NCBI RefSeq assembly: GCF_024741135.1
Contig: NZ_JANSUY010000001.1
Span: forward strand, 682,001-746,000
Direction: 5' to 3'
Length of the DNA: 64,000 bases
From: Aquiflexum gelatinilyticum
Lineage (GTDB): Bacteria > Bacteroidota > Bacteroidia > Cytophagales > Cyclobacteriaceae
A program made the translations under genes and the position numbers. The notes under the pieces are model-generated. The model did no database searches and was not told where the DNA came from. It was given only the letters and a program-made list of their open reading frames with translations. How positions within the stretch are numbered: the stretch's first letter is position 1; each line of letters starts with the position of its first letter. Shown piece after piece: positions 1 to 64,000 of the stretch.

Positions 1-187
1 TTTGTGCAAATTCGCTTCCTTCGGTTCTGGCAAAAATCAAATAAGAATTTGCTCCCTCAATTTTTGGCCATTGGAGTTCAATGTGGCTGTCATATGGAAA
101 AACAAGGATTTCAACCTCTTTTTGATTGCATGAAAAGACACCTGATAAGGCAAGCAGGCAGCTAATAAAAATATGTCGGATTTTCAT
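1..187 (-). CDS. Lipoprotein, N-terminal fragment (gene runs off the window)
   Basis: Only the first 62 codons lie inside the window. They begin with a lysine/arginine-containing, hydrophobic lipoprotein signal (MKIRHIF...LSGVFSC), so the mature protein should be lipid-anchored at the cysteine at residue 20. The next segment, with ELQWPKIEGANSYLIF, resembles the start of a fibronectin type III-like strand pattern, but the fragment is too short to be sure. The ATG overlaps the TGA stop of the upstream penicillin-acylase gene (ATGA), which suggests the two are translated from one message. The function is unknown. Confidence 0.7.
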   Translation of the reverse strand, partial: MKIRHIFISCLLALSGVFSCNQKEVEILVFPYDSHIELQWPKIEGANSYLIFARTEGSEFAQ

Positions 188-2613
188 GGGTTTATTGGTT
201 TTAAGTAGATTCGCTCCATTGCGTTTTTTTTGACTCTTTCATAGTCGAATGGTATGTTGACAAATTCGTCTGCCGCCCAAATAGGAAATAGATTTCTATA
301 AAATGGACTATTTGGATTCCCAGATTGTCCGGGAGTATTGATGCCAATGGTTTTTTCCCAATCGCCGGTATCGACTACAATCCTGAATGAAGCACCTGAA
401 GTATTTTTGTCTCCATAGGCATTTGCACCGGGGGTAAAACTGTAGCCTCCTCTCGCCACCGGACCTGCATCCAATTTTTCCTTCCATTCATCCGACAAGG
501 CCGGGCTCAAAGGATGAGTGATGTAGGCGTGTTTGTAGGAAGTCTGACCGTATTGCCAGTTGTTACTGTTTTTTCCAAGTTTTGACTCGAGTTCCTGAAT
601 TGCCAACTCAAAGCAATTTACGAGAAACTTATCCCTTTCAATAGCAGCATTCCTTGAAAATAAGTGGTCAGGATGCTCTATCCAACTTATCACACGGGTC
701 ATCTGTATACTGCCCACCAAATCCATCACCTCTTTGGGAACTGATATTTCCTTTATTTTTTCTCTGATTTTTCTTTCCCACATGACATAAATTCCTGCGG
801 GAATAGAGTTCTTTTCCAACTTATAATCCCAATCTAATAGCATACCCCTCAATTTCCCAGCTTCATTTTTCTCGAAAACAAGATCCTTTAAGTAGGGGAC
901 CAAGGTTCTTGCAGGAAGCGACAGGTAGTCATTTTGAAGCTTTCCCATTTCTTCAACAGAAAAATTGGTTCCTTTTCCGAGAACTTCTCTGACCCGGTCA
1001 CCGCGAAACGAGTCAGACCATTCATAACCTAGGGCATTTTTGTGTGGATAGTCCGCCGGAGTTACGTTTTCATTGGCGGTGGCTATAAAACCATTTTCAG
1101 GGTTATAATCATGTGGTCTCTCCGAAATGGGTAAGTAGCCGTCCCATTCCTTACTGCCATCTCCCAACGTCACAACCAGACCTGAAAAACCATTTCTGAT
1201 AGGTGAGATTCCTGTTGCCTGCCAACCGATATTCCCTTCCCTGTCTGCCCAAATCATATTTTCGGCGGGAATGTGGTTGTAAGTACAAGCATCCCGAAAC
1301 TCCTCCCAAGTAGTCGATTGGTCCATTCTCAGGCTTGCCAAATAGGGTGCGCCGCCCTTTTCAAGCCATGCACACTGTACTGCAACTGCTTTTTTCAGAT
1401 ACTGATCTACGAATGTCACCGGACCATGGATAGTATAGAAATGTTTCACAACAGCATCGGATTTCCCTTTTACTTTGATAGTGTCGGTAATTACTTCCAT
1501 CTCATGCCATTTTCCTTTATGGAAATATAGTTGCGGGTTTTCGGGATGAATGTCATAGATGCGCATGTCCTCGTTATCTGTTTCGAAAATCGTCAGACCC
1601 CAAGCTCCAAATTGGTTATGACCTATCGATACTCCGGGAATCACAGGTTCTCCGGCGCCCACCACATCCCAACCGGGCGCATGAAGGTGAACCATATACC
1701 TAAGAGAAGGAACTGCGATCAGTCTATGGGGGTCATTTGCCATGATGGGATAACCACTTTCAGTTAATTTGCCACTGACTACCCAATTGTTGCTTCCTAT
1801 GGAGAATTTCTCAGTCTCGAGGGTTTCCTGAATATCTGTTTCATATTCCAGTAATTGGGTCATGAATTTTTCGGGATTGTTTCGGGCTTCCGGGATGATG
1901 TATTCAGGATAATAGGTCAGGCTTTTGCGAAAAGCATTGTAGGGAGCAAGAATATCCTTGAACAGTAATTCCTTCGGGATAGACTTGTCAAGATCCAAAA
2001 TGGGTTCATTGGGGTGGAAATAGTGGATTTCTTTTGTTTTTTCAGCGCCGATTAGACTTACTATCCTGCTAAAATTCAGTTCATCCCTGACGTTTTCGAG
2101 CAGTCCTTGATGGCGGGAAATGACTACTTCCCAAGTCCATAATTCAGGCAAAATGCCCAAAAGCCTGAATTCGAAAGGAAGGTTTTCCGGCGATTGGAGG
2201 GCTTCTGCAATGTAGGCGTTGACTCCTTCCACAAAGGAATCAATGATCAATTCACCCCTTGGATGGTAATGGGCCAATTCGGATTTTTTATCTCCTCGAA
2301 ATTTGAAAAGCCTGACTCCTTTATCCCGATCCAATTCTTTTTCCCCGAAGATTTCTGCCATGGTTCCCGTGGCCTGCCTTCTCCAGATTTCAAATTGGAA
2401 TAAGCGGTACTTGGCAGCCATGTAGCCTTGGGTGAAAAAAAGGTCATGCTCGTTTTTGGCAAAAATATGGTTGATCCCGCTACTGTCCCGAAATACTTCG
2501 ACTTCCCCGTGCAGATTTTTTATGCTGAGTTGTTGTGAAAAAGAATTTTGGTTTATTACTATGAAGAGGAGAAGTATAAATAAGATGTTTGGTTGTTTTT
2601 GGAGTTTTCTCAT
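184..2613 (-). CDS. Penicillin acylase family protein (Ntn hydrolase)
   Basis: Secreted or periplasmic amidohydrolase of the penicillin/cephalosporin/AHL acylase family. These enzymes mature by cutting themselves so that a serine becomes the new N-terminus and nucleophile. The start chosen (ATG at 2613) gives a clean signal peptide (MRKLQKQPNILFILLLF...FSQ); the open frame extends another 38 codons upstream without a signal-like sequence. An alpha-chain region is followed by the SNNW motif with the predicted nucleophile at about Ser274, then a beta chain with typical family segments (GVSIGHNQFGAWGLTI, YTIHGPV). The length of about 809 residues fits the family. The natural substrate cannot be told from sequence; it could be an amide, a beta-lactam side chain or an acyl-homoserine lactone. 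It is coupled by ATGA to the following lipoprotein gene. Confidence 0.9.
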   Translation of the reverse strand: MRKLQKQPNILFILLLFIVINQNSFSQQLSIKNLHGEVEVFRDSSGINHIFAKNEHDLFFTQGYMAAKYRLFQFEIWRRQATGTMAEIFGEKELDRDKGVRLFKFRGDKKSELAHYHPRGELIIDSFVEGVNAYIAEALQSPENLPFEFRLLGILPELWTWEVVISRHQGLLENVRDELNFSRIVSLIGAEKTKEIHYFHPNEPILDLDKSIPKELLFKDILAPYNAFRKSLTYYPEYIIPEARNNPEKFMTQLLEYETDIQETLETEKFSIGSNNWVVSGKLTESGYPIMANDPHRLIAVPSLRYMVHLHAPGWDVVGAGEPVIPGVSIGHNQFGAWGLTIFETDNEDMRIYDIHPENPQLYFHKGKWHEMEVITDTIKVKGKSDAVVKHFYTIHGPVTFVDQYLKKAVAVQCAWLEKGGAPYLASLRMDQSTTWEEFRDACTYNHIPAENMIWADREGNIGWQATGISPIRNGFSGLVVTLGDGSKEWDGYLPISERPHDYNPENGFIATANENVTPADYPHKNALGYEWSDSFRGDRVREVLGKGTNFSVEEMGKLQNDYLSLPARTLVPYLKDLVFEKNEAGKLRGMLLDWDYKLEKNSIPAGIYVMWERKIREKIKEISVPKEVMDLVGSIQMTRVISWIEHPDHLFSRNAAIERDKFLVNCFELAIQELESKLGKNSNNWQYGQTSYKHAYITHPLSPALSDEWKEKLDAGPVARGGYSFTPGANAYGDKNTSGASFRIVVDTGDWEKTIGINTPGQSGNPNSPFYRNLFPIWAADEFVNIPFDYERVKKNAMERIYLKPINP

Positions 2614-2773
2614 TGTTCTTAATTTCTTGCCTGATACAAATAAATGGTCAGGGAGTTTTAATGTCATTTTTAAGTTCTGAAAATATTTTGAATCCAATAA
2701 GAAAATTGGATAAACGGTCGAAACCATTCATCTTTATTTTTCAAATTGCCACCATAACCAAAAACCTTCAACC

Positions 2774-3193
2774 ATGAGAAACTTAATGATTTTGGCTTTT
2801 TCGCTTCTGTTGTTTGCAGCTTGCCAAGCTCCCCAAAAAGAAGAGAAAATTATTGAAAAAGTAATCGAAAAAGAAATAGTGACTATGGACAAAGCACTGC
2901 GACATGTTGTTTTATTTAAGTTCAAAGATGGTACCGCTGAGGAGGATATTCAGAAAGTGGTAGATGCCTTCACCGCACTTCCATCAAAGATTGATGTCAT
3001 CAAGTCAATCGAATGGGGAACCAATAACAGTCCTGAAGGATTGGATCAAGGCTTTACGCATTGCTTTTTTCTAACTTTTGCCTCTGAAGCAGACAGAGAC
3101 ATTTACCTTCCACATCCTGACCATAAGGCTTTTGGTGCAGTATTGGGGCCACATTTGGACAAAGTATTGGTAGTGGATTATTGGACTAAATAG
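2774..3193 (+). CDS. Dabb-domain (stress-responsive alpha/beta barrel) lipoprotein
   Basis: A 139-residue protein starting with a lipoprotein signal (MRNLMILAFSLLLFAAC), a short charged linker (KEEKIIEKVIEKE), then a single Dabb domain. The domain begins at LRHVVLFKF and contains the typical HCFFLTFASEADRDIYLPHPDH segment. Dabb domains form dimeric ferredoxin-like barrels; a few are enzymes, but most have no assigned role. It is transcribed divergently from the penicillin-acylase gene and ends at a strong hairpin terminator. The family assignment is firm and the function is unknown. Confidence 0.85.
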   Translation: MRNLMILAFSLLLFAACQAPQKEEKIIEKVIEKEIVTMDKALRHVVLFKFKDGTAEEDIQKVVDAFTALPSKIDVIKSIEWGTNNSPEGLDQGFTHCFFLTFASEADRDIYLPHPDHKAFGAVLGPHLDKVLVVDYWTK

Positions 3194-3204
3194 TCAGAAT
3201 GTAG

Positions 3205-3247
3205 AAAAATAAAAACTCCAACAGGTTCATTTCTGTTGGAGTTTTTT
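3205..3247. terminator. Bidirectional terminator between convergent genes
   Basis: A perfect 11-bp stem (AACTCCAACAG at 3214-3224 with CTGTTGGAGTT at 3233-3243) has an 8-nt loop, a T run on the plus side and an A run on the minus side. It can end both the Dabb gene and the convergent gene at 3281. Confidence 0.85.
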
Positions 3248-3280
3248 ATTTGATTTTTTTGGAAAATTTAGATTCTCAGG

Positions 3281-3688
3281 TCAGTTTTTATTCATGGGCA
3301 ACTCGGTATTGACCTCGCCCCTTCCGCCTATTTCGATGATTTCATAGACTACAACTTCGCTTGCGCCTCTCCAAGGTAATGAATTGAGGTATTCCTTATA
3401 ACGCAATTCTACAAATTTTCCACCTGCACGCTCAAGCTGCTCAACAAGAGCTTCATTCTGAACACTGAATCTAAACTCGTTGCTTTGAAGGGCACCGGCA
3501 GTAGGACTTTGGAAACCTTCCTGAACGATACGGCCTTCCCAGGTTTTGAAGACGTATCCTTTTTTCTCAAAATAATTGAGCGTGCCGCCTTTGACACCTT
3601 CACTGAACACAAAGTAATACCTCCAATAGAATACTCCTGCAAGGATAATGATGAGGGCAAAAATGCCGATTTTTACGAATTTGTTCAT
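3281..3688 (-). CDS. Small single-pass membrane protein of unknown function
   Basis: A 135-residue protein with one N-terminal hydrophobic helix (about residues 6-23) followed by a soluble domain with the pattern FSEGVKGGTLNYFEKKGYVFKTWEGRI. I recognise this as a type of small conserved protein seen in Bacteroidota. Relatives are sometimes labelled 6-phosphogluconate dehydrogenase in databases, but nothing here resembles that enzyme: it is too short and has no nucleotide-binding motif. The C-terminal domain probably lies in the periplasm. No partner is evident; the gene stands alone between a shared terminator and the repeat-rich region. Confidence 0.75.
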   Translation of the reverse strand: MNKFVKIGIFALIIILAGVFYWRYYFVFSEGVKGGTLNYFEKKGYVFKTWEGRIVQEGFQSPTAGALQSNEFRFSVQNEALVEQLERAGGKFVELRYKEYLNSLPWRGASEVVVYEIIEIGGRGEVNTELPMNKN

Positions 3689-4163
3689 GTTGGTTGGTTT
3701 TTAGATGCTTTAAACAATTACAGAAATTGTGCAATTTAAACTATAAATCTGAAAACCAATTTCTCATAAATGCTTCAATTAAACAACAATTTGTTTTGGC
3801 ATTTATTTTTACATCATCCAAAGCCAAAAATCATTAATCCCTGAGCATAGAAAGGTGATCTCTAGGTGTAGACTCTGCCTATACCTTTTTATTTAGTAGA
3901 ATTTGCAATTCATTTTACCAAGAATTACCTTTCGTTTGCTTGGTTGGTAGATTAGTCCAATTGCAAATTGGTAGGGATAGAAGGGTTGAATTACAAATTC
4001 ATACCAGTCGCAGCATCAGGCATTAAACTACACCTAGTTGGGGTCGAAAGAATGATACTTAAATCTGGCCTAGACGAGCCCACTATATTCTTGATGCCCA
4101 AATAAAAAAAACTCAATTCTGGCGTCAAATTCGCGGTAGATCAATCTAAAAAGACTAAAGGTT
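3689..4163. other. Intergenic region, 475 bp
   Basis: No convincing gene in any frame. The right half (3864-4031) is the first copy of the structured repeat described separately. The left part is AT-rich and would hold the promoter of the minus-strand gene ending at 3281; I see no clear box there. Confidence 0.6.
3864..4031 (+). repeat. Structured intergenic repeat, copy A
   Basis: This copy has a hairpin (AGGTGTAG 3864-3871 with CTATACCT 3879-3886, followed by a T run), then an 88-nt block at 3899-3986 that is repeated without gaps at 5260-5347. Inside the block, AATTTGCAATT (3900-3910) is complementary to AATTGCAAATT (3959-3969). It ends with a third part (about 4003-4031, CCAGTCGCAGCATCAGG) that recurs in the other two copies. 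No coding potential is visible. Confidence 0.8.
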
Positions 4164-4418
4164 ATGAACAAGATAATTGGAATTATTATGTTAGTGGGAG
4201 TTTACTTTTTGGCTAAGGATGTTCTAAAAAAGGTCAAACCAGAAGATAAAAGAGAAGGTATAAAGATCGAAAAAATTAGAACTGCAGGAGGAACTATTAT
4301 GTTGGCATTTTTAGCGCTGCTGCACCTATTTACTAAAGAGCCCTTTTGCGAATATTACCCTTCTTTTTGTGATCGGTTTCCAGGCTTCTGTGAGAATTTT
4401 CCCTATTTGTGCCGATGA
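4164..4418 (+). CDS. Small membrane protein with a cysteine-heptad tail
   Basis: An 84-residue protein that I do not recognise. It has an N-terminal hydrophobic helix (about residues 3-18), a basic/charged stretch (KKVKPEDKREGIKIEK), a second hydrophobic helix (about 43-57), and a short tail. The tail holds four cysteines exactly seven residues apart, each in the context C[ED]x[YF]P (CEYYP, CDRFP, CENFP, then a final C). If two helices cross the membrane, N-terminus and tail lie on the same side. The gene sits between copies A and M of the structured repeat. Codon use and composition look coding, but short length leaves some doubt. Confidence 0.6.
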   Translation: MNKIIGIIMLVGVYFLAKDVLKKVKPEDKREGIKIEKIRTAGGTIMLAFLALLHLFTKEPFCEYYPSFCDRFPGFCENFPYLCR

Positions 4419-4421
4419 TTG

Positions 4422-4500
4422 TCCCATTCTGGGAGTAGAGTGGCTTAATCTCTAAGGGTAGGCAAATTCCATCCAGTCGAAGCATCAGAGGTTTGACTAC
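4422..4500 (+). repeat. Structured intergenic repeat, partial copy M
   Basis: It joins two parts of the repeat directly. The 5' part (4422-4460, CTGGGAGTAG...CTAAGGGTA) matches 5194-5231. The 3' part (4455-4500, AGGGTAGGCAAATTCCA...) matches 5404-5449 over 46 nt without gaps. The 88-nt central block present in copies A and B is missing here. Confidence 0.75.
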
Positions 4501-4564
4501 TTCAAGGGTGGGCAGGAAATCAAATAGCTGACGGAATATTTAATTATAGAGAAACCAACAAACG

Positions 4565-5173
4565 ATGAAATACACACTAATCATACTTTTGATTTTTCAT
4601 GTGAATGCGGCATTCTCTCAGAAGGTTTCCACCTTAGATGAAGCAACACAATTTTTTATTTCTCTGCTAATGTTGCATGAACTAAACCCGATTGAGACAT
4701 ATGAGTCTCAAAAAATTAATGAAATCCTGAAAAATTCAGCCAAACAATATTTAGAAAATGAAAGCGCAGTCAATGAAGAAAAAGAGAAGATTTTATTAAC
4801 TCTCTATGAGAACGGAAGGTCTGAATATGATGATTCAATTGATGAAAGAAGAATGAGAACAAGACGAGCAATATGCTTTATAGCACTGGCTTTCCAATCA
4901 GATCCATCTTGCAGGGATATTTTTGTTGAGTTTGCAAAATTTTCATTATCCTCATGCGATCAATTTTCCGAAGACAAATTGCTGGCAGAGGAGAAACTGG
5001 GAATACAATTGGTTGAATTGTTGTTTAAATTCGAGAACAATCAGCTTCAAAGACAGGATGTAACTCGTGTTGAAGAATTTCTAAGGGCAAACTCAACCAA
5101 CTTAGCTTCAGATGTGAAACATAGAACATCATTATTTTTGGAGTATTTTATAGACAATTTAAGTAGACATTAA
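4565..5173 (+). CDS. Secreted protein of unknown function
   Basis: A 202-residue protein with an N-terminal signal peptide (MKYTLIILLIFHVNAAFSQ, cleavage expected after Ser-Gln) and no further membrane helix. The mature part is acidic, rich in glutamate and predicted mostly helical, with three cysteines (in RRAICF, PSCRD and SSCDQ). I recognise no domain and no catalytic motif. The gene lies between copies M and B of the structured repeat and ends shortly before a hairpin followed by a T run at 5228-5250, its likely terminator. Together with the 84-residue gene it looks like an inserted or cassette-like accessory gene, but that is inference from position only. Confidence 0.6.
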   Translation: MKYTLIILLIFHVNAAFSQKVSTLDEATQFFISLLMLHELNPIETYESQKINEILKNSAKQYLENESAVNEEKEKILLTLYENGRSEYDDSIDERRMRTRRAICFIALAFQSDPSCRDIFVEFAKFSLSSCDQFSEDKLLAEEKLGIQLVELLFKFENNQLQRQDVTRVEEFLRANSTNLASDVKHRTSLFLEYFIDNLSRH

Positions 5174-5193
5174 TTCGCTTACCAGTTAGGGAA

Positions 5194-5449
5194 TCCCCAT
5201 CTGGGAGTAGGATGGCGTAACCGCTAAGGGTAGTTTGTAACTACCCTTTTCTATTATATGAATTTGTAATTCATTTTACCAAGAATTACCTTTCGCTATG
5301 GTGTTTGGTTGAATAGTCTAATTGCAAATTGGTAGGGATAGAAGGGTAGGACAAGGCGTTTGGAAATGATCCCTTAGGATCGTTTTAGCCTTGGGCCAGG
5401 TGCAGGGTAGGCAAATCCCACCCAGTCGCAGCATAAGACATTTGACTCC
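5194..5449 (+). repeat. Structured intergenic repeat, full copy B
   Basis: The most complete copy. It has the 5' part (5194-5231), a hairpin (GGGTAGT 5228-5234 with ACTACCC 5240-5246) plus T run, the 88-nt block 5260-5347, a linker, and the 3' part 5404-5449. Within the 88-nt block AATTTGTAATT (5261-5271) pairs with AATTGCAAATT (5320-5330) if one G-U pair is allowed. The linker folds too: CAAGGC 5352-5357 pairs with GCCTTG 5388-5393, enclosing AAATGATCC 5364-5372 paired with GGATCGTTT 5377-5385. Confidence 0.8.
5228..5250 (+). terminator. Hairpin plus T run after the 202-residue gene
   Basis: A 7-bp stem GGGTAGT/ACTACCC with a 5-nt loop and TTTT. It could terminate the 4565-5173 gene but is also an integral part of repeat copy B; copy A has a diverged hairpin in the same place. 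Confidence 0.5.
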
Positions 5450-5513
5450 GTCAAGGATTTGGTTATCAATCGATGATTTTTTTGGGCTTGACTCAACTTT
5501 GTGCAGCATATTT

Positions 5514-6617
5514 TTAATCGACCACCCAAAGCCAATCTTTATAACCTTCTTTTTCCATGTCCTTTTTTGGGATGAATTTCATGGCGGCTGAATTCATGCA
5601 ATACCGAAGTTTGGTAGGTTCGGGTCCGTCATTGAATACGTGCCCAAGATGGGAATCACCGAGTTTGCTCCTCACTTCCACACGCATCATTCCGTAAGCG
5701 GTATCGGTCGGTTTGCCGATGACGCGGGCATCGATCGGTTTGGTGAAACTCGGCCAACCTGAAAAGGACTCATATTTATCCGAAGAACTGAACAAAGGAA
5801 CTCCCGAAACAATGCAGACATAGATTCCTTCTTCTTTGTTTTCATTGTAATCGTTGGTAAAAGCCCGCTCAGTTTCTTCGTGCATGGTGACTTGGTATTG
5901 AAGTTCTGTGAGTCTTTTTTTCAGTTCTGAATCAGAAGGTTTTTTGTATTTGTCTTCCAATTTTACTGGCCAATGTTTTGCAATAAATGCATCCCTTCCC
6001 GAACCTGTTCTGTAAGCATAATACTCGGTCGGATTCTTCTTATAATAATCCTGATGGTAATCTTCCGCCGGATAAAAGTTAGTAAACTTGATCAAAGGAG
6101 TTACGATGGGTTTGTCAAATTTACCTGATTGGGAAAGCTTTTGAAGGGAAGCTTCTGCAGCCGCTTTTTGAATTTTGTCATGGTAAAATACTGCAGAAGT
6201 ATATTGAAATCCCCTGTCATAAAAGGAACCGCCCTCGTCCGTAGGGTCAAATTGCTGCCAGAAAATTTCCAATATCTCCGAATAACTGATGATATCAGGG
6301 TTAAATGTGACTTGTACAGATTCTCTGTGGGTTGTTTTTCCTCCTGATACATCCGAATAGGTTGGGTTTTTTTCTTTGCCACCGGCATAGCCGGAAACCA
6401 CAGATACAATACCGTCAACTCCCTCAAAAGGAGCTTCTATACACCAAAAGCATCCACCCGCAAAAGTGGCCAAAGCTGTTGGTCCATCATAAATTTCTTC
6501 AGGAGCATCGGAATTTTCACTTTTTTGTTTTCCATTTTCTGCCTGTGAGCAGGAAAACACCAAAAGACTGAAAGTAGGTATTAATACCAGATAAAGGATT
6601 TTTTTTGAAAAGGCCAT
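5514..6617 (-). CDS. msrAB: MsrA-MsrB fusion peptide-methionine sulfoxide reductase, lipoprotein
   Basis: Repairs oxidised methionine in proteins outside the cytoplasm: the MsrA half reduces the S form and the MsrB half the R form. The start chosen at ATG 6617 gives a lipoprotein signal ([23 protein letters not shown]); a 14-codon upstream extension has no purpose. The MsrA domain carries the catalytic motif GGCFWCIE, and the MsrB domain has [15 protein letters not shown] and the catalytic-cysteine motif RYCMNSAA. The first zinc-site pair of MsrB is degenerate (CIVS rather than CxxC), so this is a zinc-free type. The lipid anchor would place it in the outer or inner membrane facing the periplasm. 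Confidence 0.95.
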
Positions 6618-6896
6618 GATCTTATTGACTGTTTTGACTATTGAATTTGAATGGGGCATGATTTTAGATAATTGGCATACTTGGGATTCGGTTGCTGTCT
6701 ATGAAGGCAATTGAATGACGGACATCTTATTGACATTCAAATTATACAAGAATCCGGAAGATATACGTTTACTAACAGCAAATCAGATGAATGTGTTTGC
6801 AAAGATTAACAATTGCTCAAAAAAGATTTGTCAGATATGCGTCAACCATGACATCATTTGCTGAAAATATATTTCAATTCACATAAACCAACTATT

Positions 6897-7475
6897 ATGA
6901 AAACTACATTGAAAACCAGCGTACTCATGTTTGTCCTGATGGTATTTTTCCATTCAGGGTATTCTCAAACCGGTGGAGGGTTTGGAATCAAAGGAGGATT
7001 AAATTACAATTCAAACGGACAGTATTTTAAGGATGCTGAGGCGATTTGGGGATCTCCAAAAAATAACCTTGGTTACCATTTGGGATTATTCGGGAAGGTA
7101 AATGCAGGACCTGTTTTTCTCAGACCGGAACTCAATTATACCAATTTAAAATCAGAAATCAATTCGGTCCAATTGCAAACCCAACGACTTGATGCTCCGG
7201 TTTTGGTAGGAATCAATCTTCTCGGGCCTCTGGTTTCGGTATTTGCAGGACCATCTTTCCATTACTACATAGAAGACGAATTGCGGGACTTCGAATTTGA
7301 CAAATTCAATGCAGGGTATCAATTTGGAATCGGACTCAATCTTGGGAATGTCGGATTGGATCTCAGGTATGAGAGAGTGCTCAACGGGCAAACCGTAAAC
7401 ATTGATAATGTCTTTACAGGAGATGGTGATTTCAGATACCAACAATTGATGCTCGGCCTATCATTTAAATTTTAA
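6897..7475 (+). CDS. Outer-membrane beta-barrel protein (porin-like)
   Basis: A 192-residue protein with a signal peptide (MKTTLKTSVLMF...GYSQ) followed by alternating hydrophobic/polar strands typical of a small eight-stranded barrel (GGGFGIKGGLNYN, GYHLGLFGKV, FLRPELNYT, VFAGPSF, GYQFGIGLNLG, GLDLRYE). It ends in phenylalanine after LGLSFKF, the usual outer-membrane insertion signature. Its size and pattern fit the PorT/OmpA-like beta-barrel family common in Bacteroidota. The ATG at 6897 is preferred to one 39 bases upstream because it gives a proper signal peptide. A hairpin terminator follows; the gene stands alone. Confidence 0.85.
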   Translation: MKTTLKTSVLMFVLMVFFHSGYSQTGGGFGIKGGLNYNSNGQYFKDAEAIWGSPKNNLGYHLGLFGKVNAGPVFLRPELNYTNLKSEINSVQLQTQRLDAPVLVGINLLGPLVSVFAGPSFHYYIEDELRDFEFDKFNAGYQFGIGLNLGNVGLDLRYERVLNGQTVNIDNVFTGDGDFRYQQLMLGLSFKF

Positions 7476-7497
7476 TTACTCCAAAATCCATTTGTTA

Positions 7498-7525
7498 AAT
7501 CCCCTAGCCTCTAGGGGATTTTTTT
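7498..7525 (+). terminator. Rho-independent terminator after the barrel protein
   Basis: A 10-bp perfect stem AATCCCCTAG (7498-7507) and CTAGGGGATT (7511-7520) with a 3-nt loop, then a T run. Confidence 0.9.
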
Positions 7526-7580
7526 ATTTGTTTAAACCTTATTTTCTATATCTTGGTCTTATCTCAAACCCATAAGGCCC

Positions 7581-10283
7581 ATGAAATCATTTTTGTCCAT
7601 TATTCTTTTTTCAGCGATGGTTACTGTTTTTGCCTCCTGCCAAATTGAAGAGGAAAAATTTGTCACCGAAAAACCTGAAGACAGCCGTTTTACCAAAGTC
7701 CCCTTGGTGGAAAAACTAGATGAACCCATGGAATTGGAAGTTCTCAGTGATGGCAGGGTAATTTTCATTGAAAGAAAAGGCAAAGTAAAAATGTATGAGC
7801 CATCAAATGGCGGCACCAAAGAAATAGGCTTTCTTGATGTTTTTTATGAAAGCGAGGATGGATTGTTAGGTTTGGCCAAAGATCCTGGATTTGATAAAAA
7901 TCAGTGGATCTACCTTTATTATTCGCCTTCAGGTTCAATCAGTATCAACCGCCTGTCGAGATTTACGCTTGTAAATGACATGATTGATATAGCTTCAGAA
8001 AAAATCATGTTGGAGATCCCGCATTATAGAGGTTGTTGCCATAGCGGTGGATCCCTTGAATTTGATAGTAAAGGAAATCTTTTTCTTTCTCTAGGAGATG
8101 ATACCACCCCTTTTGAATCTGACAATTACAATCCCATTGATGAACGAAAAGGAAGACCTGAAAATGTGGATGCGCAGAGAAGTTCTGGCAATAGCAATGA
8201 CCTGCGTGGAGGTATTTTGAGAATCACACCTCAACCTGACGGTACTTACACCATTCCCGAAGGCAATCTTTTTCCCGTTGGAACTCCGGATACCCGTCCA
8301 GAGATTTATGTCAAAGGAAATAGAAACCCATTCAGAATCTCGGTAGATCAAAAAAACGGGAATTTGTATTGGGGAGAAGTTGGACCTGATGCATCTAATG
8401 ATAGCCTTCGAAGGGGGCCAAGAGGATACGATGAAGTTAATCAAGCCAAGAAAGCAGGCTTCTTTGGATGGCCTTATCTGATTGCCAACAATAAGCCTTA
8501 TTGGTATTATGATTTTGAAAAACAGGAAAGCATTTTTGAATATGATCCCAATGCACCAGTCAACAATTCTCCAAACAATACCGGAGTCAAGCAACTTCCA
8601 CCTGCCCAACCGGCATTTATCTGGTATCCCTATGCTGATTCTGAGGATTTTCCCCAATTGGGTTCAGGAGGACGCAATGCCATGTCAGGACCGGTTTATT
8701 ACCACGATATGTTTCCAAAAACTGAAGTGAAATTTCCAAAATACTACCATGGCAAATTGTTTATTTATGATTGGATGCGGAATTGGATCTTTACTGTCAC
8801 AATGGATGAGAATTCCGATTTGGATTCCATGGAAAGATTTCTTCCCAGTGTAGTTTTTGATAAGCCGGTGGACATGCAGTTTGGGCCTGATGGTGCACTT
8901 TATGTGCTTGAATATGGCACGTATTGGTCTGCTCAAAACGATGATTCAGGATTGTACAAAATAGAATTCAGTGCCGGAAACAGAAAACCTATAGCGAAAG
9001 CTTCTGTTGAAAAAAACCAAGGTGCAGCGCCCTTTACCGTTCAATTCTCGAGTGAAGGAAGCATGGATTTTGATAAGGAGGATAGTTTGTTGGTATATGA
9101 ATGGGATTTTGAAGGAACAGGCAAAGTGCAGTCCCGTGACCCAAATCCATCATTTACCTTTGAAAAAACAGGGATATTCAAGCCGATTTTAACTGTCCGT
9201 GATGGTGATGGCAAAACTGATACTTATCAATTGGAAGTAACAGTTGGCAATGATCCTCCTCTAATTTCGGTAAAAATGGACCATAACCAATCGTTTTATT
9301 GGGGAAATCCATCGATTGATTACCAAGTAATGGTTATGGATAAAGAGGATGGTGAAATCCAAGAGGAAAAGATCTTGGTAACTTGGGATTATTTAGAAAA
9401 TGGTTTCGATAGGGTTGAGGCCGCAGAAGGGCATCAAATAGAATTACCTTCAGCTACTTTGATGGGACAAAACCTTACCGTAAAGAGTGGCTGCAACGCC
9501 TGTCATGGTATCGATAACCCATCCATAGGACCAAGTTATGTTTCGGTGGCGGTCAAATATGAAAGTGATCAGGAAGGGAAAAATTACTTGATTCAAAAAA
9601 TCACAAATGGTGGGGGTGGAGTATGGGGTGAGCGCCAAATGCCAAGCCACTCCCATGTTCCAAAAGGAGACATTGAAGCGATGGTAGATTATGTGCTTTC
9701 CCTATCTCCAAATAAGCAATCAAGTCCCAAAAACCGAATTGCGGCTCAGGGTAGTTTAAAACTAGACCAACATTCCAAAACGAATCAAAACGGGACGTAT
9801 TTATTGACAGTGAGCTATCAGGATAATGGTTCAAATGGGATTTCTCCAATTTTAAGAAGGGAGCAGATAGTGCTCAAAAACCCTTTGTTCTTGGCAGCTG
9901 AAGCTGATTTTTTTGAAGGGACCGCAAAGGTAAATTTACAGGATTCGAAAATGGTCAAATTCACTGAACATCAATCTTACATAGGATTTTCTGGTATTGA
10001 CCTTTCAGATGTTAAAAAATTGGTTTTTTCTATCGATCCTAACCAGAAAACAGGTTGGTTGGAAGTAAGGGTAGGAGGTCAGGAAGGAAGAATCATCGGA
10101 AAAACCCCTGTTATAAGTGAGGCAAACCGACCAAGGGACAATAGAAACAAATGGTTTGATTACAGCTTGGAATTAGAGCCAATGACTGGTAGGGATGATG
10201 TGTATTTCGTTTTTAAAACAGAAACCGGTGTGGATATTTGGGGCTCCTTCTTGATGAATACAGTCAGATTTGAAAAAGATTGA
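7581..10283 (+). CDS. PQQ-type sugar dehydrogenase fused to PKD, cytochrome c and a carbohydrate-binding-like domain
   Basis: A 900-residue lipoprotein (signal ending in FASC, then QIEEEK). Domains in order: a six-bladed glucose/sorbosone dehydrogenase propeller (about residues 40-450, with CCHSGGSLEFDSKGNLFLSLGD, IYVKGNRNPFR and the DMQFGPDGALYVLEYG segment); a PKD domain (about 465-565, YEWDFEGTG and FTFEKTGIFKPILTVRDGDG); a cytochrome c domain with heme motif C638-NA-C641-H642 and MPSH as likely axial-ligand region (about 620-712); and a C-terminal beta-rich domain resembling CBM6 (about 760-900). The propeller would oxidise a sugar or sugar alcohol and hand electrons to the attached heme. 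Similar multidomain proteins are common in soil and marine Bacteroidota. The substrate is unknown. Confidence 0.9.
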   Translation: MKSFLSIILFSAMVTVFASCQIEEEKFVTEKPEDSRFTKVPLVEKLDEPMELEVLSDGRVIFIERKGKVKMYEPSNGGTKEIGFLDVFYESEDGLLGLAKDPGFDKNQWIYLYYSPSGSISINRLSRFTLVNDMIDIASEKIMLEIPHYRGCCHSGGSLEFDSKGNLFLSLGDDTTPFESDNYNPIDERKGRPENVDAQRSSGNSNDLRGGILRITPQPDGTYTIPEGNLFPVGTPDTRPEIYVKGNRNPFRISVDQKNGNLYWGEVGPDASNDSLRRGPRGYDEVNQAKKAGFFGWPYLIANNKPYWYYDFEKQESIFEYDPNAPVNNSPNNTGVKQLPPAQPAFIWYPYADSEDFPQLGSGGRNAMSGPVYYHDMFPKTEVKFPKYYHGKLFIYDWMRNWIFTVTMDENSDLDSMERFLPSVVFDKPVDMQFGPDGALYVLEYGTYWSAQNDDSGLYKIEFSAGNRKPIAKASVEKNQGAAPFTVQFSSEGSMDFDKEDSLLVYEWDFEGTGKVQSRDPNPSFTFEKTGIFKPILTVRDGDGKTDTYQLEVTVGNDPPLISVKMDHNQSFYWGNPSIDYQVMVMDKEDGEIQEEKILVTWDYLENGFDRVEAAEGHQIELPSATLMGQNLTVKSGCNACHGIDNPSIGPSYVSVAVKYESDQEGKNYLIQKITNGGGGVWGERQMPSHSHVPKGDIEAMVDYVLSLSPNKQSSPKNRIAAQGSLKLDQHSKTNQNGTYLLTVSYQDNGSNGISPILRREQIVLKNPLFLAAEADFFEGTAKVNLQDSKMVKFTEHQSYIGFSGIDLSDVKKLVFSIDPNQKTGWLEVRVGGQEGRIIGKTPVISEANRPRDNRNKWFDYSLELEPMTGRDDVYFVFKTETGVDIWGSFLMNTVRFEKD

Positions 10284-10319
10284 AAAGGAATTTAAAAGAA
10301 ATTATCAGATGGATAAAAC

Positions 10320-10347
10320 AAAAAAACCGGCTTGAGACCGGTTTTTT
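10320..10347. terminator. Bidirectional terminator between convergent genes
   Basis: Stem AAAAAACCGG (10321-10330) and CCGGTTTTTT (10338-10347) with a 7-nt loop. It serves the sugar dehydrogenase gene on the plus strand and the Cas6-like gene on the minus strand. Confidence 0.85.
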
Positions 10348-10353
10348 GTTATT

Positions 10354-11223
10354 TTAAAGTTCCTCTTGTCCTTCTTCCATTTCCCCGGACTTAGGTCTGT
10401 CTTGGGCTTTGTAAGGGATGAAACCTTCTCTTTTGAACTTATATGGTTCAGCACGTTGGTTAGGAGCGTGGTTTGCAAGGTCTAGCATACCAAATCCTTT
10501 GTGGGTGAAAGCACCCAAGCCGCACTTAAACACGAAGTCTTGTACCTCTGGAGCGGCATACAAAGTAAAGGGAAGTGTATACCCTCGTACCTCATATTTC
10601 ACATCCATGTCGTAAACGGAGTAGATTCTGGCAAATTTCTTTTGCTGCTCTCTCAGCTTATTAACATAATTCATGTCAGGTACAACTTGGAATTTGTAAA
10701 AAGATTCCATTTGTTCTTGGTTGTACCATCCTGATCTTTCCATCCTAGTAAGGGTAGATTCATACAACAGATCAGAAAATTCATCTGTATCCGGGTTGAT
10801 AAATCTTTTCCCTGATTCATCATTGAAAGCAGGAGTCAACAATACCAAAGGAGAAATACAAACAAATTTGTTTGATACCTCTAATGTTGGTTCTGTTTCC
10901 TGTTCAGTGTACTCAGGGGAAAGGATTAGGTTTCCTAACTCAATTTTAGGAGTTTCGAATACCTGCTCCAGCAAATAGTCCATAAATTCTTCATTGGGTG
11001 ATGAAAGCACTAGAGTGACTAAGCTCGAGTAGTAGTGAAGTCCGCTTCGACTAACTTTGGTCTGACCTTTTAGACCAGAGAAATTGAAGTAATTGTAGTT
11101 AAAAAACTCCTCCCTTCCACCTTTGACAATCAATCCCTTCAGGAATTGGGCCAAGATGTACTGATGGTGAAAGGGTAAGTAAGCCCCTTTGTTTTTTAAC
11201 GAAAATATTAATCTTATTCTCAC
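10354..11223 (-). CDS. cas6: Orphan Cas6-like CRISPR RNA endonuclease family protein
   Basis: A 289-residue protein of the Cas6 family, which normally cuts CRISPR repeat RNA. Evidence: the N-terminal ferredoxin-like start MRIRLIFSLKNKGAYLPFHH, where LPFHHQY matches the conserved PYNHQY-type segment of archaeal Cas6, and the C-terminal glycine-rich loop GLGAFTHKGFGMLDL that defines the family. The start is GTG at 11223; a -7 box lies about 80 bases upstream. A charged 40-residue tail follows the glycine loop. No CRISPR array and no other cas gene is in the window. The region where Cas6 enzymes usually carry the catalytic histidine (about residues 35-55) has none here. It may process other RNA, act on a distant array, or only bind RNA. 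Confidence 0.8.
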   Translation of the reverse strand: MRIRLIFSLKNKGAYLPFHHQYILAQFLKGLIVKGGREEFFNYNYFNFSGLKGQTKVSRSGLHYYSSLVTLVLSSPNEEFMDYLLEQVFETPKIELGNLILSPEYTEQETEPTLEVSNKFVCISPLVLLTPAFNDESGKRFINPDTDEFSDLLYESTLTRMERSGWYNQEQMESFYKFQVVPDMNYVNKLREQQKKFARIYSVYDMDVKYEVRGYTLPFTLYAAPEVQDFVFKCGLGAFTHKGFGMLDLANHAPNQRAEPYKFKREGFIPYKAQDRPKSGEMEEGQEEL

Positions 11224-11299
11224 GGTTTTAATAAAAATAGAAATGAAACAATAATTTAAATTTTGCTTTTATTTGATATTCACACTAATCACGGTTCTT

Positions 11300-11308
11300 G
11301 CAAAAGTA
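11300..11308 (-). promoter_or_regulatory. Likely -7 box of the cas6-like gene
   Basis: On the minus strand this reads TACTTTTGC, matching the Bacteroidota -7 consensus TAnnTTTG, about 77 bases before the GTG start. No good -33 TTTG at the usual spacing is visible, so this is tentative. Confidence 0.45.
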
Positions 11309-11330
11309 CAAATTAATTTTACAAATTTTG

Positions 11331-12428
11331 TTATACATTGAATCTAAAATGCATGATATCCCCGTCCTGAACTACATATTCTTTGCCCTCAATCGATATT
11401 TTTCCATTTTCCCTGCATCCTGCTTCTGATTTATACATTTCGTAGTCCGAAAGTTTGATTACTTCAGCTTTTATAAATCCTCTTTCAAAATCAGTATGGA
11501 TTACACCCGCAGCTTGAGGGGCTTTCCATCCTTTTTTGATGGTCCATGCCCGGACTTCTTGGACACCTGCAGTAAAATAGGTGATCAGGTCAAGTAATTT
11601 GTACGCTCCTGAGATCAATTTGTTTAAACCGCTTTCGTCTAAACCATATTCTCCCAAGAACATTGATTTTTCTTCTGCATCATCCAATTCAGCGATTTGG
11701 GACTCAATGGCGGCACAAAGAATGATGACATCAGCATGCTCTTCTTTCACTTTCTCTCTCAGTTGATCTACATATTTGTTGCCTGTCAGGAGGCTTTTTT
11801 CATCGACGTTGGCAACATAGAGTACAGGCTTGATGGTCAAAAGATGAAGGTCTCTTACAGCTTCGAATTCTTCTTTGTCAATTGAAACCGCTCTTGCATT
11901 TTTTCCGGCTTCGAGTTCAGATTTGAATGTTTGGAGGACTTCAAGGTCTTTTCTTGCCCTTGCATCTCCGGATTTTGCTATTTTTTCAATCCTTGCTATT
12001 TTTTTATCTATTGATTCCAAATCCTTGAGCTGCAATTCAGTGTCAATTACTTCCTTGTCAAATTCCGGATCCACACCACCTGCCACATGGACAATGTTCT
12101 CGTCATCAAAGCATCTGATTACATGGATGACAGCATCCACTTCTCTGATATTGGCCAGGAATTTATTGCCCAAGCCTTCTCCTTTACTTGCGCCTTTAAC
12201 CAAGCCTGCGATGTCCACAAACTCGATGACTGTGGGAACGACACGATTTGGTTTGACAAGTTTTTCCAAAATGGTCAATCTTGCATCAGGAACAGTCACT
12301 ACCCCGACATTGGGTTCTATTGTACAAAAAGGAAAATTAGCAGCTTCAGCTTTAGCAGAAGAAAGTGCATTGAATAAGGTTGATTTTCCAACGTTGGGTA
12401 AGCCAACGATGCCACATTGTAAAGCCAT
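11331..12428 (-). CDS. ychF: YchF/Obg-like ATPase
   Basis: A universally conserved P-loop protein related to Obg GTPases but preferring ATP; it binds ribosomes and is tied to oxidative-stress responses. The 365-residue length is typical. Seen: P-loop GLPNVGKSTLFNAL, switch segment DIAGLVKGASKGEGLGN, and NVDE where GTPases have NKxD, the family's hallmark of ATP preference. A coiled-coil insertion (about 125-170) and C-terminal TGS domain (about 280-365, AWTIKKGWKAPQAAG and GKEYVVQDGDIMHFRFNV) follow. It lies 11 bases downstream of the PerM-like gene and is probably cotranscribed with it. Confidence 0.97.
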   Translation of the reverse strand: MALQCGIVGLPNVGKSTLFNALSSAKAEAANFPFCTIEPNVGVVTVPDARLTILEKLVKPNRVVPTVIEFVDIAGLVKGASKGEGLGNKFLANIREVDAVIHVIRCFDDENIVHVAGGVDPEFDKEVIDTELQLKDLESIDKKIARIEKIAKSGDARARKDLEVLQTFKSELEAGKNARAVSIDKEEFEAVRDLHLLTIKPVLYVANVDEKSLLTGNKYVDQLREKVKEEHADVIILCAAIESQIAELDDAEEKSMFLGEYGLDESGLNKLISGAYKLLDLITYFTAGVQEVRAWTIKKGWKAPQAAGVIHTDFERGFIKAEVIKLSDYEMYKSEAGCRENGKISIEGKEYVVQDGDIMHFRFNV

Positions 12429-12439
12429 TAATATTTTTT

Positions 12440-13522
12440 TTACATTTTAAAGATTCGGTATTCTCGGTAACCTCTATAAAATTCCAATACAGATACCCTG
12501 AATATGGTATAAACCGGTATTGCAAAGATCATCCCAAGGATACCGGAGATTTTCGCACCGGCAAAGATAATCACAAAAATTTCAAGCGGATGTGCTTTTA
12601 CAGATTTGGAGAAAATCAATGGCTGCAAAATGATGTTATCTGTTAATTGAACAACTCCAAATACGGAAAGAATTTTAACAACCATAAAGGTAATCTCGTT
12701 TGAATTTTCAAAACTTCCAGTCGAAAGTCCGACGATTACCCCAAATGTGGCACCCAAGATCGGTCCTGCATATGGAATCAAATTGGCCACAGCAGCAAAC
12801 ATAGCAATAGTCAATGCGTAATCAATTTCCATCAATGTAAGCCCAATTGCTGCAAGGGAAAAAATGCAGGTGATCTGTATCAAAAGCGCTACAAGGTAAT
12901 TGGAAAGCAATCTTTCAACCTTATTGAAGGTGGAAACAGATAATTCAAAATAAGGATTGGGAATCAAATCCATGATATTCCTTCTCAAAAGTCCATTTTC
13001 TAGCAATAGGAAAAAAGAAATGAAACCTACCGCCATGATTCCTACCAAAAATGAACTTGTGGTATTGACAATGGTATTGACTATCCCTTGATAATTAATT
13101 GATCCAAAACTTGAAATCAGTGTCTCCCGCACCTGCAAAATCAAAAATCCCGGATCACTTTTTACAATTTCATATTTGATCAATAAATCCTCAACTTTTC
13201 CAACAGGATTTTGGATTTGTTCATATAGGTAATCAAGGTCGTAGGATGAAATGACTTTTATTTGGGCACTTATCAAGGGAATGAAAAGTAAGCTTATCAG
13301 AAAAATCAATGTCAGGACCATCCCAAATGACAATAAAATTGCAAGCCACCTGGGAGTATGCTGTCCAATGACATGGAATGAATTAATCCTATTGGTCAAA
13401 GGCCGAAGAATGGCTGCTAACACCAATGCAAAAATAAAATAGAATGTGATGTTTGAAAAATACCAGCCAACAATGCCTAAAATAGCTATAAAAAATAAAA
13501 GGATAAAAACAGGTTTTTTCAT
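12440..13522 (-). CDS. AI-2E/PerM family transporter
   Basis: A membrane protein of about 360 residues with the AI-2E transporter family pattern: two N-terminal helix pairs, a soluble middle part (about 70-150), a second membrane block, and the conserved segment ANLIPYAGPILGATFGVIVG followed by DNIILQPLIFSKSVKAHPLEIFVII. Despite the name, family members have been linked to peptide, autoinducer and Na+/H+ transport, so the substrate is open. ATG 13522 is preferred; an upstream TTG would add ten residues ahead of MKKPVFILLF. It lies upstream of ychF on the same strand. A paralog lies at 24652-25731. Confidence 0.9.
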   Translation of the reverse strand: MKKPVFILLFFIAILGIVGWYFSNITFYFIFALVLAAILRPLTNRINSFHVIGQHTPRWLAILLSFGMVLTLIFLISLLFIPLISAQIKVISSYDLDYLYEQIQNPVGKVEDLLIKYEIVKSDPGFLILQVRETLISSFGSINYQGIVNTIVNTTSSFLVGIMAVGFISFFLLLENGLLRRNIMDLIPNPYFELSVSTFNKVERLLSNYLVALLIQITCIFSLAAIGLTLMEIDYALTIAMFAAVANLIPYAGPILGATFGVIVGLSTGSFENSNEITFMVVKILSVFGVVQLTDNIILQPLIFSKSVKAHPLEIFVIIFAGAKISGILGMIFAIPVYTIFRVSVLEFYRGYREYRIFKM

Positions 13523-13643
13523 ATGTAGACGAAATATAGGAAAAAGAAACAACCACTAGGGCATCTGCAATTATGGAATAATGCAAACGACTTTAAAATC
13601 CCGCTACAGCTGATTCTTTTTCCTTTTTATAAAAAAGTTGGGA

Positions 13644-13973
13644 CTATTCCCACTTTAACTCGTCATCTAATTCGGTTTCGGATTCCTCGACATCATATTG
13701 TGAGAAATCAACCTCAGGCATCAAATCATGCTTGACATGGTCTACGGCATTTTGCAAAGCTTCAATGAACTTCCCGAAATCTTCTTTGTAGAGAAAAATT
13801 TTATGCTTTTCAAAAACAAAGTTATCACCCTGCATTCTTCTTTTACTTTCAGTAATCGTAAGGTAATAGTCGTTTGACTTTGTTGACTTTACATCAAAAA
13901 AGTAAGTTCTCTTACCTGCTTTTACTCTTTTTGAGAAGATTTCTTCTCTGTCATTTCCTCTGTGATCTTCCAC
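13644..13973 (-). CDS. DUF3276 family PUR-alpha-like nucleic-acid-binding protein
   Basis: A 109-residue protein with a single PUR repeat (EIFSKRVKAGKRTYFFDVKSTKSNDYYLTITESKRR...FEKHKIFLYKEDFGKFIEALQ) and an acidic tail (VEESETELDDEL). Bacterial PUR proteins of this type, found in Bacteroidota and spirochaetes, bind single-stranded or double-stranded DNA and RNA; a Borrelia relative regulates lipoprotein expression. The start codon is GTG at 13973. It is a lone gene 288 bases below the ferredoxin gene. The target here is unknown. Confidence 0.9.
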   Translation of the reverse strand: MEDHRGNDREEIFSKRVKAGKRTYFFDVKSTKSNDYYLTITESKRRMQGDNFVFEKHKIFLYKEDFGKFIEALQNAVDHVKHDLMPEVDFSQYDVEESETELDDELKWE

Positions 13974-14236
13974 TTGCCAAAGTTTTTGTTTGATTAAGCT
14001 GTTATTTTGAGGACAAGTTAAATCAATTCAAAAATCATATTCAAGGGATTATCTAGATTTTTTTAACAGAACCCGACCATTATCTGATTATTTAGGCAGT
14101 TTCAGGTGATTCTTTGCTTCGAAATTAAATTGCCAGGGATTATCAAGATGGCTTTGGCCGCCCAGTAATGAAAAGTTGTAGCGATTTATTTGAATATTTC
14201 TTCCGGGAAGTTGATAAACTTTGAGTATTTCTTGAA

Positions 14237-14263
14237 CAAAAAAAGAGGGAATCTCCCTCTTTT
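14237..14263 (-). terminator. Terminator of the ferredoxin gene
   Basis: A perfect stem AAAAGAGGGA (14241-14250) / TCCCTCTTTT (14254-14263) with a 3-nt loop; on the minus strand it runs into T residues. The stem overlaps the stop codon of the ferredoxin gene at 14262. Confidence 0.8.
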
Positions 14264-14609
14264 ATTCACCATGCATGAAAAGTTTTTTAGACATCAGATC
14301 TTCCTCTGATTCTCTGTGATCCGGATCGTCTACACAACAATCTACCGGGCAAACTGCAGCACATTGAGGTTCTTCATGAAATCCTGTGCATTCTGTACAT
14401 TTTTCAGTGACTATATAGTAAAACTCATCTGATACGGGTTCTTGCTTTTCATTGGCATCTACTACAGTCCCATCGGAAAGTGTGACTTCCTTTAACTTGG
14501 TACCGCCTGCCCAAGTCCATTCAATTCCACCCTCGTAAATGGCAGTATTAGGACATTCTGGTTCGCATGCACCGCAATTGATGCATTCATCGGTTATCAT
14601 TATAGCCAT
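14262..14609 (-). CDS. 4Fe-4S dicluster ferredoxin
   Basis: A small electron carrier of 115 residues with two iron-sulfur clusters. The first motif is [12 protein letters not shown] near the N-terminus and the second [22 protein letters not shown] near the middle, with an extended linker between them as in the Allochromatium-type (YfhL-like) ferredoxins. [16 protein letters not shown] loop separates the clusters. ATG 14609 was chosen because it places the first cluster near the N-terminus; another ATG lies three codons later. It is divergent from the acyl-CoA reductase gene with 144 bases between the starts. Confidence 0.93.
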
Positions 14610-14629
14610 AATCCTTATTTTTTGTTGCC

Positions 14630-14637
14630 CAAAATTA
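14630..14637 (-). promoter_or_regulatory. Likely -7 box of the ferredoxin gene
   Basis: Reads TAATTTTG on the minus strand, 21 bases before the ATG, and fits TAnnTTTG. The -33 element is not clear. Confidence 0.4.
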
Positions 14638-14727
14638 ACAATCAAATAACCAATCCTGCAATAAAAAGTTGTTATGCTAAGTAATTTATTTTCAACACAG
14701 CAAAAATCATTTTTATATTGAATTGGA

Positions 14728-14735
14728 TATCTTTG
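14728..14735 (+). promoter_or_regulatory. Likely -7 box of the acyl-CoA reductase gene
   Basis: TATCTTTG matches the Bacteroidota -7 consensus. It lies 18 bases before the ATG, which would give a very short leader. Confidence 0.45.
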
Positions 14736-14753
14736 CCAAAATTACCAAAAACA

Positions 14754-15767
14754 ATGACCCTCGAGGAGAGAATTGACGCATTTGCAAGGCTGGGAGATTT
14801 TATCGAAAAAATTTCATCAGAGGAATTATCCGATTTATACAGAAGGGTAGAAAACAACAACAATTGGTTTACTCCTGAGCAGGTAAAAAATTCGCTTGAC
14901 GCTCTTTTGCTTTTTCTAAATAAAGAAAAATTAGCGGATTGGCTTTTTAAATATGACCTGTCTGAAGTAAGAAATCCCAAATCTGTAGGAATTCTTATGG
15001 CTGGAAATATACCTGCAGTTGGGTTTCATGACATGATGTGTGTCCTTTTAAGCGGACATCGTGCAAATGTCAAAACAAGTTCTTCGGATCAAATACTGAT
15101 CAATTGGTTAATTAATAAGCTAATTTCAATTGAACCAAGATTTGGACAATTTATTCTTGTGGAAGAAATGCTTAAGAATAAAGATGCTTACATCGCCACA
15201 GGTAGTGATAATTCTGCTAGATATTTTGATTATTACTTTGGAAAATATCCCAATATCATCAGAAAAAACAGGATATCTGTAGGAATCTTGGATGGAAGTG
15301 AGACAAAGGAGGAATTTCTTGAATTGGCCAAAGATGTCTTCCAATATTATGGCTTGGGATGTAGGAATGTTTCCAAAATCTTTGTTCCCAACCGGGAAAT
15401 TCTTATCTCATTCTTGGATTCAATTGAGGATTTTAGAGAAGTTGCAAGCAACCATAAATACTTTCATAATTATGAGTATAACAAGTCCATTTTGCTGGTT
15501 AACAGAGAAATGCACCTAGATAATGGATTTCTAATACTTCAAGAAAGCAAAGGACTTGTTTCTCCTATTTCGGTTCTTTTTTATGAAGTTTATGAGAGTC
15601 AAAATGATCTCAATGAGTTGATTTTTTCTGTAAATGACAAAATTCAATGCATTGTGTCCAACAACGGTTGGTTTCAAGGTAGTCTACCGTTTGGCAAAGC
15701 CCAATGTCCTGCTTTGGATGAATATGCCGATGGGATTGACACCATGGCGTTTTTGAAAAATCTATGA
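14754..15767 (+). CDS. Acyl-CoA reductase (LuxC family)
   Basis: A 337-residue member of the aldehyde-dehydrogenase superfamily that reduces fatty acyl-CoA to aldehyde with NADPH. Seen: IPAVGFHDMMCVLLSGHRANVKTSSSD (cofactor side), YIATGSDNSARYFDYYFGK, and YYGLGCRNVSKIFVP, which holds the acyl-accepting cysteine. It is shorter than Vibrio LuxC and has no luxD, luxE, luxA or luxB nearby, so bioluminescence is not implied. Lone LuxC-type reductases next to a ferredoxin gene recur in Bacteroidota as far as I recall. The 3' end overlaps the convergent histidine kinase gene by six bases. The physiological acyl substrate is unknown. Confidence 0.85.
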   Translation: MTLEERIDAFARLGDFIEKISSEELSDLYRRVENNNNWFTPEQVKNSLDALLLFLNKEKLADWLFKYDLSEVRNPKSVGILMAGNIPAVGFHDMMCVLLSGHRANVKTSSSDQILINWLINKLISIEPRFGQFILVEEMLKNKDAYIATGSDNSARYFDYYFGKYPNIIRKNRISVGILDGSETKEEFLELAKDVFQYYGLGCRNVSKIFVPNREILISFLDSIEDFREVASNHKYFHNYEYNKSILLVNREMHLDNGFLILQESKGLVSPISVLFYEVYESQNDLNELIFSVNDKIQCIVSNNGWFQGSLPFGKAQCPALDEYADGIDTMAFLKNL

Positions 15768-17516
15768 ATTTTCATTTTTGGGTAGGCTGAAGCTGAATTC
15801 ACTTCCTTTTCCATGTTGGCTTTGAATTTTTAATTCCCCTCCGTTTTTTATGACATAATCATGCACCAAAAGCATTCCAAGGCCTGTTCCTGATTCTTTG
15901 TCCTTTCCGATCGTAGTAAACGATTCACGGTTTCTAAGTTTTTCCAGATTTTCTTCTGAAATACCAAGTCCTGTGTCTTTGATTTTTACTGTGACATTAT
16001 CCTCATTTTCTTTTAGAAAAACAGTCAACAAATCACCTTTGCCTGAAAATTTTATGGCATTACTGATAAGATTTCTAATAGCCAAATCAATCATGTTTTT
16101 ATCAGCATATACCTGAAGGTTACCATATTTCTGAAGTGAAAGTGTAATCCCCTTTTCTTGGGTCTTTTTCTCAAAAAGAGAAACCTGTTGGTCTACTAAT
16201 TTATCAAGTTCAAAAGTCCTTTTATCCAAAAATTCCCCTTTCAATTGACTGCTTGTCCATGCAAGCAAGTTTTCCAAAAGAATGGAAACTGAGTCCATGT
16301 TTTTATTGATTTCGGGCAGGATGTCTAAAAATTCCTTTTGACTGATGACACCTTCAAAAGAAAGTTTGATCAATTCTCTGATTCCGAAAATCGGACCTTT
16401 TAAGTCGTGAGAGATGATTGTGAAAAGTTTGTCTTTAAGCGAATTTAGATTTTTGAGTTCTTCAGCTTGGTTTTTTATTTGGTTTTGGATTGATTTTTTT
16501 TGGGTGATGTCCTCAAAAATAATCATCATTCCCAATGAATTTCCTTTTTTATCGTTTATAGGCACATATTCTACGGAAAGGTCTTTTTGCCCGGAAGTTA
16601 AACTCAAAGAAGATTCTATGCTGATCTTTTTTTGCTCGTTCAGCTGGATTTCAAATTGAGAATCTTTTCCAAAAATATCTTCAAGCCTTTTTCCAATAAA
16701 ATTTGAAACGGGACGCTCAAGAATTTTTGTCATGAAGGGATTGAAATCTATGATTCGGGAATTAGGATCTAATACAAGTATTCCTTTGCTGATTACTTCA
16801 AAAACCTTGTCCCTTGCAATCGGTTTTATACTGAAAAGATCAAATCTGATCAGGCCTATCCCGACAAAAATATACATGATCAAAAAGGCATAAGGTGTAA
16901 GGTCAATGTGGCCGAAAGGCCTAAATCCAAGCAGATAAAAAATATTGAAAGCCCATGGGAACAGACCGGCCAAGAGTAAAAGGTTGTTTTGTTTCTTGAA
17001 AACCGGATCTGCATTTTTGAATTTGTACAGCAGAATAATTATTCCAAAAAAAAGAGAGATATAAAAAAAGGAAAGATGTATGAAATACCATGGTCCCGGC
17101 TGTATAGCTAACAATGGAAAAGGGCCAGAATTATCTACCATTACATTCCTGTAGTGTAAATGATGAAAAGAATTGGTAAAGACCATGAAGTAGGTAATTA
17201 CCGGTATTCCAAAAACCAATAGTGCAAACTTTGTGTGGGTATACCTCTCCAATCCGGTATATTTCAGGCAAAACCAAAGCCAAGCCCCCGGAGCCAAAGC
17301 GATCCCTATATATTCGATTTTTATCCAAAAAAGCATGGTTTCGAGGTTTTTGCTTGATAATTCAAAACCATATGCGAGCGCCCAAATGGACACAAATAGC
17401 ATGGTAAATGCAAACCACCTCACAGAATCCCCCAATCTGTAAATGATTACAGTTGAAATTGCTGCTACAATGATTCCCGAAAACAGGAGGGTTACAGAAA
17501 AAATATTTAATTCCAA
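15762..17516 (-). CDS. Membrane histidine kinase with 7TM sensor and PAS domain
   Basis: A 584-residue sensor kinase. Order: seven membrane helices (about 1-225) of the histidine-kinase N-terminal 7TM type; a PAS domain (about 240-345, FEVISKGILVLDPNSRIIDFNPFMTKIL); a coiled-coil link; HisKA with the phospho-accepting histidine about His370 (IISHDLKGPIFGI); and an ATPase domain with N box (DLAIRNLISNAIKFSG), DTGLGIS and GTGLGMLLV. No response regulator is adjacent, so the partner is elsewhere. The 3' ends of this gene and the acyl-CoA reductase gene overlap, and the long upstream region separates it from the divergent aconitase gene. Confidence 0.93.
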   Translation of the reverse strand: MELNIFSVTLLFSGIIVAAISTVIIYRLGDSVRWFAFTMLFVSIWALAYGFELSSKNLETMLFWIKIEYIGIALAPGAWLWFCLKYTGLERYTHTKFALLVFGIPVITYFMVFTNSFHHLHYRNVMVDNSGPFPLLAIQPGPWYFIHLSFFYISLFFGIIILLYKFKNADPVFKKQNNLLLLAGLFPWAFNIFYLLGFRPFGHIDLTPYAFLIMYIFVGIGLIRFDLFSIKPIARDKVFEVISKGILVLDPNSRIIDFNPFMTKILERPVSNFIGKRLEDIFGKDSQFEIQLNEQKKISIESSLSLTSGQKDLSVEYVPINDKKGNSLGMMIIFEDITQKKSIQNQIKNQAEELKNLNSLKDKLFTIISHDLKGPIFGIRELIKLSFEGVISQKEFLDILPEINKNMDSVSILLENLLAWTSSQLKGEFLDKRTFELDKLVDQQVSLFEKKTQEKGITLSLQKYGNLQVYADKNMIDLAIRNLISNAIKFSGKGDLLTVFLKENEDNVTVKIKDTGLGISEENLEKLRNRESFTTIGKDKESGTGLGMLLVHDYVIKNGGELKIQSQHGKGSEFSFSLPKNENS

Positions 17517-18000
17517 AATTATTTGGATTTGATTTTACTAGAAATGTAAACATTTTTAGAACCAAAGGACAGGAATTTTCAAAACCTAATTTAAGAATTA
17601 TTATTTCAGGAAAAGATATATAGTTAGAAATGTTTGGCAATTTTTTGATAAAATACATTTATCCAAATACCAAAAAGGTATTTTTAAAATTAAATTTAAA
17701 AACCCCATTCTTTAATTTATTCTCATTTTAAGATAGAATTAATATTAAAAATTTGATAAACGGGAAAGGGATTTTGGCAAAAACTTAAAAACTCCACAAC
17801 GAACAAAGTTTACAGCCGTAAGTGTAGTAACGCTTGGATAGGAGACAGACCAAAAACTTATTCAGTGGGTACCTAGTGTTTTGAAATTTTTTGGCTAAAT
17901 AAAAAGAACAGCTTACATGAAAACACTTCCAATTTTGCCCTGTTTTTTTATCTTTGCGAACGATTCAAATAACCTTTTCAACATTTAAATACAATTCCCA
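17517..18000. other. Intergenic region between divergent genes, 484 bp
   Basis: No gene is supported. It is very AT-rich from 17520 to 17780, with a less AT-rich stretch at about 17795-17880 that can form a short hairpin (AAGTGT 17820-17825 with ACGCTT 17830-17835, one wobble pair). The aconitase promoter box lies near its right end. Confidence 0.5.
17949..17956 (+). promoter_or_regulatory. Likely -7 box of the aconitase gene
   Basis: TATCTTTG matches the Bacteroidota consensus and lies 44 bases before the ATG. A TTTG at 17934-17937 is closer than the usual -33 spacing, so the upstream element is uncertain. Confidence 0.5.
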
Positions 18001-20262
18001 ATGGCATTTGATATAGAAATGATCAAGGCGGTCTACTCCAAATTTCCTTCAAGGATAGAAGCTGCCAGGATAGCAGTAGGAAAACCACTGACCTTGACCG
18101 AAAAAATATTATATGCACACTTGACTTTAGGCGAAGCAAATTCGCCTTTTGAAAGGGGTGTGTCATACGTTGATTTCAACCCTGATAGGGTAGCCATGCA
18201 GGATGCTACTGCTCAAATGGCACTTTTGCAATTTATGCAGGCCGGAAGATACAAGGTGGCGGTACCTTCAACCGTGCATTGCGACCACCTGATCCAAGCA
18301 GAAATTGGGGCTTTGGCAGATTTGAAAAAGGCAAACGACAAAAATAAAGAGGTTTATGATTTCCTTTCATCTGTTTCAAATAAATATGGTATAGGATTTT
18401 GGAAACCCGGTGCAGGAATTATACACCAAGTGGTTTTGGAAAATTATGCCTTTCCCGGTGGAATGATGATCGGAACTGATTCACATACTCCGAATGCAGG
18501 TGGTCTTGGGATGATCGCAATAGGGGTAGGTGGTGCAGATGCCTGCGATGTCATGGCCGGATTGCCTTGGGAGCTGAAGTTTCCAAAACTGATTGGAGTT
18601 AAATTGACCGGAAGACTTTCAGGCTGGACTTCAGCCAAAGATGTTATCCTTAAGGTAGCGGGCATTCTTACAGTTAAAGGTGGAACAGGTGCTGTCGTAG
18701 AATATTTTGGAGATGGTGCAAGGTCCCTATCCGCAACAGGAAAAGGCACAATCTGTAACATGGGAGCTGAAATCGGTGCTACGACTTCAATTTTTGGTTA
18801 TGATGAAAAATCAGAAGCATATTTGAGAGGTACCGAAAGAGGCGATATTGCTGATATGGCAAATACCATTAAGGCTCACTTAACAGGCGACCAAGAGGTG
18901 TATGCCAATCCTGAGAAATATTTTGATCAAGTGATTGAAATTAACCTTTCTGAACTTGAGCCTCATGTCAATGGACCATTTACTCCGGATTTGGCTTGGC
19001 CAATTTCAAAATTTGCGGCAGCTGTAAGAGAAAATGGATGGCCTTCCAAATTAGAGGTTGGTTTGATTGGTTCATGTACCAATTCCTCTTATGAGGATAT
19101 TTCTAGAGCAGCTTCATTAGCCCAACAAGCAGTAGATAAAAAACTAAAAGCCAAATCTGAGTACACCATAACTCCGGGTTCGGAACAGGTTAGATTTACA
19201 GTTGAGAGAGATGGATTCCTAGGTATATTTGAAAATATGGGTGGAGTAGTTTTGGCTAATGCTTGTGGGCCATGTATCGGTCAGTGGGCAAGACATGGTG
19301 CTGAGAAGCAAGAAAAAAACTCCATTATAACCTCTTTTAACAGAAATTTTGCTAAGAGAGCGGATGGCAACCCAAATACACATTCATTTGTAGCTTCTCC
19401 TGAAATAGTAACTGCATTGGCCATTGCAGGTGACTTGACTTTCAATCCAATGACAGATTCACTCGTCAATGAAGAAGGAAATTCAGTCAAATTGGAAGAG
19501 CCAAGCGGACTTGAATTACCTACCAAAGGTTTTGCGGTAGAGGATGCAGGTTATCAAGCTCCTGCAAAAGACGGTTCAAAAGTAAGTGTCCTTGTAGATC
19601 CAAAATCTGAAAGATTACAGTTGCTCGAACCATTCAAAGCATGGGAAGGAACTGACCTGAAAGGTTTAAAGCTTTTGATCAAAGCGAAAGGAAAATGTAC
19701 CACTGACCACATTTCCATGGCCGGACCTTGGCTTAGATTTAGAGGTCATTTAGACAATATATCTAACAACATGCTTATAGGTGCAGTCAATGCTTTCAAC
19801 CTAGAGACAAACAAAGTTAAAAATCAACTTACCGGAGAACATGGTGAGGTTCCGGCCGTACAGCGTCATTACAAGAAGCATGGGATTGGCTCAATAGTAG
19901 TAGGAGATGAGAATTATGGAGAAGGATCTTCAAGAGAGCATGCTGCCATGGAACCAAGGTTCTTGGGTGTTAGGGCAATTTTGGTTAAATCATTTGCCCG
20001 TATTCATGAAACTAACCTCAAAAAACAGGGAATGTTGGCCTTGACATTTGCCAATCCATCTGATTATGATTTAATCCAAGAGGATGATGCGATCGATATT
20101 GTAGGTTTGGCTGATTTTCAGCCCGGTGTTCCATTGACAGTTGTGTTAAATCATTCTGATGGAACCAAAAATGAAATTGAAGTCAATCATACATATAATG
20201 AAGGTCAGATTGGTTGGTTTGTTGCAGGATCTGCATTGAATTTGATTAAGGAAGAAATTTGA
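18001..20262 (+). CDS. acn: Aconitate hydratase (mitochondrial-type)
   Basis: The TCA-cycle enzyme that interconverts citrate and isocitrate through cis-aconitate. At 753 residues it is the length of the mitochondrial-type aconitase, not of AcnA (about 890) or AcnB. The 4Fe-4S ligands are visible: Cys359 in [10 protein letters not shown] and Cys422/Cys425 in [11 protein letters not shown]. Substrate-binding segments [33 protein letters not shown] and the swivelling domain motif [19 protein letters not shown] are all intact. It is a single gene with its own promoter box and a strong terminator. Confidence 0.97.
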
Positions 20263-20284
20263 TCTCAAAAAATTAAAATAAAAT

Positions 20285-20315
20285 AAGGCTGTAGATTCAA
20301 TTCTACAGCCTTTTT
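20285..20315 (+). terminator. Rho-independent terminator after aconitase
   Basis: An 11-bp perfect stem AAGGCTGTAGA (20285-20295) / TCTACAGCCTT (20302-20312) and a T run. Confidence 0.9.
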
Positions 20316-20781
20316 ATTTGTCAAAATTTCCTCAAAAATCAAGGCAAATAAATGCTTGAAACAAATCAAGTAAAGCAGTAAATTTTCTGGTCTATTTGTT
20401 TTTAAATTGAGGAGGTAGAAAAATGGGATTTTTTGTAAATTCATGTTTGATTCTGTAAATGTCAATCTAAGAATTTCCAAGTAATGCAACCGACGGTTAT
20501 GTTGTAATTAATTATTCTAAGCTTAGCAATTGAATATTGATGCTATGAAATATCGATTATAGATGGCTAGTAGAGCTTTTAGCCTCTGAATGTTACAAGA
20601 TCCTTGATTTAGTTTGTTCCGAAAATATTTGTTACTGATGTAAACAACATTTTTTTATATATTTAATTACAATTTATTTGTGTCAAAAAACAATTTAATG
20701 TATGTTTACAGCATGAGTTCCAAAAGAGCTTAACACCCATTACAAAGAAAAATTATTTAAGTTTCCAGCGCATTGTTTCTC
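20316..20781 (+). other. Intergenic region, 466 bp
   Basis: It is AT-rich and holds no supported gene. It must contain the promoter of the hybrid histidine kinase; I see no unambiguous -33/-7 pair. The stretch GATGTAAACAACAT near 20636 and TGTTTACAGCAT near 20702 share reverse-complementary GTAAACA/TGTTTAC cores, which may be chance. Confidence 0.4.
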
Positions 20782-23733
20782 ATGAAGGAAAGAGGTATAA
20801 ACAATACATTCAAGAAGATTATATACGAATCCTCGGAGATGGTTTTCTTGGCTGATGATACTTACCCTTACAATATTTTTTATACCAATGAAGCATTTGA
20901 TAAAACAATTGGAGAAAAATTAGAGGACAATACTTTGGTCGGTTTGGGATTGGACATCAACTCTTATATTTTCAGTGAGGAAATGATCATCAATTTTCTA
21001 GATCAAGAATTTGTATTCAATATAGAATTGCCTCAGGAAAATGGGTCAAATTATTTTCTTTTTTACAAAGGAAAAGAAATGAGGGCTCAAGGAATGCCTA
21101 CTAAAAAGCAGACAGGATTATTTTTCAAAAACGTTCAAGACCTTATTGGGATTGGCCAAGAAAATTTTCTGACATGGATAAGCAATTCAGTAAAAGACAT
21201 TCTTGGATATTCTCCTGCTGAAATGACCAACGTAGAATTATGTCAATTTTTTCATCCCGAAGATTTACCAAAGGTTCATCAACTGGTATTGGCCGGTAAA
21301 AATGAAATCACAAATAGTCATTTTGAAGCGAGAATGCTTTCATCGCGTGGAGATTATAAATGGATAGACTGGAATGTCAATTTTGTTGCGGGTGAATTTT
21401 ATGCAGTAGGAAGGGATATCACCGAGGAAAAACTTGCCCAAGAAAAAAATGATTGGAAAAATGAATTGACCAATTTAGGTGAAATTGTTTCTAAATCAGG
21501 TGTTTGGGAGATAGCTATACCTGAAAACAATGTAATTTTAAGTGATGGACTTTATGCGATTTTTGAGACTGAAAAGGGGCGAAACTTTAATATAGATCAA
21601 ATTATTACTTTTTTCTTACCGGAATTCCGGTCTGTTTTTCAAAAATCATTAACCGAATTAATGGCAATTGGAAAGGATTTTGACTTAAAACTCAAGATAA
21701 AAACCAATTCATCAACTGAAAAGTGGGTAAGAATTATCGGTAAGGGGCAGTTCAAAGAAAATTCCGTTTCCAAAGTATTTGGCACAATAAGAGATATTTC
21801 TGATGAAAATGACTTATTAACAGAACTTGGGCTATATAAGGAAATGTTTGAACATTCACCTGAATCAATTTTGATATCCAACATTTCTGGAGAGATTATT
21901 TTTACAAACCAAGAAGCCAATCAAAAGTTGGGAATTGTTCCAAAATCGGGATATTCCTTTAAAATTGGAGATTTTGAAACCAAGTTTAGTGTAGAGGCTG
22001 ATTGGGAGAGTCATATTCACCAATTGACAAATGAAAATAACCTCATTTATAAAACCCAATATACCAATCTGGACAAAACAGAAATTCACATGGAGGTGAA
22101 CTCCTGTCTTGTGGAAATCAACCAAATAAAATATATTCTTTCATTTGCAAGAGATATCACTGAGAGGGTAGGTTTAGAAAAAACACTCCAAGAGTCTTCT
22201 GAATTTTTACTTCATTTGACAGAACAGGTTCCGGGAGCTCTATATCAGTTTGTTCTTGATAAAGAAGGACAGATGAAATTCTCTTACCTGAGTCCGGGCA
22301 TCAAAGAGTTGCTTGGTATAAAGGAAGGTGAATTGAAGGATTTCAGCGATATCAGTCTTGCTATCAACAAAGTTCATTCGGAAGATATTGCTCTTGTCCT
22401 GACATCGACAGTTACTTCAGCAAGGACCTTAAAGCCATGGAATTGTCAATTTAGAGTAAGGGAAAAAACCGATGGTCAATTCAAATGGGTATATGGTGCA
22501 GCTAAACCAGAGCAATTGGAAAGTGGAGATGTGGTTTGGTACGGTTATCTGACAGACATCACCGATCAGAAAAAATTTGAAGAAAATCTAAAAAGTGCCC
22601 GTGAACAGGCAGAAAGAGCAAGTCAGATCAAATCGGAATTTTTATCGATGATCAGCCATGAATTGAGAACTCCACTCAATGCAATATCTGGTTCCGTATA
22701 TACCCTACTTCAGGATGACCACACTTCCCATCAGGCCTCAGCATTGAATACGATCAATTTTGCGGTCGATAACTTAATCATTATGATCAATGATCTACTT
22801 GATTATCAAAAAATCGAAGCCGGGAAACTTACCTTAGAAAATAACCCGATGAATTTGAAAGAGGTTGTCAATCAGGTGGTCAAAGGTCTTGAATTCCATG
22901 CAAAAGATAGTAGAAATAAGCTTGTTTTGAACATTCAGGAAGAATTGAATCAAGATGTCAAAGGTGACAAAGTAAGGCTTGCCCAGGTTTTAAATAATCT
23001 GGTGACTAATGCCCTAAAATTCACCAATAATGGAGAAGTCGAGATAAATGTAAGGCTCAGTGAAAATTCTGAAGAAAAAATTAAAGCATATTTTTCTGTA
23101 AAAGATACAGGAATAGGAATTGCCAAAGAACATCAGTCCAGAATTTTCAATCAGTTTGATCAAATCCAACATTCATTCAGCAAGAAATATGGTGGTACCG
23201 GTTTGGGGCTTTCCATCACCAAAAGATTGCTTGAACAGATGGATAGTCAGATAGGGCTTGAATCGGAATTAGGTTTGGGATCTACTTTCTTCTTTGAAAT
23301 TGTTTTTGAAAAAACCAAAAAACAGTTAATTCCAATACAACAGAAGGAAAACGTTTCCTTATTGCCTTTCAGTAAAATCAAATTATTGATGGCTGAAGAC
23401 AATGATGTAAACGCTCTTGTGCTCGGGAAAATCATCAAAAAATGGGGCATTGATTATGATAGGGTAAATAATGGTCAAGAAGCTGTGGATGCTGTCAAAA
23501 ATGAAAAATATGACTGTGTTTTAATGGATATTCAAATGCCTGTCATGGATGGTTTTGAAGCAACCAAAATCATTAAAACTATTTCCAATATTCCAGTTCT
23601 TGCACTTTCAGCCGCAGCCAAACAGGATTTAATTGAAAAAATTGACCAAAGTGGATTTACGGGGTATGTTTCAAAGCCTATCGATGCCTCTGAATTATTG
23701 AAGAAAATAAAAGAGGTCTTAAATCAATCTTGA
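20782..23733 (+). CDS. Cytosolic multi-PAS hybrid histidine kinase
   Basis: A 983-residue hybrid sensor kinase without signal peptide or membrane helix, so it senses inside the cell. The N-terminal two thirds (about 1-600) is a string of four to five PAS/PAC units; clear C-terminal PAC signatures are KWIDWNVNFVAGEFYAVGRDITEEK, KVFGTIRDISDEN, YILSFARDITERV and WYGYLTDITDQK. A short coiled coil leads into HisKA with phospho-accepting His626 (SMISHELRTPLNA), the ATPase domain (NNLVTNALKFTNNGE, DTGIGIA, GTGLGLSI), and a C-terminal receiver with phospho-accepting Asp916 (CVLMDIQMPVMDGFEA). ATG 20782 is preferred to a TTG nine bases earlier. No DNA-binding output is attached. It overlaps the convergent TPR gene by ten bases. 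Confidence 0.93.
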   Translation: MKERGINNTFKKIIYESSEMVFLADDTYPYNIFYTNEAFDKTIGEKLEDNTLVGLGLDINSYIFSEEMIINFLDQEFVFNIELPQENGSNYFLFYKGKEMRAQGMPTKKQTGLFFKNVQDLIGIGQENFLTWISNSVKDILGYSPAEMTNVELCQFFHPEDLPKVHQLVLAGKNEITNSHFEARMLSSRGDYKWIDWNVNFVAGEFYAVGRDITEEKLAQEKNDWKNELTNLGEIVSKSGVWEIAIPENNVILSDGLYAIFETEKGRNFNIDQIITFFLPEFRSVFQKSLTELMAIGKDFDLKLKIKTNSSTEKWVRIIGKGQFKENSVSKVFGTIRDISDENDLLTELGLYKEMFEHSPESILISNISGEIIFTNQEANQKLGIVPKSGYSFKIGDFETKFSVEADWESHIHQLTNENNLIYKTQYTNLDKTEIHMEVNSCLVEINQIKYILSFARDITERVGLEKTLQESSEFLLHLTEQVPGALYQFVLDKEGQMKFSYLSPGIKELLGIKEGELKDFSDISLAINKVHSEDIALVLTSTVTSARTLKPWNCQFRVREKTDGQFKWVYGAAKPEQLESGDVVWYGYLTDITDQKKFEENLKSAREQAERASQIKSEFLSMISHELRTPLNAISGSVYTLLQDDHTSHQASALNTINFAVDNLIIMINDLLDYQKIEAGKLTLENNPMNLKEVVNQVVKGLEFHAKDSRNKLVLNIQEELNQDVKGDKVRLAQVLNNLVTNALKFTNNGEVEINVRLSENSEEKIKAYFSVKDTGIGIAKEHQSRIFNQFDQIQHSFSKKYGGTGLGLSITKRLLEQMDSQIGLESELGLGSTFFFEIVFEKTKKQLIPIQQKENVSLLPFSKIKLLMAEDNDVNALVLGKIIKKWGIDYDRVNNGQEAVDAVKNEKYDCVLMDIQMPVMDGFEATKIIKTISNIPVLALSAAAKQDLIEKIDQSGFTGYVSKPIDASELLKKIKEVLNQS

Positions 23734-24671
23734 TTACATTTTGCAATATATTCTTTGACCATTTCCATGTCAGGATCTTTTTTATTTACCTCATCAAAAT
23801 AAGTTAAAGCCAATTCTTTTTGACCTTTATAAAAATAGTAAATCCCTTTATTTCTAATGGCATACAGGTTTTTGGGATTTTGCTTCAAACTGTAATTGAT
23901 GTCTTCTAGCCCTTTTTCATATTCCCCCAAATATATATGATACAGTCCACGGTTATTAAAATAAAAAGCTTCTTTTGGATTTAAGCTGATAGCTTTTTCT
24001 ATCCATACCATTGCCTTTTCAAAATCTTTTGATTCAAAAGAAAGCATAGCCCTGAGGTTATAAATGTTTGGTTCTTGGGGATTTAGTTTTTCTGCTCGAT
24101 CCAGAGCAAAATAGGAAGCATCAAATTCTTTTAAATAATAATGGAGTGTGGCTTTGTTGATCAAGACTTCATAATTTTCGGGTTGCAGTTCAAGTGATTT
24201 CTCGAATTCCTCAAGTGCCTCATCGTAATTTTTCATTTTTTCCAATACCAAACCGGTTAAAAAATGACCTTTCCAACTTTTGGGAAGAATTGAGAGAAGA
24301 TTTTTACTGTCTTCCAAAGCTTTATAATATTCACCATTATCCATTAGGCTTACTCCTCGCTGAAAAAGAGCCAAAGAATCGCCGGGATTTTTCTCTAATA
24401 TTGCCGAATAATCAGCGATTGCCTCATCAAATTTGTTGAGCTGTTGAAAGACCAAAGCTCTATTATACAAAGCGTCTTTGTATTCTGGGTCAATCAAAAG
24501 TGCTTCTGAATAGAAATCGATGGCAGTTTGAAGGTCATTTTCCTTCAGTTTTTCATTTCCTTTAAGTAGAAACCTTCCTTTTTTGGTTTCTACATTATCA
24601 CATGAAAACGCTAGCAACGTCCCTAAAAGAAAGATGGTGGCTATTTTGAGTTTATTCTTTAATGGATTCAA
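23724..24671 (-). CDS. TPR-repeat lipoprotein
   Basis: About 315 residues made of seven or more tetratricopeptide repeats (for example AIDFYSEALLIDPEYKDAL, ALEEFEKSLELQPENYEV and AMVWIEKAISLNPKEAFY), a fold for protein-protein contacts. Just before the repeats lies a lipoprotein signal, KIATIFLLGTLLAFSC. The best start for that signal is a TTG at 24671 (giving NPLKNKLK ahead of the hydrophobic part); ATGs at 24704 and 24719 would give a longer N-terminus. All choices overlap the end of the upstream AI-2E-type gene, so the two are surely cotranscribed. The role is unknown. Confidence 0.85.
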   Translation of the reverse strand: MNPLKNKLKIATIFLLGTLLAFSCDNVETKKGRFLLKGNEKLKENDLQTAIDFYSEALLIDPEYKDALYNRALVFQQLNKFDEAIADYSAILEKNPGDSLALFQRGVSLMDNGEYYKALEDSKNLLSILPKSWKGHFLTGLVLEKMKNYDEALEEFEKSLELQPENYEVLINKATLHYYLKEFDASYFALDRAEKLNPQEPNIYNLRAMLSFESKDFEKAMVWIEKAISLNPKEAFYFNNRGLYHIYLGEYEKGLEDINYSLKQNPKNLYAIRNKGIYYFYKGQKELALTYFDEVNKKDPDMEMVKEYIAKCNQD

Positions 24672-25731
24672 TGTTGTTTTTTTCTTCGCCCAATAATAAA
24701 GCATAAGGTTTTGTTGCATCAGTAAGTTCAAATATTTCCCTTAAAACCGCCAAAGAAGGTATAATAAGAATCATTCCGACTACACCCCAAATTGATGCAC
24801 CCACCAAAAGACCCAAAAAAGTAGCAAATGCATTCAGGTTGACATTTCCACCTACAATTTTTGGGGTTAAGAAATTTGCTTCGATTGTCTGGATCAATTG
24901 GAAGCTCACAACTATAGCAATTGGGTAAAATAGGCCATCTTTGGTTAAGAATGCAAAGACAACAGGTAAAATCAAAGCAATAAAGGGTCCCAAGTAAGGA
25001 ACGATATTAAGTACCGCTGCAAATACCCCGAAAAAAATCGCATGTTTGATTCCTAGTCCAAGTAACACTGACGTGTTTAAGATGGCCAAAATCACCATTA
25101 CTTTTAATACGCCAACTACATAACTCTGAACAACTTTTCTCAAAATTAGTATTTCCTTTTTCACTTTTTCCTTATCGTGTCTTGGGAAGAGCCCTGCTAG
25201 GAACAAAGTAAGGTGGTCACGATAAAGAAGGAAAAAGAAGCTGAAAACAGGTAACAAAATTACTATAGACAATGATCCAATTGTTCCGAACACGAATTCA
25301 GCTAAACTTGAACCGTGGGATTGTATCCAATCTATCAAATAATGCTTGTCTATTCCATTTCCAATTCCGGATTCTATTTGAAAATTTTCCAAAATATACT
25401 GATCAATCTGAGCAAGGTAGACATTAAGTTTTTCCCTTACATTTCCAATGTCTTTACTGAATGAAGCAATTTGAAAAACGATAAAAGCCATTAGCCCTAA
25501 AAACAAAATCAAGCCCGATACCAATGATATGACAGTACTAAATACCCGGGAGATCTTTTTTGTTTCAAAAAAATCTGACATTGGTGTGAGTAAAATAGAT
25601 ATCAGTCCCGCCAAAAATAAGGGCACTAAGAGACTTTTTCCAATTATCAAAATAAAAACTAAAACTACTATCAGCATCAAAACTGCAAGCGCCTTAAGGT
25701 AGGGCGGTAAATTTATATTGCTTTGGCTCAT
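24652..25731 (-). CDS. AI-2E/PerM family transporter (second copy)
   Basis: A 359-residue membrane protein of the same family as the one at 12440. Characteristic parts: N-terminal paired helices (LMLIVVLVFILIIGKSLLVPLFLAGLIS...), a soluble loop with DQYILENFQIESG, LLYRDHLTLFLAGLFPRHDKEKV, and the conserved block AVLNIVPYLGPFIALILPVVFAFL followed by NFLTPKIVGGNVNLNAF. The sequence differs clearly from the other copy, so they are old paralogs. It overlaps the TPR lipoprotein gene downstream by 20 or more bases. Confidence 0.9.
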   Translation of the reverse strand: MSQSNINLPPYLKALAVLMLIVVLVFILIIGKSLLVPLFLAGLISILLTPMSDFFETKKISRVFSTVISLVSGLILFLGLMAFIVFQIASFSKDIGNVREKLNVYLAQIDQYILENFQIESGIGNGIDKHYLIDWIQSHGSSLAEFVFGTIGSLSIVILLPVFSFFFLLYRDHLTLFLAGLFPRHDKEKVKKEILILRKVVQSYVVGVLKVMVILAILNTSVLLGLGIKHAIFFGVFAAVLNIVPYLGPFIALILPVVFAFLTKDGLFYPIAIVVSFQLIQTIEANFLTPKIVGGNVNLNAFATFLGLLVGASIWGVVGMILIIPSLAVLREIFELTDATKPYALLLGEEKNNIESIKE

Positions 25732-25869
25732 AAAATATTATAAATGAAATAATTAAAGGATATAGATAAAGCTTATGGTAGTTTCTTTTCATTAAAAACA
25801 ATCAAATCAATTATGAAAATGAAAACCCATTAAATTTAATTCTATTTTTAACAGTTCAAAAACATTGAA

Positions 25870-26865
25870 GTGGAAAGAGAAAAGACTATTTGGATCAGGA
25901 TTTCATTTATTGTCAGTTTTGTACTCTTGATAATTAAATTTTATTCCTATTACATTACCAATTCTACCGCGATTCTTACCGATGCTTTGGAGAGCATTGT
26001 AAATGTAGTGGCGGCAGGATTTGCAACATATAGCATTTATCTTAGTTCGAAACCAAGGGATGAAAATCATCCTTATGGACATGGAAAAATTGAATTTTTT
26101 AGCGCCGGTGTTGAGGGAACATTAATAATATTGGCAGGCCTATTTATTATTTATCAATCTATTTATAGCTTTTTTTTTCCAAGTACTTTGGACAATCTGT
26201 TTGAAGGTATTTTACTGATTACGATTTCGGGTACAGTCAATGGAGTTTTGGGTTTGATACTTCAAAGAAGAGGGAAAAGCCTCAATAGCATAACTTTGGA
26301 GGCAAGTGGCAAGCACCTGATGACAGATACATTGACAAGCTTTTTATTGATATTGGGGGTTTTGGTTATATTAGTGACAGGTTATCAGTTTTTGGACTCG
26401 ATTATAGCTGTAATTTTCTCTTTTTACATTTTATTTTCAGGTTATGGATTAGTGAGAAAATCAGTGGCAGGACTTATGGATGAGTTAGATCCAACTGCTA
26501 TTGACTCTACAGTTAAAACAATCAATCAAAAACGAAAGCCAAGTTGGATAGATATTCACAATATGAGAGTGCAGCAATATGGTGGGGATAGACATATTGA
26601 TTTGCATCTGACATTGCCTTACTATTATGACCTTAAACAAGTGCATGATGAAGTTGAGGAGCTAGAACATGCTTTGGAGGATGCCTGGCCAGGAATCATG
26701 GAAGTGTTTGTTCATGCTGACCCTTGTATTCCAGATAAATGTTGCCATTATTGTCAAATCATAGATTGTCATGTTAGAAAAATTCCGATTGACACAAAAA
26801 TTGAATGGACTTCTTTGAATATGTCTAAAAATCAAAAGCACTATCATGACATAATCAAGCAATAA
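25870..26865 (+). CDS. Cation diffusion facilitator transporter with cysteine-rich C-terminus
   Basis: A divalent metal exporter (zinc, cobalt, iron or manganese) of the CDF family, 331 residues, GTG start at 25870. Six membrane helices carry the usual metal-site signatures: LTDALESIVNVVAAG in helix 2 and GKHLMTDTLTSFLLILG in helix 5. The cytosolic dimerisation domain has QQYGGDRHIDLHLTLPYYYDL...VFVHADPC. After it comes an uncommon extension with PCIPDKCCHYCQIIDCHVRK, five cysteines and two histidines in 20 residues, which could bind metal or a cluster. The specific metal cannot be told. Confidence 0.9.
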   Translation: MEREKTIWIRISFIVSFVLLIIKFYSYYITNSTAILTDALESIVNVVAAGFATYSIYLSSKPRDENHPYGHGKIEFFSAGVEGTLIILAGLFIIYQSIYSFFFPSTLDNLFEGILLITISGTVNGVLGLILQRRGKSLNSITLEASGKHLMTDTLTSFLLILGVLVILVTGYQFLDSIIAVIFSFYILFSGYGLVRKSVAGLMDELDPTAIDSTVKTINQKRKPSWIDIHNMRVQQYGGDRHIDLHLTLPYYYDLKQVHDEVEELEHALEDAWPGIMEVFVHADPCIPDKCCHYCQIIDCHVRKIPIDTKIEWTSLNMSKNQKHYHDIIKQ

Positions 26866-26951
26866 AATTCTAAAACGTAAAAAAAATTAAAATATTTTAT
26901 GTCTATTTTCAAGAATACAATTAACTTAGTATATTCAACAAAAAAAAAGCT

Positions 26952-27038
26952 ATGAACGAGGACAAACAATTTCGGGTACTGTTAGCGGTAACTTCCGTCG
27001 TATGGTTAATTCTAGTTGGAGTTCTAATCATAATCTAA
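26952..27038 (+). CDS. Predicted 28-residue single-helix membrane peptide
   Basis: A short open frame encoding a charged start (MNEDKQFR) followed by one continuous hydrophobic helix (VLLAVTSVVWLILVGVLIII) that ends at the stop codon. The shape, soluble end then one membrane span, is typical of genuine bacterial small membrane proteins, and a terminator follows about 75 bases downstream, leaving no other gene for that transcript. There is no homology I recognise. It could be a regulator of a membrane complex or a type I toxin-like peptide, or a chance frame; confidence is moderate. Confidence 0.5.
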   Translation: MNEDKQFRVLLAVTSVVWLILVGVLIII

Positions 27039-27106
27039 CGAGATATTAAGGTTTTAAGCTGTACCTACTCATACAGCGAATGCTTTTCAAATGGATTAAG
27101 GAGTTT

Positions 27107-27139
27107 AAAAAGGGATATGTATAAACATATCCTTTTTTT
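27107..27139 (+). terminator. Terminator after the tiny gene
   Basis: Stem GGATATGT (27113-27120) / ACATATCC (27125-27132), loop ATAA, preceded by an A run and followed by seven T residues. Confidence 0.85.
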
Positions 27140-27235
27140 ATTTTTTTATTTTGGCGATTTCTGTTTCGTTTTAATTCCCCTATACTTATTTTTAAAATAC
27201 TTAATCAAAACAAATTTTATATAAACATAATCGGT

Positions 27236-28672
27236 ATGAAGAGAATATTACTTGGATTATTTGGGCTAATAATTTGGTTTCCAATTCTAGCTCAAGAACC
27301 ATCACATGAAGCATTTATTGTAAAGCAATTGGATGCAAATACTGAAAGGTTTTCCAAAGCGGCCAGAGAGATTTGGGAAAATCCCGAATTGGGGTTTTTG
27401 GAAGTTACTAGCTCAAAGGTTTTGATCGACGAATTAAAAGCTTCAGGTTTTAACGTTGAGGTTGGTGTTGCAGGAATGCCTACGGCTTTTGTTGCAACAT
27501 ATGATAAGGGCGGTCCTGTCATTGGTTTTTTGGCTGAATATGATGCACTCCCCGGATTGTCTCAGGATGCAGTTCCCTACAGGTCAGTCATTGTGGAGGG
27601 AGGTAATGGGCACGGATGTGGTCACAATCTTTTCGGGACCGCAGTAGTTGCTTCAGGTGTGGCTTTAAAAGAATGGATTGATGCAAACAATATCAAAGCA
27701 ACCATTAAAATCTTTGGTACCCCGGCTGAGGAAACTGGAGGAGGGAAAGTCTACATGGCCCGTGATGGCATTTTCAATGGTGTGGATGCTGTCATCAACT
27801 GGCATCCGTCCGATAGAAATGCAGCTAACGCCTCTACCTGTAATGCAGTAATCGGTGGGAGATTCAGGTTTTACGGAGAGACAGCCCATGCAGCAGGTTC
27901 TCCACAAAGAGGAAGGTCTGCCTTAGATGCAGTAGAGGCAATGAACATGATGGTAAACATGATGCGTGAGCATGTGGATCAAGAAAGTAGAATCCATTAT
28001 ATTATTTCGAGCGGAGGCTTAGCACCAAATGTTGTTCCGGATTTTGCTGAAGTGAGGTACATGATCCGCCATCCTGATATTACAGAATTGAAAGATATGT
28101 GGGCCCGAATCGGAAAAGCTGCAGAAGGTGCGGCCATGGGGACAGGAACAAGAGTAGAAATTGAATTGGCGTCAGGGCTTTATGGCTTACTGCCAAATGA
28201 AACTTTGGCAAAGCAGATGCATAAAAACCTGAGCTCACTCGGAGGAGTTGAGTATGATGAGGAAGAAATTAAATGGGCTACAGAAATCCAAAAAACCTTT
28301 AACTCCCCCAAAGTACCTTCTTTGGATGTCGCAAAGAAAGTCCAGCCTTATGCATTAAATTTCTTTCCAGCATCCACTGATGTTGGTGATGTAAGTTATG
28401 TAGTGCCAACAGTCGGTTTGGGAACAGCTACTTGGGTTCCTGGAACTGCCGCACATACATGGCAGGCTGTTGCTGCCGACGGAATGAGCATAGGATTTAA
28501 GGGAATGATGCTTGCAGCAAAAACTATGGCCTTGACAGGAAAGGACTTGATTTTAAATCCGCTTATCATCCAAGAAGCAAAAAAAGAATTTGACGAAAGA
28601 TTGGGAGGTCTAAAATATGAAGCGCTAGTTGGCGACAAAGTGGTTCCTCTCGATTTTAATGTTACCAAGTAG
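27236..28672 (+). CDS. Exported M20 family amidohydrolase/peptidase
   Basis: A 478-residue zinc-dependent amidohydrolase related to AbgB (p-aminobenzoyl-glutamate hydrolase) and aminoacylases. An N-terminal signal peptide (MKRILLGLFGLIIWFPILAQ) sends it out of the cytoplasm. Metal-site segments: EYDALPGL, GHGCGHNLFGTA, GTPAEETGGGK and INWHPSD; the dimerisation lid follows (FYGETAHAAGSPQRGRSALDA). The C-terminal ligand region is SSTDVGDVSYVVPT. It probably releases amino acids from acylated or amide-linked compounds in the periplasm. It is a single gene with a shared downstream terminator. Confidence 0.9.
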   Translation: MKRILLGLFGLIIWFPILAQEPSHEAFIVKQLDANTERFSKAAREIWENPELGFLEVTSSKVLIDELKASGFNVEVGVAGMPTAFVATYDKGGPVIGFLAEYDALPGLSQDAVPYRSVIVEGGNGHGCGHNLFGTAVVASGVALKEWIDANNIKATIKIFGTPAEETGGGKVYMARDGIFNGVDAVINWHPSDRNAANASTCNAVIGGRFRFYGETAHAAGSPQRGRSALDAVEAMNMMVNMMREHVDQESRIHYIISSGGLAPNVVPDFAEVRYMIRHPDITELKDMWARIGKAAEGAAMGTGTRVEIELASGLYGLLPNETLAKQMHKNLSSLGGVEYDEEEIKWATEIQKTFNSPKVPSLDVAKKVQPYALNFFPASTDVGDVSYVVPTVGLGTATWVPGTAAHTWQAVAADGMSIGFKGMMLAAKTMALTGKDLILNPLIIQEAKKEFDERLGGLKYEALVGDKVVPLDFNVTK

Positions 28673-28746
28673 GATCAAAACCTTTTGATATTCCGATTAA
28701 AAGCAACCTTTTCTTTAATGCAAAGAAGCAGTTAATCGAAAAGTGA

Positions 28747-28780
28747 AAGCCAGCCTTCAATTTAATTTGAAGGCTGGGTT
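28747..28780. terminator. Bidirectional terminator between convergent peptidase genes
   Basis: An 11-bp perfect stem CCAGCCTTCAA (28750-28760) / TTGAAGGCTGG (28767-28777), with a loop of six bases. Confidence 0.8.
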
Positions 28781-28784
28781 TATC

Positions 28785-30812
28785 TTAAACCAATCCTGCT
28801 CTTTTGAGCAAAGCATCAGGTTTTGGATCTCTTCCTCTAAACCTTTTGTAAAGTACTGTTGGATGTTCTTTTCCTCCTGCTGACAAGATATTTTCCTTAA
28901 ATGATGTGGCTGTTTCTCTATCGAAAATCCCTTTTTCGAGAAACATTTCGAATGCATCTGCATCCAAAACTTCTGCCCACTTATAGCTGTAATAACCCGC
29001 AGCATATCCACCTTGGAAAATATGGGAAAAGGAAGTACTCATCAGTGTACCTTCCACCTCAGGAAGAAGGGCTGTCGGTTTTAGAATTTCTTTTTCAAAT
29101 GAGAAAACATCTGAATTCAAAGATGGGTCTGTTCCATGATAAGCCATATCAAGTAGGCCAAAGCTGATCTGCCTGACTGTCTGATAACCTTGTTGGAAAT
29201 TGGCTGCGTTTTTTATTTTTTGGATCAACTCAGAAGGTATAATTTCTTCTGTTTCATAATGCTTTGCAAATAGATCCAAACATTCTTTCTCGTAACTCCA
29301 ATTTTCAAAAATCTGCGAGGGAAGTTCTACAAAGTCCCAATAAACACTCGTGCCTGTCAGCGATTCATAATTGCCCTGTGCCAGCATGCCATGGAGTGCA
29401 TGTCCAAATTCATGGAAAAGGGTAGTCACTTCATTGAATGTCAAAAGGGAAGGCTTGGTTTTGGTAGGTTTGGTAAAATTGCAAACTATCGAAACATGAG
29501 GTCTGAATTCTTTTCCCTCCACTGTTTTTTGTCCCCTGAAACTCGTCATCCAGGCACCGTTTCTTTTTCCTGCCCTTGGAAAAAAATCAGCGTAAAAAAC
29601 CGCCACATGATTGCCTTCGGTGTCAATGACTTCATATGTAGTGACTTCAGGATGGTATTTTGGGATGTTTTGATTTTCTATGAAATGGATACCAAACAAT
29701 TTTTCTGCTGTTAGAAAAACCCCCTCTATGACATTTTCCAGTTTAAAATATGGACGAAGCAATTCATCACTTACTTCATATTTTTGGTTTTTGAGTTTTT
29801 CGGAATAGTATGCAAAATCCCATTTTTCTATTTTCTCTAAGCCATCGAGTTCCTTTGCAAACTTTTCAAGTTCTTTGATTTCCTCCTTTGCTTTGGGTTT
29901 TGCCATTTCTAATAAATTATGCAGAAAATCCATCACTTTTGGAGCACTTTTGGCCATTCTCTCTTCAAGGACAAAGTCTGAGAATCTTGGATATCCAAGG
30001 AGATTTGCTCTTTCGTTTTTGAGTCTCAGCATATCTTTAATATGCTGTTGGTTGTCCAATTCGTCTCCCTTGCAAGATTTTGTACTTGATGCAATGAACA
30101 ATTCTCTTCTCAACTCCCTTTTTTCTGAATACATCATAAATGGGATGTAGCTTGGATAAGCCAAGGTGAAAACCCAATTTCCAGGTTTGCCTTTTTCCTC
30201 TGCGGTTTGCAGGGCAGCTTCCTTAACTGCATCAGGAAGGCCTGCAAGGTCAGACTCATTTAAAATTACAAGCTCATATTTGTTTGTTTCGGCCAAAACG
30301 TTTTCTCCGAATTTCAAACCTAATTGGGAAAGTTCCCTGTCAATTTCCCTAAGTCTTTCCTTTTGTCTTACATCAAGTTTGGCGCCATTTCGAACAAAAC
30401 TTTTATATGTCTTATCCAGCAAAGTTTTTTGCTCTTCACCGAGTGTAAGGTTCTCTTTTTGGTCATAGACCAATTGTATTTTAGTGAACAAGTCTTCATC
30501 CAGCAATATATCATTTCCATGTGCTGTCAAAAGTGGTGAGATTTCCCTTGCCAAAGCTTGAATCTGATCGTTAGTTTCGGCACTGTTGAGATTGAAAAAT
30601 ATGGAAGAAATAATATTCAGTTTTTCACCCGATTGGTCCAAAGCCACGATGGTGTTTTCAAAAGTCGGAACCGGATTATCCTTTATTTCCTGAATTTCTT
30701 CTTTTGCTTTTTTTATGGCTTCCTGAATGGCAGGTAAATAATGCTCCGGTTTTATCAAGTCAAATGGTGCGGTCTCAAATGGAGTATTGAATTTGTCCAA
30801 TAATGGATTCAT
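28785..30812 (-). CDS. M3 family oligopeptidase (PrlC/Dcp-like)
   Basis: A 675-residue cytosolic zinc metallopeptidase that cleaves short peptides, related to oligopeptidase A and peptidyl-dipeptidase Dcp. The zinc-binding HEFGH motif is at about His467 (TTLFHEFGHALHGML), followed by the third-ligand region VELPSQIFENW and the substrate-binding segment SFSHIFQGGYAAGYYSYKWA. The N-terminal helical lid is complete and no signal peptide is present. The length matches the oligopeptidase A group. Confidence 0.95.
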   Translation of the reverse strand: MNPLLDKFNTPFETAPFDLIKPEHYLPAIQEAIKKAKEEIQEIKDNPVPTFENTIVALDQSGEKLNIISSIFFNLNSAETNDQIQALAREISPLLTAHGNDILLDEDLFTKIQLVYDQKENLTLGEEQKTLLDKTYKSFVRNGAKLDVRQKERLREIDRELSQLGLKFGENVLAETNKYELVILNESDLAGLPDAVKEAALQTAEEKGKPGNWVFTLAYPSYIPFMMYSEKRELRRELFIASSTKSCKGDELDNQQHIKDMLRLKNERANLLGYPRFSDFVLEERMAKSAPKVMDFLHNLLEMAKPKAKEEIKELEKFAKELDGLEKIEKWDFAYYSEKLKNQKYEVSDELLRPYFKLENVIEGVFLTAEKLFGIHFIENQNIPKYHPEVTTYEVIDTEGNHVAVFYADFFPRAGKRNGAWMTSFRGQKTVEGKEFRPHVSIVCNFTKPTKTKPSLLTFNEVTTLFHEFGHALHGMLAQGNYESLTGTSVYWDFVELPSQIFENWSYEKECLDLFAKHYETEEIIPSELIQKIKNAANFQQGYQTVRQISFGLLDMAYHGTDPSLNSDVFSFEKEILKPTALLPEVEGTLMSTSFSHIFQGGYAAGYYSYKWAEVLDADAFEMFLEKGIFDRETATSFKENILSAGGKEHPTVLYKRFRGRDPKPDALLKRAGLV

Positions 30813-30938
30813 AGATTTTTTGGTTTTTAAAAATATGGAATTTTACGTCTGTAAATGTAATCAAGTTTGAAACCAAGACCGGGAAAATATAGTGCAAAAA
30901 ATGCTGAAATATTAGCCTTTAAAATTCAAAATAGATCT

Positions 30939-31586
30939 CTATTTATACACCATGGTATAAAACAAAAGCCAAAGCAAAAACATCAAAACATAGCTAAAAA
31001 GAACCACTAAGGTGGATTCTGCAATGGTTCTTCTGCTTACTGTATGAAATCCAAAGATCAAAAACACAATGTAGATAACTTCGAATAGATTGATGGCTCT
31101 CAATGGATAATGATATTTTGGGGCTATACTTTCAGGGTCTACCAAAGAAAAAAGTGAAAGTGGGTAATAATCTCTGATTTCTTCATAGCTGACCGAATCT
31201 GATGGTTTGATATACACCAGCATTTTGATCAGTTCAGGGAAAATAAATATAAACTCTGCTACCATCACAAATTGCCATAGACGAACAAATGGCGCCTTAT
31301 AGCCAAAAGCAAATGCCCCTAACCAAATCACAAATGAGGTTGCGGTAAATTTCCAGAGTAATGCAAAAGGAGTCCACAGATAGTTCAGGGCATTGAAAAT
31401 ATGAAAAATCATGAATGACCCTTCAGATTCCAATTTTTCATAACCGGGAATAGATTGTAGGATAAGGTCATTTGTCACATACCTGACCAAGAGATACAAA
31501 ATCACCAAGATCAAAAAAAACAACCTTTTATCGAAATCTAAATTGGCTTCGATACGTTGGGAGATAGGACTTGAAGTCTGTGACAT
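30939..31586 (-). CDS. Multi-pass membrane protein of unknown function
   Basis: A 215-residue protein with about five hydrophobic helices (near residues 22-42, 62-82, 86-96, 105-130, 165-210) and a short soluble loop carrying SYEEIRDYYPLSLFSLVDPE. The start contains a short hydrophilic tail (MSQTSSPISQRIEANLDFDK). The layout vaguely recalls Yip1-type proteins, and I recall relatives in Bacteroidota with no assigned role. It is divergent from the TPR protein gene with 76 bases between starts, so they may share a control region. Confidence 0.75.
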   Translation of the reverse strand: MSQTSSPISQRIEANLDFDKRLFFLILVILYLLVRYVTNDLILQSIPGYEKLESEGSFMIFHIFNALNYLWTPFALLWKFTATSFVIWLGAFAFGYKAPFVRLWQFVMVAEFIFIFPELIKMLVYIKPSDSVSYEEIRDYYPLSLFSLVDPESIAPKYHYPLRAINLFEVIYIVFLIFGFHTVSRRTIAESTLVVLFSYVLMFLLWLLFYTMVYK

Positions 31587-31662
31587 AATTTGAAATAATT
31601 ATAGCCAAATCTAAATGATTGTTTGGAATTGCATATAATTTTGGAGGAAATTTAGAATAAGA

Positions 31663-32856
31663 ATGCGAAAAGGAAAATTTTCAGCTGTATTGATAGTAGT
31701 GTTGCTTGCAAACTTAACATATGCGCAAGATCAGCCTTTGGATCAGGTTGGCAAGAGCCAATCTCCCTATTTATTATTGGACAAAGGACTGCAGTTCAGG
31801 ATCACAGAAAATGTAAACGCCTTATACAATTTTGATTTTGAGACAGCTGAACGCGGTTTTAGGGTCATGCAGTACCAATATCCTGATCATCCGCTACCAT
31901 ATTTTTTGTTGGGATTGAGCACTTGGTGGAAGATTGCCCCAGATGTCGAAAATGATAAGTATGATGACCTCTTTATCGAGCAAATGGATGTCGTCATCGA
32001 TAAGGCGGATGAATTATTGGATAAGGATCCAAAAAACAAAGAAGCGGCTTTTTTCTTGGCCGGAGCATATGGATTTCAGGGAAGGCTTTACAGTGAAAGG
32101 AAGAGCTGGACTAGGGCAACTTTTGCAGGGAAAAATGCACTCAAATATTTAAACCTGAGCAGGGGTGAGGAAGAACTTGGACCCGAATTGCTTTTGGGAG
32201 ATGCTTTGTTCAATTATTTTTCAGTATGGATTCCTGAGAATTACCCTTTGCTAAAACCTGTGGTGGCCATGTTTCCAAAAGGAAATAAGGCCCTTGGGCT
32301 AAAACAATTGGAAGATGTGGCCCAAAACGCGTTTTATGCCAGAATTGAAGCGCAGTATTTTCTGTTCAGACTTTATGCTTCAGAAGAAAAGCAACCTTAT
32401 AAAGCACTAGCGATAACAGATTATTTACACAGTAAATTTCCTAATAATCCATATTTCCATAGGTCGTATGCCAGGCATCTTTATACTGTAGGAAGAATTA
32501 CCGAGGCCAAAGAAATGTCAGAGCAGATTCTCCAAAGGATCGATGAAAAATGGACAGGTTATGAATCAAACAGTGGAAGATATGCGGCATTCTATATTGC
32601 CCAATATTATGATAGGATTGGAGACCAAAGAGAAGCAAAGAAGTATTATCTCAAAACCCTTTCCTATGGCGAGGAATCTGAAAGTCAGGAAAGCGGGTAC
32701 TATCTATATTCTTTGATTGCTCTAGGAAAGATGGCAAATCAGGAAAAAAACAAACCCTTAGCCAAGAGCTATTTCAATCAGGTAAAGAAATACGCCAAGC
32801 GAAAACACCCCGCCCACAAGGAAGCAAGAGATTATATCAAAAAGAATAAACTTTAA
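31663..32856 (+). CDS. Exported TPR-repeat protein
   Basis: A 397-residue protein with a signal peptide (MRKGKFSAVLIVVLLANLTYAQ) and helical tetratricopeptide-like repeats throughout (FDFETAERGFRVMQYQYPDHPL, KEAAFFLAGAYGFQGR, YYLKTLSYGEESES, AKSYFNQVKKYAKRKHP). No enzyme motif is visible. Such proteins serve as periplasmic scaffolds. No terminator is obvious; the next gene has its own promoter. Confidence 0.8.
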   Translation: MRKGKFSAVLIVVLLANLTYAQDQPLDQVGKSQSPYLLLDKGLQFRITENVNALYNFDFETAERGFRVMQYQYPDHPLPYFLLGLSTWWKIAPDVENDKYDDLFIEQMDVVIDKADELLDKDPKNKEAAFFLAGAYGFQGRLYSERKSWTRATFAGKNALKYLNLSRGEEELGPELLLGDALFNYFSVWIPENYPLLKPVVAMFPKGNKALGLKQLEDVAQNAFYARIEAQYFLFRLYASEEKQPYKALAITDYLHSKFPNNPYFHRSYARHLYTVGRITEAKEMSEQILQRIDEKWTGYESNSGRYAAFYIAQYYDRIGDQREAKKYYLKTLSYGEESESQESGYYLYSLIALGKMANQEKNKPLAKSYFNQVKKYAKRKHPAHKEARDYIKKNKL

Positions 32857-32955
32857 TAAAATTTTTCCGTATAGGTTGTATCAAATTCAGGAGATAATTT
32901 GAATAACTTCGCTAAGTTGAAAACAATTCAATGCAAATATTCTGAAAAGTTGTTA

Positions 32956-33015
32956 ATTGTTAAACAATATTTTGCAAACAGGGGTTTATTTTGTAATTAA
33001 TTGTTTTAAAACAAT
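32956..33015 (+). promoter_or_regulatory. Paired palindromes upstream of the Lrp/AsnC gene (probable autoregulatory operators)
   Basis: ATTGTTAAACAAT at 32956-32968 and the perfect 16-bp palindrome ATTGTTTTAAAACAAT at 33000-33015 share the half-site ATTGTT/AACAAT. Their centres are about 45-46 bases apart and they sit just upstream of the -7 box of the regulator gene. Confidence 0.6.
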
Positions 33016-33027
33016 ATCAAATTATAT

Positions 33028-33035
33028 TAACTTTG
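33028..33035 (+). promoter_or_regulatory. -7 box of the Lrp/AsnC gene
   Basis: TAACTTTG, a good match to the Bacteroidota -7 consensus, 32 bases before the ATG. The TTG at 33001-33003, inside the palindrome, is near the position expected for the -33 element. Confidence 0.65.
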
Positions 33036-33066
33036 CACAACATAAAATTTTGAAAATTCAAGAATC

Positions 33067-33549
33067 ATGGATAATAGCATCAAAGTGAAATTCGACAAAA
33101 TAGACCGTAAGATACTAGAGATACTTCAGGCTAATGCCAAAATAACCAATGCCCAACTTTCAAAAGACATCGGTCTTTCACCTGCTCCGACATTGGAAAG
33201 GGTTAAGAAATTAGAACAATCAGGAATCATCAAAAGCTACCATGCCAAATTGGATCCCGAAAAAATCGGACTTGGTGTAAGTACATTTGTTTTGGTAAGC
33301 CTTATCGGTCACAACAAAGGAAACATTGATGCTTTCATGAAAGAAATCAATGAAATCCAAGAAGTGATTGAATGTCACCATATCACCGGAACAGGTGACT
33401 TTATTCTGAAAATTATTGCAAAAGACATCACCGCATACCAAAAACTGATGCTTGAGAAAGTCAGTGAAATTAAAGAGGTTGATTCTATGCAATCCATGGT
33501 GATTCTTTCTACTTTTAAGGACAGTAAAGTTTTGCCTATCCCTGCTTAA
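33067..33549 (+). CDS. Lrp/AsnC family transcriptional regulator
   Basis: A 160-residue regulator with an N-terminal winged helix-turn-helix (about 8-60: IDRKILEILQANAKITNAQLSKDIGLSPAPTLERVKKLEQSGIIK) and a C-terminal RAM/AsnC ligand-binding domain (about 70-150, IEVIECHHITGTGDFILKI-like segment and VDSMQSMVILSTFKDSK). The family forms octamers and usually senses amino acids, controlling amino-acid metabolism and its own gene. Two matching palindromes lie upstream. A terminator follows, so it is a single-gene unit. Confidence 0.95.
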   Translation: MDNSIKVKFDKIDRKILEILQANAKITNAQLSKDIGLSPAPTLERVKKLEQSGIIKSYHAKLDPEKIGLGVSTFVLVSLIGHNKGNIDAFMKEINEIQEVIECHHITGTGDFILKIIAKDITAYQKLMLEKVSEIKEVDSMQSMVILSTFKDSKVLPIPA

Positions 33550-33568
33550 TATTTATAAAACATAAATC

Positions 33569-33598
33569 AAAAGGGTGGCCAAAAGTCACCCTTTTTTT
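33569..33598 (+). terminator. Rho-independent terminator after the Lrp/AsnC gene
   Basis: Stem AAAAGGGTG (33569-33577) / CACCCTTTT (33587-33595) plus T run. Confidence 0.85.
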
Positions 33599-33612
33599 AT
33601 TTAGAGCCATAT

Positions 33613-34152
33613 ATGGAAAATCCCTGGAAAACTAAGTCCAAAGCCACAATTTACCAAAATCCATGGATCAAGGTGGAGGAACATCAGGTAGTGATTCCTT
33701 CAGGAAAAGACGGGATATACGGTAAAGTAATCTTCAAGAATAAAGCTTTGGCAATTGTTCCTGTAGACAATGATCTCAATACTTGGCTTGTGGGTCAGTT
33801 CCGATATACTTTAGATGAATATTCCTGGGAAATCCCTATGGGTGGTGGACTTCTGGAGGTAGATATTATTGAATCGGCAAAAAGAGAATTGAAAGAGGAA
33901 ACAGGGCTTTCTGCAAATAAATGGACGCAAATAATGAGAATCCATACTTCCAATTCTGTGACAGATGAGGAAGGTTTTGTTTTTTTAGCCGAAGACCTTG
34001 CGCAGGGCGAAACAGAATTTGAAGAAACAGAACAACTCCAAATTATAAAATTACCATTGAAAGAAGCCATTCAGAAAGTAATGGATGGTGAAATCACAGA
34101 TGCAATTTCTGTGGCAGGTCTTTTGAAAGTTGCAAGAATTCTTAATCTCTGA
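33613..34152 (+). CDS. Nudix hydrolase (ADP-ribose pyrophosphatase-like)
   Basis: A 179-residue Nudix enzyme. The N-terminal part (WIKVEEHQVVIPSGKDGIYGKVIF, LVGQFRYTLDEYSWEIPMGGG) matches the ADP-ribose pyrophosphatase group, which hydrolyses ADP-ribose and related nucleoside diphosphate sugars. The metal-binding half of the Nudix box, RELKEETGL, is intact. The first half is about two residues shorter than the standard Gx5Ex7 pattern (GLLEVDIIESAK). It lies 17 bases upstream of the MATE gene and is probably cotranscribed with it. Confidence 0.9.
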   Translation: MENPWKTKSKATIYQNPWIKVEEHQVVIPSGKDGIYGKVIFKNKALAIVPVDNDLNTWLVGQFRYTLDEYSWEIPMGGGLLEVDIIESAKRELKEETGLSANKWTQIMRIHTSNSVTDEEGFVFLAEDLAQGETEFEETEQLQIIKLPLKEAIQKVMDGEITDAISVAGLLKVARILNL

Positions 34153-34169
34153 TATGCGATATATTTAAA

Positions 34170-35537
34170 ATGGTCATTCCAAATTTCAAGGATAATTTTT
34201 CAAAGACTTTTTACCTAGCCTACCCGGTGATGCTGAGTCAGTTGGGGCAGGTGTTGGTAGGAGTGGCTGACAGCATGATGGTTGGCCGGCTTGGTGCAGT
34301 CCCTTTGGCCGCTGCCTCCTTGGCTAACAGTATTTTCTTTGTGGTTTTGATGTTTGGAATAGGGATATCTATGGCAATGACACCATTGGTAGCGATGGCA
34401 GATGGGAAAAACAAAGGAAAAAGGATTGCCCGTTTGTTCAACCATGGTTTTACCATCAATATGGTCGGTGGGGTTATCCTGTTTTTTTTGATTTTGATGA
34501 CCTCTCCTTTTCTCAAACATCTTAATCAGCCGGAAGAAGTTGTCATCTTGGCCATCCCATATCTGGCAATCATCACTTTTTCATTACTTCCATTCATGTT
34601 TTTTCAAACATTCAAGCAATTTGCCGAAGGCTTATCGCAAACCAAACAAGCCATGTACATTACGATTTTTTGTAATGCCATCAATGTTTTTCTCAATTGG
34701 GTGATGATCTACGGAAATCTTGGTTTTCCTGCCCTTGGATTAAACGGAGCAGGATGGGCTACTTTGATTTCCAGGATTATGATGGGATTGATGATGGCAT
34801 ATTATGTTTGGAATTCGAAGAGATACAGCACGTACAACCTAAGTTTGGGATTTAAAAAATTAAGCTTCCCTATGTTTTCCAAACTGATTAAAATCGGTGT
34901 GCCAACCGGATTTCAGTTTATTTTTGAAGTAGGAGCATTCAGTGCAGCTGCTATCATGATGGGATGGATTGGGGTTACTGCATTGGCGGCACATCAGATT
35001 GCCATCAACCTTGCGTCAATCAGCTATATGATGGCATCAGGGCTTTCTACAGCAGCTATGGTAAGAGTTGGTAATCAGTTGGGTCGAAAGGACATAAAAA
35101 CTCTACGGGAAGCTGGATTCACTGCTTTTGTGATGGTTGCCATTTTTATGAGTGTATCAGCAGTTATCTTCATTTTATTCAGAGAATTTTTGCCTTCTCT
35201 CTACATTGATGATGTCTCTGTGATTCAGATGAGTGCTACTTTGTTGGTCATTGCAGGGTTTTTCCAATTATCTGATGGAATTCAGGTAGTTGGACTTGGG
35301 GCACTCCGTGGCATGTCTGATGTAAGGGTTCCTACAATTGTGACTTTAATTGCATATTGGGTAATTGGGTTGCCTTTGGGCTATATATTGGCTTTTTCAC
35401 TTGGAATGCAAGAAATTGGCATATGGGTCGGACTTTTGATAGGACTTACAGTAACAGGAATAATGTTGCTTTATAGATTCCATAAACTCAGCCAAAGGAT
35501 ATTGGACAAGCAGGAAAGCAATATTTCTGTCAAATAG
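34170..35537 (+). CDS. MATE family efflux transporter
   Basis: A 455-residue multidrug and toxic-compound exporter with twelve predicted membrane helices. Typical signatures: PVMLSQLGQVLVGVADSMMVGRLGAVPLAAASLANS in the first two helices, and the second-half repeat GVPTGFQFIFEVGAFSAAAIMMGWIGVTALAAHQIAINLAS. It uses a sodium or proton gradient. Substrate unknown. It follows the Nudix gene closely. Confidence 0.95.
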   Translation: MVIPNFKDNFSKTFYLAYPVMLSQLGQVLVGVADSMMVGRLGAVPLAAASLANSIFFVVLMFGIGISMAMTPLVAMADGKNKGKRIARLFNHGFTINMVGGVILFFLILMTSPFLKHLNQPEEVVILAIPYLAIITFSLLPFMFFQTFKQFAEGLSQTKQAMYITIFCNAINVFLNWVMIYGNLGFPALGLNGAGWATLISRIMMGLMMAYYVWNSKRYSTYNLSLGFKKLSFPMFSKLIKIGVPTGFQFIFEVGAFSAAAIMMGWIGVTALAAHQIAINLASISYMMASGLSTAAMVRVGNQLGRKDIKTLREAGFTAFVMVAIFMSVSAVIFILFREFLPSLYIDDVSVIQMSATLLVIAGFFQLSDGIQVVGLGALRGMSDVRVPTIVTLIAYWVIGLPLGYILAFSLGMQEIGIWVGLLIGLTVTGIMLLYRFHKLSQRILDKQESNISVK

Positions 35538-35596
35538 TTTGTCTTTTTATTATTGAGATTTCTTCCTATTTTCCGAAATTAAATTTGGAAACTGAC

Positions 35597-36952
35597 ATGA
35601 ATAAATTCTTGATTGCCCTTGTATTGTTTGTTAGATTCGGCGGAATCCTATTTGCCCAATCACCACATATCTTGAGTCAAAGAGAACAGGCAGCCGTCAT
35701 CGATCAATGGTTGGAGGAAAGGATACAGACGCTTTTGCCTTCACTGATGGACAGGTCCGAGATAGATATGTGGGTAATCATTTCTAGGGAGTACAATGAA
35801 GATCCGGTAATCAAAACTTTTTTGCCTGCAACATGGCATGCTGCAAGAAGAAGGACCATGTTGGTATTATACAAAGCTCCTGGCTCATCGACTGTTGAGA
35901 CGTTTGCGGTGGCGAGGTATGATGTGGGCAAATCTTTCAAAAAAGCTTGGGATCCAGATACCCAGCCAGACCAATGGAAGCGGCTCTCAGAATTGATCGT
36001 TGAGAAAAACCCCAAGAAAATCGGATTGAATATCGCCAAGGATTTTGGTCATGCTGATGGACTCAATGTTACAGAATACAATACCCTAAAATCCTATTTA
36101 CCTGAGAATTTTCACAGTAAAATAACTTCCGCACAAAATCTGGCAGTGGGATGGTTAGAGACAAGGACACCTTCCGAAATGGCCACTTATCGCCATCTCC
36201 AAACAATTGCCAATGACATCATCGCCGATGGTCTTTCTGAGGAAGTGATTACGCCTGGTGTCACCACCACTGATGATGTAGTATGGTGGTATAGGGAAAG
36301 AATCAAGGAACTGAAATTAGATACTTGGTTTCACCCTTCTGTAGATATCCAAAGAGCGGATCCGGCATCTCAGGGGCAATTGAGGTCATTTGCAGTCAAA
36401 GCGGACTCGGAAGTCATCATGCCCGGCGATATGCTTCACATTGACTTTGGTATTTCTTACCTGAGGTTAAATACTGATACCCAACAACTCGCTTATGTTC
36501 TCAAACTTGGAGAAAATGAGGTACCGCAATATCTCAAAGACGCAATGAAAGTCGGTAATAGACTGCAAGACATACTTACATCTCAGTTTGTGACAGGACG
36601 GACAGGAAATCAAATCCTTAGAGAAACAAGAAAAACAATGAATACGGAGGGGATAAAGGGGAGCATTTACTCGCATCCCCTAGGCATGCACGGACATGCT
36701 TCAGGACCTACTATCGGCATGTGGGACAATCAGGGAGATACTCCCGGAGCAGGGGATTATCCATTGTATCCCAACACTGTTTATGCCATTGAATTAAATG
36801 CAGTCGTTTTCCTAAAAGAGTGGAATAAGGAGTTAAGGGTTCAGCTAGAGGAAGGAGCTTTTTTTGATGGGGAAAAAGTAACCTACCTAAACGGAAGACA
36901 AGTTGAGATCATGCCCATTCCGAGGAAAAACGGTTTTTTGAACAATCCTTAA
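35597..36952 (+). CDS. Exported M24 family peptidase (Xaa-Pro aminopeptidase-like)
   Basis: A 451-residue secreted metallopeptidase with signal peptide MNKFLIALVLFVRFGGILFAQ. The creatinase-type N-terminal domain (about 30-190) is followed by the pita-bread catalytic domain, whose five metal ligands are all visible: HIDFG, NTDTQQ, SHPLGMHGHA, YAIELN and QLEEGAFF. It likely removes residues ahead of proline in periplasmic peptides. The ATG at 35597 is preferred to an upstream TTG. Its stop lies only three bases from the stop of the convergent lysoplasmalogenase gene. Confidence 0.92.
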   Translation: MNKFLIALVLFVRFGGILFAQSPHILSQREQAAVIDQWLEERIQTLLPSLMDRSEIDMWVIISREYNEDPVIKTFLPATWHAARRRTMLVLYKAPGSSTVETFAVARYDVGKSFKKAWDPDTQPDQWKRLSELIVEKNPKKIGLNIAKDFGHADGLNVTEYNTLKSYLPENFHSKITSAQNLAVGWLETRTPSEMATYRHLQTIANDIIADGLSEEVITPGVTTTDDVVWWYRERIKELKLDTWFHPSVDIQRADPASQGQLRSFAVKADSEVIMPGDMLHIDFGISYLRLNTDTQQLAYVLKLGENEVPQYLKDAMKVGNRLQDILTSQFVTGRTGNQILRETRKTMNTEGIKGSIYSHPLGMHGHASGPTIGMWDNQGDTPGAGDYPLYPNTVYAIELNAVVFLKEWNKELRVQLEEGAFFDGEKVTYLNGRQVEIMPIPRKNGFLNNP

Positions 36953-36955
36953 GAT

Positions 36956-37681
36956 TTACTCAAAAATAGATTTTACCGGTATTTCTTTTTTAATAATCTC
37001 TCCAATTTGGGTTAGGATGCCGTAGCTGCAAAGGTAATGTCCTCCGGAATAAAAGAGGATTGCCACTGCATATCTGATTTTATTGGTTGCGTATAGATCA
37101 AATCCTGTAAGTGAGGCACTTAGAATAAACATAAAAGCTCCAAAAATCACCAAAACAAAACTACGTCTACTTACAAAAAACCTTCTGTTAATAGCCAATA
37201 CAAACGTAGAAATGCCGAAGAAAGAGTAAAGTAATCCGGGTAAGAAAAACTCGTTGGTATATTTCAAAACAATGGTGGCATAAATTCCCAATAAAACATA
37301 AGTGAGAATTTCAGGCCACCTTTTCAAGAGGGTTGGTTTTATTTTAATTTCAGTGAATTGAGTAGAGTAGATATATAATAATCCATAACAAGTTTGGGCT
37401 ACTATAAATGTGCATATACCTATAGTTTTAAAAAGGCTTTCTTCAATATCGAGCAACATCAAAAAATCTCCTGAAAATGAAAAAACCGAGGCCACAATCA
37501 TCAAAGGCATCAAGGGATGTGGATGCTTCTTAAATTTTAACCATAGTCCAAAAATTAGGATCGGTAATGTCAATAAATTGAACAAAAAGAAAAAAGCTTT
37601 GATGTCCAACATTAGGAATGTCACAGCTAGGATTACGGTAGAAAAATAAAAGGCGGTAAACTTTTTGTTCCAGACAAACAT
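36956..37681 (-). CDS. Lysoplasmalogenase (YhhN family)
   Basis: A 241-residue membrane protein with about eight helices of the TMEM86/YhhN family, which hydrolyses the vinyl-ether bond of lysoplasmalogens. Family marks include PLMIVASVFSFSGDFLMLLD near the first third (acidic residue in the helix) and the late helices with ILYSGGHYL-like segment (AILFYSGGHYLCSYGIL). Whether plasmalogens are the true substrate in this organism is unknown. Confidence 0.8.
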   Translation of the reverse strand: MFVWNKKFTAFYFSTVILAVTFLMLDIKAFFFLFNLLTLPILIFGLWLKFKKHPHPLMPLMIVASVFSFSGDFLMLLDIEESLFKTIGICTFIVAQTCYGLLYIYSTQFTEIKIKPTLLKRWPEILTYVLLGIYATIVLKYTNEFFLPGLLYSFFGISTFVLAINRRFFVSRRSFVLVIFGAFMFILSASLTGFDLYATNKIRYAVAILFYSGGHYLCSYGILTQIGEIIKKEIPVKSIFE

Positions 37682-37857
37682 TCAGAGATTCAATTATTAA
37701 CCAATCCTAAAAATAATCTTAAAAAACAAAATTAAATACTTTAATTGTAAAATAAATTGTTAAAAAATTTTTATAATTTACATTTTACCAATAAATTATA
37801 TTTTTTTATACTATTTCAAAATTTATGGCACTTTTTAAATTTAGGATTAGAATATTA

Positions 37858-39042
37858 TTAGTATTTATTTTTGGACAAGTCTTTCTGCATATTTCTCAAA
37901 AAAACCAAAATGCCGAAAGCGGCCATTGAAAATATCCCTGCAATCGAAAAAACCAATGGGAAATTCTCTGATTTGTTGGCGTAGACAAATCCCGAAATTA
38001 ACGCTCCAACGCCTATTCCGGATTCCATTGCAATATACATAGTAGCCAAAGCCCGTCCCCTGAATTTATCCAAAGAAAGATCAATAGTCCATGCCGAAAT
38101 GGTGGGAGAATTCATTCCTACAGAACAACCAAAAACCACAGCAGCAAAGAGAAACATAGTTTTTGATTCGGAAAAACCTATCAGAAACATAGATAAAGCC
38201 ATGAAAAAAGTAGCTATTAGCATTACAGGAATTCTTCCAAATTTATCAGAGGTTCTTCCGGCTATGATTCTGATTCCTAAAGAAGAAAGTGTAAATACCG
38301 CAAAGAACAACCCTTTGTTAAGAATCCCCAAATGCTCAGAAAAATCAGGGATAATCGTAAGAACAGCTCCGAAAGAAAAAATGGTTAAAAACAAAACGAG
38401 AGATGGGGCCAATACCCTTTTTTCGATCAATTCATCACGATTCAATTTCAATAACTTCGGATGGAATTTTTCGGGTTGGGCGACGGTTTCTTTGAGTCTG
38501 GACAATATCAAAATGGAAAGTATAGCTGTAAATGCTGAAGTATAAAACAGTGGCTGAATCCCCCAAATTGATCCGATATATCCTCCTGTTGCAGGACCGG
38601 CTGCCATTCCCAATGAGCCAAATAAAGATTGGATTCCCATAGCCTCGCCTCGTCTGTTGAAGGGTACGATGTCTGCCACGTAAGCAGAAGTGCCAGTAGG
38701 AGTGAACCCTGTAGAGAATCCATGCATAAATCTCAAGAAAAGAAATCCTGCCACTGAGGTGACAATAGGATAAGCCAAACTTGCGATGATGCATACCACA
38801 GCTCCAAAAACCATTACCGGAATCCGACCGATTTTATCTGCAAGCTTACCGCTAAATGGACGTGAAAGTCCCGCTGAAAGTGTGAATAAGGCAATAATCA
38901 ATCCTTTGTAATCCTCACCGCCCAAAGAACTCAGGTAGGAGGGGAGCTCAGGGATGATCATATTGAAACTTGAAAAAAACAAAAACGAACTCAGGCAGAG
39001 AAGAAAATAATCCAACGTAAAGAATGGAGGCAAAAATCTCAT
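37858..39042 (-). CDS. MFS transporter
   Basis: A 394-residue major-facilitator protein with twelve helices. Loop 2-3 motif A is clear in the first half (GLSRPFSGKLADKIGRIPVMVFG) and repeated in the second (IIAGRTSDKFGRIPVMLI), and motif C-like glycine/proline helix FGSLGMAAGPATGGYIG points to the drug:proton antiporter groups. Substrate unknown. A terminator separates it from prfB upstream. Confidence 0.92.
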   Translation of the reverse strand: MRFLPPFFTLDYFLLCLSSFLFFSSFNMIIPELPSYLSSLGGEDYKGLIIALFTLSAGLSRPFSGKLADKIGRIPVMVFGAVVCIIASLAYPIVTSVAGFLFLRFMHGFSTGFTPTGTSAYVADIVPFNRRGEAMGIQSLFGSLGMAAGPATGGYIGSIWGIQPLFYTSAFTAILSILILSRLKETVAQPEKFHPKLLKLNRDELIEKRVLAPSLVLFLTIFSFGAVLTIIPDFSEHLGILNKGLFFAVFTLSSLGIRIIAGRTSDKFGRIPVMLIATFFMALSMFLIGFSESKTMFLFAAVVFGCSVGMNSPTISAWTIDLSLDKFRGRALATMYIAMESGIGVGALISGFVYANKSENFPLVFSIAGIFSMAAFGILVFLRNMQKDLSKNKY

Positions 39043-39065
39043 GAAGGAGTTCGGTTAGAGATAAA

Positions 39066-39104
39066 ACAATCCTGATCCAGAACAAGTCTGAATCAGGATT
39101 TTGT
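39066..39104 (-). terminator. Terminator of prfB
   Basis: Stem AATCCTGAT (39068-39076) / ATCAGGATT (39092-39100), with a CAG/CTG extension inside, flanked by A and T runs. Confidence 0.75.
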
Positions 39105-39115
39105 AATCAAAAAGA

Positions 39116-40217
39116 TCAATCTTGGTTGGCTTCTTCTTCGCTTTGGGCAAGCAAAAAAGCCTTTATGAATTCATTGATATTGCCATCCAAAACACTTTGT
39201 GTATCTGAAGTTTCATATCCCGTTCTGGCATCTTTTACCAGTTTGTAAGGATGAAGGACGTAGTTTCTGATTTGTGAACCAAAGTCAATCCTCAATTTTC
39301 CGGATTCAACTTTCGCCCTCTCGGCATTCCTTTTTTCCATTTCCATTTGGTAAAGTCTAGACTTCAACATCTGCATGGCTTTTTCCCTGTTGGCTAGCTG
39401 TGAACGTTCAATCTGGCAAACAACCACGATTCCTGTCGGTTTGTGGGTCAGCTGCACTTTGGTTTCGACCTTGTTGACATTTTGTCCACCGGCGCCACCT
39501 GATCGGGAAGTATGGAGCTCCACATCCGCAGGATTGATGTCAATCTCAATGGTGTCATCCACCTCGGGATAGGCGTATACTGAGGCAAATGAAGTATGTC
39601 TTCTGCCATTGCTATCGAAAGGCGAAATCCTAACCAAGCGGTGGACACCAATCTCGGATTTGAGGAATCCGTAAGCTAATGGCCCTTCAAACTCCAAGGT
39701 ACAGGATTTGATTCCAGCGACTTCACCTTCCTGCAAATCCACCTCACGAACTTTGTAACCATTTTTTTCACCCCACATGATGTACATTCTCATCAAAATG
39801 GAGGCCCAATCGTTACTTTCTGTTCCGCCTGCACCGGGATTGATTTCAAGTACGGCATTGAGTTGGTCTTCCTCGCTGCTGAGCATTTTTTTGAGTTCAA
39901 GGTCTTCCACCTCTCCCAAAACTTTTTTGTATTCGGACTTCATTTCCTCTTCAGAAACTTCGTCCATAGAATAAAAATCAAAGAGAACTTCCAGATCCTG
40001 AAGGCTGGTTTCTACTTTTTCGTATGGAGCAGTCCATCCTTTTTTGGACTGGATTTGCTTCATGGTCTTCTCCGCTTCATCAGAATCATTCCAGAAACCG
40101 GGCTGTGACGAAACAGCCTCCAAATCTTTTATTTCTGCTTTCTTCTTATCGTAGTCAAAGATACCTCCTCAAAGCCGAAACGCGGGCTCTCAAGTCTTTC
40201 AACTGGTCTGATGTCAT
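39116..40217 (-). CDS. prfB: Peptide chain release factor 2, made by programmed +1 frameshift
   Basis: RF2 ends translation at UGA and UAA. The complete gene starts at ATG 40217 and reads 20 codons to an in-frame TGA at 40157-40155, within AGGAGG-TAT-CTT-TGA-C, the classical frameshift site. Ribosomes pausing on the TGA slip forward one base on CTT and continue as GAC, reaching the stop at 39116. The product is about 366 residues, as usual. The stop-reading SPF motif ([11 protein letters not shown]) and the catalytic GGQ loop ([14 protein letters not shown]) are intact. Low RF2 causes more frameshifting, so the gene regulates itself. Confidence 0.96.
40154..40169 (-). promoter_or_regulatory. 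prfB programmed frameshift site with internal Shine-Dalgarno
   Basis: On the minus strand: AGGAGG (40169-40164), TAT, CTT (40160-40158), TGA (40157-40155), C. The spacing equals that of the Escherichia coli site. Confidence 0.95.
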
Positions 40218-40277
40218 AATTTATTTAGTTTTTGAGGTGCAAAAGTCGTAAAAAATCCCCGCTTTACCTATTCCTTT

Positions 40278-40802
40278 TCAATCTCCATATAGAATTACAA
40301 TTTGGATTTTGTTATCCCCTTTGTGGCGGAATTCTTTGTACTTCAGTTTTGAAATAACATATCCCCCTGCCATAAGCCCTGCGGATAAGGCCCAAGACTC
40401 TTCTAATCGTGACAGGTCCCTTTCCTGATACAAACTATTTACAGTGTTTACCAAAAGAAAAACCACTCCTGCCCCCATACTTAAAAATGAAAGGTTTTTG
40501 ATCGTTTGGTTTCTTGGGTCTTTGTTGCGGATGTCGACAACGGTGATATCCTTTGGTTGGAGCACATTTTCAGAAAGGACGATAATGTCTGTTTTGATAT
40601 CTACGATCAAATCAGTGACATAATAATCAAACTTGGTGGATTTGTAAGTAATTTCTTCACCGACTTGGAATCTGAGTGCTGTCTTGGTATTTGAACCCTT
40701 TTGAAGAAGGAGGAATTTTTGGGCAAAGGAATTATTGGCTATTGAAATTAATAGGATCAAAGGCATCAAGAATATTCCCGATTTTGAAAAAGTGCTTTTC
40801 AT
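40278..40802 (-). CDS. Exported protein of unknown function
   Basis: About 174 residues, beginning with a signal peptide (MKSTFSKSGIFLMPLILLISIANNSFAQ). A beta-rich part follows (LRFQVGEEITYKSTKF...VDIKTDIIVLSENVLQPKDITVVDIRN), then two short hydrophobic helices (about 110-126 and 143-155) and a basic end. No catalytic motif. I have a sense of similar short proteins in Bacteroidota but no assigned name. ATG 40802 was chosen because it gives the signal peptide. Confidence 0.7.
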   Translation of the reverse strand: MKSTFSKSGIFLMPLILLISIANNSFAQKFLLLQKGSNTKTALRFQVGEEITYKSTKFDYYVTDLIVDIKTDIIVLSENVLQPKDITVVDIRNKDPRNQTIKNLSFLSMGAGVVFLLVNTVNSLYQERDLSRLEESWALSAGLMAGGYVISKLKYKEFRHKGDNKIQIVILYGD

Positions 40803-41120
40803 ATAAATAGCTCTCTTGGCGGTATTTGGTAAAACGATAAAACCCACATTAGTCTTATTTTATAAAGATGATTTTAAGCTAATATAAGTAAATGAAAGAG
40901 ATATAGATTCCTGAATAATTTTTGAAACAAAAATTGGTGAAGTATCAATGTTATTCTTCTTAAGTAGTGATTTTTTCCCCAAAAAATTTTGAAAGATTAT
41001 TTTTTTCGGTTTGGCTAAGATGGCTTTCAGATATCCTAACCTTAGGCTAGATGATTTTTTTTCGCATAAAAAAACCACCCGTTGGTGGTTTTCAAATTAT
41101 GATTTAGCATAAAACATCAT
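40803..41120. other. Intergenic region, 318 bp
   Basis: AT-rich. A minus-strand open frame at 40860-41078 has atypical composition and ends in poly-T/A tracts; I do not accept it as a gene. The right end holds the ilvE terminator. Confidence 0.5.
41068..41094 (-). terminator. Terminator of ilvE
   Basis: Stem AAAACCACC (41071-41079) / GGTGGTTTT (41084-41092) with a CGTT loop, followed on the minus strand by a T run. Confidence 0.9.
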
Positions 41121-42188
41121 CTAAAATTTTATGATCCATCCATGGTTATCTTCTTTTTTGCCATACTTGATGTCATCGAGGGTTTTTAGTACCTGATTCG
41201 AAAAGGCGTTTGAAGGTTTTTCAGGAAGAAGATAATCCTGTCCATTTATATTGATCTTAAAGATGTGCGCAATTGTTGCTGCGGTACCCGTACCAAAAGC
41301 ATCCTGAAGCTTTCCTTCAACAACGGCTTTTTCAAGTTCTGTTACACTCAAAAACCTTTCTTCAACACCATATCCCATTTCTTTGGCCAAAGTCAAAACA
41401 GAGTCTCTTGTGATGCCTTTCAGGATAGTCCCGGTGTGGGTCGGTGCTGTGATGAGGGTGTCATTGATCATAAACATCACGTTCATCGTTCCGCTTTCCT
41501 CGATGAATTGATGGGTTTTTCCATCCGTCCAAAGCAGTTGGTCGTAGCCTTCCTTTTGAGCCAAAAGAGCGGGATAAAGCGAACCGGCATAATTACCAGC
41601 AGCTTTTGCCTGACCTGTACCGCCTTCAATAGCCCTTGTATATTTCTGCTCCACTTTTACTGCCACAGGCTTGGAATAGTAGTTTCCAACAGGGCAGGTA
41701 AAGATCATGAACTTATATTTTTCTGATGGTCTGACACCGATATAGTCATCCGTGGCAAATACAAAAGGCCTGATGTAAAGTGAATAGCCGGGTTTATTCG
41801 GAATCCAGGATCTGTCCAGATCCAAAAGTGTCATCAGTCCTTCCATAAAAATCTCCTCAGGAACTTCAGGAATGCACATTCTTCTTGCCGATTCATTCAG
41901 CCTTTTTTGGTTGGCATCTGCCCTGAAAAGCAATATTTCTCCTTCTTCATTTTTGTAGGCTTTCATTCCTTCAAAAATTGATTGGCCATAATGGAGTGTA
42001 GCATTGGATGGATTAAGCAAAAGTGGTGCATATGGCTCAATGCGCAGGTCTGTCCACTCGCCATCTACATAATCAGCCACAAACATGTGGTCACTTATTG
42101 TTTTTCCGAAAACCAAATTGTTAAAATCAGTCTCTTGGAGTCTGGATACTTGAGTTTTGGTAATGTCTATTTGAATTGTTGTTTTCAT
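41121..42188 (-). CDS. ilvE: Branched-chain amino acid aminotransferase
   Basis: A PLP-dependent enzyme making the last step of valine, leucine and isoleucine synthesis and the first step of their breakdown. At 355 residues it belongs to the larger (BCAT2-type) class IV transaminase group. Seen: LHYGQSIFEGMKAYK, RPFVFATDDYIGVRPS, VEQKYTRAIEGGTGQAKAAGNYAGSL (holding the PLP lysine in AKAAGNYA), QFIEESGTMNVMF and GTGTAATIAHI. The ATG at 42188 lies five bases from the stop of the adenosyltransferase gene, indicating an operon. Confidence 0.96.
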   Translation of the reverse strand: MKTTIQIDITKTQVSRLQETDFNNLVFGKTISDHMFVADYVDGEWTDLRIEPYAPLLLNPSNATLHYGQSIFEGMKAYKNEEGEILLFRADANQKRLNESARRMCIPEVPEEIFMEGLMTLLDLDRSWIPNKPGYSLYIRPFVFATDDYIGVRPSEKYKFMIFTCPVGNYYSKPVAVKVEQKYTRAIEGGTGQAKAAGNYAGSLYPALLAQKEGYDQLLWTDGKTHQFIEESGTMNVMFMINDTLITAPTHTGTILKGITRDSVLTLAKEMGYGVEERFLSVTELEKAVVEGKLQDAFGTGTAATIAHIFKININGQDYLLPEKPSNAFSNQVLKTLDDIKYGKKEDNHGWIIKF

Positions 42189-42192
42189 GGTA

Positions 42193-42741
42193 TTAGATTC
42201 TAGGCTTCCAAGTAACCTCCTCAACTCCTAATTCTTGGGCAATTAATCTTCCCAAAACAAAAAGATAATCAGAAAGCCGGTTTAAATATTTTACGATTAT
42301 TTCATCTACGTGCTCTATCTCCATAAGGTCTATAACGCAGCGCTCCGTTCTCCTGCATACTGTCCTGGCCACGTGGCAAAAAGATACACTTTGGTGTCCT
42401 CCCGGTAATATAAAATGCCGCAATTGTGGCAATTGGGATTCCATTTCGTCAATTTCCTTTTCCAACAAAACCAGATCATCTTCATGAAGATCAGGTTTTT
42501 TAACATTTTCTTTTCCTGGTTCAGTAGCTAGTGTTGCTCCAATTGTAAAAAGTCTGTCTTGTATTTCTTTGAGAAGAGACTCTCTTTTTTTGTTGATTTC
42601 CTGATCCCGGAGCAAACCGATGAAACTGTTCAGTTCATCTACAGTGCCATATGCATCGATCCTTAAATCCGCTTTTGAAACCCTCCGGCCTCCCAACAAT
42701 GATGTTTTTCCCGTATCTCCGGTTTTGGTATATATTTTCAT
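42193..42741 (-). CDS. Cob(I)alamin adenosyltransferase (PduO type)
   Basis: A 182-residue ATP:corrinoid adenosyltransferase that makes adenosylcobalamin. The N-terminal ATP-binding motif KIYTKTGDTGKTSLLGGRRVSK, the segment RIDAYGTVDELNSFIGLL, and the C-terminal CHVARTVCRRTERCVI and LNRLSDYLFVLGRL mark the PduO group. ATG 42741 starts the conserved region; an upstream ATG would add 12 residues. It is cotranscribed with ilvE and lies 82 bases below the ABC ATPase gene. It implies that this organism uses or salvages B12. Confidence 0.95.
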   Translation of the reverse strand: MKIYTKTGDTGKTSLLGGRRVSKADLRIDAYGTVDELNSFIGLLRDQEINKKRESLLKEIQDRLFTIGATLATEPGKENVKKPDLHEDDLVLLEKEIDEMESQLPQLRHFILPGGHQSVSFCHVARTVCRRTERCVIDLMEIEHVDEIIVKYLNRLSDYLFVLGRLIAQELGVEEVTWKPRI

Positions 42742-42823
42742 GGAAGCAAGATTGTATTTAAGTTGACCTTTTTTCAATCAAGCCACAAAAATAACATAAA
42801 GAATTTATAAAATCTTCAGGAAT

Positions 42824-43546
42824 TTACTCTTGGACAAGCATGGAAATTCCCCTGGTCGGATTGGGGTTCAGCGTATCCGATTCTACAAGTCCGTCTCTCA
42901 ATCTGATAATCCTGTGCGCATAATGTGCAATGTCATCCTCGTGTGTCACCATGATGATGGTATTACCTTTTTGGTGGAGTTCGTGGAAAAGCTCCATGAT
43001 TCCATAAGAAGTTTTGGAATCCAGGTTACCGGTAGGTTCATCGGCCAAGATGATACTTGGGTTATTGACCAAAGCACGGGCGATGGCCACCCTTTGTCTC
43101 TGACCACCTGAAAGTTCGTTTGGCTTGTGATGGACCCGGTCACCAAGCTCTACATTTTTCAAAGCTTGATTTGCCATTTCCTGTCTGTCAGACTTATTAT
43201 AACCCGCATAGATCAGTGGAAGGGCCACATTATCTAGGCAAGTTGCGCGAGGCAGAAGGTTAAAAGTCTGGAAAACAAATCCTATTTCTTTGTTTCGGAT
43301 TTCTGCAAGCTCATTTTCGGTCATGTCACTGACATCTTTTCCATTCAAAACATAGGAGCCGGTAGTGGGAGAATCCAAACATCCTATAATATTCATCAAA
43401 GTGGATTTACCTGATCCTGAAGGTCCCATAAATGCAACATATTCACCTTTGTTGACCGTGATTGAAATGGATTTGAGCGCTTCTACTATCTCTGCGCCCA
43501 TTTTATAGGTTTTACTGATTGCGGTGGTTTCAATTATCTTAGTCAT
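42824..43546 (-). CDS. ABC transporter ATP-binding protein (MacB/LolD type)
   Basis: A 240-residue ATPase with Walker [11 protein letters not shown]-loop [18 protein letters not shown], signature [15 protein letters not shown], Walker [13 protein letters not shown] and the H-loop MVTHEDD. The pattern [20 protein letters not shown] is that of the MacB/LolD/FtsE group, which works with FtsX-like permeases on lipoproteins, antimicrobial peptides or cell division. No permease gene is adjacent, so its partner is encoded elsewhere. Confidence 0.93.
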
Positions 43547-43626
43547 CGGTGGAATATTTTAAAGTCTTAAATTAATGGAAAAGATTTAGAGCTAAAAACT
43601 TTACTTTCAAATAACGACAAAAGGTG

Positions 43627-46437
43627 CTATAAGTTTTCGAATTGCAGTTTTTCAATTTCAGAAATTGTCAGCCATCCTTGCATTTCCATCAATGCATTGC
43701 TTGCATAGCTGTCTAATCCCAGTTTCCTGCTTTGCTTTACATATTGAATCCAAATCATTGGATCTTTGGAAAACTGTATAGCATCCTGAAGGATTTCATA
43801 TTTTTTCAGGTCATCAGGTTCAGCATTGACTTTTTTCAAAACCAATGGCACCCAATAGGCATTTCTCCCTAGATCGAGTTCGGGTTTGATCAAAGCGTTG
43901 ATTTTTTCGGTAGGTTTTGTGGCTTCTTCTTTTGTCACAAAAGAATACCAAGAGTCCAGATCTTCTGTAGTCCAAACCTCTCCAAGGTTTTGAAGCAGAA
44001 TATTCTTGACTTTCTCAAAATCAGAGGCATTCAGCCAATGCATTTTGTGTAAAAAAACTTTGAAAGCATATTCCGACTTGAATTTAGGGTCTTGGATTTC
44101 TTCCAGATGATTCAGAAAATCAACAGGCATTGCTCGGTGCAATTTTGCTGATTTATCAAAATAGTCTGTCTTGGGATTTTCTGCCAAATTCCCGTTTTCA
44201 TCCCAGACCATCCAATCCGGAAATGGAACAGTATATTTTTGAGAAATCAACTGCGCTTCGGCAGGCTTTCCACCAAAATAAAGAATAGCCAGGTGAATGG
44301 GCTGAAAGTTTTGAAAACCTCTTTCCTGAGCAACCATAATATCAATAGCAGATTTTTCAAAATCCAATTCTCCAAACAAAATTTTCGCTGAAAGGGAATG
44401 GTAATACCCTGCAGCATTTGGAAGTGCCATAGCAGTTCCATTGAGGTATTTCAATGTTTCATTGATGTAATTATCCTGAAGTGTCCTCAGAATTCTTGTT
44501 TCGCGAAAATTCATCTCTTCAGCACTTATCTGCGATTTGACCACAAGCGAATCAATGATGCTAAGGTCTGATGACAATGGCGTGGTAACCTTATTGGTCC
44601 ATTGGTTTCTGAGAATAGCTGTTTTCAAGGAATAATTTTCAGAAAGGTTTTCTGTGCTCAATTCAAAAGGAGCAAAATTTCCTTTCTTATTTTCAAAAAC
44701 CAAGTAATTGATTCTAAAAATCTGATCTTCCGGAATTGGTTCAACCTCTTCTTGCCCGGCATGATGTTTGACTTTTAAAGCAAGAAGATTGGACTGAAGC
44801 ACCGTATTTTTATCAGCAACGGCATCCATCATGGATATTGCTTCGGCAGGTTTGTTGAGTTTGGAATATAGGAGGGAAAGGTTATTGACTAGATAAGGGT
44901 TGTCAGGGAAGAAATTCAAAGCCCTTTCCAAATAAAAAACAGCATCAAAGATTTTTTCCTGTTGATGAAGTTTTGAGGAAAGCAATAAGGTATTGATTAT
45001 GGAAGGAGAATTGTCAAATGCCTGGTAAAGATTTTCCATTCCGAGGTTGGTTTGGTTTAGGGAAAATCTCAAATGGGCAGCTGTATTTTTGGCTTTGTCG
45101 TTTTTTCGGTATTGTGTCCATGAACTTTCATAAAGAATGGCAGCCTGAAGCGGACGATCAGTTTGGTAATAATATTCTGCATTGATGTTAGAACTTCCGG
45201 ATGCCAACTGCACCCCAATAATTCCATCTGCATATATTGTCAAAACAACCACAGCCATGATCGCTCCGATCCGCATGTGGAAATAGGCGAAAAACTGAGG
45301 TTTGAAAATTATTTTCTCAATATCCTTACCGGAGTTGAGTATTTCAGAAAAGTTAGCCATTAAGTAAAGAAAAAACAGCAAGCTAAAGGCCACCTGCCCA
45401 TAGATGAAAACATGGTTAAAAAATTCAATCATGGATTGGTTTTCTTTAAAAATTACCCAAGCCCAAGTCATTGTCGAAAGTGCAAAACCGGTCCAGAAAA
45501 AAGATTTTCCGATGTCAGGATGGTTATAGAATTGATCTGTTTGGTCGATTTTGTAGCTTAAAACATAATAACCCAACAAACCTCCTAAAAGCATCAAAAC
45601 TGCAGGTGGGAGAATAGGGAAGGGGAGTTGCACTTCTCCTGTAAGGTCAAGGAATGAAAAGAAGACCAAAGAAAAATAGATAAGAAAGATAAACAGGATA
45701 TGCCAAGTAATTTTGATTCCTGTGCCCTTGTTTAATTGGATCAGGAGAATTGAACTCCCTGAGATAAATGCATGGCCAATATGCAGAAGGAAAATAACCG
45801 AAACCATTGACGCTGGGAAAACACTGTTTTCACCCAACCAAAGCCATGGAGAAGGTATTTCGGAAATTTCTGTCAAAAGGAATAGTGTCACAGATCCTGA
45901 AAAAAGGATTAGGAGAAACCTTTTCAAAATCCCCCATGAGGGCGCAAAGAATGATATTCCTATCAATGGAGTCAAAATACCAACCATTAATCCAATCAAG
46001 GCATAGTTACTGGAAATACCTCCGATATTCAATCCGTTGATCCCGCTGAATGCAAGTAAAAAAATCACCAATGCTGATGCAGCGGTAAAATAAAGTTTTT
46101 TGAGGGTGCTGATCAGCGCAAGCCCCAAGGCAACCAGAATCCATACCAAGCCTCCAAAAAGGATACTGAGAGAAGGATAGGACAAAGCGGGCAGGGATTC
46201 AAAGTTTTGGAACAAAAGGAAATTGTCCATTTCAATCCTTACCAATTCTCCTCCCACCTGCACCAATTTCACCGGAACAGAAATGGTTTCGGAAAATATT
46301 CCCGGCAGGACGGGCATGATGGCTCTGTCCCAAATGAAGCTGCTGTACAATAGGAAAAGGCCTCCTGCCACTGCTAGTGATATCGGAAGGCCTTTCAAAA
46401 TGAATGTGCTGATTCTTAAGTCGCTTTTTGCAGGCAT
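43627..46437 (-). CDS. Large membrane protein with C-terminal TPR-like region
   Basis: A 936-residue protein I do not recognise. The first 420 residues contain around ten to twelve hydrophobic helices (LPISLAVAGGLFLLYSSF, LSILFGGLVWILVALGLALIS and so on). The remainder is soluble, helical and repeat-like, with TPR-type units (ILYESSWTQYRKN, AVFYLERALNFFPDNPYLVNNLSLLYSKLNKPAEAISMMDAVA). Its ATG overlaps the stop of gatC by one base (TAATG), so it is translated from the plsC-gatC message. Membrane-plus-TPR architecture recalls O-antigen ligase-like or tetratricopeptide glycosyltransferase-like proteins, but no signature motif is present; the role is open. Confidence 0.8.
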   Translation of the reverse strand: MPAKSDLRISTFILKGLPISLAVAGGLFLLYSSFIWDRAIMPVLPGIFSETISVPVKLVQVGGELVRIEMDNFLLFQNFESLPALSYPSLSILFGGLVWILVALGLALISTLKKLYFTAASALVIFLLAFSGINGLNIGGISSNYALIGLMVGILTPLIGISFFAPSWGILKRFLLILFSGSVTLFLLTEISEIPSPWLWLGENSVFPASMVSVIFLLHIGHAFISGSSILLIQLNKGTGIKITWHILFIFLIYFSLVFFSFLDLTGEVQLPFPILPPAVLMLLGGLLGYYVLSYKIDQTDQFYNHPDIGKSFFWTGFALSTMTWAWVIFKENQSMIEFFNHVFIYGQVAFSLLFFLYLMANFSEILNSGKDIEKIIFKPQFFAYFHMRIGAIMAVVVLTIYADGIIGVQLASGSSNINAEYYYQTDRPLQAAILYESSWTQYRKNDKAKNTAAHLRFSLNQTNLGMENLYQAFDNSPSIINTLLLSSKLHQQEKIFDAVFYLERALNFFPDNPYLVNNLSLLYSKLNKPAEAISMMDAVADKNTVLQSNLLALKVKHHAGQEEVEPIPEDQIFRINYLVFENKKGNFAPFELSTENLSENYSLKTAILRNQWTNKVTTPLSSDLSIIDSLVVKSQISAEEMNFRETRILRTLQDNYINETLKYLNGTAMALPNAAGYYHSLSAKILFGELDFEKSAIDIMVAQERGFQNFQPIHLAILYFGGKPAEAQLISQKYTVPFPDWMVWDENGNLAENPKTDYFDKSAKLHRAMPVDFLNHLEEIQDPKFKSEYAFKVFLHKMHWLNASDFEKVKNILLQNLGEVWTTEDLDSWYSFVTKEEATKPTEKINALIKPELDLGRNAYWVPLVLKKVNAEPDDLKKYEILQDAIQFSKDPMIWIQYVKQSRKLGLDSYASNALMEMQGWLTISEIEKLQFENL

Positions 46438-46724
46438 TATTCAAGCACCTTTGGAACCCTGAAGTAATCCGAATCCCGCTGTGGGGCATTGAGCAAACCT
46501 GCTTCATGCGAAAGGTGCTCGCCAACGACATCTTCTCTCATGACATTGACTTCTGAAGACATGGTGGTGATAGGCTCTATTCCGGTTGTATCGACCTCAT
46601 TGAGTTGCTCGACCCAATCAAGGATCTGAGTCATGTCTTTTTGGATTTTTTCTGCTCCCTCTTCGTTAAACTCAAGTCTCGCAAGGTGGGAGATTTTCTT
46701 TACGGTATTCAAATCAATTTTCAT
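46437..46724 (-). CDS. gatC: Asp/Glu-tRNA amidotransferase subunit C
   Basis: The small subunit of GatCAB, which converts Glu-tRNA(Gln) and Asp-tRNA(Asn) to the correct amide forms. It has 95 residues with family marks VKKISHLARLEFNEEGAEKIQKDMTQILDWVEQLNEVDTTGIEP and LREDVV-like NVMREDVVGE, ending in YFRVPKVLE. gatA and gatB are not nearby, which is common. It overlaps plsC upstream (ATGA) and the membrane-TPR gene downstream (TAATG). Confidence 0.95.
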   Translation of the reverse strand: MKIDLNTVKKISHLARLEFNEEGAEKIQKDMTQILDWVEQLNEVDTTGIEPITTMSSEVNVMREDVVGEHLSHEAGLLNAPQRDSDYFRVPKVLE

Positions 46725-47485
46725 AAAGTCTGAATTATTGTTTTTTCAGAATCCAAAAGGTTGTTGTCCTTCCAAAGTTGGTCCTGAATGGTATAATAAC
46801 TTTTGTTTTTTATGCTTGGTAGGTCTTTGACAGTCAATCCAATTGTTTGGATGGGAGGATGGATTACGATTTTTCCTTTTTTGAAATTCAATAAGAGCTT
46901 TCCATCGTCGGGCAAAATTAAATGATTAAACGATAAAGTGACAGGAATCAATGGTATTTGTTTGTCTATTGCGAGACTAAATGCGCCATCTTTGAACATA
47001 TTCATATGTGGAGGCATTCCTGTGGTGATTCCCCCTTCAGGAAAAATCACAATACTGCTTCCTTTTGAAATGGCATTTTTTGCCCTTACTAAAACCTCAC
47101 TTCGGCTTTTGATACTGGATCTGTTGACAGCGATATGTAGTTTCTTAAAATAATACCCAAAAAGAGGGACTTTCCTGATCGAACTTTTGCCGACATAGAC
47201 CACATCTCCCGGGATAAAACCCATCATGGCAATATCCAGATAAGAGAAATGGTTGGCTGCGAAAATATAAGGCTGTCCTGGTTTGATGTTTTCCTTACCT
47301 TCAACTTTGATGGGCATCAAGATCAGGAAGAAAAAAAGATTTGCCCAAAACTGATTGATTTTCCGACCGTATTTTTCCCAATTAGGAACCCAGATACAAA
47401 CCAGAAAAAGAGGGAGAAGGAATAGAAAAGTAAGCATGAAAATCAAAAAAGCATAAATAGAATATAACCTCTTCAGTATTGTCAT
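46721..47485 (-). CDS. plsC: 1-acyl-sn-glycerol-3-phosphate acyltransferase
   Basis: A 254-residue membrane enzyme that adds the second acyl chain to make phosphatidic acid. It has an N-terminal hydrophobic helix (about 9-30), acyltransferase motif I NHFSYLD (HX4D), motif II YVGKSSIRKVPLFGYYFK, motif III FPEGGITTG and motif IV near IPLIPVTL. It lies three bases after the globin gene and overlaps gatC by four bases, so all are in one operon. Confidence 0.93.
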   Translation of the reverse strand: MTILKRLYSIYAFLIFMLTFLFLLPLFLVCIWVPNWEKYGRKINQFWANLFFFLILMPIKVEGKENIKPGQPYIFAANHFSYLDIAMMGFIPGDVVYVGKSSIRKVPLFGYYFKKLHIAVNRSSIKSRSEVLVRAKNAISKGSSIVIFPEGGITTGMPPHMNMFKDGAFSLAIDKQIPLIPVTLSFNHLILPDDGKLLLNFKKGKIVIHPPIQTIGLTVKDLPSIKNKSYYTIQDQLWKDNNLLDSEKTIIQTL

Positions 47486-47488
47486 AGC

Positions 47489-47860
47489 TTATTGATTGAT
47501 CATATGGTTAGCAACTTTGACAAAATATCCTTGCATTGCTTCTTTTATCTCTGTTTCCATTTCTACCTTATCCAAAGCTGATAGCATACAGTTAAGCCAA
47601 GAATTTCGCATTTCACTGTCAATAGGCCATTGGAAATGTCTTTTTCGTAACATTGGATGTCCCCGCTGCTCCAAATAAGTATGTGGTCCACCAAAAACAT
47701 GGATGAGAAACAAAAATAGTCTTTCTTCTGCAGGTGCCAAATCCTCAGGATATAGCTTTCTCAATCCATCACTATTCTCCACATTCCTGTAGAAATTTTG
47801 TACGATAGATTTAATTTTTTCCTCTCCGAGAGCTTCGTAAATGGATTGTTGGGAATTCAT
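47489..47860 (-). CDS. Truncated hemoglobin, group II type
   Basis: A 123-residue small globin. The pattern of trHbII/GlbO proteins is clear: YEALGEEKIKSIVQNFYRNV, LRKLYPEDLAPAEERLFLFLIHVFGGPHTYLEQRGHPMLRKRHFQWPI, with the heme-binding His in RKRHF and the tryptophan of the distal pocket in MRNSWLNCM. These proteins bind O2 or react with nitric oxide and peroxides. It heads the plsC-gatC operon; the pairing with lipid synthesis looks incidental. Confidence 0.92.
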   Translation of the reverse strand: MNSQQSIYEALGEEKIKSIVQNFYRNVENSDGLRKLYPEDLAPAEERLFLFLIHVFGGPHTYLEQRGHPMLRKRHFQWPIDSEMRNSWLNCMLSALDKVEMETEIKEAMQGYFVKVANHMINQ

Positions 47861-47933
47861 TAGGAAACATAATTAAAAAGGTCTGAGAATCGATAAAAAC
47901 CGGTTCCCAAACCAAAAATAATCAAATGGAATA

Positions 47934-50030
47934 CTATTCTTGGGCCTGTATTGCGGTGATGACAACGGTGTTGAACACATCATCAACAGTACAACCACGA
48001 CTGAGGTCATTGACAGGTTTGTTCAGACCTTGAAGCATTGGGCCTATAGCCACTGCGCCTGTTTCTCTTTGGACGGCCTTATAGGTATTGTTTCCTGTGT
48101 TTAGATCCGGGAAAATAAGTACCGAAGCATTTCCTGCTACTTCCGAATTTGGCATTTTTTGGCGGCCAGTCACAGGATCTACAGCAGCATCATATTGGAT
48201 AGGTCCTTCCACCTTGATATCCGGCCTTTTGGATTTGACGATTTCGGTGGCTTTCCTTACTTTCTCCACGTCTTCCCCCGAGCCTGATGCTCCGGATGAA
48301 TAGGAAAGCATGGCTACTCGTGGTTCTATTCCAAATCTTTTGCTTGTATCTGCAGAGGAAATGGCTATTTCTGCCAATTCCTCAGAGGTTGGGTTGATGT
48401 TGATCGCACAATCCCCAAAAACTGTAACCCTGTCAGGTAGACACATGAAGAATACGGAAGAAACCAACGAGATGCCCGGTTTGGTTTTGATAAACTGGAG
48501 TGCAGGCCTGATGGTATGTGCGGTGGTGTGGATTGCTCCTGAGACCATTCCGTCTGCATGCCCTTTATGAACCATCATTGTGCCGAAATAAGCTCCGTCA
48601 GTCATCAGGTCCTTGGCAACTTCCAAAGGCATGTTCTTGCCTTTCCTTAGCTCATAGAGTGTGTTGCTGTAATCCTCATAATAGAAAGAATCCTGAGGGT
48701 TGATGATCTGACAATTGTCTTTGTTGAGGTTCAGCCCAAGCCTGCTGATACTTGCATTGATCTCCTGCACATCTCCAAGGAGGGTAATTTTTACGATTTT
48801 TTGCTTGACAAGCCTATCTGCGGCTTTTAAAATCCTATCGTCTTTGCCTTCAGGCAGTACTATGTGTTTTTTCTTGTTTTTTGCCCACTTGACTAACTGA
48901 AACTGAAACATCCTTGGCGTCATTCCAACCCCGACGAAATTGATCATTTCTTTTTCGAGGGCTTCAGTATCGATGTATTTTCTAAAAGTATTGATTGCCC
49001 CCAGGATTTTGTCGGGACAATCAGGGCTTATCTTTGAATGAATACCTGCTACTTTGGTCGCCGCATAAAATGAAGGATCATCGACAGTCAGCACAGGAAG
49101 GTTCACATCCGAACCATCTATCAGTTTGATTACTGATTCGGCAATTTCAAAACCTCCTGTAAGTACCATGCCTGCAATTCTTGGAAAGTTTTTAGAATGA
49201 TTGGCCTGCAAAGAAGCCAAAATGATATCAGCCCTATCCGCCGGCGTTACGATCAATACGTTTTTCTTGATATGTTTTAGAAAGTTTGAAATCTGCATGG
49301 CACCAAAGATGAAATGGTCCGCAGGATTGGAGAGAAAATTTTCGCCAAACATGACCTCAGCACCGAGATGTTCTTTGATTTCTTTCATTGAAGGACTTTT
49401 CAATTCCTGGATTTTCGGAATTACTGCCAAGATGATGTCTTTGTTCAACTGGTTTTGCAAGCTCTTTTTGATTTCTTTTCTGTCCCCTTCTTCCACTTTG
49501 TTGATTACCACAGCCAATACTTTAACTTTCCTGTCAAGAAAATTATTGATGGTCACTACAGCGGAAGTGACAGCCTGAGAAACTGATTTGCCATCTCCTG
49601 ACAAGACTATGATTACCGGGGAACCTAGATTTTTTGCGATTGCCAGATTGGCATCAAATTCAAATGCCGTCCCCTCTCCCAAAAAATCACTTCCCTCAAT
49701 GATGGTAAAATCATTTTCTTCCTCAAGAACTTTGTATTTGCTGATAATGGTGTCTATTATTTCTCCCTGCAATCCCGATTCAATGAGCTGATTTGCCTGA
49801 TCTTTGGTATAGCCATATGATTTCTCATATTGGATAGGCAGTTTGAAATGTTGGATCAAAGTTTCAAAAGGGGAGTCTTTTTTTACTTCAGGAGGGTTGT
49901 TGATAATGGGTTTGAAATACCCGATTTTGTGTGCTTTGGCGAGTAGCATATCCACCAATCCAAGGGCTACTATTGATTTTCCGCTAAAGGGCTGAGTCGT
50001 GGCAATAAAAATACTTTTGTTGGTTTCCAT
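47934..50030 (-). CDS. pta: Phosphate acetyltransferase
   Basis: Interconverts acetyl-CoA and acetyl phosphate, paired with acetate kinase (not in the window). At 698 residues it is the long three-domain form. The N-terminal P-loop-like synthetase domain (FIATTQPFSGKSIVALGL), the middle DRTGG domain (about 215-320), and the C-terminal catalytic domain (about 375-698: IVLPEGKDDRILKAADRL, SGAIHTTAHTIRPALQFIK, VEGPIQYDAAVDP and LIFPDLNTGNNTYKAVQR) are all complete. It stands alone between trHb and BrkB genes with a promoter box upstream. Confidence 0.96.
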   Translation of the reverse strand: METNKSIFIATTQPFSGKSIVALGLVDMLLAKAHKIGYFKPIINNPPEVKKDSPFETLIQHFKLPIQYEKSYGYTKDQANQLIESGLQGEIIDTIISKYKVLEEENDFTIIEGSDFLGEGTAFEFDANLAIAKNLGSPVIIVLSGDGKSVSQAVTSAVVTINNFLDRKVKVLAVVINKVEEGDRKEIKKSLQNQLNKDIILAVIPKIQELKSPSMKEIKEHLGAEVMFGENFLSNPADHFIFGAMQISNFLKHIKKNVLIVTPADRADIILASLQANHSKNFPRIAGMVLTGGFEIAESVIKLIDGSDVNLPVLTVDDPSFYAATKVAGIHSKISPDCPDKILGAINTFRKYIDTEALEKEMINFVGVGMTPRMFQFQLVKWAKNKKKHIVLPEGKDDRILKAADRLVKQKIVKITLLGDVQEINASISRLGLNLNKDNCQIINPQDSFYYEDYSNTLYELRKGKNMPLEVAKDLMTDGAYFGTMMVHKGHADGMVSGAIHTTAHTIRPALQFIKTKPGISLVSSVFFMCLPDRVTVFGDCAININPTSEELAEIAISSADTSKRFGIEPRVAMLSYSSGASGSGEDVEKVRKATEIVKSKRPDIKVEGPIQYDAAVDPVTGRQKMPNSEVAGNASVLIFPDLNTGNNTYKAVQRETGAVAIGPMLQGLNKPVNDLSRGCTVDDVFNTVVITAIQAQE

Positions 50031-50052
50031 AGAAATCGGTTTTGAATCGGTG

Positions 50053-50060
50053 CAAAATTA
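50053..50060 (-). promoter_or_regulatory. Likely -7 box of pta
   Basis: Reads TAATTTTG on the minus strand, 22 bases before the ATG; it fits TAnnTTTG. Confidence 0.45.
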
Positions 50061-50114
50061 GAATAGCGTAAGGACTCCAAACTTGATGAAAATGTCATTC
50101 AATCATGATAAAAA

Positions 50115-51068
50115 TCATGAATTATCTTCAGAAGATGATTTGGTCACAAGGTGCCGACCGGCAGCTTTGTCCAAACTGACATTTATTTCGAAGCTTACCA
50201 AGATGATCAGGGAAGTGATAAAAAGCCAAAGCATAACCGCAATCATGGCTCCTATGGATCCATAGAGTTTGTTGTATGTGGCAAAATTATTCAGGTAAAA
50301 TGAAAACAGGTAAAACCCAAACGTAATCAAAATACCTCCTGTAAGCGATCCTGTAGAAAAGAACTTCCACTTGTCATGCACCGCCGGTGCAAACCGGAAT
50401 ATAAATGCCGTAGCTATCAAAAATACAGAAAGCAAAACCAGGAATCTAAAAAATGTCAGCATATAAACATATAGATTGCTCGATACCATGTCCCATTCCG
50501 AAATCCGGTAAAGAATACTTCCCCCAAGAATCATAATCAAGACTGCACCGCATATCGCCAAAACCAAAACCAAAACGATGCTTACTGCTATCAGCCTAGT
50601 CACCCAGAAGGATCGGTTTTCTTTGGTCCTATAGACTGCATTGAAAGCATTCATCATAGAAACCACGCCATTGGTCGATAAGAATAATGCAAGGAAAAAA
50701 CCCAAGGACAACAAACTTTGTCGTGGCTTGCTGACAATATCCATAATGGTGGCTTCAGCTTCCTGATAGACACTCGATGGAATAAATTCTGCGATGAAAA
50801 GCAGGATGTTTTGGGTAGTTACATTTGGAAAAAACAACCCCACATAGGGGATCATGTTCAAAAGGAATAACAAAAGCGGAAACATCGCAACTGTAAAGCT
50901 AAAAGCCATGGCACCAGCTCTTTCAGTAATTTCATCCTTCCGCATCTGAAACATGAAGATTCTGCCCACATCGTACAGGTTTTGGTCAGGATTTCCAAGG
51001 TGGAATTTTCTAAGAAACTTAGCTTTTCTTGTAAACCTGATTGAAAGTAAGCGGATCCTCTTTTTCAC
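50115..51068 (-). CDS. YihY/BrkB family membrane protein
   Basis: A 317-residue protein with six predicted helices. Family marks: RAGAMAFSFTVAMFPLLLFLLNMIPYVG in the first helix, ALFLSTNGVVSMMNAFNAVYRTKENR, and YKLYGSIGAMIAVMLWLFITSLIILVSFEINVSL near the end. It was once called ribonuclease BN in error; the true function of this family is unsettled, with transport suggested. It is the last gene of the mltG-thioesterase operon. Confidence 0.93.
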   Translation of the reverse strand: MKKRIRLLSIRFTRKAKFLRKFHLGNPDQNLYDVGRIFMFQMRKDEITERAGAMAFSFTVAMFPLLLFLLNMIPYVGLFFPNVTTQNILLFIAEFIPSSVYQEAEATIMDIVSKPRQSLLSLGFFLALFLSTNGVVSMMNAFNAVYRTKENRSFWVTRLIAVSIVLVLVLAICGAVLIMILGGSILYRISEWDMVSSNLYVYMLTFFRFLVLLSVFLIATAFIFRFAPAVHDKWKFFSTGSLTGGILITFGFYLFSFYLNNFATYNKLYGSIGAMIAVMLWLFITSLIILVSFEINVSLDKAAGRHLVTKSSSEDNS

Positions 51069-51079
51069 TTAAAAATGGA

Positions 51080-51487
51080 TTACTGGAAATATGGATGTAA
51101 TAAATCTAACAAATATTGGGATGGTCTGCAGGGTTTGTGACTTTCTTTTTTCAAAAAAGTCAGTGTAGTCCAGCCTTTGGTAATTACCTCATTACTTTCA
51201 TTTACTACTTCATATTCAAATTTTATTCTGATTCCGGGCATTTCCGGAATACAGGTTTTAATGGTCAGAAGCTCATCATATTTTCCCGGTTTGAGGAATT
51301 GGGTATGGAGGTCCAATACAGGCATGATGATTCCATCATCTTCCATTTGCTTATATGAAAAGCCTGCTGTCCGGAGTGCTTCGACCCTGGCTACTTCAAA
51401 ATACATGGCGTAGTTTCCATAATAAACATATCCCATTTGATCTGTCTCTGCATACCGTACCCTTACTTTTGTTTCTGCTCGGAACAT
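51080..51487 (-). CDS. YbgC-type acyl-CoA thioesterase
   Basis: A 135-residue hot-dog-fold thioesterase. The catalytic aspartate region VRYAETDQMGYVYYGNYAMYFEVARVE is the classical 4-hydroxybenzoyl-CoA thioesterase/YbgC motif. YbgC-like enzymes hydrolyse short acyl-CoA esters. The gene starts one base after mltG stops and ends 11 bases before the BrkB gene, so it is central in a three-gene operon. Confidence 0.93.
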   Translation of the reverse strand: MFRAETKVRVRYAETDQMGYVYYGNYAMYFEVARVEALRTAGFSYKQMEDDGIIMPVLDLHTQFLKPGKYDELLTIKTCIPEMPGIRIKFEYEVVNESNEVITKGWTTLTFLKKESHKPCRPSQYLLDLLHPYFQ

Positions 51488-51488
51488 T

Positions 51489-52532
51489 TCAGTATATTTT
51501 TGATCTATTCAATGCTGCCTGATACCTTCGGGCATTGTTCATGTGTTCATTATAATCTTTTGCAAAAGCATGATAACCTGAAAAATCTTCTTTTGCGCAG
51601 AAATACAAATAGTCATGATCTTCATAATTCAATACTGCCTCGAGGGCTGATATCTCAGGCAGATTAATAGGTCCGGGTGGTAATCCGGGATACTTATAGG
51701 TATTGTAAGGGCTGTCGATTTCTTTATGGACATTCAATACTCTTTTGAGATTGAAATCTCCCACGGCAAATACCAGCGTGGGATCAGCCTGAAGCGCCAT
51801 ATTGATTCTAAGTCTGTTGAGATAGACGCCTGCTACCTTGGGTCTTTCATCTGCTTTTTGGGTTTCTGCCTGTACGATTGATGCCAATGCCGAAACCTCA
51901 TTTTGGGTCAAACCCAAATTTTTGGCTTTTTGCAACCTCGCTTCCGTCCAAAAATTCCCATATTCCTTATACATTCTGTCAAAGAGATTTTCAGCACTGG
52001 TATTCCACCAGATTTCATAGGTATTTGGGATAAACATTCCCATTACAGTTTCTTCCTCAAATCCAAATTTGCGGATGTAAGCCGAATCTTTTAGCAAAGC
52101 AAGAAACGTTTCAGGGCTGATTTCAAGGTTTTTGGTGATTTTTTCTGCTAAATCTTCTTTTGTTCTTACATTGTTGAAAGTCAGTTTTACAGGCGTCTGT
52201 CTGCCGGACCTTAGGAGCCTAACCAGGTTGAGGTTACTCATTTTGGCAGGGATGGTGTATAATCCAGGCTTTACAGCTTCTTGATAACCCAAGACTTTTG
52301 CTACAAAGCTGAAGGTGATCAGATCATGGATTACCTCATTTTGGTAAAGGCTGTCAGAAACCATCTGAAAAGTGGCATTACTTGGGATTTTCAAGGTGTA
52401 TGAATCTTCTTTGTCGGTAAGGGCATTGGGGCTGAAAAATGCCTGATAAAAATAAAAGGACAAAGATGTGAGTAGTACCGAAAAGGTAACCACCGCGATG
52501 AGATAATACTTTGTTTTGTTGTCTTTGAACAT
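51489..52532 (-). CDS. mltG: Endolytic peptidoglycan transglycosylase MltG
   Basis: Cuts nascent glycan strands and so sets their length. The 347-residue protein has one N-terminal helix (YYLIAVVTFSVLLTSLSFYFY), a LysM-like domain (about 40-120, YTLKIPSNATFQMVSDSLYQNEV), and the YceG catalytic domain with the acidic residue in ASIVQAETQ and the segments PKVAGVYLNRLRINMALQADPT and YNTYKYPGLPPGPINLP. ATG 52532 is preferred to a TTG 15 bases upstream. It leads the operon with the thioesterase and BrkB genes. Confidence 0.95.
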   Translation of the reverse strand: MFKDNKTKYYLIAVVTFSVLLTSLSFYFYQAFFSPNALTDKEDSYTLKIPSNATFQMVSDSLYQNEVIHDLITFSFVAKVLGYQEAVKPGLYTIPAKMSNLNLVRLLRSGRQTPVKLTFNNVRTKEDLAEKITKNLEISPETFLALLKDSAYIRKFGFEEETVMGMFIPNTYEIWWNTSAENLFDRMYKEYGNFWTEARLQKAKNLGLTQNEVSALASIVQAETQKADERPKVAGVYLNRLRINMALQADPTLVFAVGDFNLKRVLNVHKEIDSPYNTYKYPGLPPGPINLPEISALEAVLNYEDHDYLYFCAKEDFSGYHAFAKDYNEHMNNARRYQAALNRSKIY

Positions 52533-52607
52533 AAATTTTGATACCAATTACAGTATAACCGCAAAAATAGAGATTTTTGTTCAAGGGCTGGCAATTCCTT
52601 TATACCT

Positions 52608-53015
52608 ATGGCAAAAACCATTCGAGTGACATGTGCAATCATCCATGATAAGGGTAAAATCCTCGTTGCCCAAAGGTCTGAAAATATGGATTTACCTCTG
52701 AAATGGGAATTCCCTGGCGGTAAAATAGAGGCCGATGAGTCTCCTGAGGCTTGTTTGAAAAGGGAAATCAAGGAGGAGTTGAATCTCCGCATTGAAGTAA
52801 AGAAGGCTTTCAAAAGTAACTTCCATTCCTATGCTGGAGGAAAGGAAATTGAACTTATTCCTTTTCTTTGTGGCTATATAAGTGGACATTTGATTGTCAA
52901 AGAGCATCAGCAAATCCGGTGGATTGAGCCTGAAAATCTTCTTATTCTTGATTGGGCAGATGCTGATGTTCCTATTGTGAATGACTTTATGGAATGGTTT
53001 AAACCAAACCATTGA
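52608..53015 (+). CDS. MutT-like Nudix hydrolase
   Basis: A 135-residue Nudix enzyme of the MutT type, which removes oxidised nucleotides such as 8-oxo-dGTP. The Nudix box is complete: GGKIEADESPEACLKREIKEEL, with asparagine where glycine is usual near its end. The N-terminal IRVTCAIIHDKGKILVAQRSE and late WADADVPIV are typical. It is divergent from mltG and followed after 26 bases by the TsaC-type gene. Confidence 0.92.
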   Translation: MAKTIRVTCAIIHDKGKILVAQRSENMDLPLKWEFPGGKIEADESPEACLKREIKEELNLRIEVKKAFKSNFHSYAGGKEIELIPFLCGYISGHLIVKEHQQIRWIEPENLLILDWADADVPIVNDFMEWFKPNH

Positions 53016-53041
53016 CCTTACCAACGAATTGAATAGCTGCC

Positions 53042-53671
53042 ATGGCTGCCGAATTTATCAAGCTATACCCTGAAAATCCTGACCCAAGGAAAATCCAGAA
53101 AATCGTCAACATCCTTCATGATGGCGGCGTGATCATATATCCCACTGATACTGTTTATGGTATGGGTTGCAATATCCATAACCTCAGGGCGGTGGAGCGG
53201 ATTGCCCTGATCAAAGGCATAAAAGTGAAAAAGCATAATTTTTCATTTATCTGCTATGACCTGAGCAATATTTCCGAATATACCCGCGCCTTGAGTACAC
53301 CGGTTTTTAAAATGATGAAAAAGGCATTGCCCGGGCCGTATACCTTTATATTGGAAGCCAATAATTCTGTTCCAAAAATTCTCAACAGCAACAAGAAAAC
53401 CGTAGGCATCAGGGTTCCTGATCATGCCATTCCAAGGCTTTTGGTGAAGGAGTTGGGATCTCCTATTTTGACAACTTCAATTCATGATGAAGATGATGTG
53501 ATAGAATACAGCACTGATCCGGAATTGATCTATGAAAAATTTAGGGATTTAGTCGACGTGGTCATTGATGGAGGATATGGAAATAATGTGGCATCGACGA
53601 TACTGGATTGTACCGGAGATGAAATAGAAGTAGTGAGGCAAGGCTTGGGATCTGTGGAGGATATCATGTGA
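53042..53671 (+). CDS. L-threonylcarbamoyladenylate synthase (TsaC/Sua5/YciO/YrdC family)
   Basis: Uses threonine, bicarbonate and ATP to make the precursor of the t6A modification at position 37 of ANN-decoding tRNAs. The 209-residue protein has the YrdC fold motifs: [49 protein letters not shown]-like segment ([15 protein letters not shown]), [11 protein letters not shown] and [19 protein letters not shown]. The KxxK/SFIC spacing is closer to YciO/YwlC relatives than to Escherichia coli TsaC, so the precise subgroup is uncertain. Confidence 0.9.
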
Positions 53672-53751
53672 TTCATGGATTCATCCAAAAGATTGGAAAA
53701 CATGCCTGAAATTTACCCAATGAACTATCAAACCTTAAAATCCGGGATCTT

Positions 53752-54384
53752 TTGAATCAGAAAAAAGCAATAATTAGTAACCTTTTTTATTTGCCACCCA
53801 TCGAATATTTCGTTGCTACTTTGGGTTTTGAAGAAATTCAGATAGACCAAACAGAGAGATTTCAAAAGCAGACTTTAAGAAACAGGGCTAATATTTTATT
53901 GGCAAATAAAATAGTAGTGCTATCTGTTCCTGTCGTTGGAAGCAGTAAAAAACAATTTTATAAAGATGTAAAAATAGATTATAACCAAAAGTGGAAAAAT
54001 GTCCATCTGCGGGGAATTCAAAGTGCTTACGGAAAGGCTCCCTTTTTCGAATATTTCTATCCGTATTTTGATCAGATTTATGAAAAAAACCTGACGTTTT
54101 TGTTTGACTTAAATCATGACCTACTGACAGTTTGTCTGAAACTGTTACGGGTAAAAGCAAATTTGAAATTGATAAGAGATTGTGACTTGGAGCAGGAATC
54201 GATCGATTTAAGAGGGGTAATACGCACTAAGGAAGAATTTACCCAAAGAGACATCATGACACCCTACCATTACCCTCAAATGTTTGGCTTAGACTTTGTT
54301 CCAAATCTCAGCATATTGGATTTGTTGTTTTGCATGGGTCCGGAATCTTTACAGGTACTCCTTCATTCAAAAAAAAATCATTGA
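53752..54384 (+). CDS. WbqC-like family protein
   Basis: A 210-residue protein of the WbqC-like family. Seen: AIISNLFYLPPIEYFVATLGFEEIQIDQTERFQKQTLRNRANILLANKIVVLSVPV and WKNVHLRGIQSAYGKAPFFEYFYPYF. Family members occur in O-antigen clusters and beside lepB or tRNA genes in Bacteroidota; biochemical role is unproved. The only available start in this frame near the beginning is TTG at 53752; the N-terminus would align without loss. It lies between the tsaC-type gene and clpC on the same strand. Confidence 0.85.
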   Translation: MNQKKAIISNLFYLPPIEYFVATLGFEEIQIDQTERFQKQTLRNRANILLANKIVVLSVPVVGSSKKQFYKDVKIDYNQKWKNVHLRGIQSAYGKAPFFEYFYPYFDQIYEKNLTFLFDLNHDLLTVCLKLLRVKANLKLIRDCDLEQESIDLRGVIRTKEEFTQRDIMTPYHYPQMFGLDFVPNLSILDLLFCMGPESLQVLLHSKKNH

Positions 54385-54466
54385 ACAATCTGCAAATAGA
54401 TTGTGTTTTTAAAACAAATTCGGTAACATTATTACAGATTTAAAATAAAATTTAGAAAGGAAATAC

Positions 54467-56995
54467 ATGGAAGCAAAATTTTCAAACAGGGTCAAAGAGG
54501 TGATCTCTCTCAGTCGTGAAGAAGCATTGCGGTTGGGACATGATTACATCGGTACAGAGCACCTCTTGCTGGGTATGATTCGAGAAGGGGAAGGAGTGGC
54601 TGTTTCCATATTGAAGAAGTTGGGTGTACCACTTGATGAGCTTCGCAATTCAATTGAAAGGGCTGTCAAGGGAACCGCAACGCATAATGTAAAAAACCTC
54701 GCCAACATACCGTTGACAAGGCAATCTGAAAAGGTTTTGAAGATCACCTATTTGGAAGCAAAAATATTTAAGAGCCAACTTATCGGAACTGAGCATTTGT
54801 TATTGTCTATCCTCAGGGATGAAGACAATATTGCTACCCAGATCCTTCATAAGTTTGATACCAACTATGACTCTGTGAAAGAGATGTTGGAATTCCAGAC
54901 AGATTCTGCACCCCGAGCCAAAGCAGAAGCAGATGACCCGGATGAGGATGGATCAAAACTCTTTGGCTCATCATCAAGCGGTGCTTCCGGAGTATCCAAA
55001 ACCACAGGTGAAAAGTCAAGAACTCCTGTATTGGATAATTTCGGAAGAGACCTTACCAAAATGGCTGAGGATGACAAGCTAGATCCAATCATTGGCAGAG
55101 AAAAAGAAATAGAAAGAGTGGCTCAGATTCTTTCAAGAAGAAAGAAAAACAATCCAATCTTAATCGGTGAACCCGGCGTTGGAAAGACAGCCATTGCAGA
55201 GGGACTTGCTTTGAGAATTGTACAGAAAAAAGTCTCCCGCGTATTGTTCAATAAGCGCGTAGTTACTTTGGACTTGGCATCGTTGGTGGCAGGGACAAAA
55301 TACAGAGGTCAATTCGAAGAGAGAATGAAAGCCGTTATGAACGAGCTTGAGAAATCTCCCAATGTGATCTTGTTCATAGATGAGCTCCATACCATTGTGG
55401 GTGCGGGTGGCGCTAGTGGTTCATTGGATGCATCCAATATGTTCAAACCGGCTTTGGCTCGCGGAGAGATTCAATGTATAGGTGCTACTACCTTAGACGA
55501 ATACAGACAATATATCGAAAAAGACGGCGCATTGGCCAGGAGGTTCCAAATGGTGATGGTAGATGCTACTACACCTGAGGAGACGATCCAAATCCTCAAT
55601 AACATCAAGGACAAATATGAGGACCACCACAATGTAATCTATACTCCTGAGGCTATTGAAGCCTGTGTGAAGCTTTCTGACAGGTATATATCTGACAGGT
55701 TCCTTCCTGACAAAGCCATCGATATCCTTGATGAAGCAGGTGCGAGGGTTCACATCAACAATATCCATGTCCCGGAAGATATTCTCCGACTTGAAGAAGA
55801 AGTTGAGAAAATTAAGGTCGAAAAAAATCGGGTAGTCAAAAGTCAGAAATACGAAGAGGCTGCGCAATTGAGAGACAAAGAGAAAAAACTCCTTGAGCAA
55901 CTCGAAAATGCCAAAGTCAAGTGGGAAGAAGACAGCAAAACTAAAAGGTATACCGTTGAAGAGGACAATGTAGCTGAAGTGATAGCTATGATGACAGGTA
56001 TTCCTGCCAAGAGAATTGCACAGAACGAAGGTTTGAAACTTCTCAATATGAACGAGGAACTTCAAGCCAAAGTAATCGGTCAGGAAGATGCCATCAAAAA
56101 ACTTTCAAAAGCTATCCAAAGAACTAGGGTGGGATTGAAAGATCCTAAAAAGCCTATAGGTTCATTCATTTTCCTTGGCCCGACAGGTGTGGGAAAAACA
56201 GAGCTGGCAAAGATGTTGGCCACCTATCTTTTCGATAAAGATGACGCACTGATTAGAATTGACATGTCCGAATACATGGAGAAATTCAGCGTTTCCCGAC
56301 TTGTGGGAGCTCCTCCGGGATATGTAGGATATGAGGAAGGTGGACAGCTTACTGAAAAAGTCAGAAGAAAGCCATATTCAGTCGTTCTACTTGATGAAAT
56401 CGAAAAAGCCCATCCGGATGTATTCAATATACTGCTCCAAGTATTGGATGACGGTATTCTGACGGATGGTTTGGGAAGAAGGGTAGATTTCAGAAATACC
56501 ATCATTATCATGACATCCAATATAGGTGTCAGAGACTTGAAGGATTTTGGTGCGGGCATTGGTTTTGCTTCCAAAGCTAAAACAACGAGTATGGATGATG
56601 TGATGAAGTCTACTATCCAAAGTGCATTGAAAAAGGCATTCAGTCCTGAATTCTTAAATAGGTTGGACGATGTGGTAGTATTCAATTCGCTTGATAAAGA
56701 GCACATCCATAAAATCATTGATATCAGCTTAAGCAAACTCTTCAAAAGAATCACTGATTTGGGTTATTCCATACAGTTGACTGAGAAAGCAAAGGATTTC
56801 TTAGCTGACAAAGGTTATGACCAACAGTATGGAGCAAGACCACTGAACAGAGCTATCCAAAGATATTTGGAAGATGCATTGGCTGAGGAAATACTCAAAG
56901 GAGAGCTTTCTGAAGGGGATATTATTATGGCAGATTATTCCGGTGAAGGTGATGAATTGACCATCACAGTTGATAAAAAAGAGAAGGCCGGATAA
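54467..56995 (+). CDS. clpC: ClpC-type AAA+ protease ATPase subunit
   Basis: Unfolds proteins for ClpP and controls stress tolerance. The 842-residue product has an N-terminal double Clp-N domain (about 5-145), first AAA module with Walker A GEPGVGKTA and Walker B LFIDELH, a middle UVR-type coiled coil (about 445-480: KSQKYEEAAQLRDKEKKLLEQL) that marks ClpC over ClpB/ClpA, and a second AAA module (GPTGVGKTE, VVLLDEIEKAHPDV). It ends with the C-terminal small domain (YGARPLNRAIQRYLEDALAEEIL). It is followed by a strong terminator. Confidence 0.96.
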   Translation: MEAKFSNRVKEVISLSREEALRLGHDYIGTEHLLLGMIREGEGVAVSILKKLGVPLDELRNSIERAVKGTATHNVKNLANIPLTRQSEKVLKITYLEAKIFKSQLIGTEHLLLSILRDEDNIATQILHKFDTNYDSVKEMLEFQTDSAPRAKAEADDPDEDGSKLFGSSSSGASGVSKTTGEKSRTPVLDNFGRDLTKMAEDDKLDPIIGREKEIERVAQILSRRKKNNPILIGEPGVGKTAIAEGLALRIVQKKVSRVLFNKRVVTLDLASLVAGTKYRGQFEERMKAVMNELEKSPNVILFIDELHTIVGAGGASGSLDASNMFKPALARGEIQCIGATTLDEYRQYIEKDGALARRFQMVMVDATTPEETIQILNNIKDKYEDHHNVIYTPEAIEACVKLSDRYISDRFLPDKAIDILDEAGARVHINNIHVPEDILRLEEEVEKIKVEKNRVVKSQKYEEAAQLRDKEKKLLEQLENAKVKWEEDSKTKRYTVEEDNVAEVIAMMTGIPAKRIAQNEGLKLLNMNEELQAKVIGQEDAIKKLSKAIQRTRVGLKDPKKPIGSFIFLGPTGVGKTELAKMLATYLFDKDDALIRIDMSEYMEKFSVSRLVGAPPGYVGYEEGGQLTEKVRRKPYSVVLLDEIEKAHPDVFNILLQVLDDGILTDGLGRRVDFRNTIIIMTSNIGVRDLKDFGAGIGFASKAKTTSMDDVMKSTIQSALKKAFSPEFLNRLDDVVVFNSLDKEHIHKIIDISLSKLFKRITDLGYSIQLTEKAKDFLADKGYDQQYGARPLNRAIQRYLEDALAEEILKGELSEGDIIMADYSGEGDELTITVDKKEKAG

Positions 56996-57016
56996 TTAAA
57001 AATAACTTTAATTTTG

Positions 57017-57052
57017 AATAGGCGAACATTTTGATGTTCGCCTATTTTTTTT
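57017..57052 (+). terminator. Rho-independent terminator after clpC
   Basis: Stem AATAGGCGAACAT (57017-57029) / ATGTTCGCCTATT (57034-57046) with a four-base loop and a run of T. Confidence 0.95.
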
Positions 57053-57140
57053 GGAAATACCTAATTATCAGAATAAAATCCACAGAAAGTCACTGGAATT
57101 TATTTCATACCTTGCATTTATAATTCAACTTGAAAACCCG

Positions 57141-58088
57141 ATGAAATTCAATTTTTATTTAACACTATTGGCAATTCTTGTTTTTTCATGCAATGATAAA
57201 GAAGCTCCTGAAAACGATACAATTGGAAATTTTCCATTCAAAACAGATTATAAATTAAGTGAATTAGAGACCACCGAAATTTTTGAATCAATACCTGAAG
57301 TAATGGGAAAAGTTGGATTAAGAGAAGCTTCAGGATTGGCATTTAGTAGAAAAAACCCAGGATTTGTTTGGACTCTTCAAGACAGAGGAAACAATAACAG
57401 TCTATATCTTCTCGATGCCAATACTGGCAAAACTGTCGCGGAATATACAATCAAAGGTACGAAGAACAGGGATTGGGAGGATATCGAAATCAGTATCGGC
57501 CCCGAACCGGGAAAAACCTATTTATACATTGGAGATACAGGCGACAATAACCTTGACTATGAAGATTATACCATTTATCGAATAGAAGAGCCTAAGTTTG
57601 AAGAAAATCATAGAAACCTAACGCTTGAATTGGAAACCGCTTTTGATAAAATAGTTTTTGAATATCCTGATAAAAGCCATGATGTGGAAACTTTGTTGGT
57701 TGATCCAAAATCAGGAGATATTTTTATGGTTACTAAAAGAGACCTTTACTCTTTGCTTTTTACTTTGCCGTATCCCCAAAAGACAGATGGATTGAACAAT
57801 GCGGTACTAAAAGGTACATTTCCTTTTAGAATAGCAACTGCAGGAACAGTCTCCGGAGATGGAAATGAGGTTTTGATTAAAACTTACGATTTGATTTTTT
57901 ATTGGAAAAGATCATCTGATCAGTCTTTTTCTGATCTATTGGCTACAAAACCATTAATCGCTCCTTACCAAAAAGAAGAACAAGGTGAGGCAATTTGTTT
58001 TGATGACCAAGGTGGTTACTTCACTCTTAGCGAATTAACCAATGACATCATTCCGGATCTGAATTATTATAAAAAGAAAAATCCTTAG
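57141..58088 (+). CDS. Lipoprotein, propeller-like, paralog of the next gene
   Basis: A 315-residue lipoprotein (MKFNFYLTLLAILVFSC; ATG 57141 chosen, since the upstream extension overlaps the terminator region). The soluble part has repeated beta-strand units with EASGLAFSRKNPGFVWTLQD, NRDWEDIEISIGPEPGKTYLYIGDTGDNN and VETLLVDPKSGDIFMVTKRD, suggesting a beta-propeller-like fold. These match the following gene closely in position and motif. No enzyme signature is recognised. Function unknown. Confidence 0.8.
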   Translation: MKFNFYLTLLAILVFSCNDKEAPENDTIGNFPFKTDYKLSELETTEIFESIPEVMGKVGLREASGLAFSRKNPGFVWTLQDRGNNNSLYLLDANTGKTVAEYTIKGTKNRDWEDIEISIGPEPGKTYLYIGDTGDNNLDYEDYTIYRIEEPKFEENHRNLTLELETAFDKIVFEYPDKSHDVETLLVDPKSGDIFMVTKRDLYSLLFTLPYPQKTDGLNNAVLKGTFPFRIATAGTVSGDGNEVLIKTYDLIFYWKRSSDQSFSDLLATKPLIAPYQKEEQGEAICFDDQGGYFTLSELTNDIIPDLNYYKKKNP

Positions 58089-58187
58089 GATTGGTTGAAT
58101 TAAATTCAGCTGGTTTTGTTAAAGGGTAAGCATTAGAAGGATTTTGTTAAACTATCCTACAAAACTGATTTAAAACATAACAATAAT

Positions 58188-58195
58188 TAACTTTG
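58188..58195 (+). promoter_or_regulatory. Likely -7 box of the second propeller-like gene
   Basis: TAACTTTG, identical to the box before the Lrp/AsnC gene, 55 bases before the ATG. No -33 element at ideal spacing. Confidence 0.5.
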
Positions 58196-58249
58196 CAGTA
58201 CCCCAAAAAGCCTGACCTTTGTTAACATCAATAAAGAAAGACTGAAGAA

Positions 58250-59152
58250 ATGAGTCATTACATGAGATTGCTATTGTTTTTATATTTTTTCCCATCCATG
58301 CTGATGTTGAATATTCCACAACCTGATTTGGTCCAACTTGAAAAAAAATCTGTCCAAAATATTTTTACCAACCAAATAAACATTGGGCTTTTAGAAAACA
58401 AAGAAATAGATGAAGCGAGTGGTATGGCCTTTTCAAGAACTCATGATGGTTTGATCTACACCCATAACGACAGTGGAGGAGGACGAAAGGTTTTTGTCAT
58501 TGATTCCTTAGGAAAAGGTTTAGGTGTATTCAAACTCAAAGGAGTTTGGAACAGAGATTGGGAAGATATAGCCGTAGGTCCTGGTCCTGACCCAAAGATG
58601 AATTATGTTTATGTGGGGGAGATTGGTGATAACCAAGAGAGATACACGAATATATTCATTTATCGATTTCCTGAACCAGAGCAATTTTTAGAAGGAATGG
58701 AAGTGGCACCTGAAATTTTGAAGCTGACTTACCCTGATGGCGCAAAAGATGCAGAGACTTTAATGGTAGACCCCATTTCAAAAGATATCTATATTCTTTC
58801 AAAAAGGGACAGTTTAAATATCCTATATAAGACTACCCAAGAGGCATTTGAAAAGAAAGAGGCTGTCTTGGAGAAATTGATGGAGCTGCCCTTAACCATG
58901 TCTGTTGCAGGGGATATTTCGGTAGATGGCCGTGAGATTTTGATCAAAAATTACTTCACCGTTTATTATTGGACAAGAAATGAAAATGAGACAGTTGAGC
59001 AGGCGCTGTCCCGTGACCCTTTGATTTTACCTTATAAACCTGAGCCACAGGGGGAGGCAATCGGATTCCATCCAAATGGAAAAAGTTATTTTACACTCAG
59101 TGAGAAAAGATTCAATATCGAACCGGTCTTGTATCGATACAACCGAATGTAG
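58250..59152 (+). CDS. Exported propeller-like protein, paralog of the preceding gene
   Basis: A 300-residue protein with a hydrophobic N-terminus (MRLLLFLYFFPSMLML) and the same motif series as its neighbour: EASGMAFSRTHDGLIYTHND, NRDWEDIAVGPGPDPKMNYVYVGEIGDNQ, DAETLMVDPISKDIYILSKRD and PQGEAIGFHPNGKSYFTLSE. Overall identity looks moderate, so the duplication is not recent. Unlike the first copy, it has no lipobox cysteine and probably is released or signal-anchored. It has its own promoter box. Function unknown. Confidence 0.8.
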   Translation: MSHYMRLLLFLYFFPSMLMLNIPQPDLVQLEKKSVQNIFTNQINIGLLENKEIDEASGMAFSRTHDGLIYTHNDSGGGRKVFVIDSLGKGLGVFKLKGVWNRDWEDIAVGPGPDPKMNYVYVGEIGDNQERYTNIFIYRFPEPEQFLEGMEVAPEILKLTYPDGAKDAETLMVDPISKDIYILSKRDSLNILYKTTQEAFEKKEAVLEKLMELPLTMSVAGDISVDGREILIKNYFTVYYWTRNENETVEQALSRDPLILPYKPEPQGEAIGFHPNGKSYFTLSEKRFNIEPVLYRYNRM

Positions 59153-59171
59153 TTTTAATAAAAATACCGTT

Positions 59172-60107
59172 ATGACAAATCAAACTACTTCCCACATCTT
59201 AATGGTCAGGCCGGCCAATTTTGGGTTTAATGCTGAAACAGCAGAAAATAATTTTTACCAACAAAAAGATGATCGTAATTCAACTGAAATAAATACTCTG
59301 GCTAGGCAGGAATTTGATGCTTTTGTTGGACTGCTTGAAGAAAAGGGGATTGATGTTTTGGTTGTCGAGGATACAGATTTGCCAAAAAAAACTGATGCTG
59401 TTTTCCCAAACAATTGGTTTAGTACCCACCAAGATGGCAGATTGGTTCTTTATCCTATGTTTTCACCTACGAGGAGATTGGAACGGAGAAAGGATATCAT
59501 TGAAATATTGATTAAGAAAGGATTTAGGATCAGTGAAATAGTGGATTTGACTTTTTTTGAACAGGATAATCAATTTCTTGAAGGTACGGGAAGCTTGATT
59601 TTGGATAGAATAAATAAAGTAGCTTATGCCTGCAGGTCACAAAGGACTCATCAAATACCCTTGGGATATTTTGGAAAATTAATGGGTTTTGAAATTGTTG
59701 ACTTTGACTCAACTCAGGTAATCAACGGTGCAGTTTCACCTATTTATCATACCAATGTCATGATGCATATCGGCACTGAAATATCCGTGGTATGTCTTGA
59801 CAGCATTCCGCTTGCTTCTGAAAAATTGAAAGTACAGCAATATCTTGAAAAAACGGGAAAGAAAATGATTCCGATTACTGCAAAGCAGAAATTTCAGTTT
59901 GCCGGAAATATGCTAGAAATCCGGAACAATAAAGGAGATAAATTTACAGTGATGTCAGATTCAGCTTTTCAATCCCTTGGAGATGTTCAGATCAATACTA
60001 TAAGGAGGTACTCAGAAATCATTATTCCAAAAATACCGACAATAGAAAAAATCGGCGGTGGAAGTGTCAGGTGTATGATGGCAGAGATATTTCTCCCTTT
60101 AATGTAA
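59172..60107 (+). CDS. ctlX: CtlX-like citrulline/arginine-related amidinotransferase-fold hydrolase
   Basis: A 311-residue enzyme of the pentein fold (arginine deiminase/DDAH superfamily). The start MTNQTTSHILMVRPANFGFNAETAENN and the Cys-containing end GGGSVRCMMAEIFLP are typical of the CtlX (citrulline ureidase) group. Acidic and histidine active-site segments are FPNNWFSTHQDG, EGTGSLILDR and YHTNVMMHIGT. It probably hydrolyses citrulline or a related guanidino/ureido compound. The ATG at 59172 gives the conserved start. Its stop overlaps the convergent SulP gene by nine bases. Confidence 0.87.
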   Translation: MTNQTTSHILMVRPANFGFNAETAENNFYQQKDDRNSTEINTLARQEFDAFVGLLEEKGIDVLVVEDTDLPKKTDAVFPNNWFSTHQDGRLVLYPMFSPTRRLERRKDIIEILIKKGFRISEIVDLTFFEQDNQFLEGTGSLILDRINKVAYACRSQRTHQIPLGYFGKLMGFEIVDFDSTQVINGAVSPIYHTNVMMHIGTEISVVCLDSIPLASEKLKVQQYLEKTGKKMIPITAKQKFQFAGNMLEIRNNKGDKFTVMSDSAFQSLGDVQINTIRRYSEIIIPKIPTIEKIGGGSVRCMMAEIFLPLM

Positions 60108-61655
60108 CCCCTTTGATTTTATTGATTTTATTTTGATGGTGTCCACATCTATTTTTCGGGAACCTGCATTGGTTTTGAAATTCTCAATTACCTCCAAAAC
60201 ATCATAATCAATAACCCTTGATTTTGATCCGTCAATAATTACATGTTTTCCTTCAGGGATTTCTTCTAAGGCCTTGATCAGTGCACCTTTATTGAGGAAA
60301 CTCACCTCTTCTGAAAGCACGATTCTGATGGAGCCGTCAAGTTCTTCCTTTTTATCATCGAGTAGATATGAATTTTGATAATTTCTTAAAAGGATAAATA
60401 CCATAGCTATTCCCATCCCCAATCCTATTCCTATCAGTAGGTCGAATAGAACGATTCCCAAAATGGTAATGATAAAAGGGAGAAATTGGTCCCAACCTAG
60501 TTTGGCCTGATGTCTGAAAAGGGATACTTTTGTAAGCTTATAACCTACCATCAGCAATATCGCAGCCAAGCAAGCTAATGGGATCAGATTGAGTAGTCCG
60601 GGGATAAATATGACACTTGCAAATAGCAGTATCCCATGAAATACTGCCGATATTTTTGTCCTGCTTCCTGCTGTTACGTTAGCTGAACTCCTGACAATGA
60701 CAGCTGTTACGGGAAGTCCGCCTATAAATCCATTGATTACATTTCCCACGCCTTGTGCCAAAAGTTCTCTATTTGGTGGAGAAATCCTTTTTAACGGGTC
60801 TATTTTGTCGGCAGCTTCCAAGCTCAATAAGGTTTCTAAACTCGCTATGATCCCTATAGTTACTGCCGCAAGCCAAACATCGCTGTTGCCCAATTGTGAG
60901 AAATCAGGAAATGTGAACAAATCGGTGAACCCAATAAAGGAATCAACAACGGGTAGGACCACTTTATCTTCATTACTTAAGTACAAAGTGGGGACAAAAA
61001 ATTTAAAATATTTATTTAGACCAATGCCCAATAAGACCACTACCAAAGGACCGGGAATCAATTTGGTAAATGAAAGTTTTTTGATGAATGATTGTTCCCA
61101 AAATATAAGGATGCCAATGGATACAGCTGAAATGATTATTGCCCCGAAATCAAATGTTTTGGATAAATTTCCCAAACTCAGGACAGCATCCCAGTCATTT
61201 ACAAAAGGGATATACTTTTCTAAATCTTTTGTTTCATTGACTCCAAATGCATAAGGTATCTGTTTTATAATCAATATAATACCTATGCCTGCAAGCATAC
61301 CCTTAATCACCGAAGTCGGAAAATAGTATCCGATTACCCCTGCTTTCAATATTCCAAAACCAATCTGTATAATTCCTGCCAAAACCACAGCCGAAAGGAA
61401 AACTTCAAATGTTCCAAGCTCGGTAATGGCATTGAGAACTATGACCGTCAATCCTGCGGCAGGACCTGATACTGAGGTGTGCGAACCTGATAATGAACCA
61501 ATAACAATACCTCCGATGACCCCTGCAATAATCCCTGAAAAAAGTGGCGCACCTGAAGCAAGAGCAATCCCAAGACACAGCGGGAGTGCTACCAGAAAAA
61601 CGACCAAACCTGCCGGTATATCATTACCTAGGGTTGGAAAAATATTTTTTTGCAT
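60099..61655 (-). CDS. SulP family anion transporter
   Basis: A 518-residue inorganic anion transporter (sulfate, bicarbonate or similar). The conserved N-terminal DIPAGLVVFLVALPLCLGIALASGAPLFSGI, the segment GSHTSVSGPAAGLTVI, and the helix-8/9 block NRELLAQGVGNVINGFIGGLPVTAVIVRSSANV are visible, followed by a short C-terminal STAS-like domain (about 440-510). This form is closest in look to the BicA/SulP bicarbonate-type group, but the anion is not certain. It is convergent with the CtlX-like gene. Confidence 0.92.
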   Translation of the reverse strand: MQKNIFPTLGNDIPAGLVVFLVALPLCLGIALASGAPLFSGIIAGVIGGIVIGSLSGSHTSVSGPAAGLTVIVLNAITELGTFEVFLSAVVLAGIIQIGFGILKAGVIGYYFPTSVIKGMLAGIGIILIIKQIPYAFGVNETKDLEKYIPFVNDWDAVLSLGNLSKTFDFGAIIISAVSIGILIFWEQSFIKKLSFTKLIPGPLVVVLLGIGLNKYFKFFVPTLYLSNEDKVVLPVVDSFIGFTDLFTFPDFSQLGNSDVWLAAVTIGIIASLETLLSLEAADKIDPLKRISPPNRELLAQGVGNVINGFIGGLPVTAVIVRSSANVTAGSRTKISAVFHGILLFASVIFIPGLLNLIPLACLAAILLMVGYKLTKVSLFRHQAKLGWDQFLPFIITILGIVLFDLLIGIGLGMGIAMVFILLRNYQNSYLLDDKKEELDGSIRIVLSEEVSFLNKGALIKALEEIPEGKHVIIDGSKSRVIDYDVLEVIENFKTNAGSRKIDVDTIKIKSIKSKGLH

Positions 61656-61809
61656 TGGATTGGGATGAATTTTTATAACCTTAAAGCTAAAATAGCATTT
61701 TTAGCTAAATCTCAACGTACATTTTTTATTAAATGAACCGCTAGGTCGTCTAAAGAAAATACTTGAAAGTTAAAATCCAATCTCAATTACCAATACAAAC
61801 ATCTTTTTA

Positions 61810-63156
61810 CTAATACTTTCCTGTAAAATTAAATGGACTGATCTCATTCAATTCTGCTTTGATTGAATCAGAAACATTAAGCACTCCGATAAATTGTTTG
61901 ATCGAAGTTTCGGTTATTTTTTCGTTTGTTCGGGTTAATTCCTTGAGGGCTTCATAAGGTTTTGGATATCCTTCTCTCCTTAGGATTGTTTGGATTGCCT
62001 CAGCTACTACAGCCCAGTTTTCCTCCAAATCCGCGTCGATAGCAGCACGGTTTAGCTCGAGTTTGCCTAATCCTTTCTCCAAAGATTCCAGGGCAATCAA
62101 CATGTGTCCCAATGGAACTCCGATTATGCGCAGCACTGTGCTGTCAGTAAGGTCTCTTTGTAAGCGGCTGATGGGGAGTTTGGCTGCAAGATGCTCCAAT
62201 AATGCATTGGCAATCCCAAGATTTCCTTCCGCATTTTCAAAATCGATCGGGTTGACTTTATGAGGCATGGCAGAAGACCCGATTTCGCCAGCCTTGATTT
62301 TTTGCTTGAAATAATTCATTGCCACATACTGCCAGATATCTTTTGAAAGGTCCAAAAGGATCGTGTTGATCCTTTTTAGCCCATCAAAAAGGGCCGCCAG
62401 ATTATCATAATGCTCGATTTGGGTTGTTGGATAACTTCTTTCCAAACCCAGATAATTTGACACAAAATTATTTGCAAACCCATGCCAATCAGTAGTAGGG
62501 TAGGCTATAAAATGGGCATTCAGATTCCCGGTAGCACCACCAAATTTTGCTGAATAAGGAACTTGACCAAGTAATTCCAATTGTTTTTCCAGTCTCACTG
62601 TAAATACCCTGATCTCTTTACCCAATCTCGTCGGAGATGCAGGCTGACCATGGGTTTTGGCAAGCATCGGGATATCTTTCCAATCCTCCGCCTGTGCAAC
62701 CAATTTCGCCATAACCCGATCCAAAGAAGGTAAAATGACTTCATTGAGTCCGTTTTTTAGCATCAAAGGCGTTGCTGTATTATTGATATCCTGGGAGGTC
62801 AAGCCAAAGTGAATGAATTCTTTGAATTCCTGCAGTTGCAGATTGTCAAACTTTTCTTTGATAAAATACTCCACGGCTTTTACATCGTGGTTGGTGGTCT
62901 TTTCTGTTTCTTTGATGACTTCAGCATCTTCCATCTGAAATCCTGAAACAATATTTCTTAAGGCAGGAAAAAGTGATTTGTCAAAATCTTTCAGTTGGGG
63001 CAGGGGCAGTTCACATAGCGCGATGAAGTACTCTATTTCCACATGAACTCTATATTTTATCAAAGCAAACTCAGAAAAATAAGGACGCAAGGTTGCAGTT
63101 TTGTTTCCATACCTTCCGTCAATAGAGCTTACAGCTGTCAGATTTGTCAATTCCAT
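61810..63156 (-). CDS. purB: Adenylosuccinate lyase
   Basis: Acts twice in purine synthesis, releasing fumarate from adenylosuccinate and SAICAR. The 448-residue protein carries the superfamily signature SSAMPHKVNPIDFENAEGN, the general-acid loop region TSQDINNTATPLMLKNGL and the substrate segment AKTHGQPASPTRLGKEIRVF. It is similar in layout to Escherichia coli PurB. A lone gene with about 290 bases upstream before the divergent reductase gene. Confidence 0.96.
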   Translation of the reverse strand: MELTNLTAVSSIDGRYGNKTATLRPYFSEFALIKYRVHVEIEYFIALCELPLPQLKDFDKSLFPALRNIVSGFQMEDAEVIKETEKTTNHDVKAVEYFIKEKFDNLQLQEFKEFIHFGLTSQDINNTATPLMLKNGLNEVILPSLDRVMAKLVAQAEDWKDIPMLAKTHGQPASPTRLGKEIRVFTVRLEKQLELLGQVPYSAKFGGATGNLNAHFIAYPTTDWHGFANNFVSNYLGLERSYPTTQIEHYDNLAALFDGLKRINTILLDLSKDIWQYVAMNYFKQKIKAGEIGSSAMPHKVNPIDFENAEGNLGIANALLEHLAAKLPISRLQRDLTDSTVLRIIGVPLGHMLIALESLEKGLGKLELNRAAIDADLEENWAVVAEAIQTILRREGYPKPYEALKELTRTNEKITETSIKQFIGVLNVSDSIKAELNEISPFNFTGKY

Positions 63157-63447
63157 AAGAGTTGTTTTTGAATTAGGCTTGCAATTTAGGTTTTCAGCAT
63201 GAAATACTCTTTTTATTTTTCAATTATTGGTTTTACATCAGCATCAAAGGCCGGATTTTGCTATATAAATTCACTTTATTTTGAAGTAATTTAAATTCTT
63301 TTCAAAATCCAGCTGGCAGAATCGAACCTGTTTCCCATTAATTTGTTGTGATGTTGGTGATTATTCAGTCATAGAGTTACATTAATACCAAACAGTAGCT
63401 TAATTTTGACCGAGCCAAAATATTACGTTTTTAAACAGATTTAGAGA
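63157..63447. other. Intergenic region between divergent genes, 291 bp
   Basis: It holds the promoters of purB and the reductase gene, but I see no clear paired boxes. It shows nothing else. Confidence 0.4.
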
Positions 63448-64000
63448 ATGTTTAATTTATTTAAGAAAAAGAAAGAGGATAATAAAAGGGGGGACCATTA
63501 TTTATCTTTGAAAGTAAGGGAAGTAGTCAAAGAAACCCCTGATACTGTCACTATCTATTTTGAGCAGCCTGAGCCTTATTTGGACTATAAGCCTGGTCAG
63601 TACCTCACAGTGATTTTGGAGTTGGGGGGTAAAGAAGTCAGAAGGTCATATAGCCTTTGTACCTCTCCGTTTACAGATCCGCATCCGGGAATTACTGTCA
63701 AACGAGTCAATGGTGGCTTGGTATCCAATTACCTCAATGACCAAATCAGACCGGGAAAAACCATTGAAATTATGAAGCCTTTGGGGAATTTCACCACTGA
63801 GTTTCATTCCAAAAATAAAAACCACTTCGTAATGGTGGCAGGTGGTAGTGGCATAACCCCGATCATGGGCATCGCCAAATCGGTTTTTGTCAATGAACCT
63901 GACTCAAAAGTTACCCTGATTTATTGCAGCAGGTCCGAAGAGCAGATTATATTCAAAAAAGAACTCGATGCGTTGAAAGGAAAGTATGGAGAGAAATTGA
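63448..64000 (+). CDS. Ferredoxin--NADP reductase-type oxidoreductase, N-terminal part (runs off the window)
   Basis: The first 184 codons are inside. After a basic start (MFNLFKKKKEDNK) comes an FAD-binding domain with the flavin motif VRRSYSLCTSPF (RxYS) and PGQYLTVIL, then the start of the NAD-binding domain with GGSGITPIMGI. The order and motifs fit the PaaE/ferredoxin reductase group, which often has a C-terminal 2Fe-2S domain; that end is beyond the window. It may pass electrons between NAD(P)H and an iron-sulfur partner. Confidence 0.85.
   Translation, partial: MFNLFKKKKEDNKRGDHYLSLKVREVVKETPDTVTIYFEQPEPYLDYKPGQYLTVILELGGKEVRRSYSLCTSPFTDPHPGITVKRVNGGLVSNYLNDQIRPGKTIEIMKPLGNFTTEFHSKNKNHFVMVAGGSGITPIMGIAKSVFVNEPDSKVTLIYCSRSEEQIIFKKELDALKGKYGEKL

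Follow-up and report, generated by a model that had tools for sequence, protein, structure and literature searches.

Hairpin repeat units around two orphan genes of Aquiflexum gelatinilyticum: likely gene-less RAYT elements with a probable part in cassette-like gene turnover

The window, a 64,000-nt stretch of the Aquiflexum gelatinilyticum genome, contains a repeat region bounded by two minus-strand genes, a 135-aa gene on its left (3281-3688) and msrAB on its right (5514-6659). They flank three repeat units together with two genes on the plus strand, one of 84 aa (4164..4418) and one of 202 aa (4565..5173). This layout, with a shortened middle unit, agreed with what a sequence-only reading of the window had described. 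The same reading had pointed out an 88-nt block with near-identical ends and a divergent centre, which was reproduced to the single base: 3899-3986 and 5260-5347 align without gaps and differ at 1 of the first 36 positions, at 9 of the middle 24, and at none of the last 28. These units formed the largest repeat family within 2500-7500 (103 nt, 84%), far above chance. The unit coordinates given earlier were roughly right, but comparison with the tip profile described below placed the true ends slightly outside them, at about 3838-4043, 4422-4513, and 5195-5462.

All three units lie on the plus strand. Unit 1 (3838..4043, ends from the tip profile) is a full non-autonomous element, whose left arm (3843-3935, E 4.7e-16) and right arm (3959-4041, E 7.1e-16) were both recovered when the arm profile was run over the entire 64-kb window. 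Unit 2 (4422..4513) consists of a left tip and the final part of a right arm, fused at GGGTAG, and only its right part passed the arm profile. The word GGGTAG occurs three times in unit 3, which together with this junction suggests that unit 2 arose by deletion between short repeats. Unit 3 (5195..5462) has a full left arm (5202-5296, E 1e-22) and a degraded right arm, of which two pieces (5320-5347 and 5409-5455) gave weak profile matches. Its hairpin H4 carries an inserted hairpin module at 5350..5409 on the plus strand (AAATGATCC...GGATCRTTT), recognized from the sequence. In other genomes this module, AAATGATCC...GGATCATTT, also stands alone (loci L038, L040, and L041; we refer to loci, genomes, and contigs by L, G, and C numbers, G000 being the genome of the window), and the L040 copy lies near Rhs core sequence.

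Tips were derived from 68 left and 91 right ends. They read CCCCnnCTGGGtGTAG and CTACACCcAGnnGGGG, and the information content was about zero outside them. A full unit is therefore a discrete element, CCCCnnCTGGGtGTAG...CTACACCcAGnnGGGG, made of two inverted arms, each about 90-100 nt long and containing two hairpins; the word GTAG lies within the tip, apart from the hairpins. Profile HMMs of both ends found 167 arms (94 left and 73 right) in a first set of loci, from which L033, L036, L037, L047, and L055 had been dropped as duplicates of longer loci and in which arms were present in 59 of the 68 retained loci, and 334 arms in a larger set. The model of the other arm also recognized 120 of the 167 arms on the opposite strand and a single one on the same strand; left and right arms are thus inverted copies of each other. 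Pairing of each full left end with the nearest right end gave 29 elements: 21 of 196-327 nt, five of 423-1092 nt, and three that contained a RAYT gene and measured 746-751 nt. Y1 enzymes are expected to leave no target duplication, and none was detected in the 29 elements when the two ends were offset independently; the true ends gave one 3-base match and none longer. A search for a clean empty site yielded none: a flank at L163 is common to five genomes, and at the filled site in G001 about 117 nt of flank are duplicated.

The arms are connected to a transposase. At L039 (Mongoliibacter; the same locus as L175), a left arm directly precedes and a right arm directly follows an ORF that matched the NCBIfam model REP_Tyr_transpos (REP-associated tyrosine transposase) with 94 bits at a cut-off of 80. 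Contigs of GTDB were scanned for relatives of this RAYT, and the best 80 of 107 loci were divided into close RAYTs (at least 66% identity, 44 loci, from genera that we take to be Cyclobacteriaceae) and distant RAYTs (below 66%, 36 loci), with counts limited to loci with enough flank. Among these 80, close RAYTs had an arm upstream in 29 of 41 cases, downstream in 35 of 43, and on both sides in 24 of 40, whereas distant RAYTs had one upstream in 0 of 33, downstream in 1 of 35, and on both sides in 0 of 32 (Fisher p ~3e-11 upstream, ~3e-13 downstream). Close RAYTs without a detected arm (12 of 41 upstream, 8 of 43 downstream, 4 of 44 on both sides) were counted against a RAYT origin of the units. 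These results showed that the arms enclose the gene of a RAYT, a REP-associated Y1/HUH transposase, in many Cyclobacteriaceae, forming an element of about 750 nt. As in other RAYT-associated repeats, the arms flank a Y1 RAYT gene in relatives and their copies are dispersed as inverted pairs. At L324 (7494-8022), the initial portion of a RAYT gene passes into a C-terminal phage-integrase fragment (Phage_integrase), and one RAYT gene copy (L132) contains the palindrome CCCCGATAGCTATCGGGG.

Because the same arms enclose RAYT genes in other Cyclobacteriaceae, we read the units of the window as non-autonomous members of the RAYT element family that have lost the transposase gene, a reading that is well supported. 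The divergent 24-nt centre of the block is the position at which longer relatives carry the transposase gene. The short elements likely arose by internal deletion of RAYT elements: their centre is similar to the stretch that precedes the RAYT gene in L186 and L178 and to the one that follows it in L181, and other comparisons between the short-element centre and the edges of the RAYT gene were not clearly above shuffles. Counted against this reading, the cognate RAYT had no match in the own genome, in which the two Y1_Tnp matches are of other kinds. The suggestion of a small mobile element, made from the window sequence, gained support from these data. A non-exhaustive look met no sign that the units are remnants of a known protein gene. 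Derivation from Rhs genes was considered and rejected: although some unit loci contain parts of the Rhs core, the units have element ends of their own.

Structure was analyzed in an alignment of 26 hand-picked, fairly complete units and in one of 29 left arms. In the 26 units, changes on both sides were found at 15 pairs and in 52 cells, against 10.5 pairs and 21.1 ± 3.4 cells in shuffles and 7-10 pairs and 8-14 cells in slid controls; a measure of further pair types did not exceed that in shuffles (70/500). In unit 1, the hairpins lie on the plus strand at 3864..3886 (H1, AGGTGTAG...CTATACCT), 3899..3911 (H2, GAATTTGCAATTC), 3957..3971 (H3, CCAATTGCAAATTGG), and 3983..4005 (H4). Covariation was seen in H1 (helices 2 and 3 of the count), in H4 (four pairs, helices 7 and 8), at one pair of H3, and at four pairs of the tips, while H2 was paired in 96-100% of cells with no change on both sides. 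The helix joining tip to tip was paired in 74% of cells. The earlier proposal of a selected structure, with covariation expected across homologs, thus holds for the local hairpins. It does not hold for the example given with it, a G-U change that keeps the block ends paired: pairing of AATTTGCAATT with AATTGCAAATT showed zero double changes in 280 cells of the 26 units, so that it was rejected as a selected helix, both sequences being inner hairpins of the two inverted arms. As single-stranded DNA, each full unit folded better than any of 200 shuffles (z -3.0 and -4.0). The loops of some unit hairpins (L022, L026, L100, L104) contain short palindromes, for example ATCCCGACAATTGTCGGGAT.

Compensatory changes in hairpins are also what a structured RNA between co-transcribed genes, such as a terminator, processing site, or regulator, would leave, and genes on the strand of the units often stop shortly before one (median 37 nt), which means that many units may be transcribed. 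An Rfam scan of 2500-7000 at a loose threshold, on the other hand, gave five matches, all sub-threshold, of which the sole one on a unit was DapZ (5192-5256, 27.9 bits where 56 are needed), and an RNA element accounts poorly for transposon-like ends and the association with RAYT. We regard such an RNA as a very unlikely explanation of the units, though a secondary RNA effect is possible. Since the arms accompany a Y1/HUH transposase, single-stranded DNA is the likelier substrate.

A search for copies of the block in the own genome and in relatives had been proposed, and both contained them. BLAST with unit 3 as the query hit the own genome at 22 places (E ≤ 0.001), including four within the window. 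Across 59 genomes, the own one among them, at least 11 had matches when up to 13 candidates were scored per genome, five from the genus and six from elsewhere in the family; the matches listed for G022 and G026 are confined to the middle-to-late portion of the query, which contains the inserted hairpin module. The left arm was also searched as a covariance model, with up to 33 candidates scored per genome; it matched at least 24 of 118 genomes of the family and at least 18 of 84 genera, at least 27 times in the own genome, at least 26 times in G004, and at least 31 times in G030. L322 (G133:C11:61500-66500) has seven tandem units at 2046-3169 with a period of about 160 nt and no intervening gene. 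At L094:6121-6546 (G002:C31), a single left arm precedes three right arms repeated every 113 nt, and sequence at the junctions is reminiscent, by eye, of the end of a RAYT gene. Two contigs of the own genome, C8 and C18, stop about 1.2 kb or less from a unit, as would be expected if the assembly broke at repeats. All five genomes of the genus (G000-G004) also carry another abundant family of repeats, about 200 nt long (GCCCCGAAGTGGGC...GTGCAAGGTGCTT...GCCGGCCCGG) and frequently arranged in tandem, at L163:2240-3200, L155:2488-2692, and many other sites.

The orientation of neighbouring units and of the genes between them was compared. In the first set, arms 180-1500 nt apart were co-oriented in 43 of 44 cases. 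Genes between units lay on the strand of the units in 27 of 37 cases, against 51 of 117 for outside neighbours (p 0.0015); the count followed a longest-ORF rule, took genes with the same first 60 bases once, and included homologous loci of different genomes. The ten genes on the opposite strand were counted against a cassette reading. A second set, mostly from other genera, gave co-orientation in 15 of 19 cases and 7 of 9 genes on the strand of the units, one of the nine being a RAYT gene itself. Strand-biased insertion might be the cause of co-orientation; local GC skew agreed with unit orientation in 13 of 20 regions.

Orderly orientation bears on the idea that RAYT mini-elements are plainly scattered in tolerant intergenic or island DNA, where genes come to lie between them incidentally and turn over in the ordinary way. 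Many units without any gene between them and the tandem units in G133 fit such scatter, and the locus of the window is variable in any case, as the gene found there in G003 (below) illustrates. The co-orientation and strand agreement of the first set speak against it, as does the company kept by the 84-aa gene (below), and we judge it somewhat unlikely. The gene-site-gene layout in a single orientation also recalls integron attC sites served by a tyrosine recombinase. The attC boxes are RYYYAAC/GTTRRRY, which the tips do not fit. Moreover, the arms accompany RAYT and not an integrase; in a non-systematic look at the loci, an integrase fragment was seen at one (L324). We therefore hold attC sites to be extremely unlikely.

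Products of the genes between units are diverse. Among 30 such proteins scanned, four were above the Pfam cut-off (DUF808, CHAP, DUF6984, and a pyridoxal decarboxylase), and further ones were a HicA toxin (L160), a DUF433/DUF5615 pair (L096), and a ParE toxin (L102). Rhs core ends followed by a small gene were found in L024 and L094, and Lamassu-like LmuABC genes adjoin units in L028. When 24 Rhs-core matches in 8 genomes were merged by hand into 11 groups, a unit lay within about 1.5 kb of 6; a binomial test of this count would be unfair, most of the genomes having been picked once Rhs was known to adjoin units. At L319, L325, and L332 (G069, G110, G122), units stand within or next to long arrays made up of Rhs core ends, C termini of toxin type, and the small genes that follow, and two of these C termini match Peptidase_M91.

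For the two orphan genes of the window, Pfam, NCBIfam, and PADLOC gave nothing above cut-off, and structure predictions were poor (low-confidence models with pLDDT 62 for the 84-aa and 58 for the 202-aa protein); the 84-aa model has two predicted helices and a Cys-rich tail. The 84-aa gene is, as judged from its substitution pattern, under purifying selection, with dN/dS of 0.11-0.25 in five of six pairs and saturation in the sixth. It was found in 4 of 245 genomes of the family, at three different loci, and in all four it lies beside units and follows one. G000 and G001 carry it at the locus of the window, G004 carries it on another contig before a gene of the phosphorylase superfamily, and in G030 it stands between a histidine kinase gene and a helicase gene. 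The 84-aa gene thus appears to have changed its place in the genome together with units. It was the sole such case: among the 245 genomes, the 202-aa gene was present in G000 and, with one stop, in G004, and was not shown at non-orthologous loci.

A check for different genes between units in related strains had been proposed, and these were found in congeners at the locus of the window. There, G000 shares the 84-aa gene with G001 and the 202-aa gene, broken in G004, with G004; G001 and G004 each have one further gene, mutually unrelated; and G003 has a 2OG-Fe(II) oxygenase gene between the same flanks with no detected arm. The cassette exchange proposed earlier is supported by the presence of one gene beside units at three loci and by the varying gene content at this locus; its mechanism is putative. 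Cassette-like movement of genes with units is likely on the strength of this one gene and of the layout.

How the genes would move is a separate matter. The units may be dispersed stretches of homology, so that genes move by homologous recombination on incoming DNA while RAYT merely spreads the units. Homology between the 84-aa cassettes of G000 and G004 starts inside a unit and ends at the tip of the next, as such exchange would produce, the direct orientation of units suits it, and it can do without a cognate RAYT in the own genome. It is harder to reconcile with pairs of units that are often merely 70-85% alike, which is low for efficient homologous recombination. We rate this explanation as possible, at rather less than even chances.

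The reading that we prefer, and consider probable, is that the units are hairpin elements of the RAYT family that have lost their gene and act as portable ends or homology for the cassette-like gain, loss, and exchange of genes. The units of the window would be derivatives of RAYT elements that became non-autonomous on loss of the gene. A RAYT supplied elsewhere in the lineage would recognize the hairpin arms on single-stranded DNA, nick at the tips, and then move or copy the unit without target duplication. Co-oriented units could serve as portable ends or homology stretches for segments of a unit plus a gene, and these segments may be gained, lost, and exchanged like cassettes. Some passengers would be toxin-antitoxin genes or C-terminal pieces of Rhs proteins with a possible immunity gene. 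A stronger version, in which RAYT drives an integron-like cassette system, seems unlikely to us: cuts at successive co-oriented tips would release a single-stranded unit-plus-gene segment for joining to another unit at its tip, and arrays of orphan, toxin-antitoxin, and possible immunity genes would grow with no tyrosine recombinase involved.

Passages of two papers describe the nearest known kinds, TIRYT elements (PMC3733652) and the Bacteroidetes TnpA_Y1 subclass 2.6 (PMC6006769). In TIRYT elements, or TIRtrons, RAYT-like genes lie between long terminal inverted repeats (PMC3733652). As here, the inverted repeats that enclose the Y1 transposase gene are long, can pair in part with themselves, and also make up dispersed families (PMC3733652). 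The arms studied here differ in having two hairpins and CCCC/GGGG tips, and gene-less copies frame small genes; GGGGWSAS, which that paper gives for some TIRs only (PMC3733652), is absent, the tip being CCCCnnCTGGGtGTAG. Subclass 2.6 is likewise described, in passages of PMC6006769, from Bacteroidota, with genes flanked by atypical secondary structures that are copied elsewhere in the genome. By eye, and for one sequence, L039 has NHVH, in agreement with the NH[LIV]H given there for the subclass, but YIHENP instead of YIH[QN]NP and W followed by T instead of WQ (PMC6006769). REPINs and BIMEs of RAYTs are similar as non-autonomous, RAYT-linked pairs of inverted hairpin repeats, but here each arm carries two hairpins in about 90-100 nt, and a version that encloses the RAYT exists. 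Classical REPs are hairpins of 20-40 bp with a GTAG foot, unlike these two-hairpin arms, in which GTAG lies away from the hairpins. The rAID arrays of Bacteroidales, defined in passages of PMC12247911 by a tyrosine recombinase and orphan immunity genes, share co-oriented short orphan genes and conserved intergenic sequences with our loci, which differ in having RAYT elements, in belonging to Cytophagales, and in that an immunity role of the genes is putative (PMC12247911). In the open-licence literature, we found no publication on these arm and tip sequences with the framing of orphan genes.

RAYTs are usually viewed as domesticated enzymes that spread small hairpins without moving genes (the REPtron view, in passages of PMC6006769). 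Gene-less RAYT elements that frame orphan genes make a role of Y1 enzymes in the gain and exchange of genes testable, whether direct or through the homology that they spread. The units also mark sites of uncharacterized membrane, toxin-antitoxin, and Rhs-derived genes in Cyclobacteriaceae.
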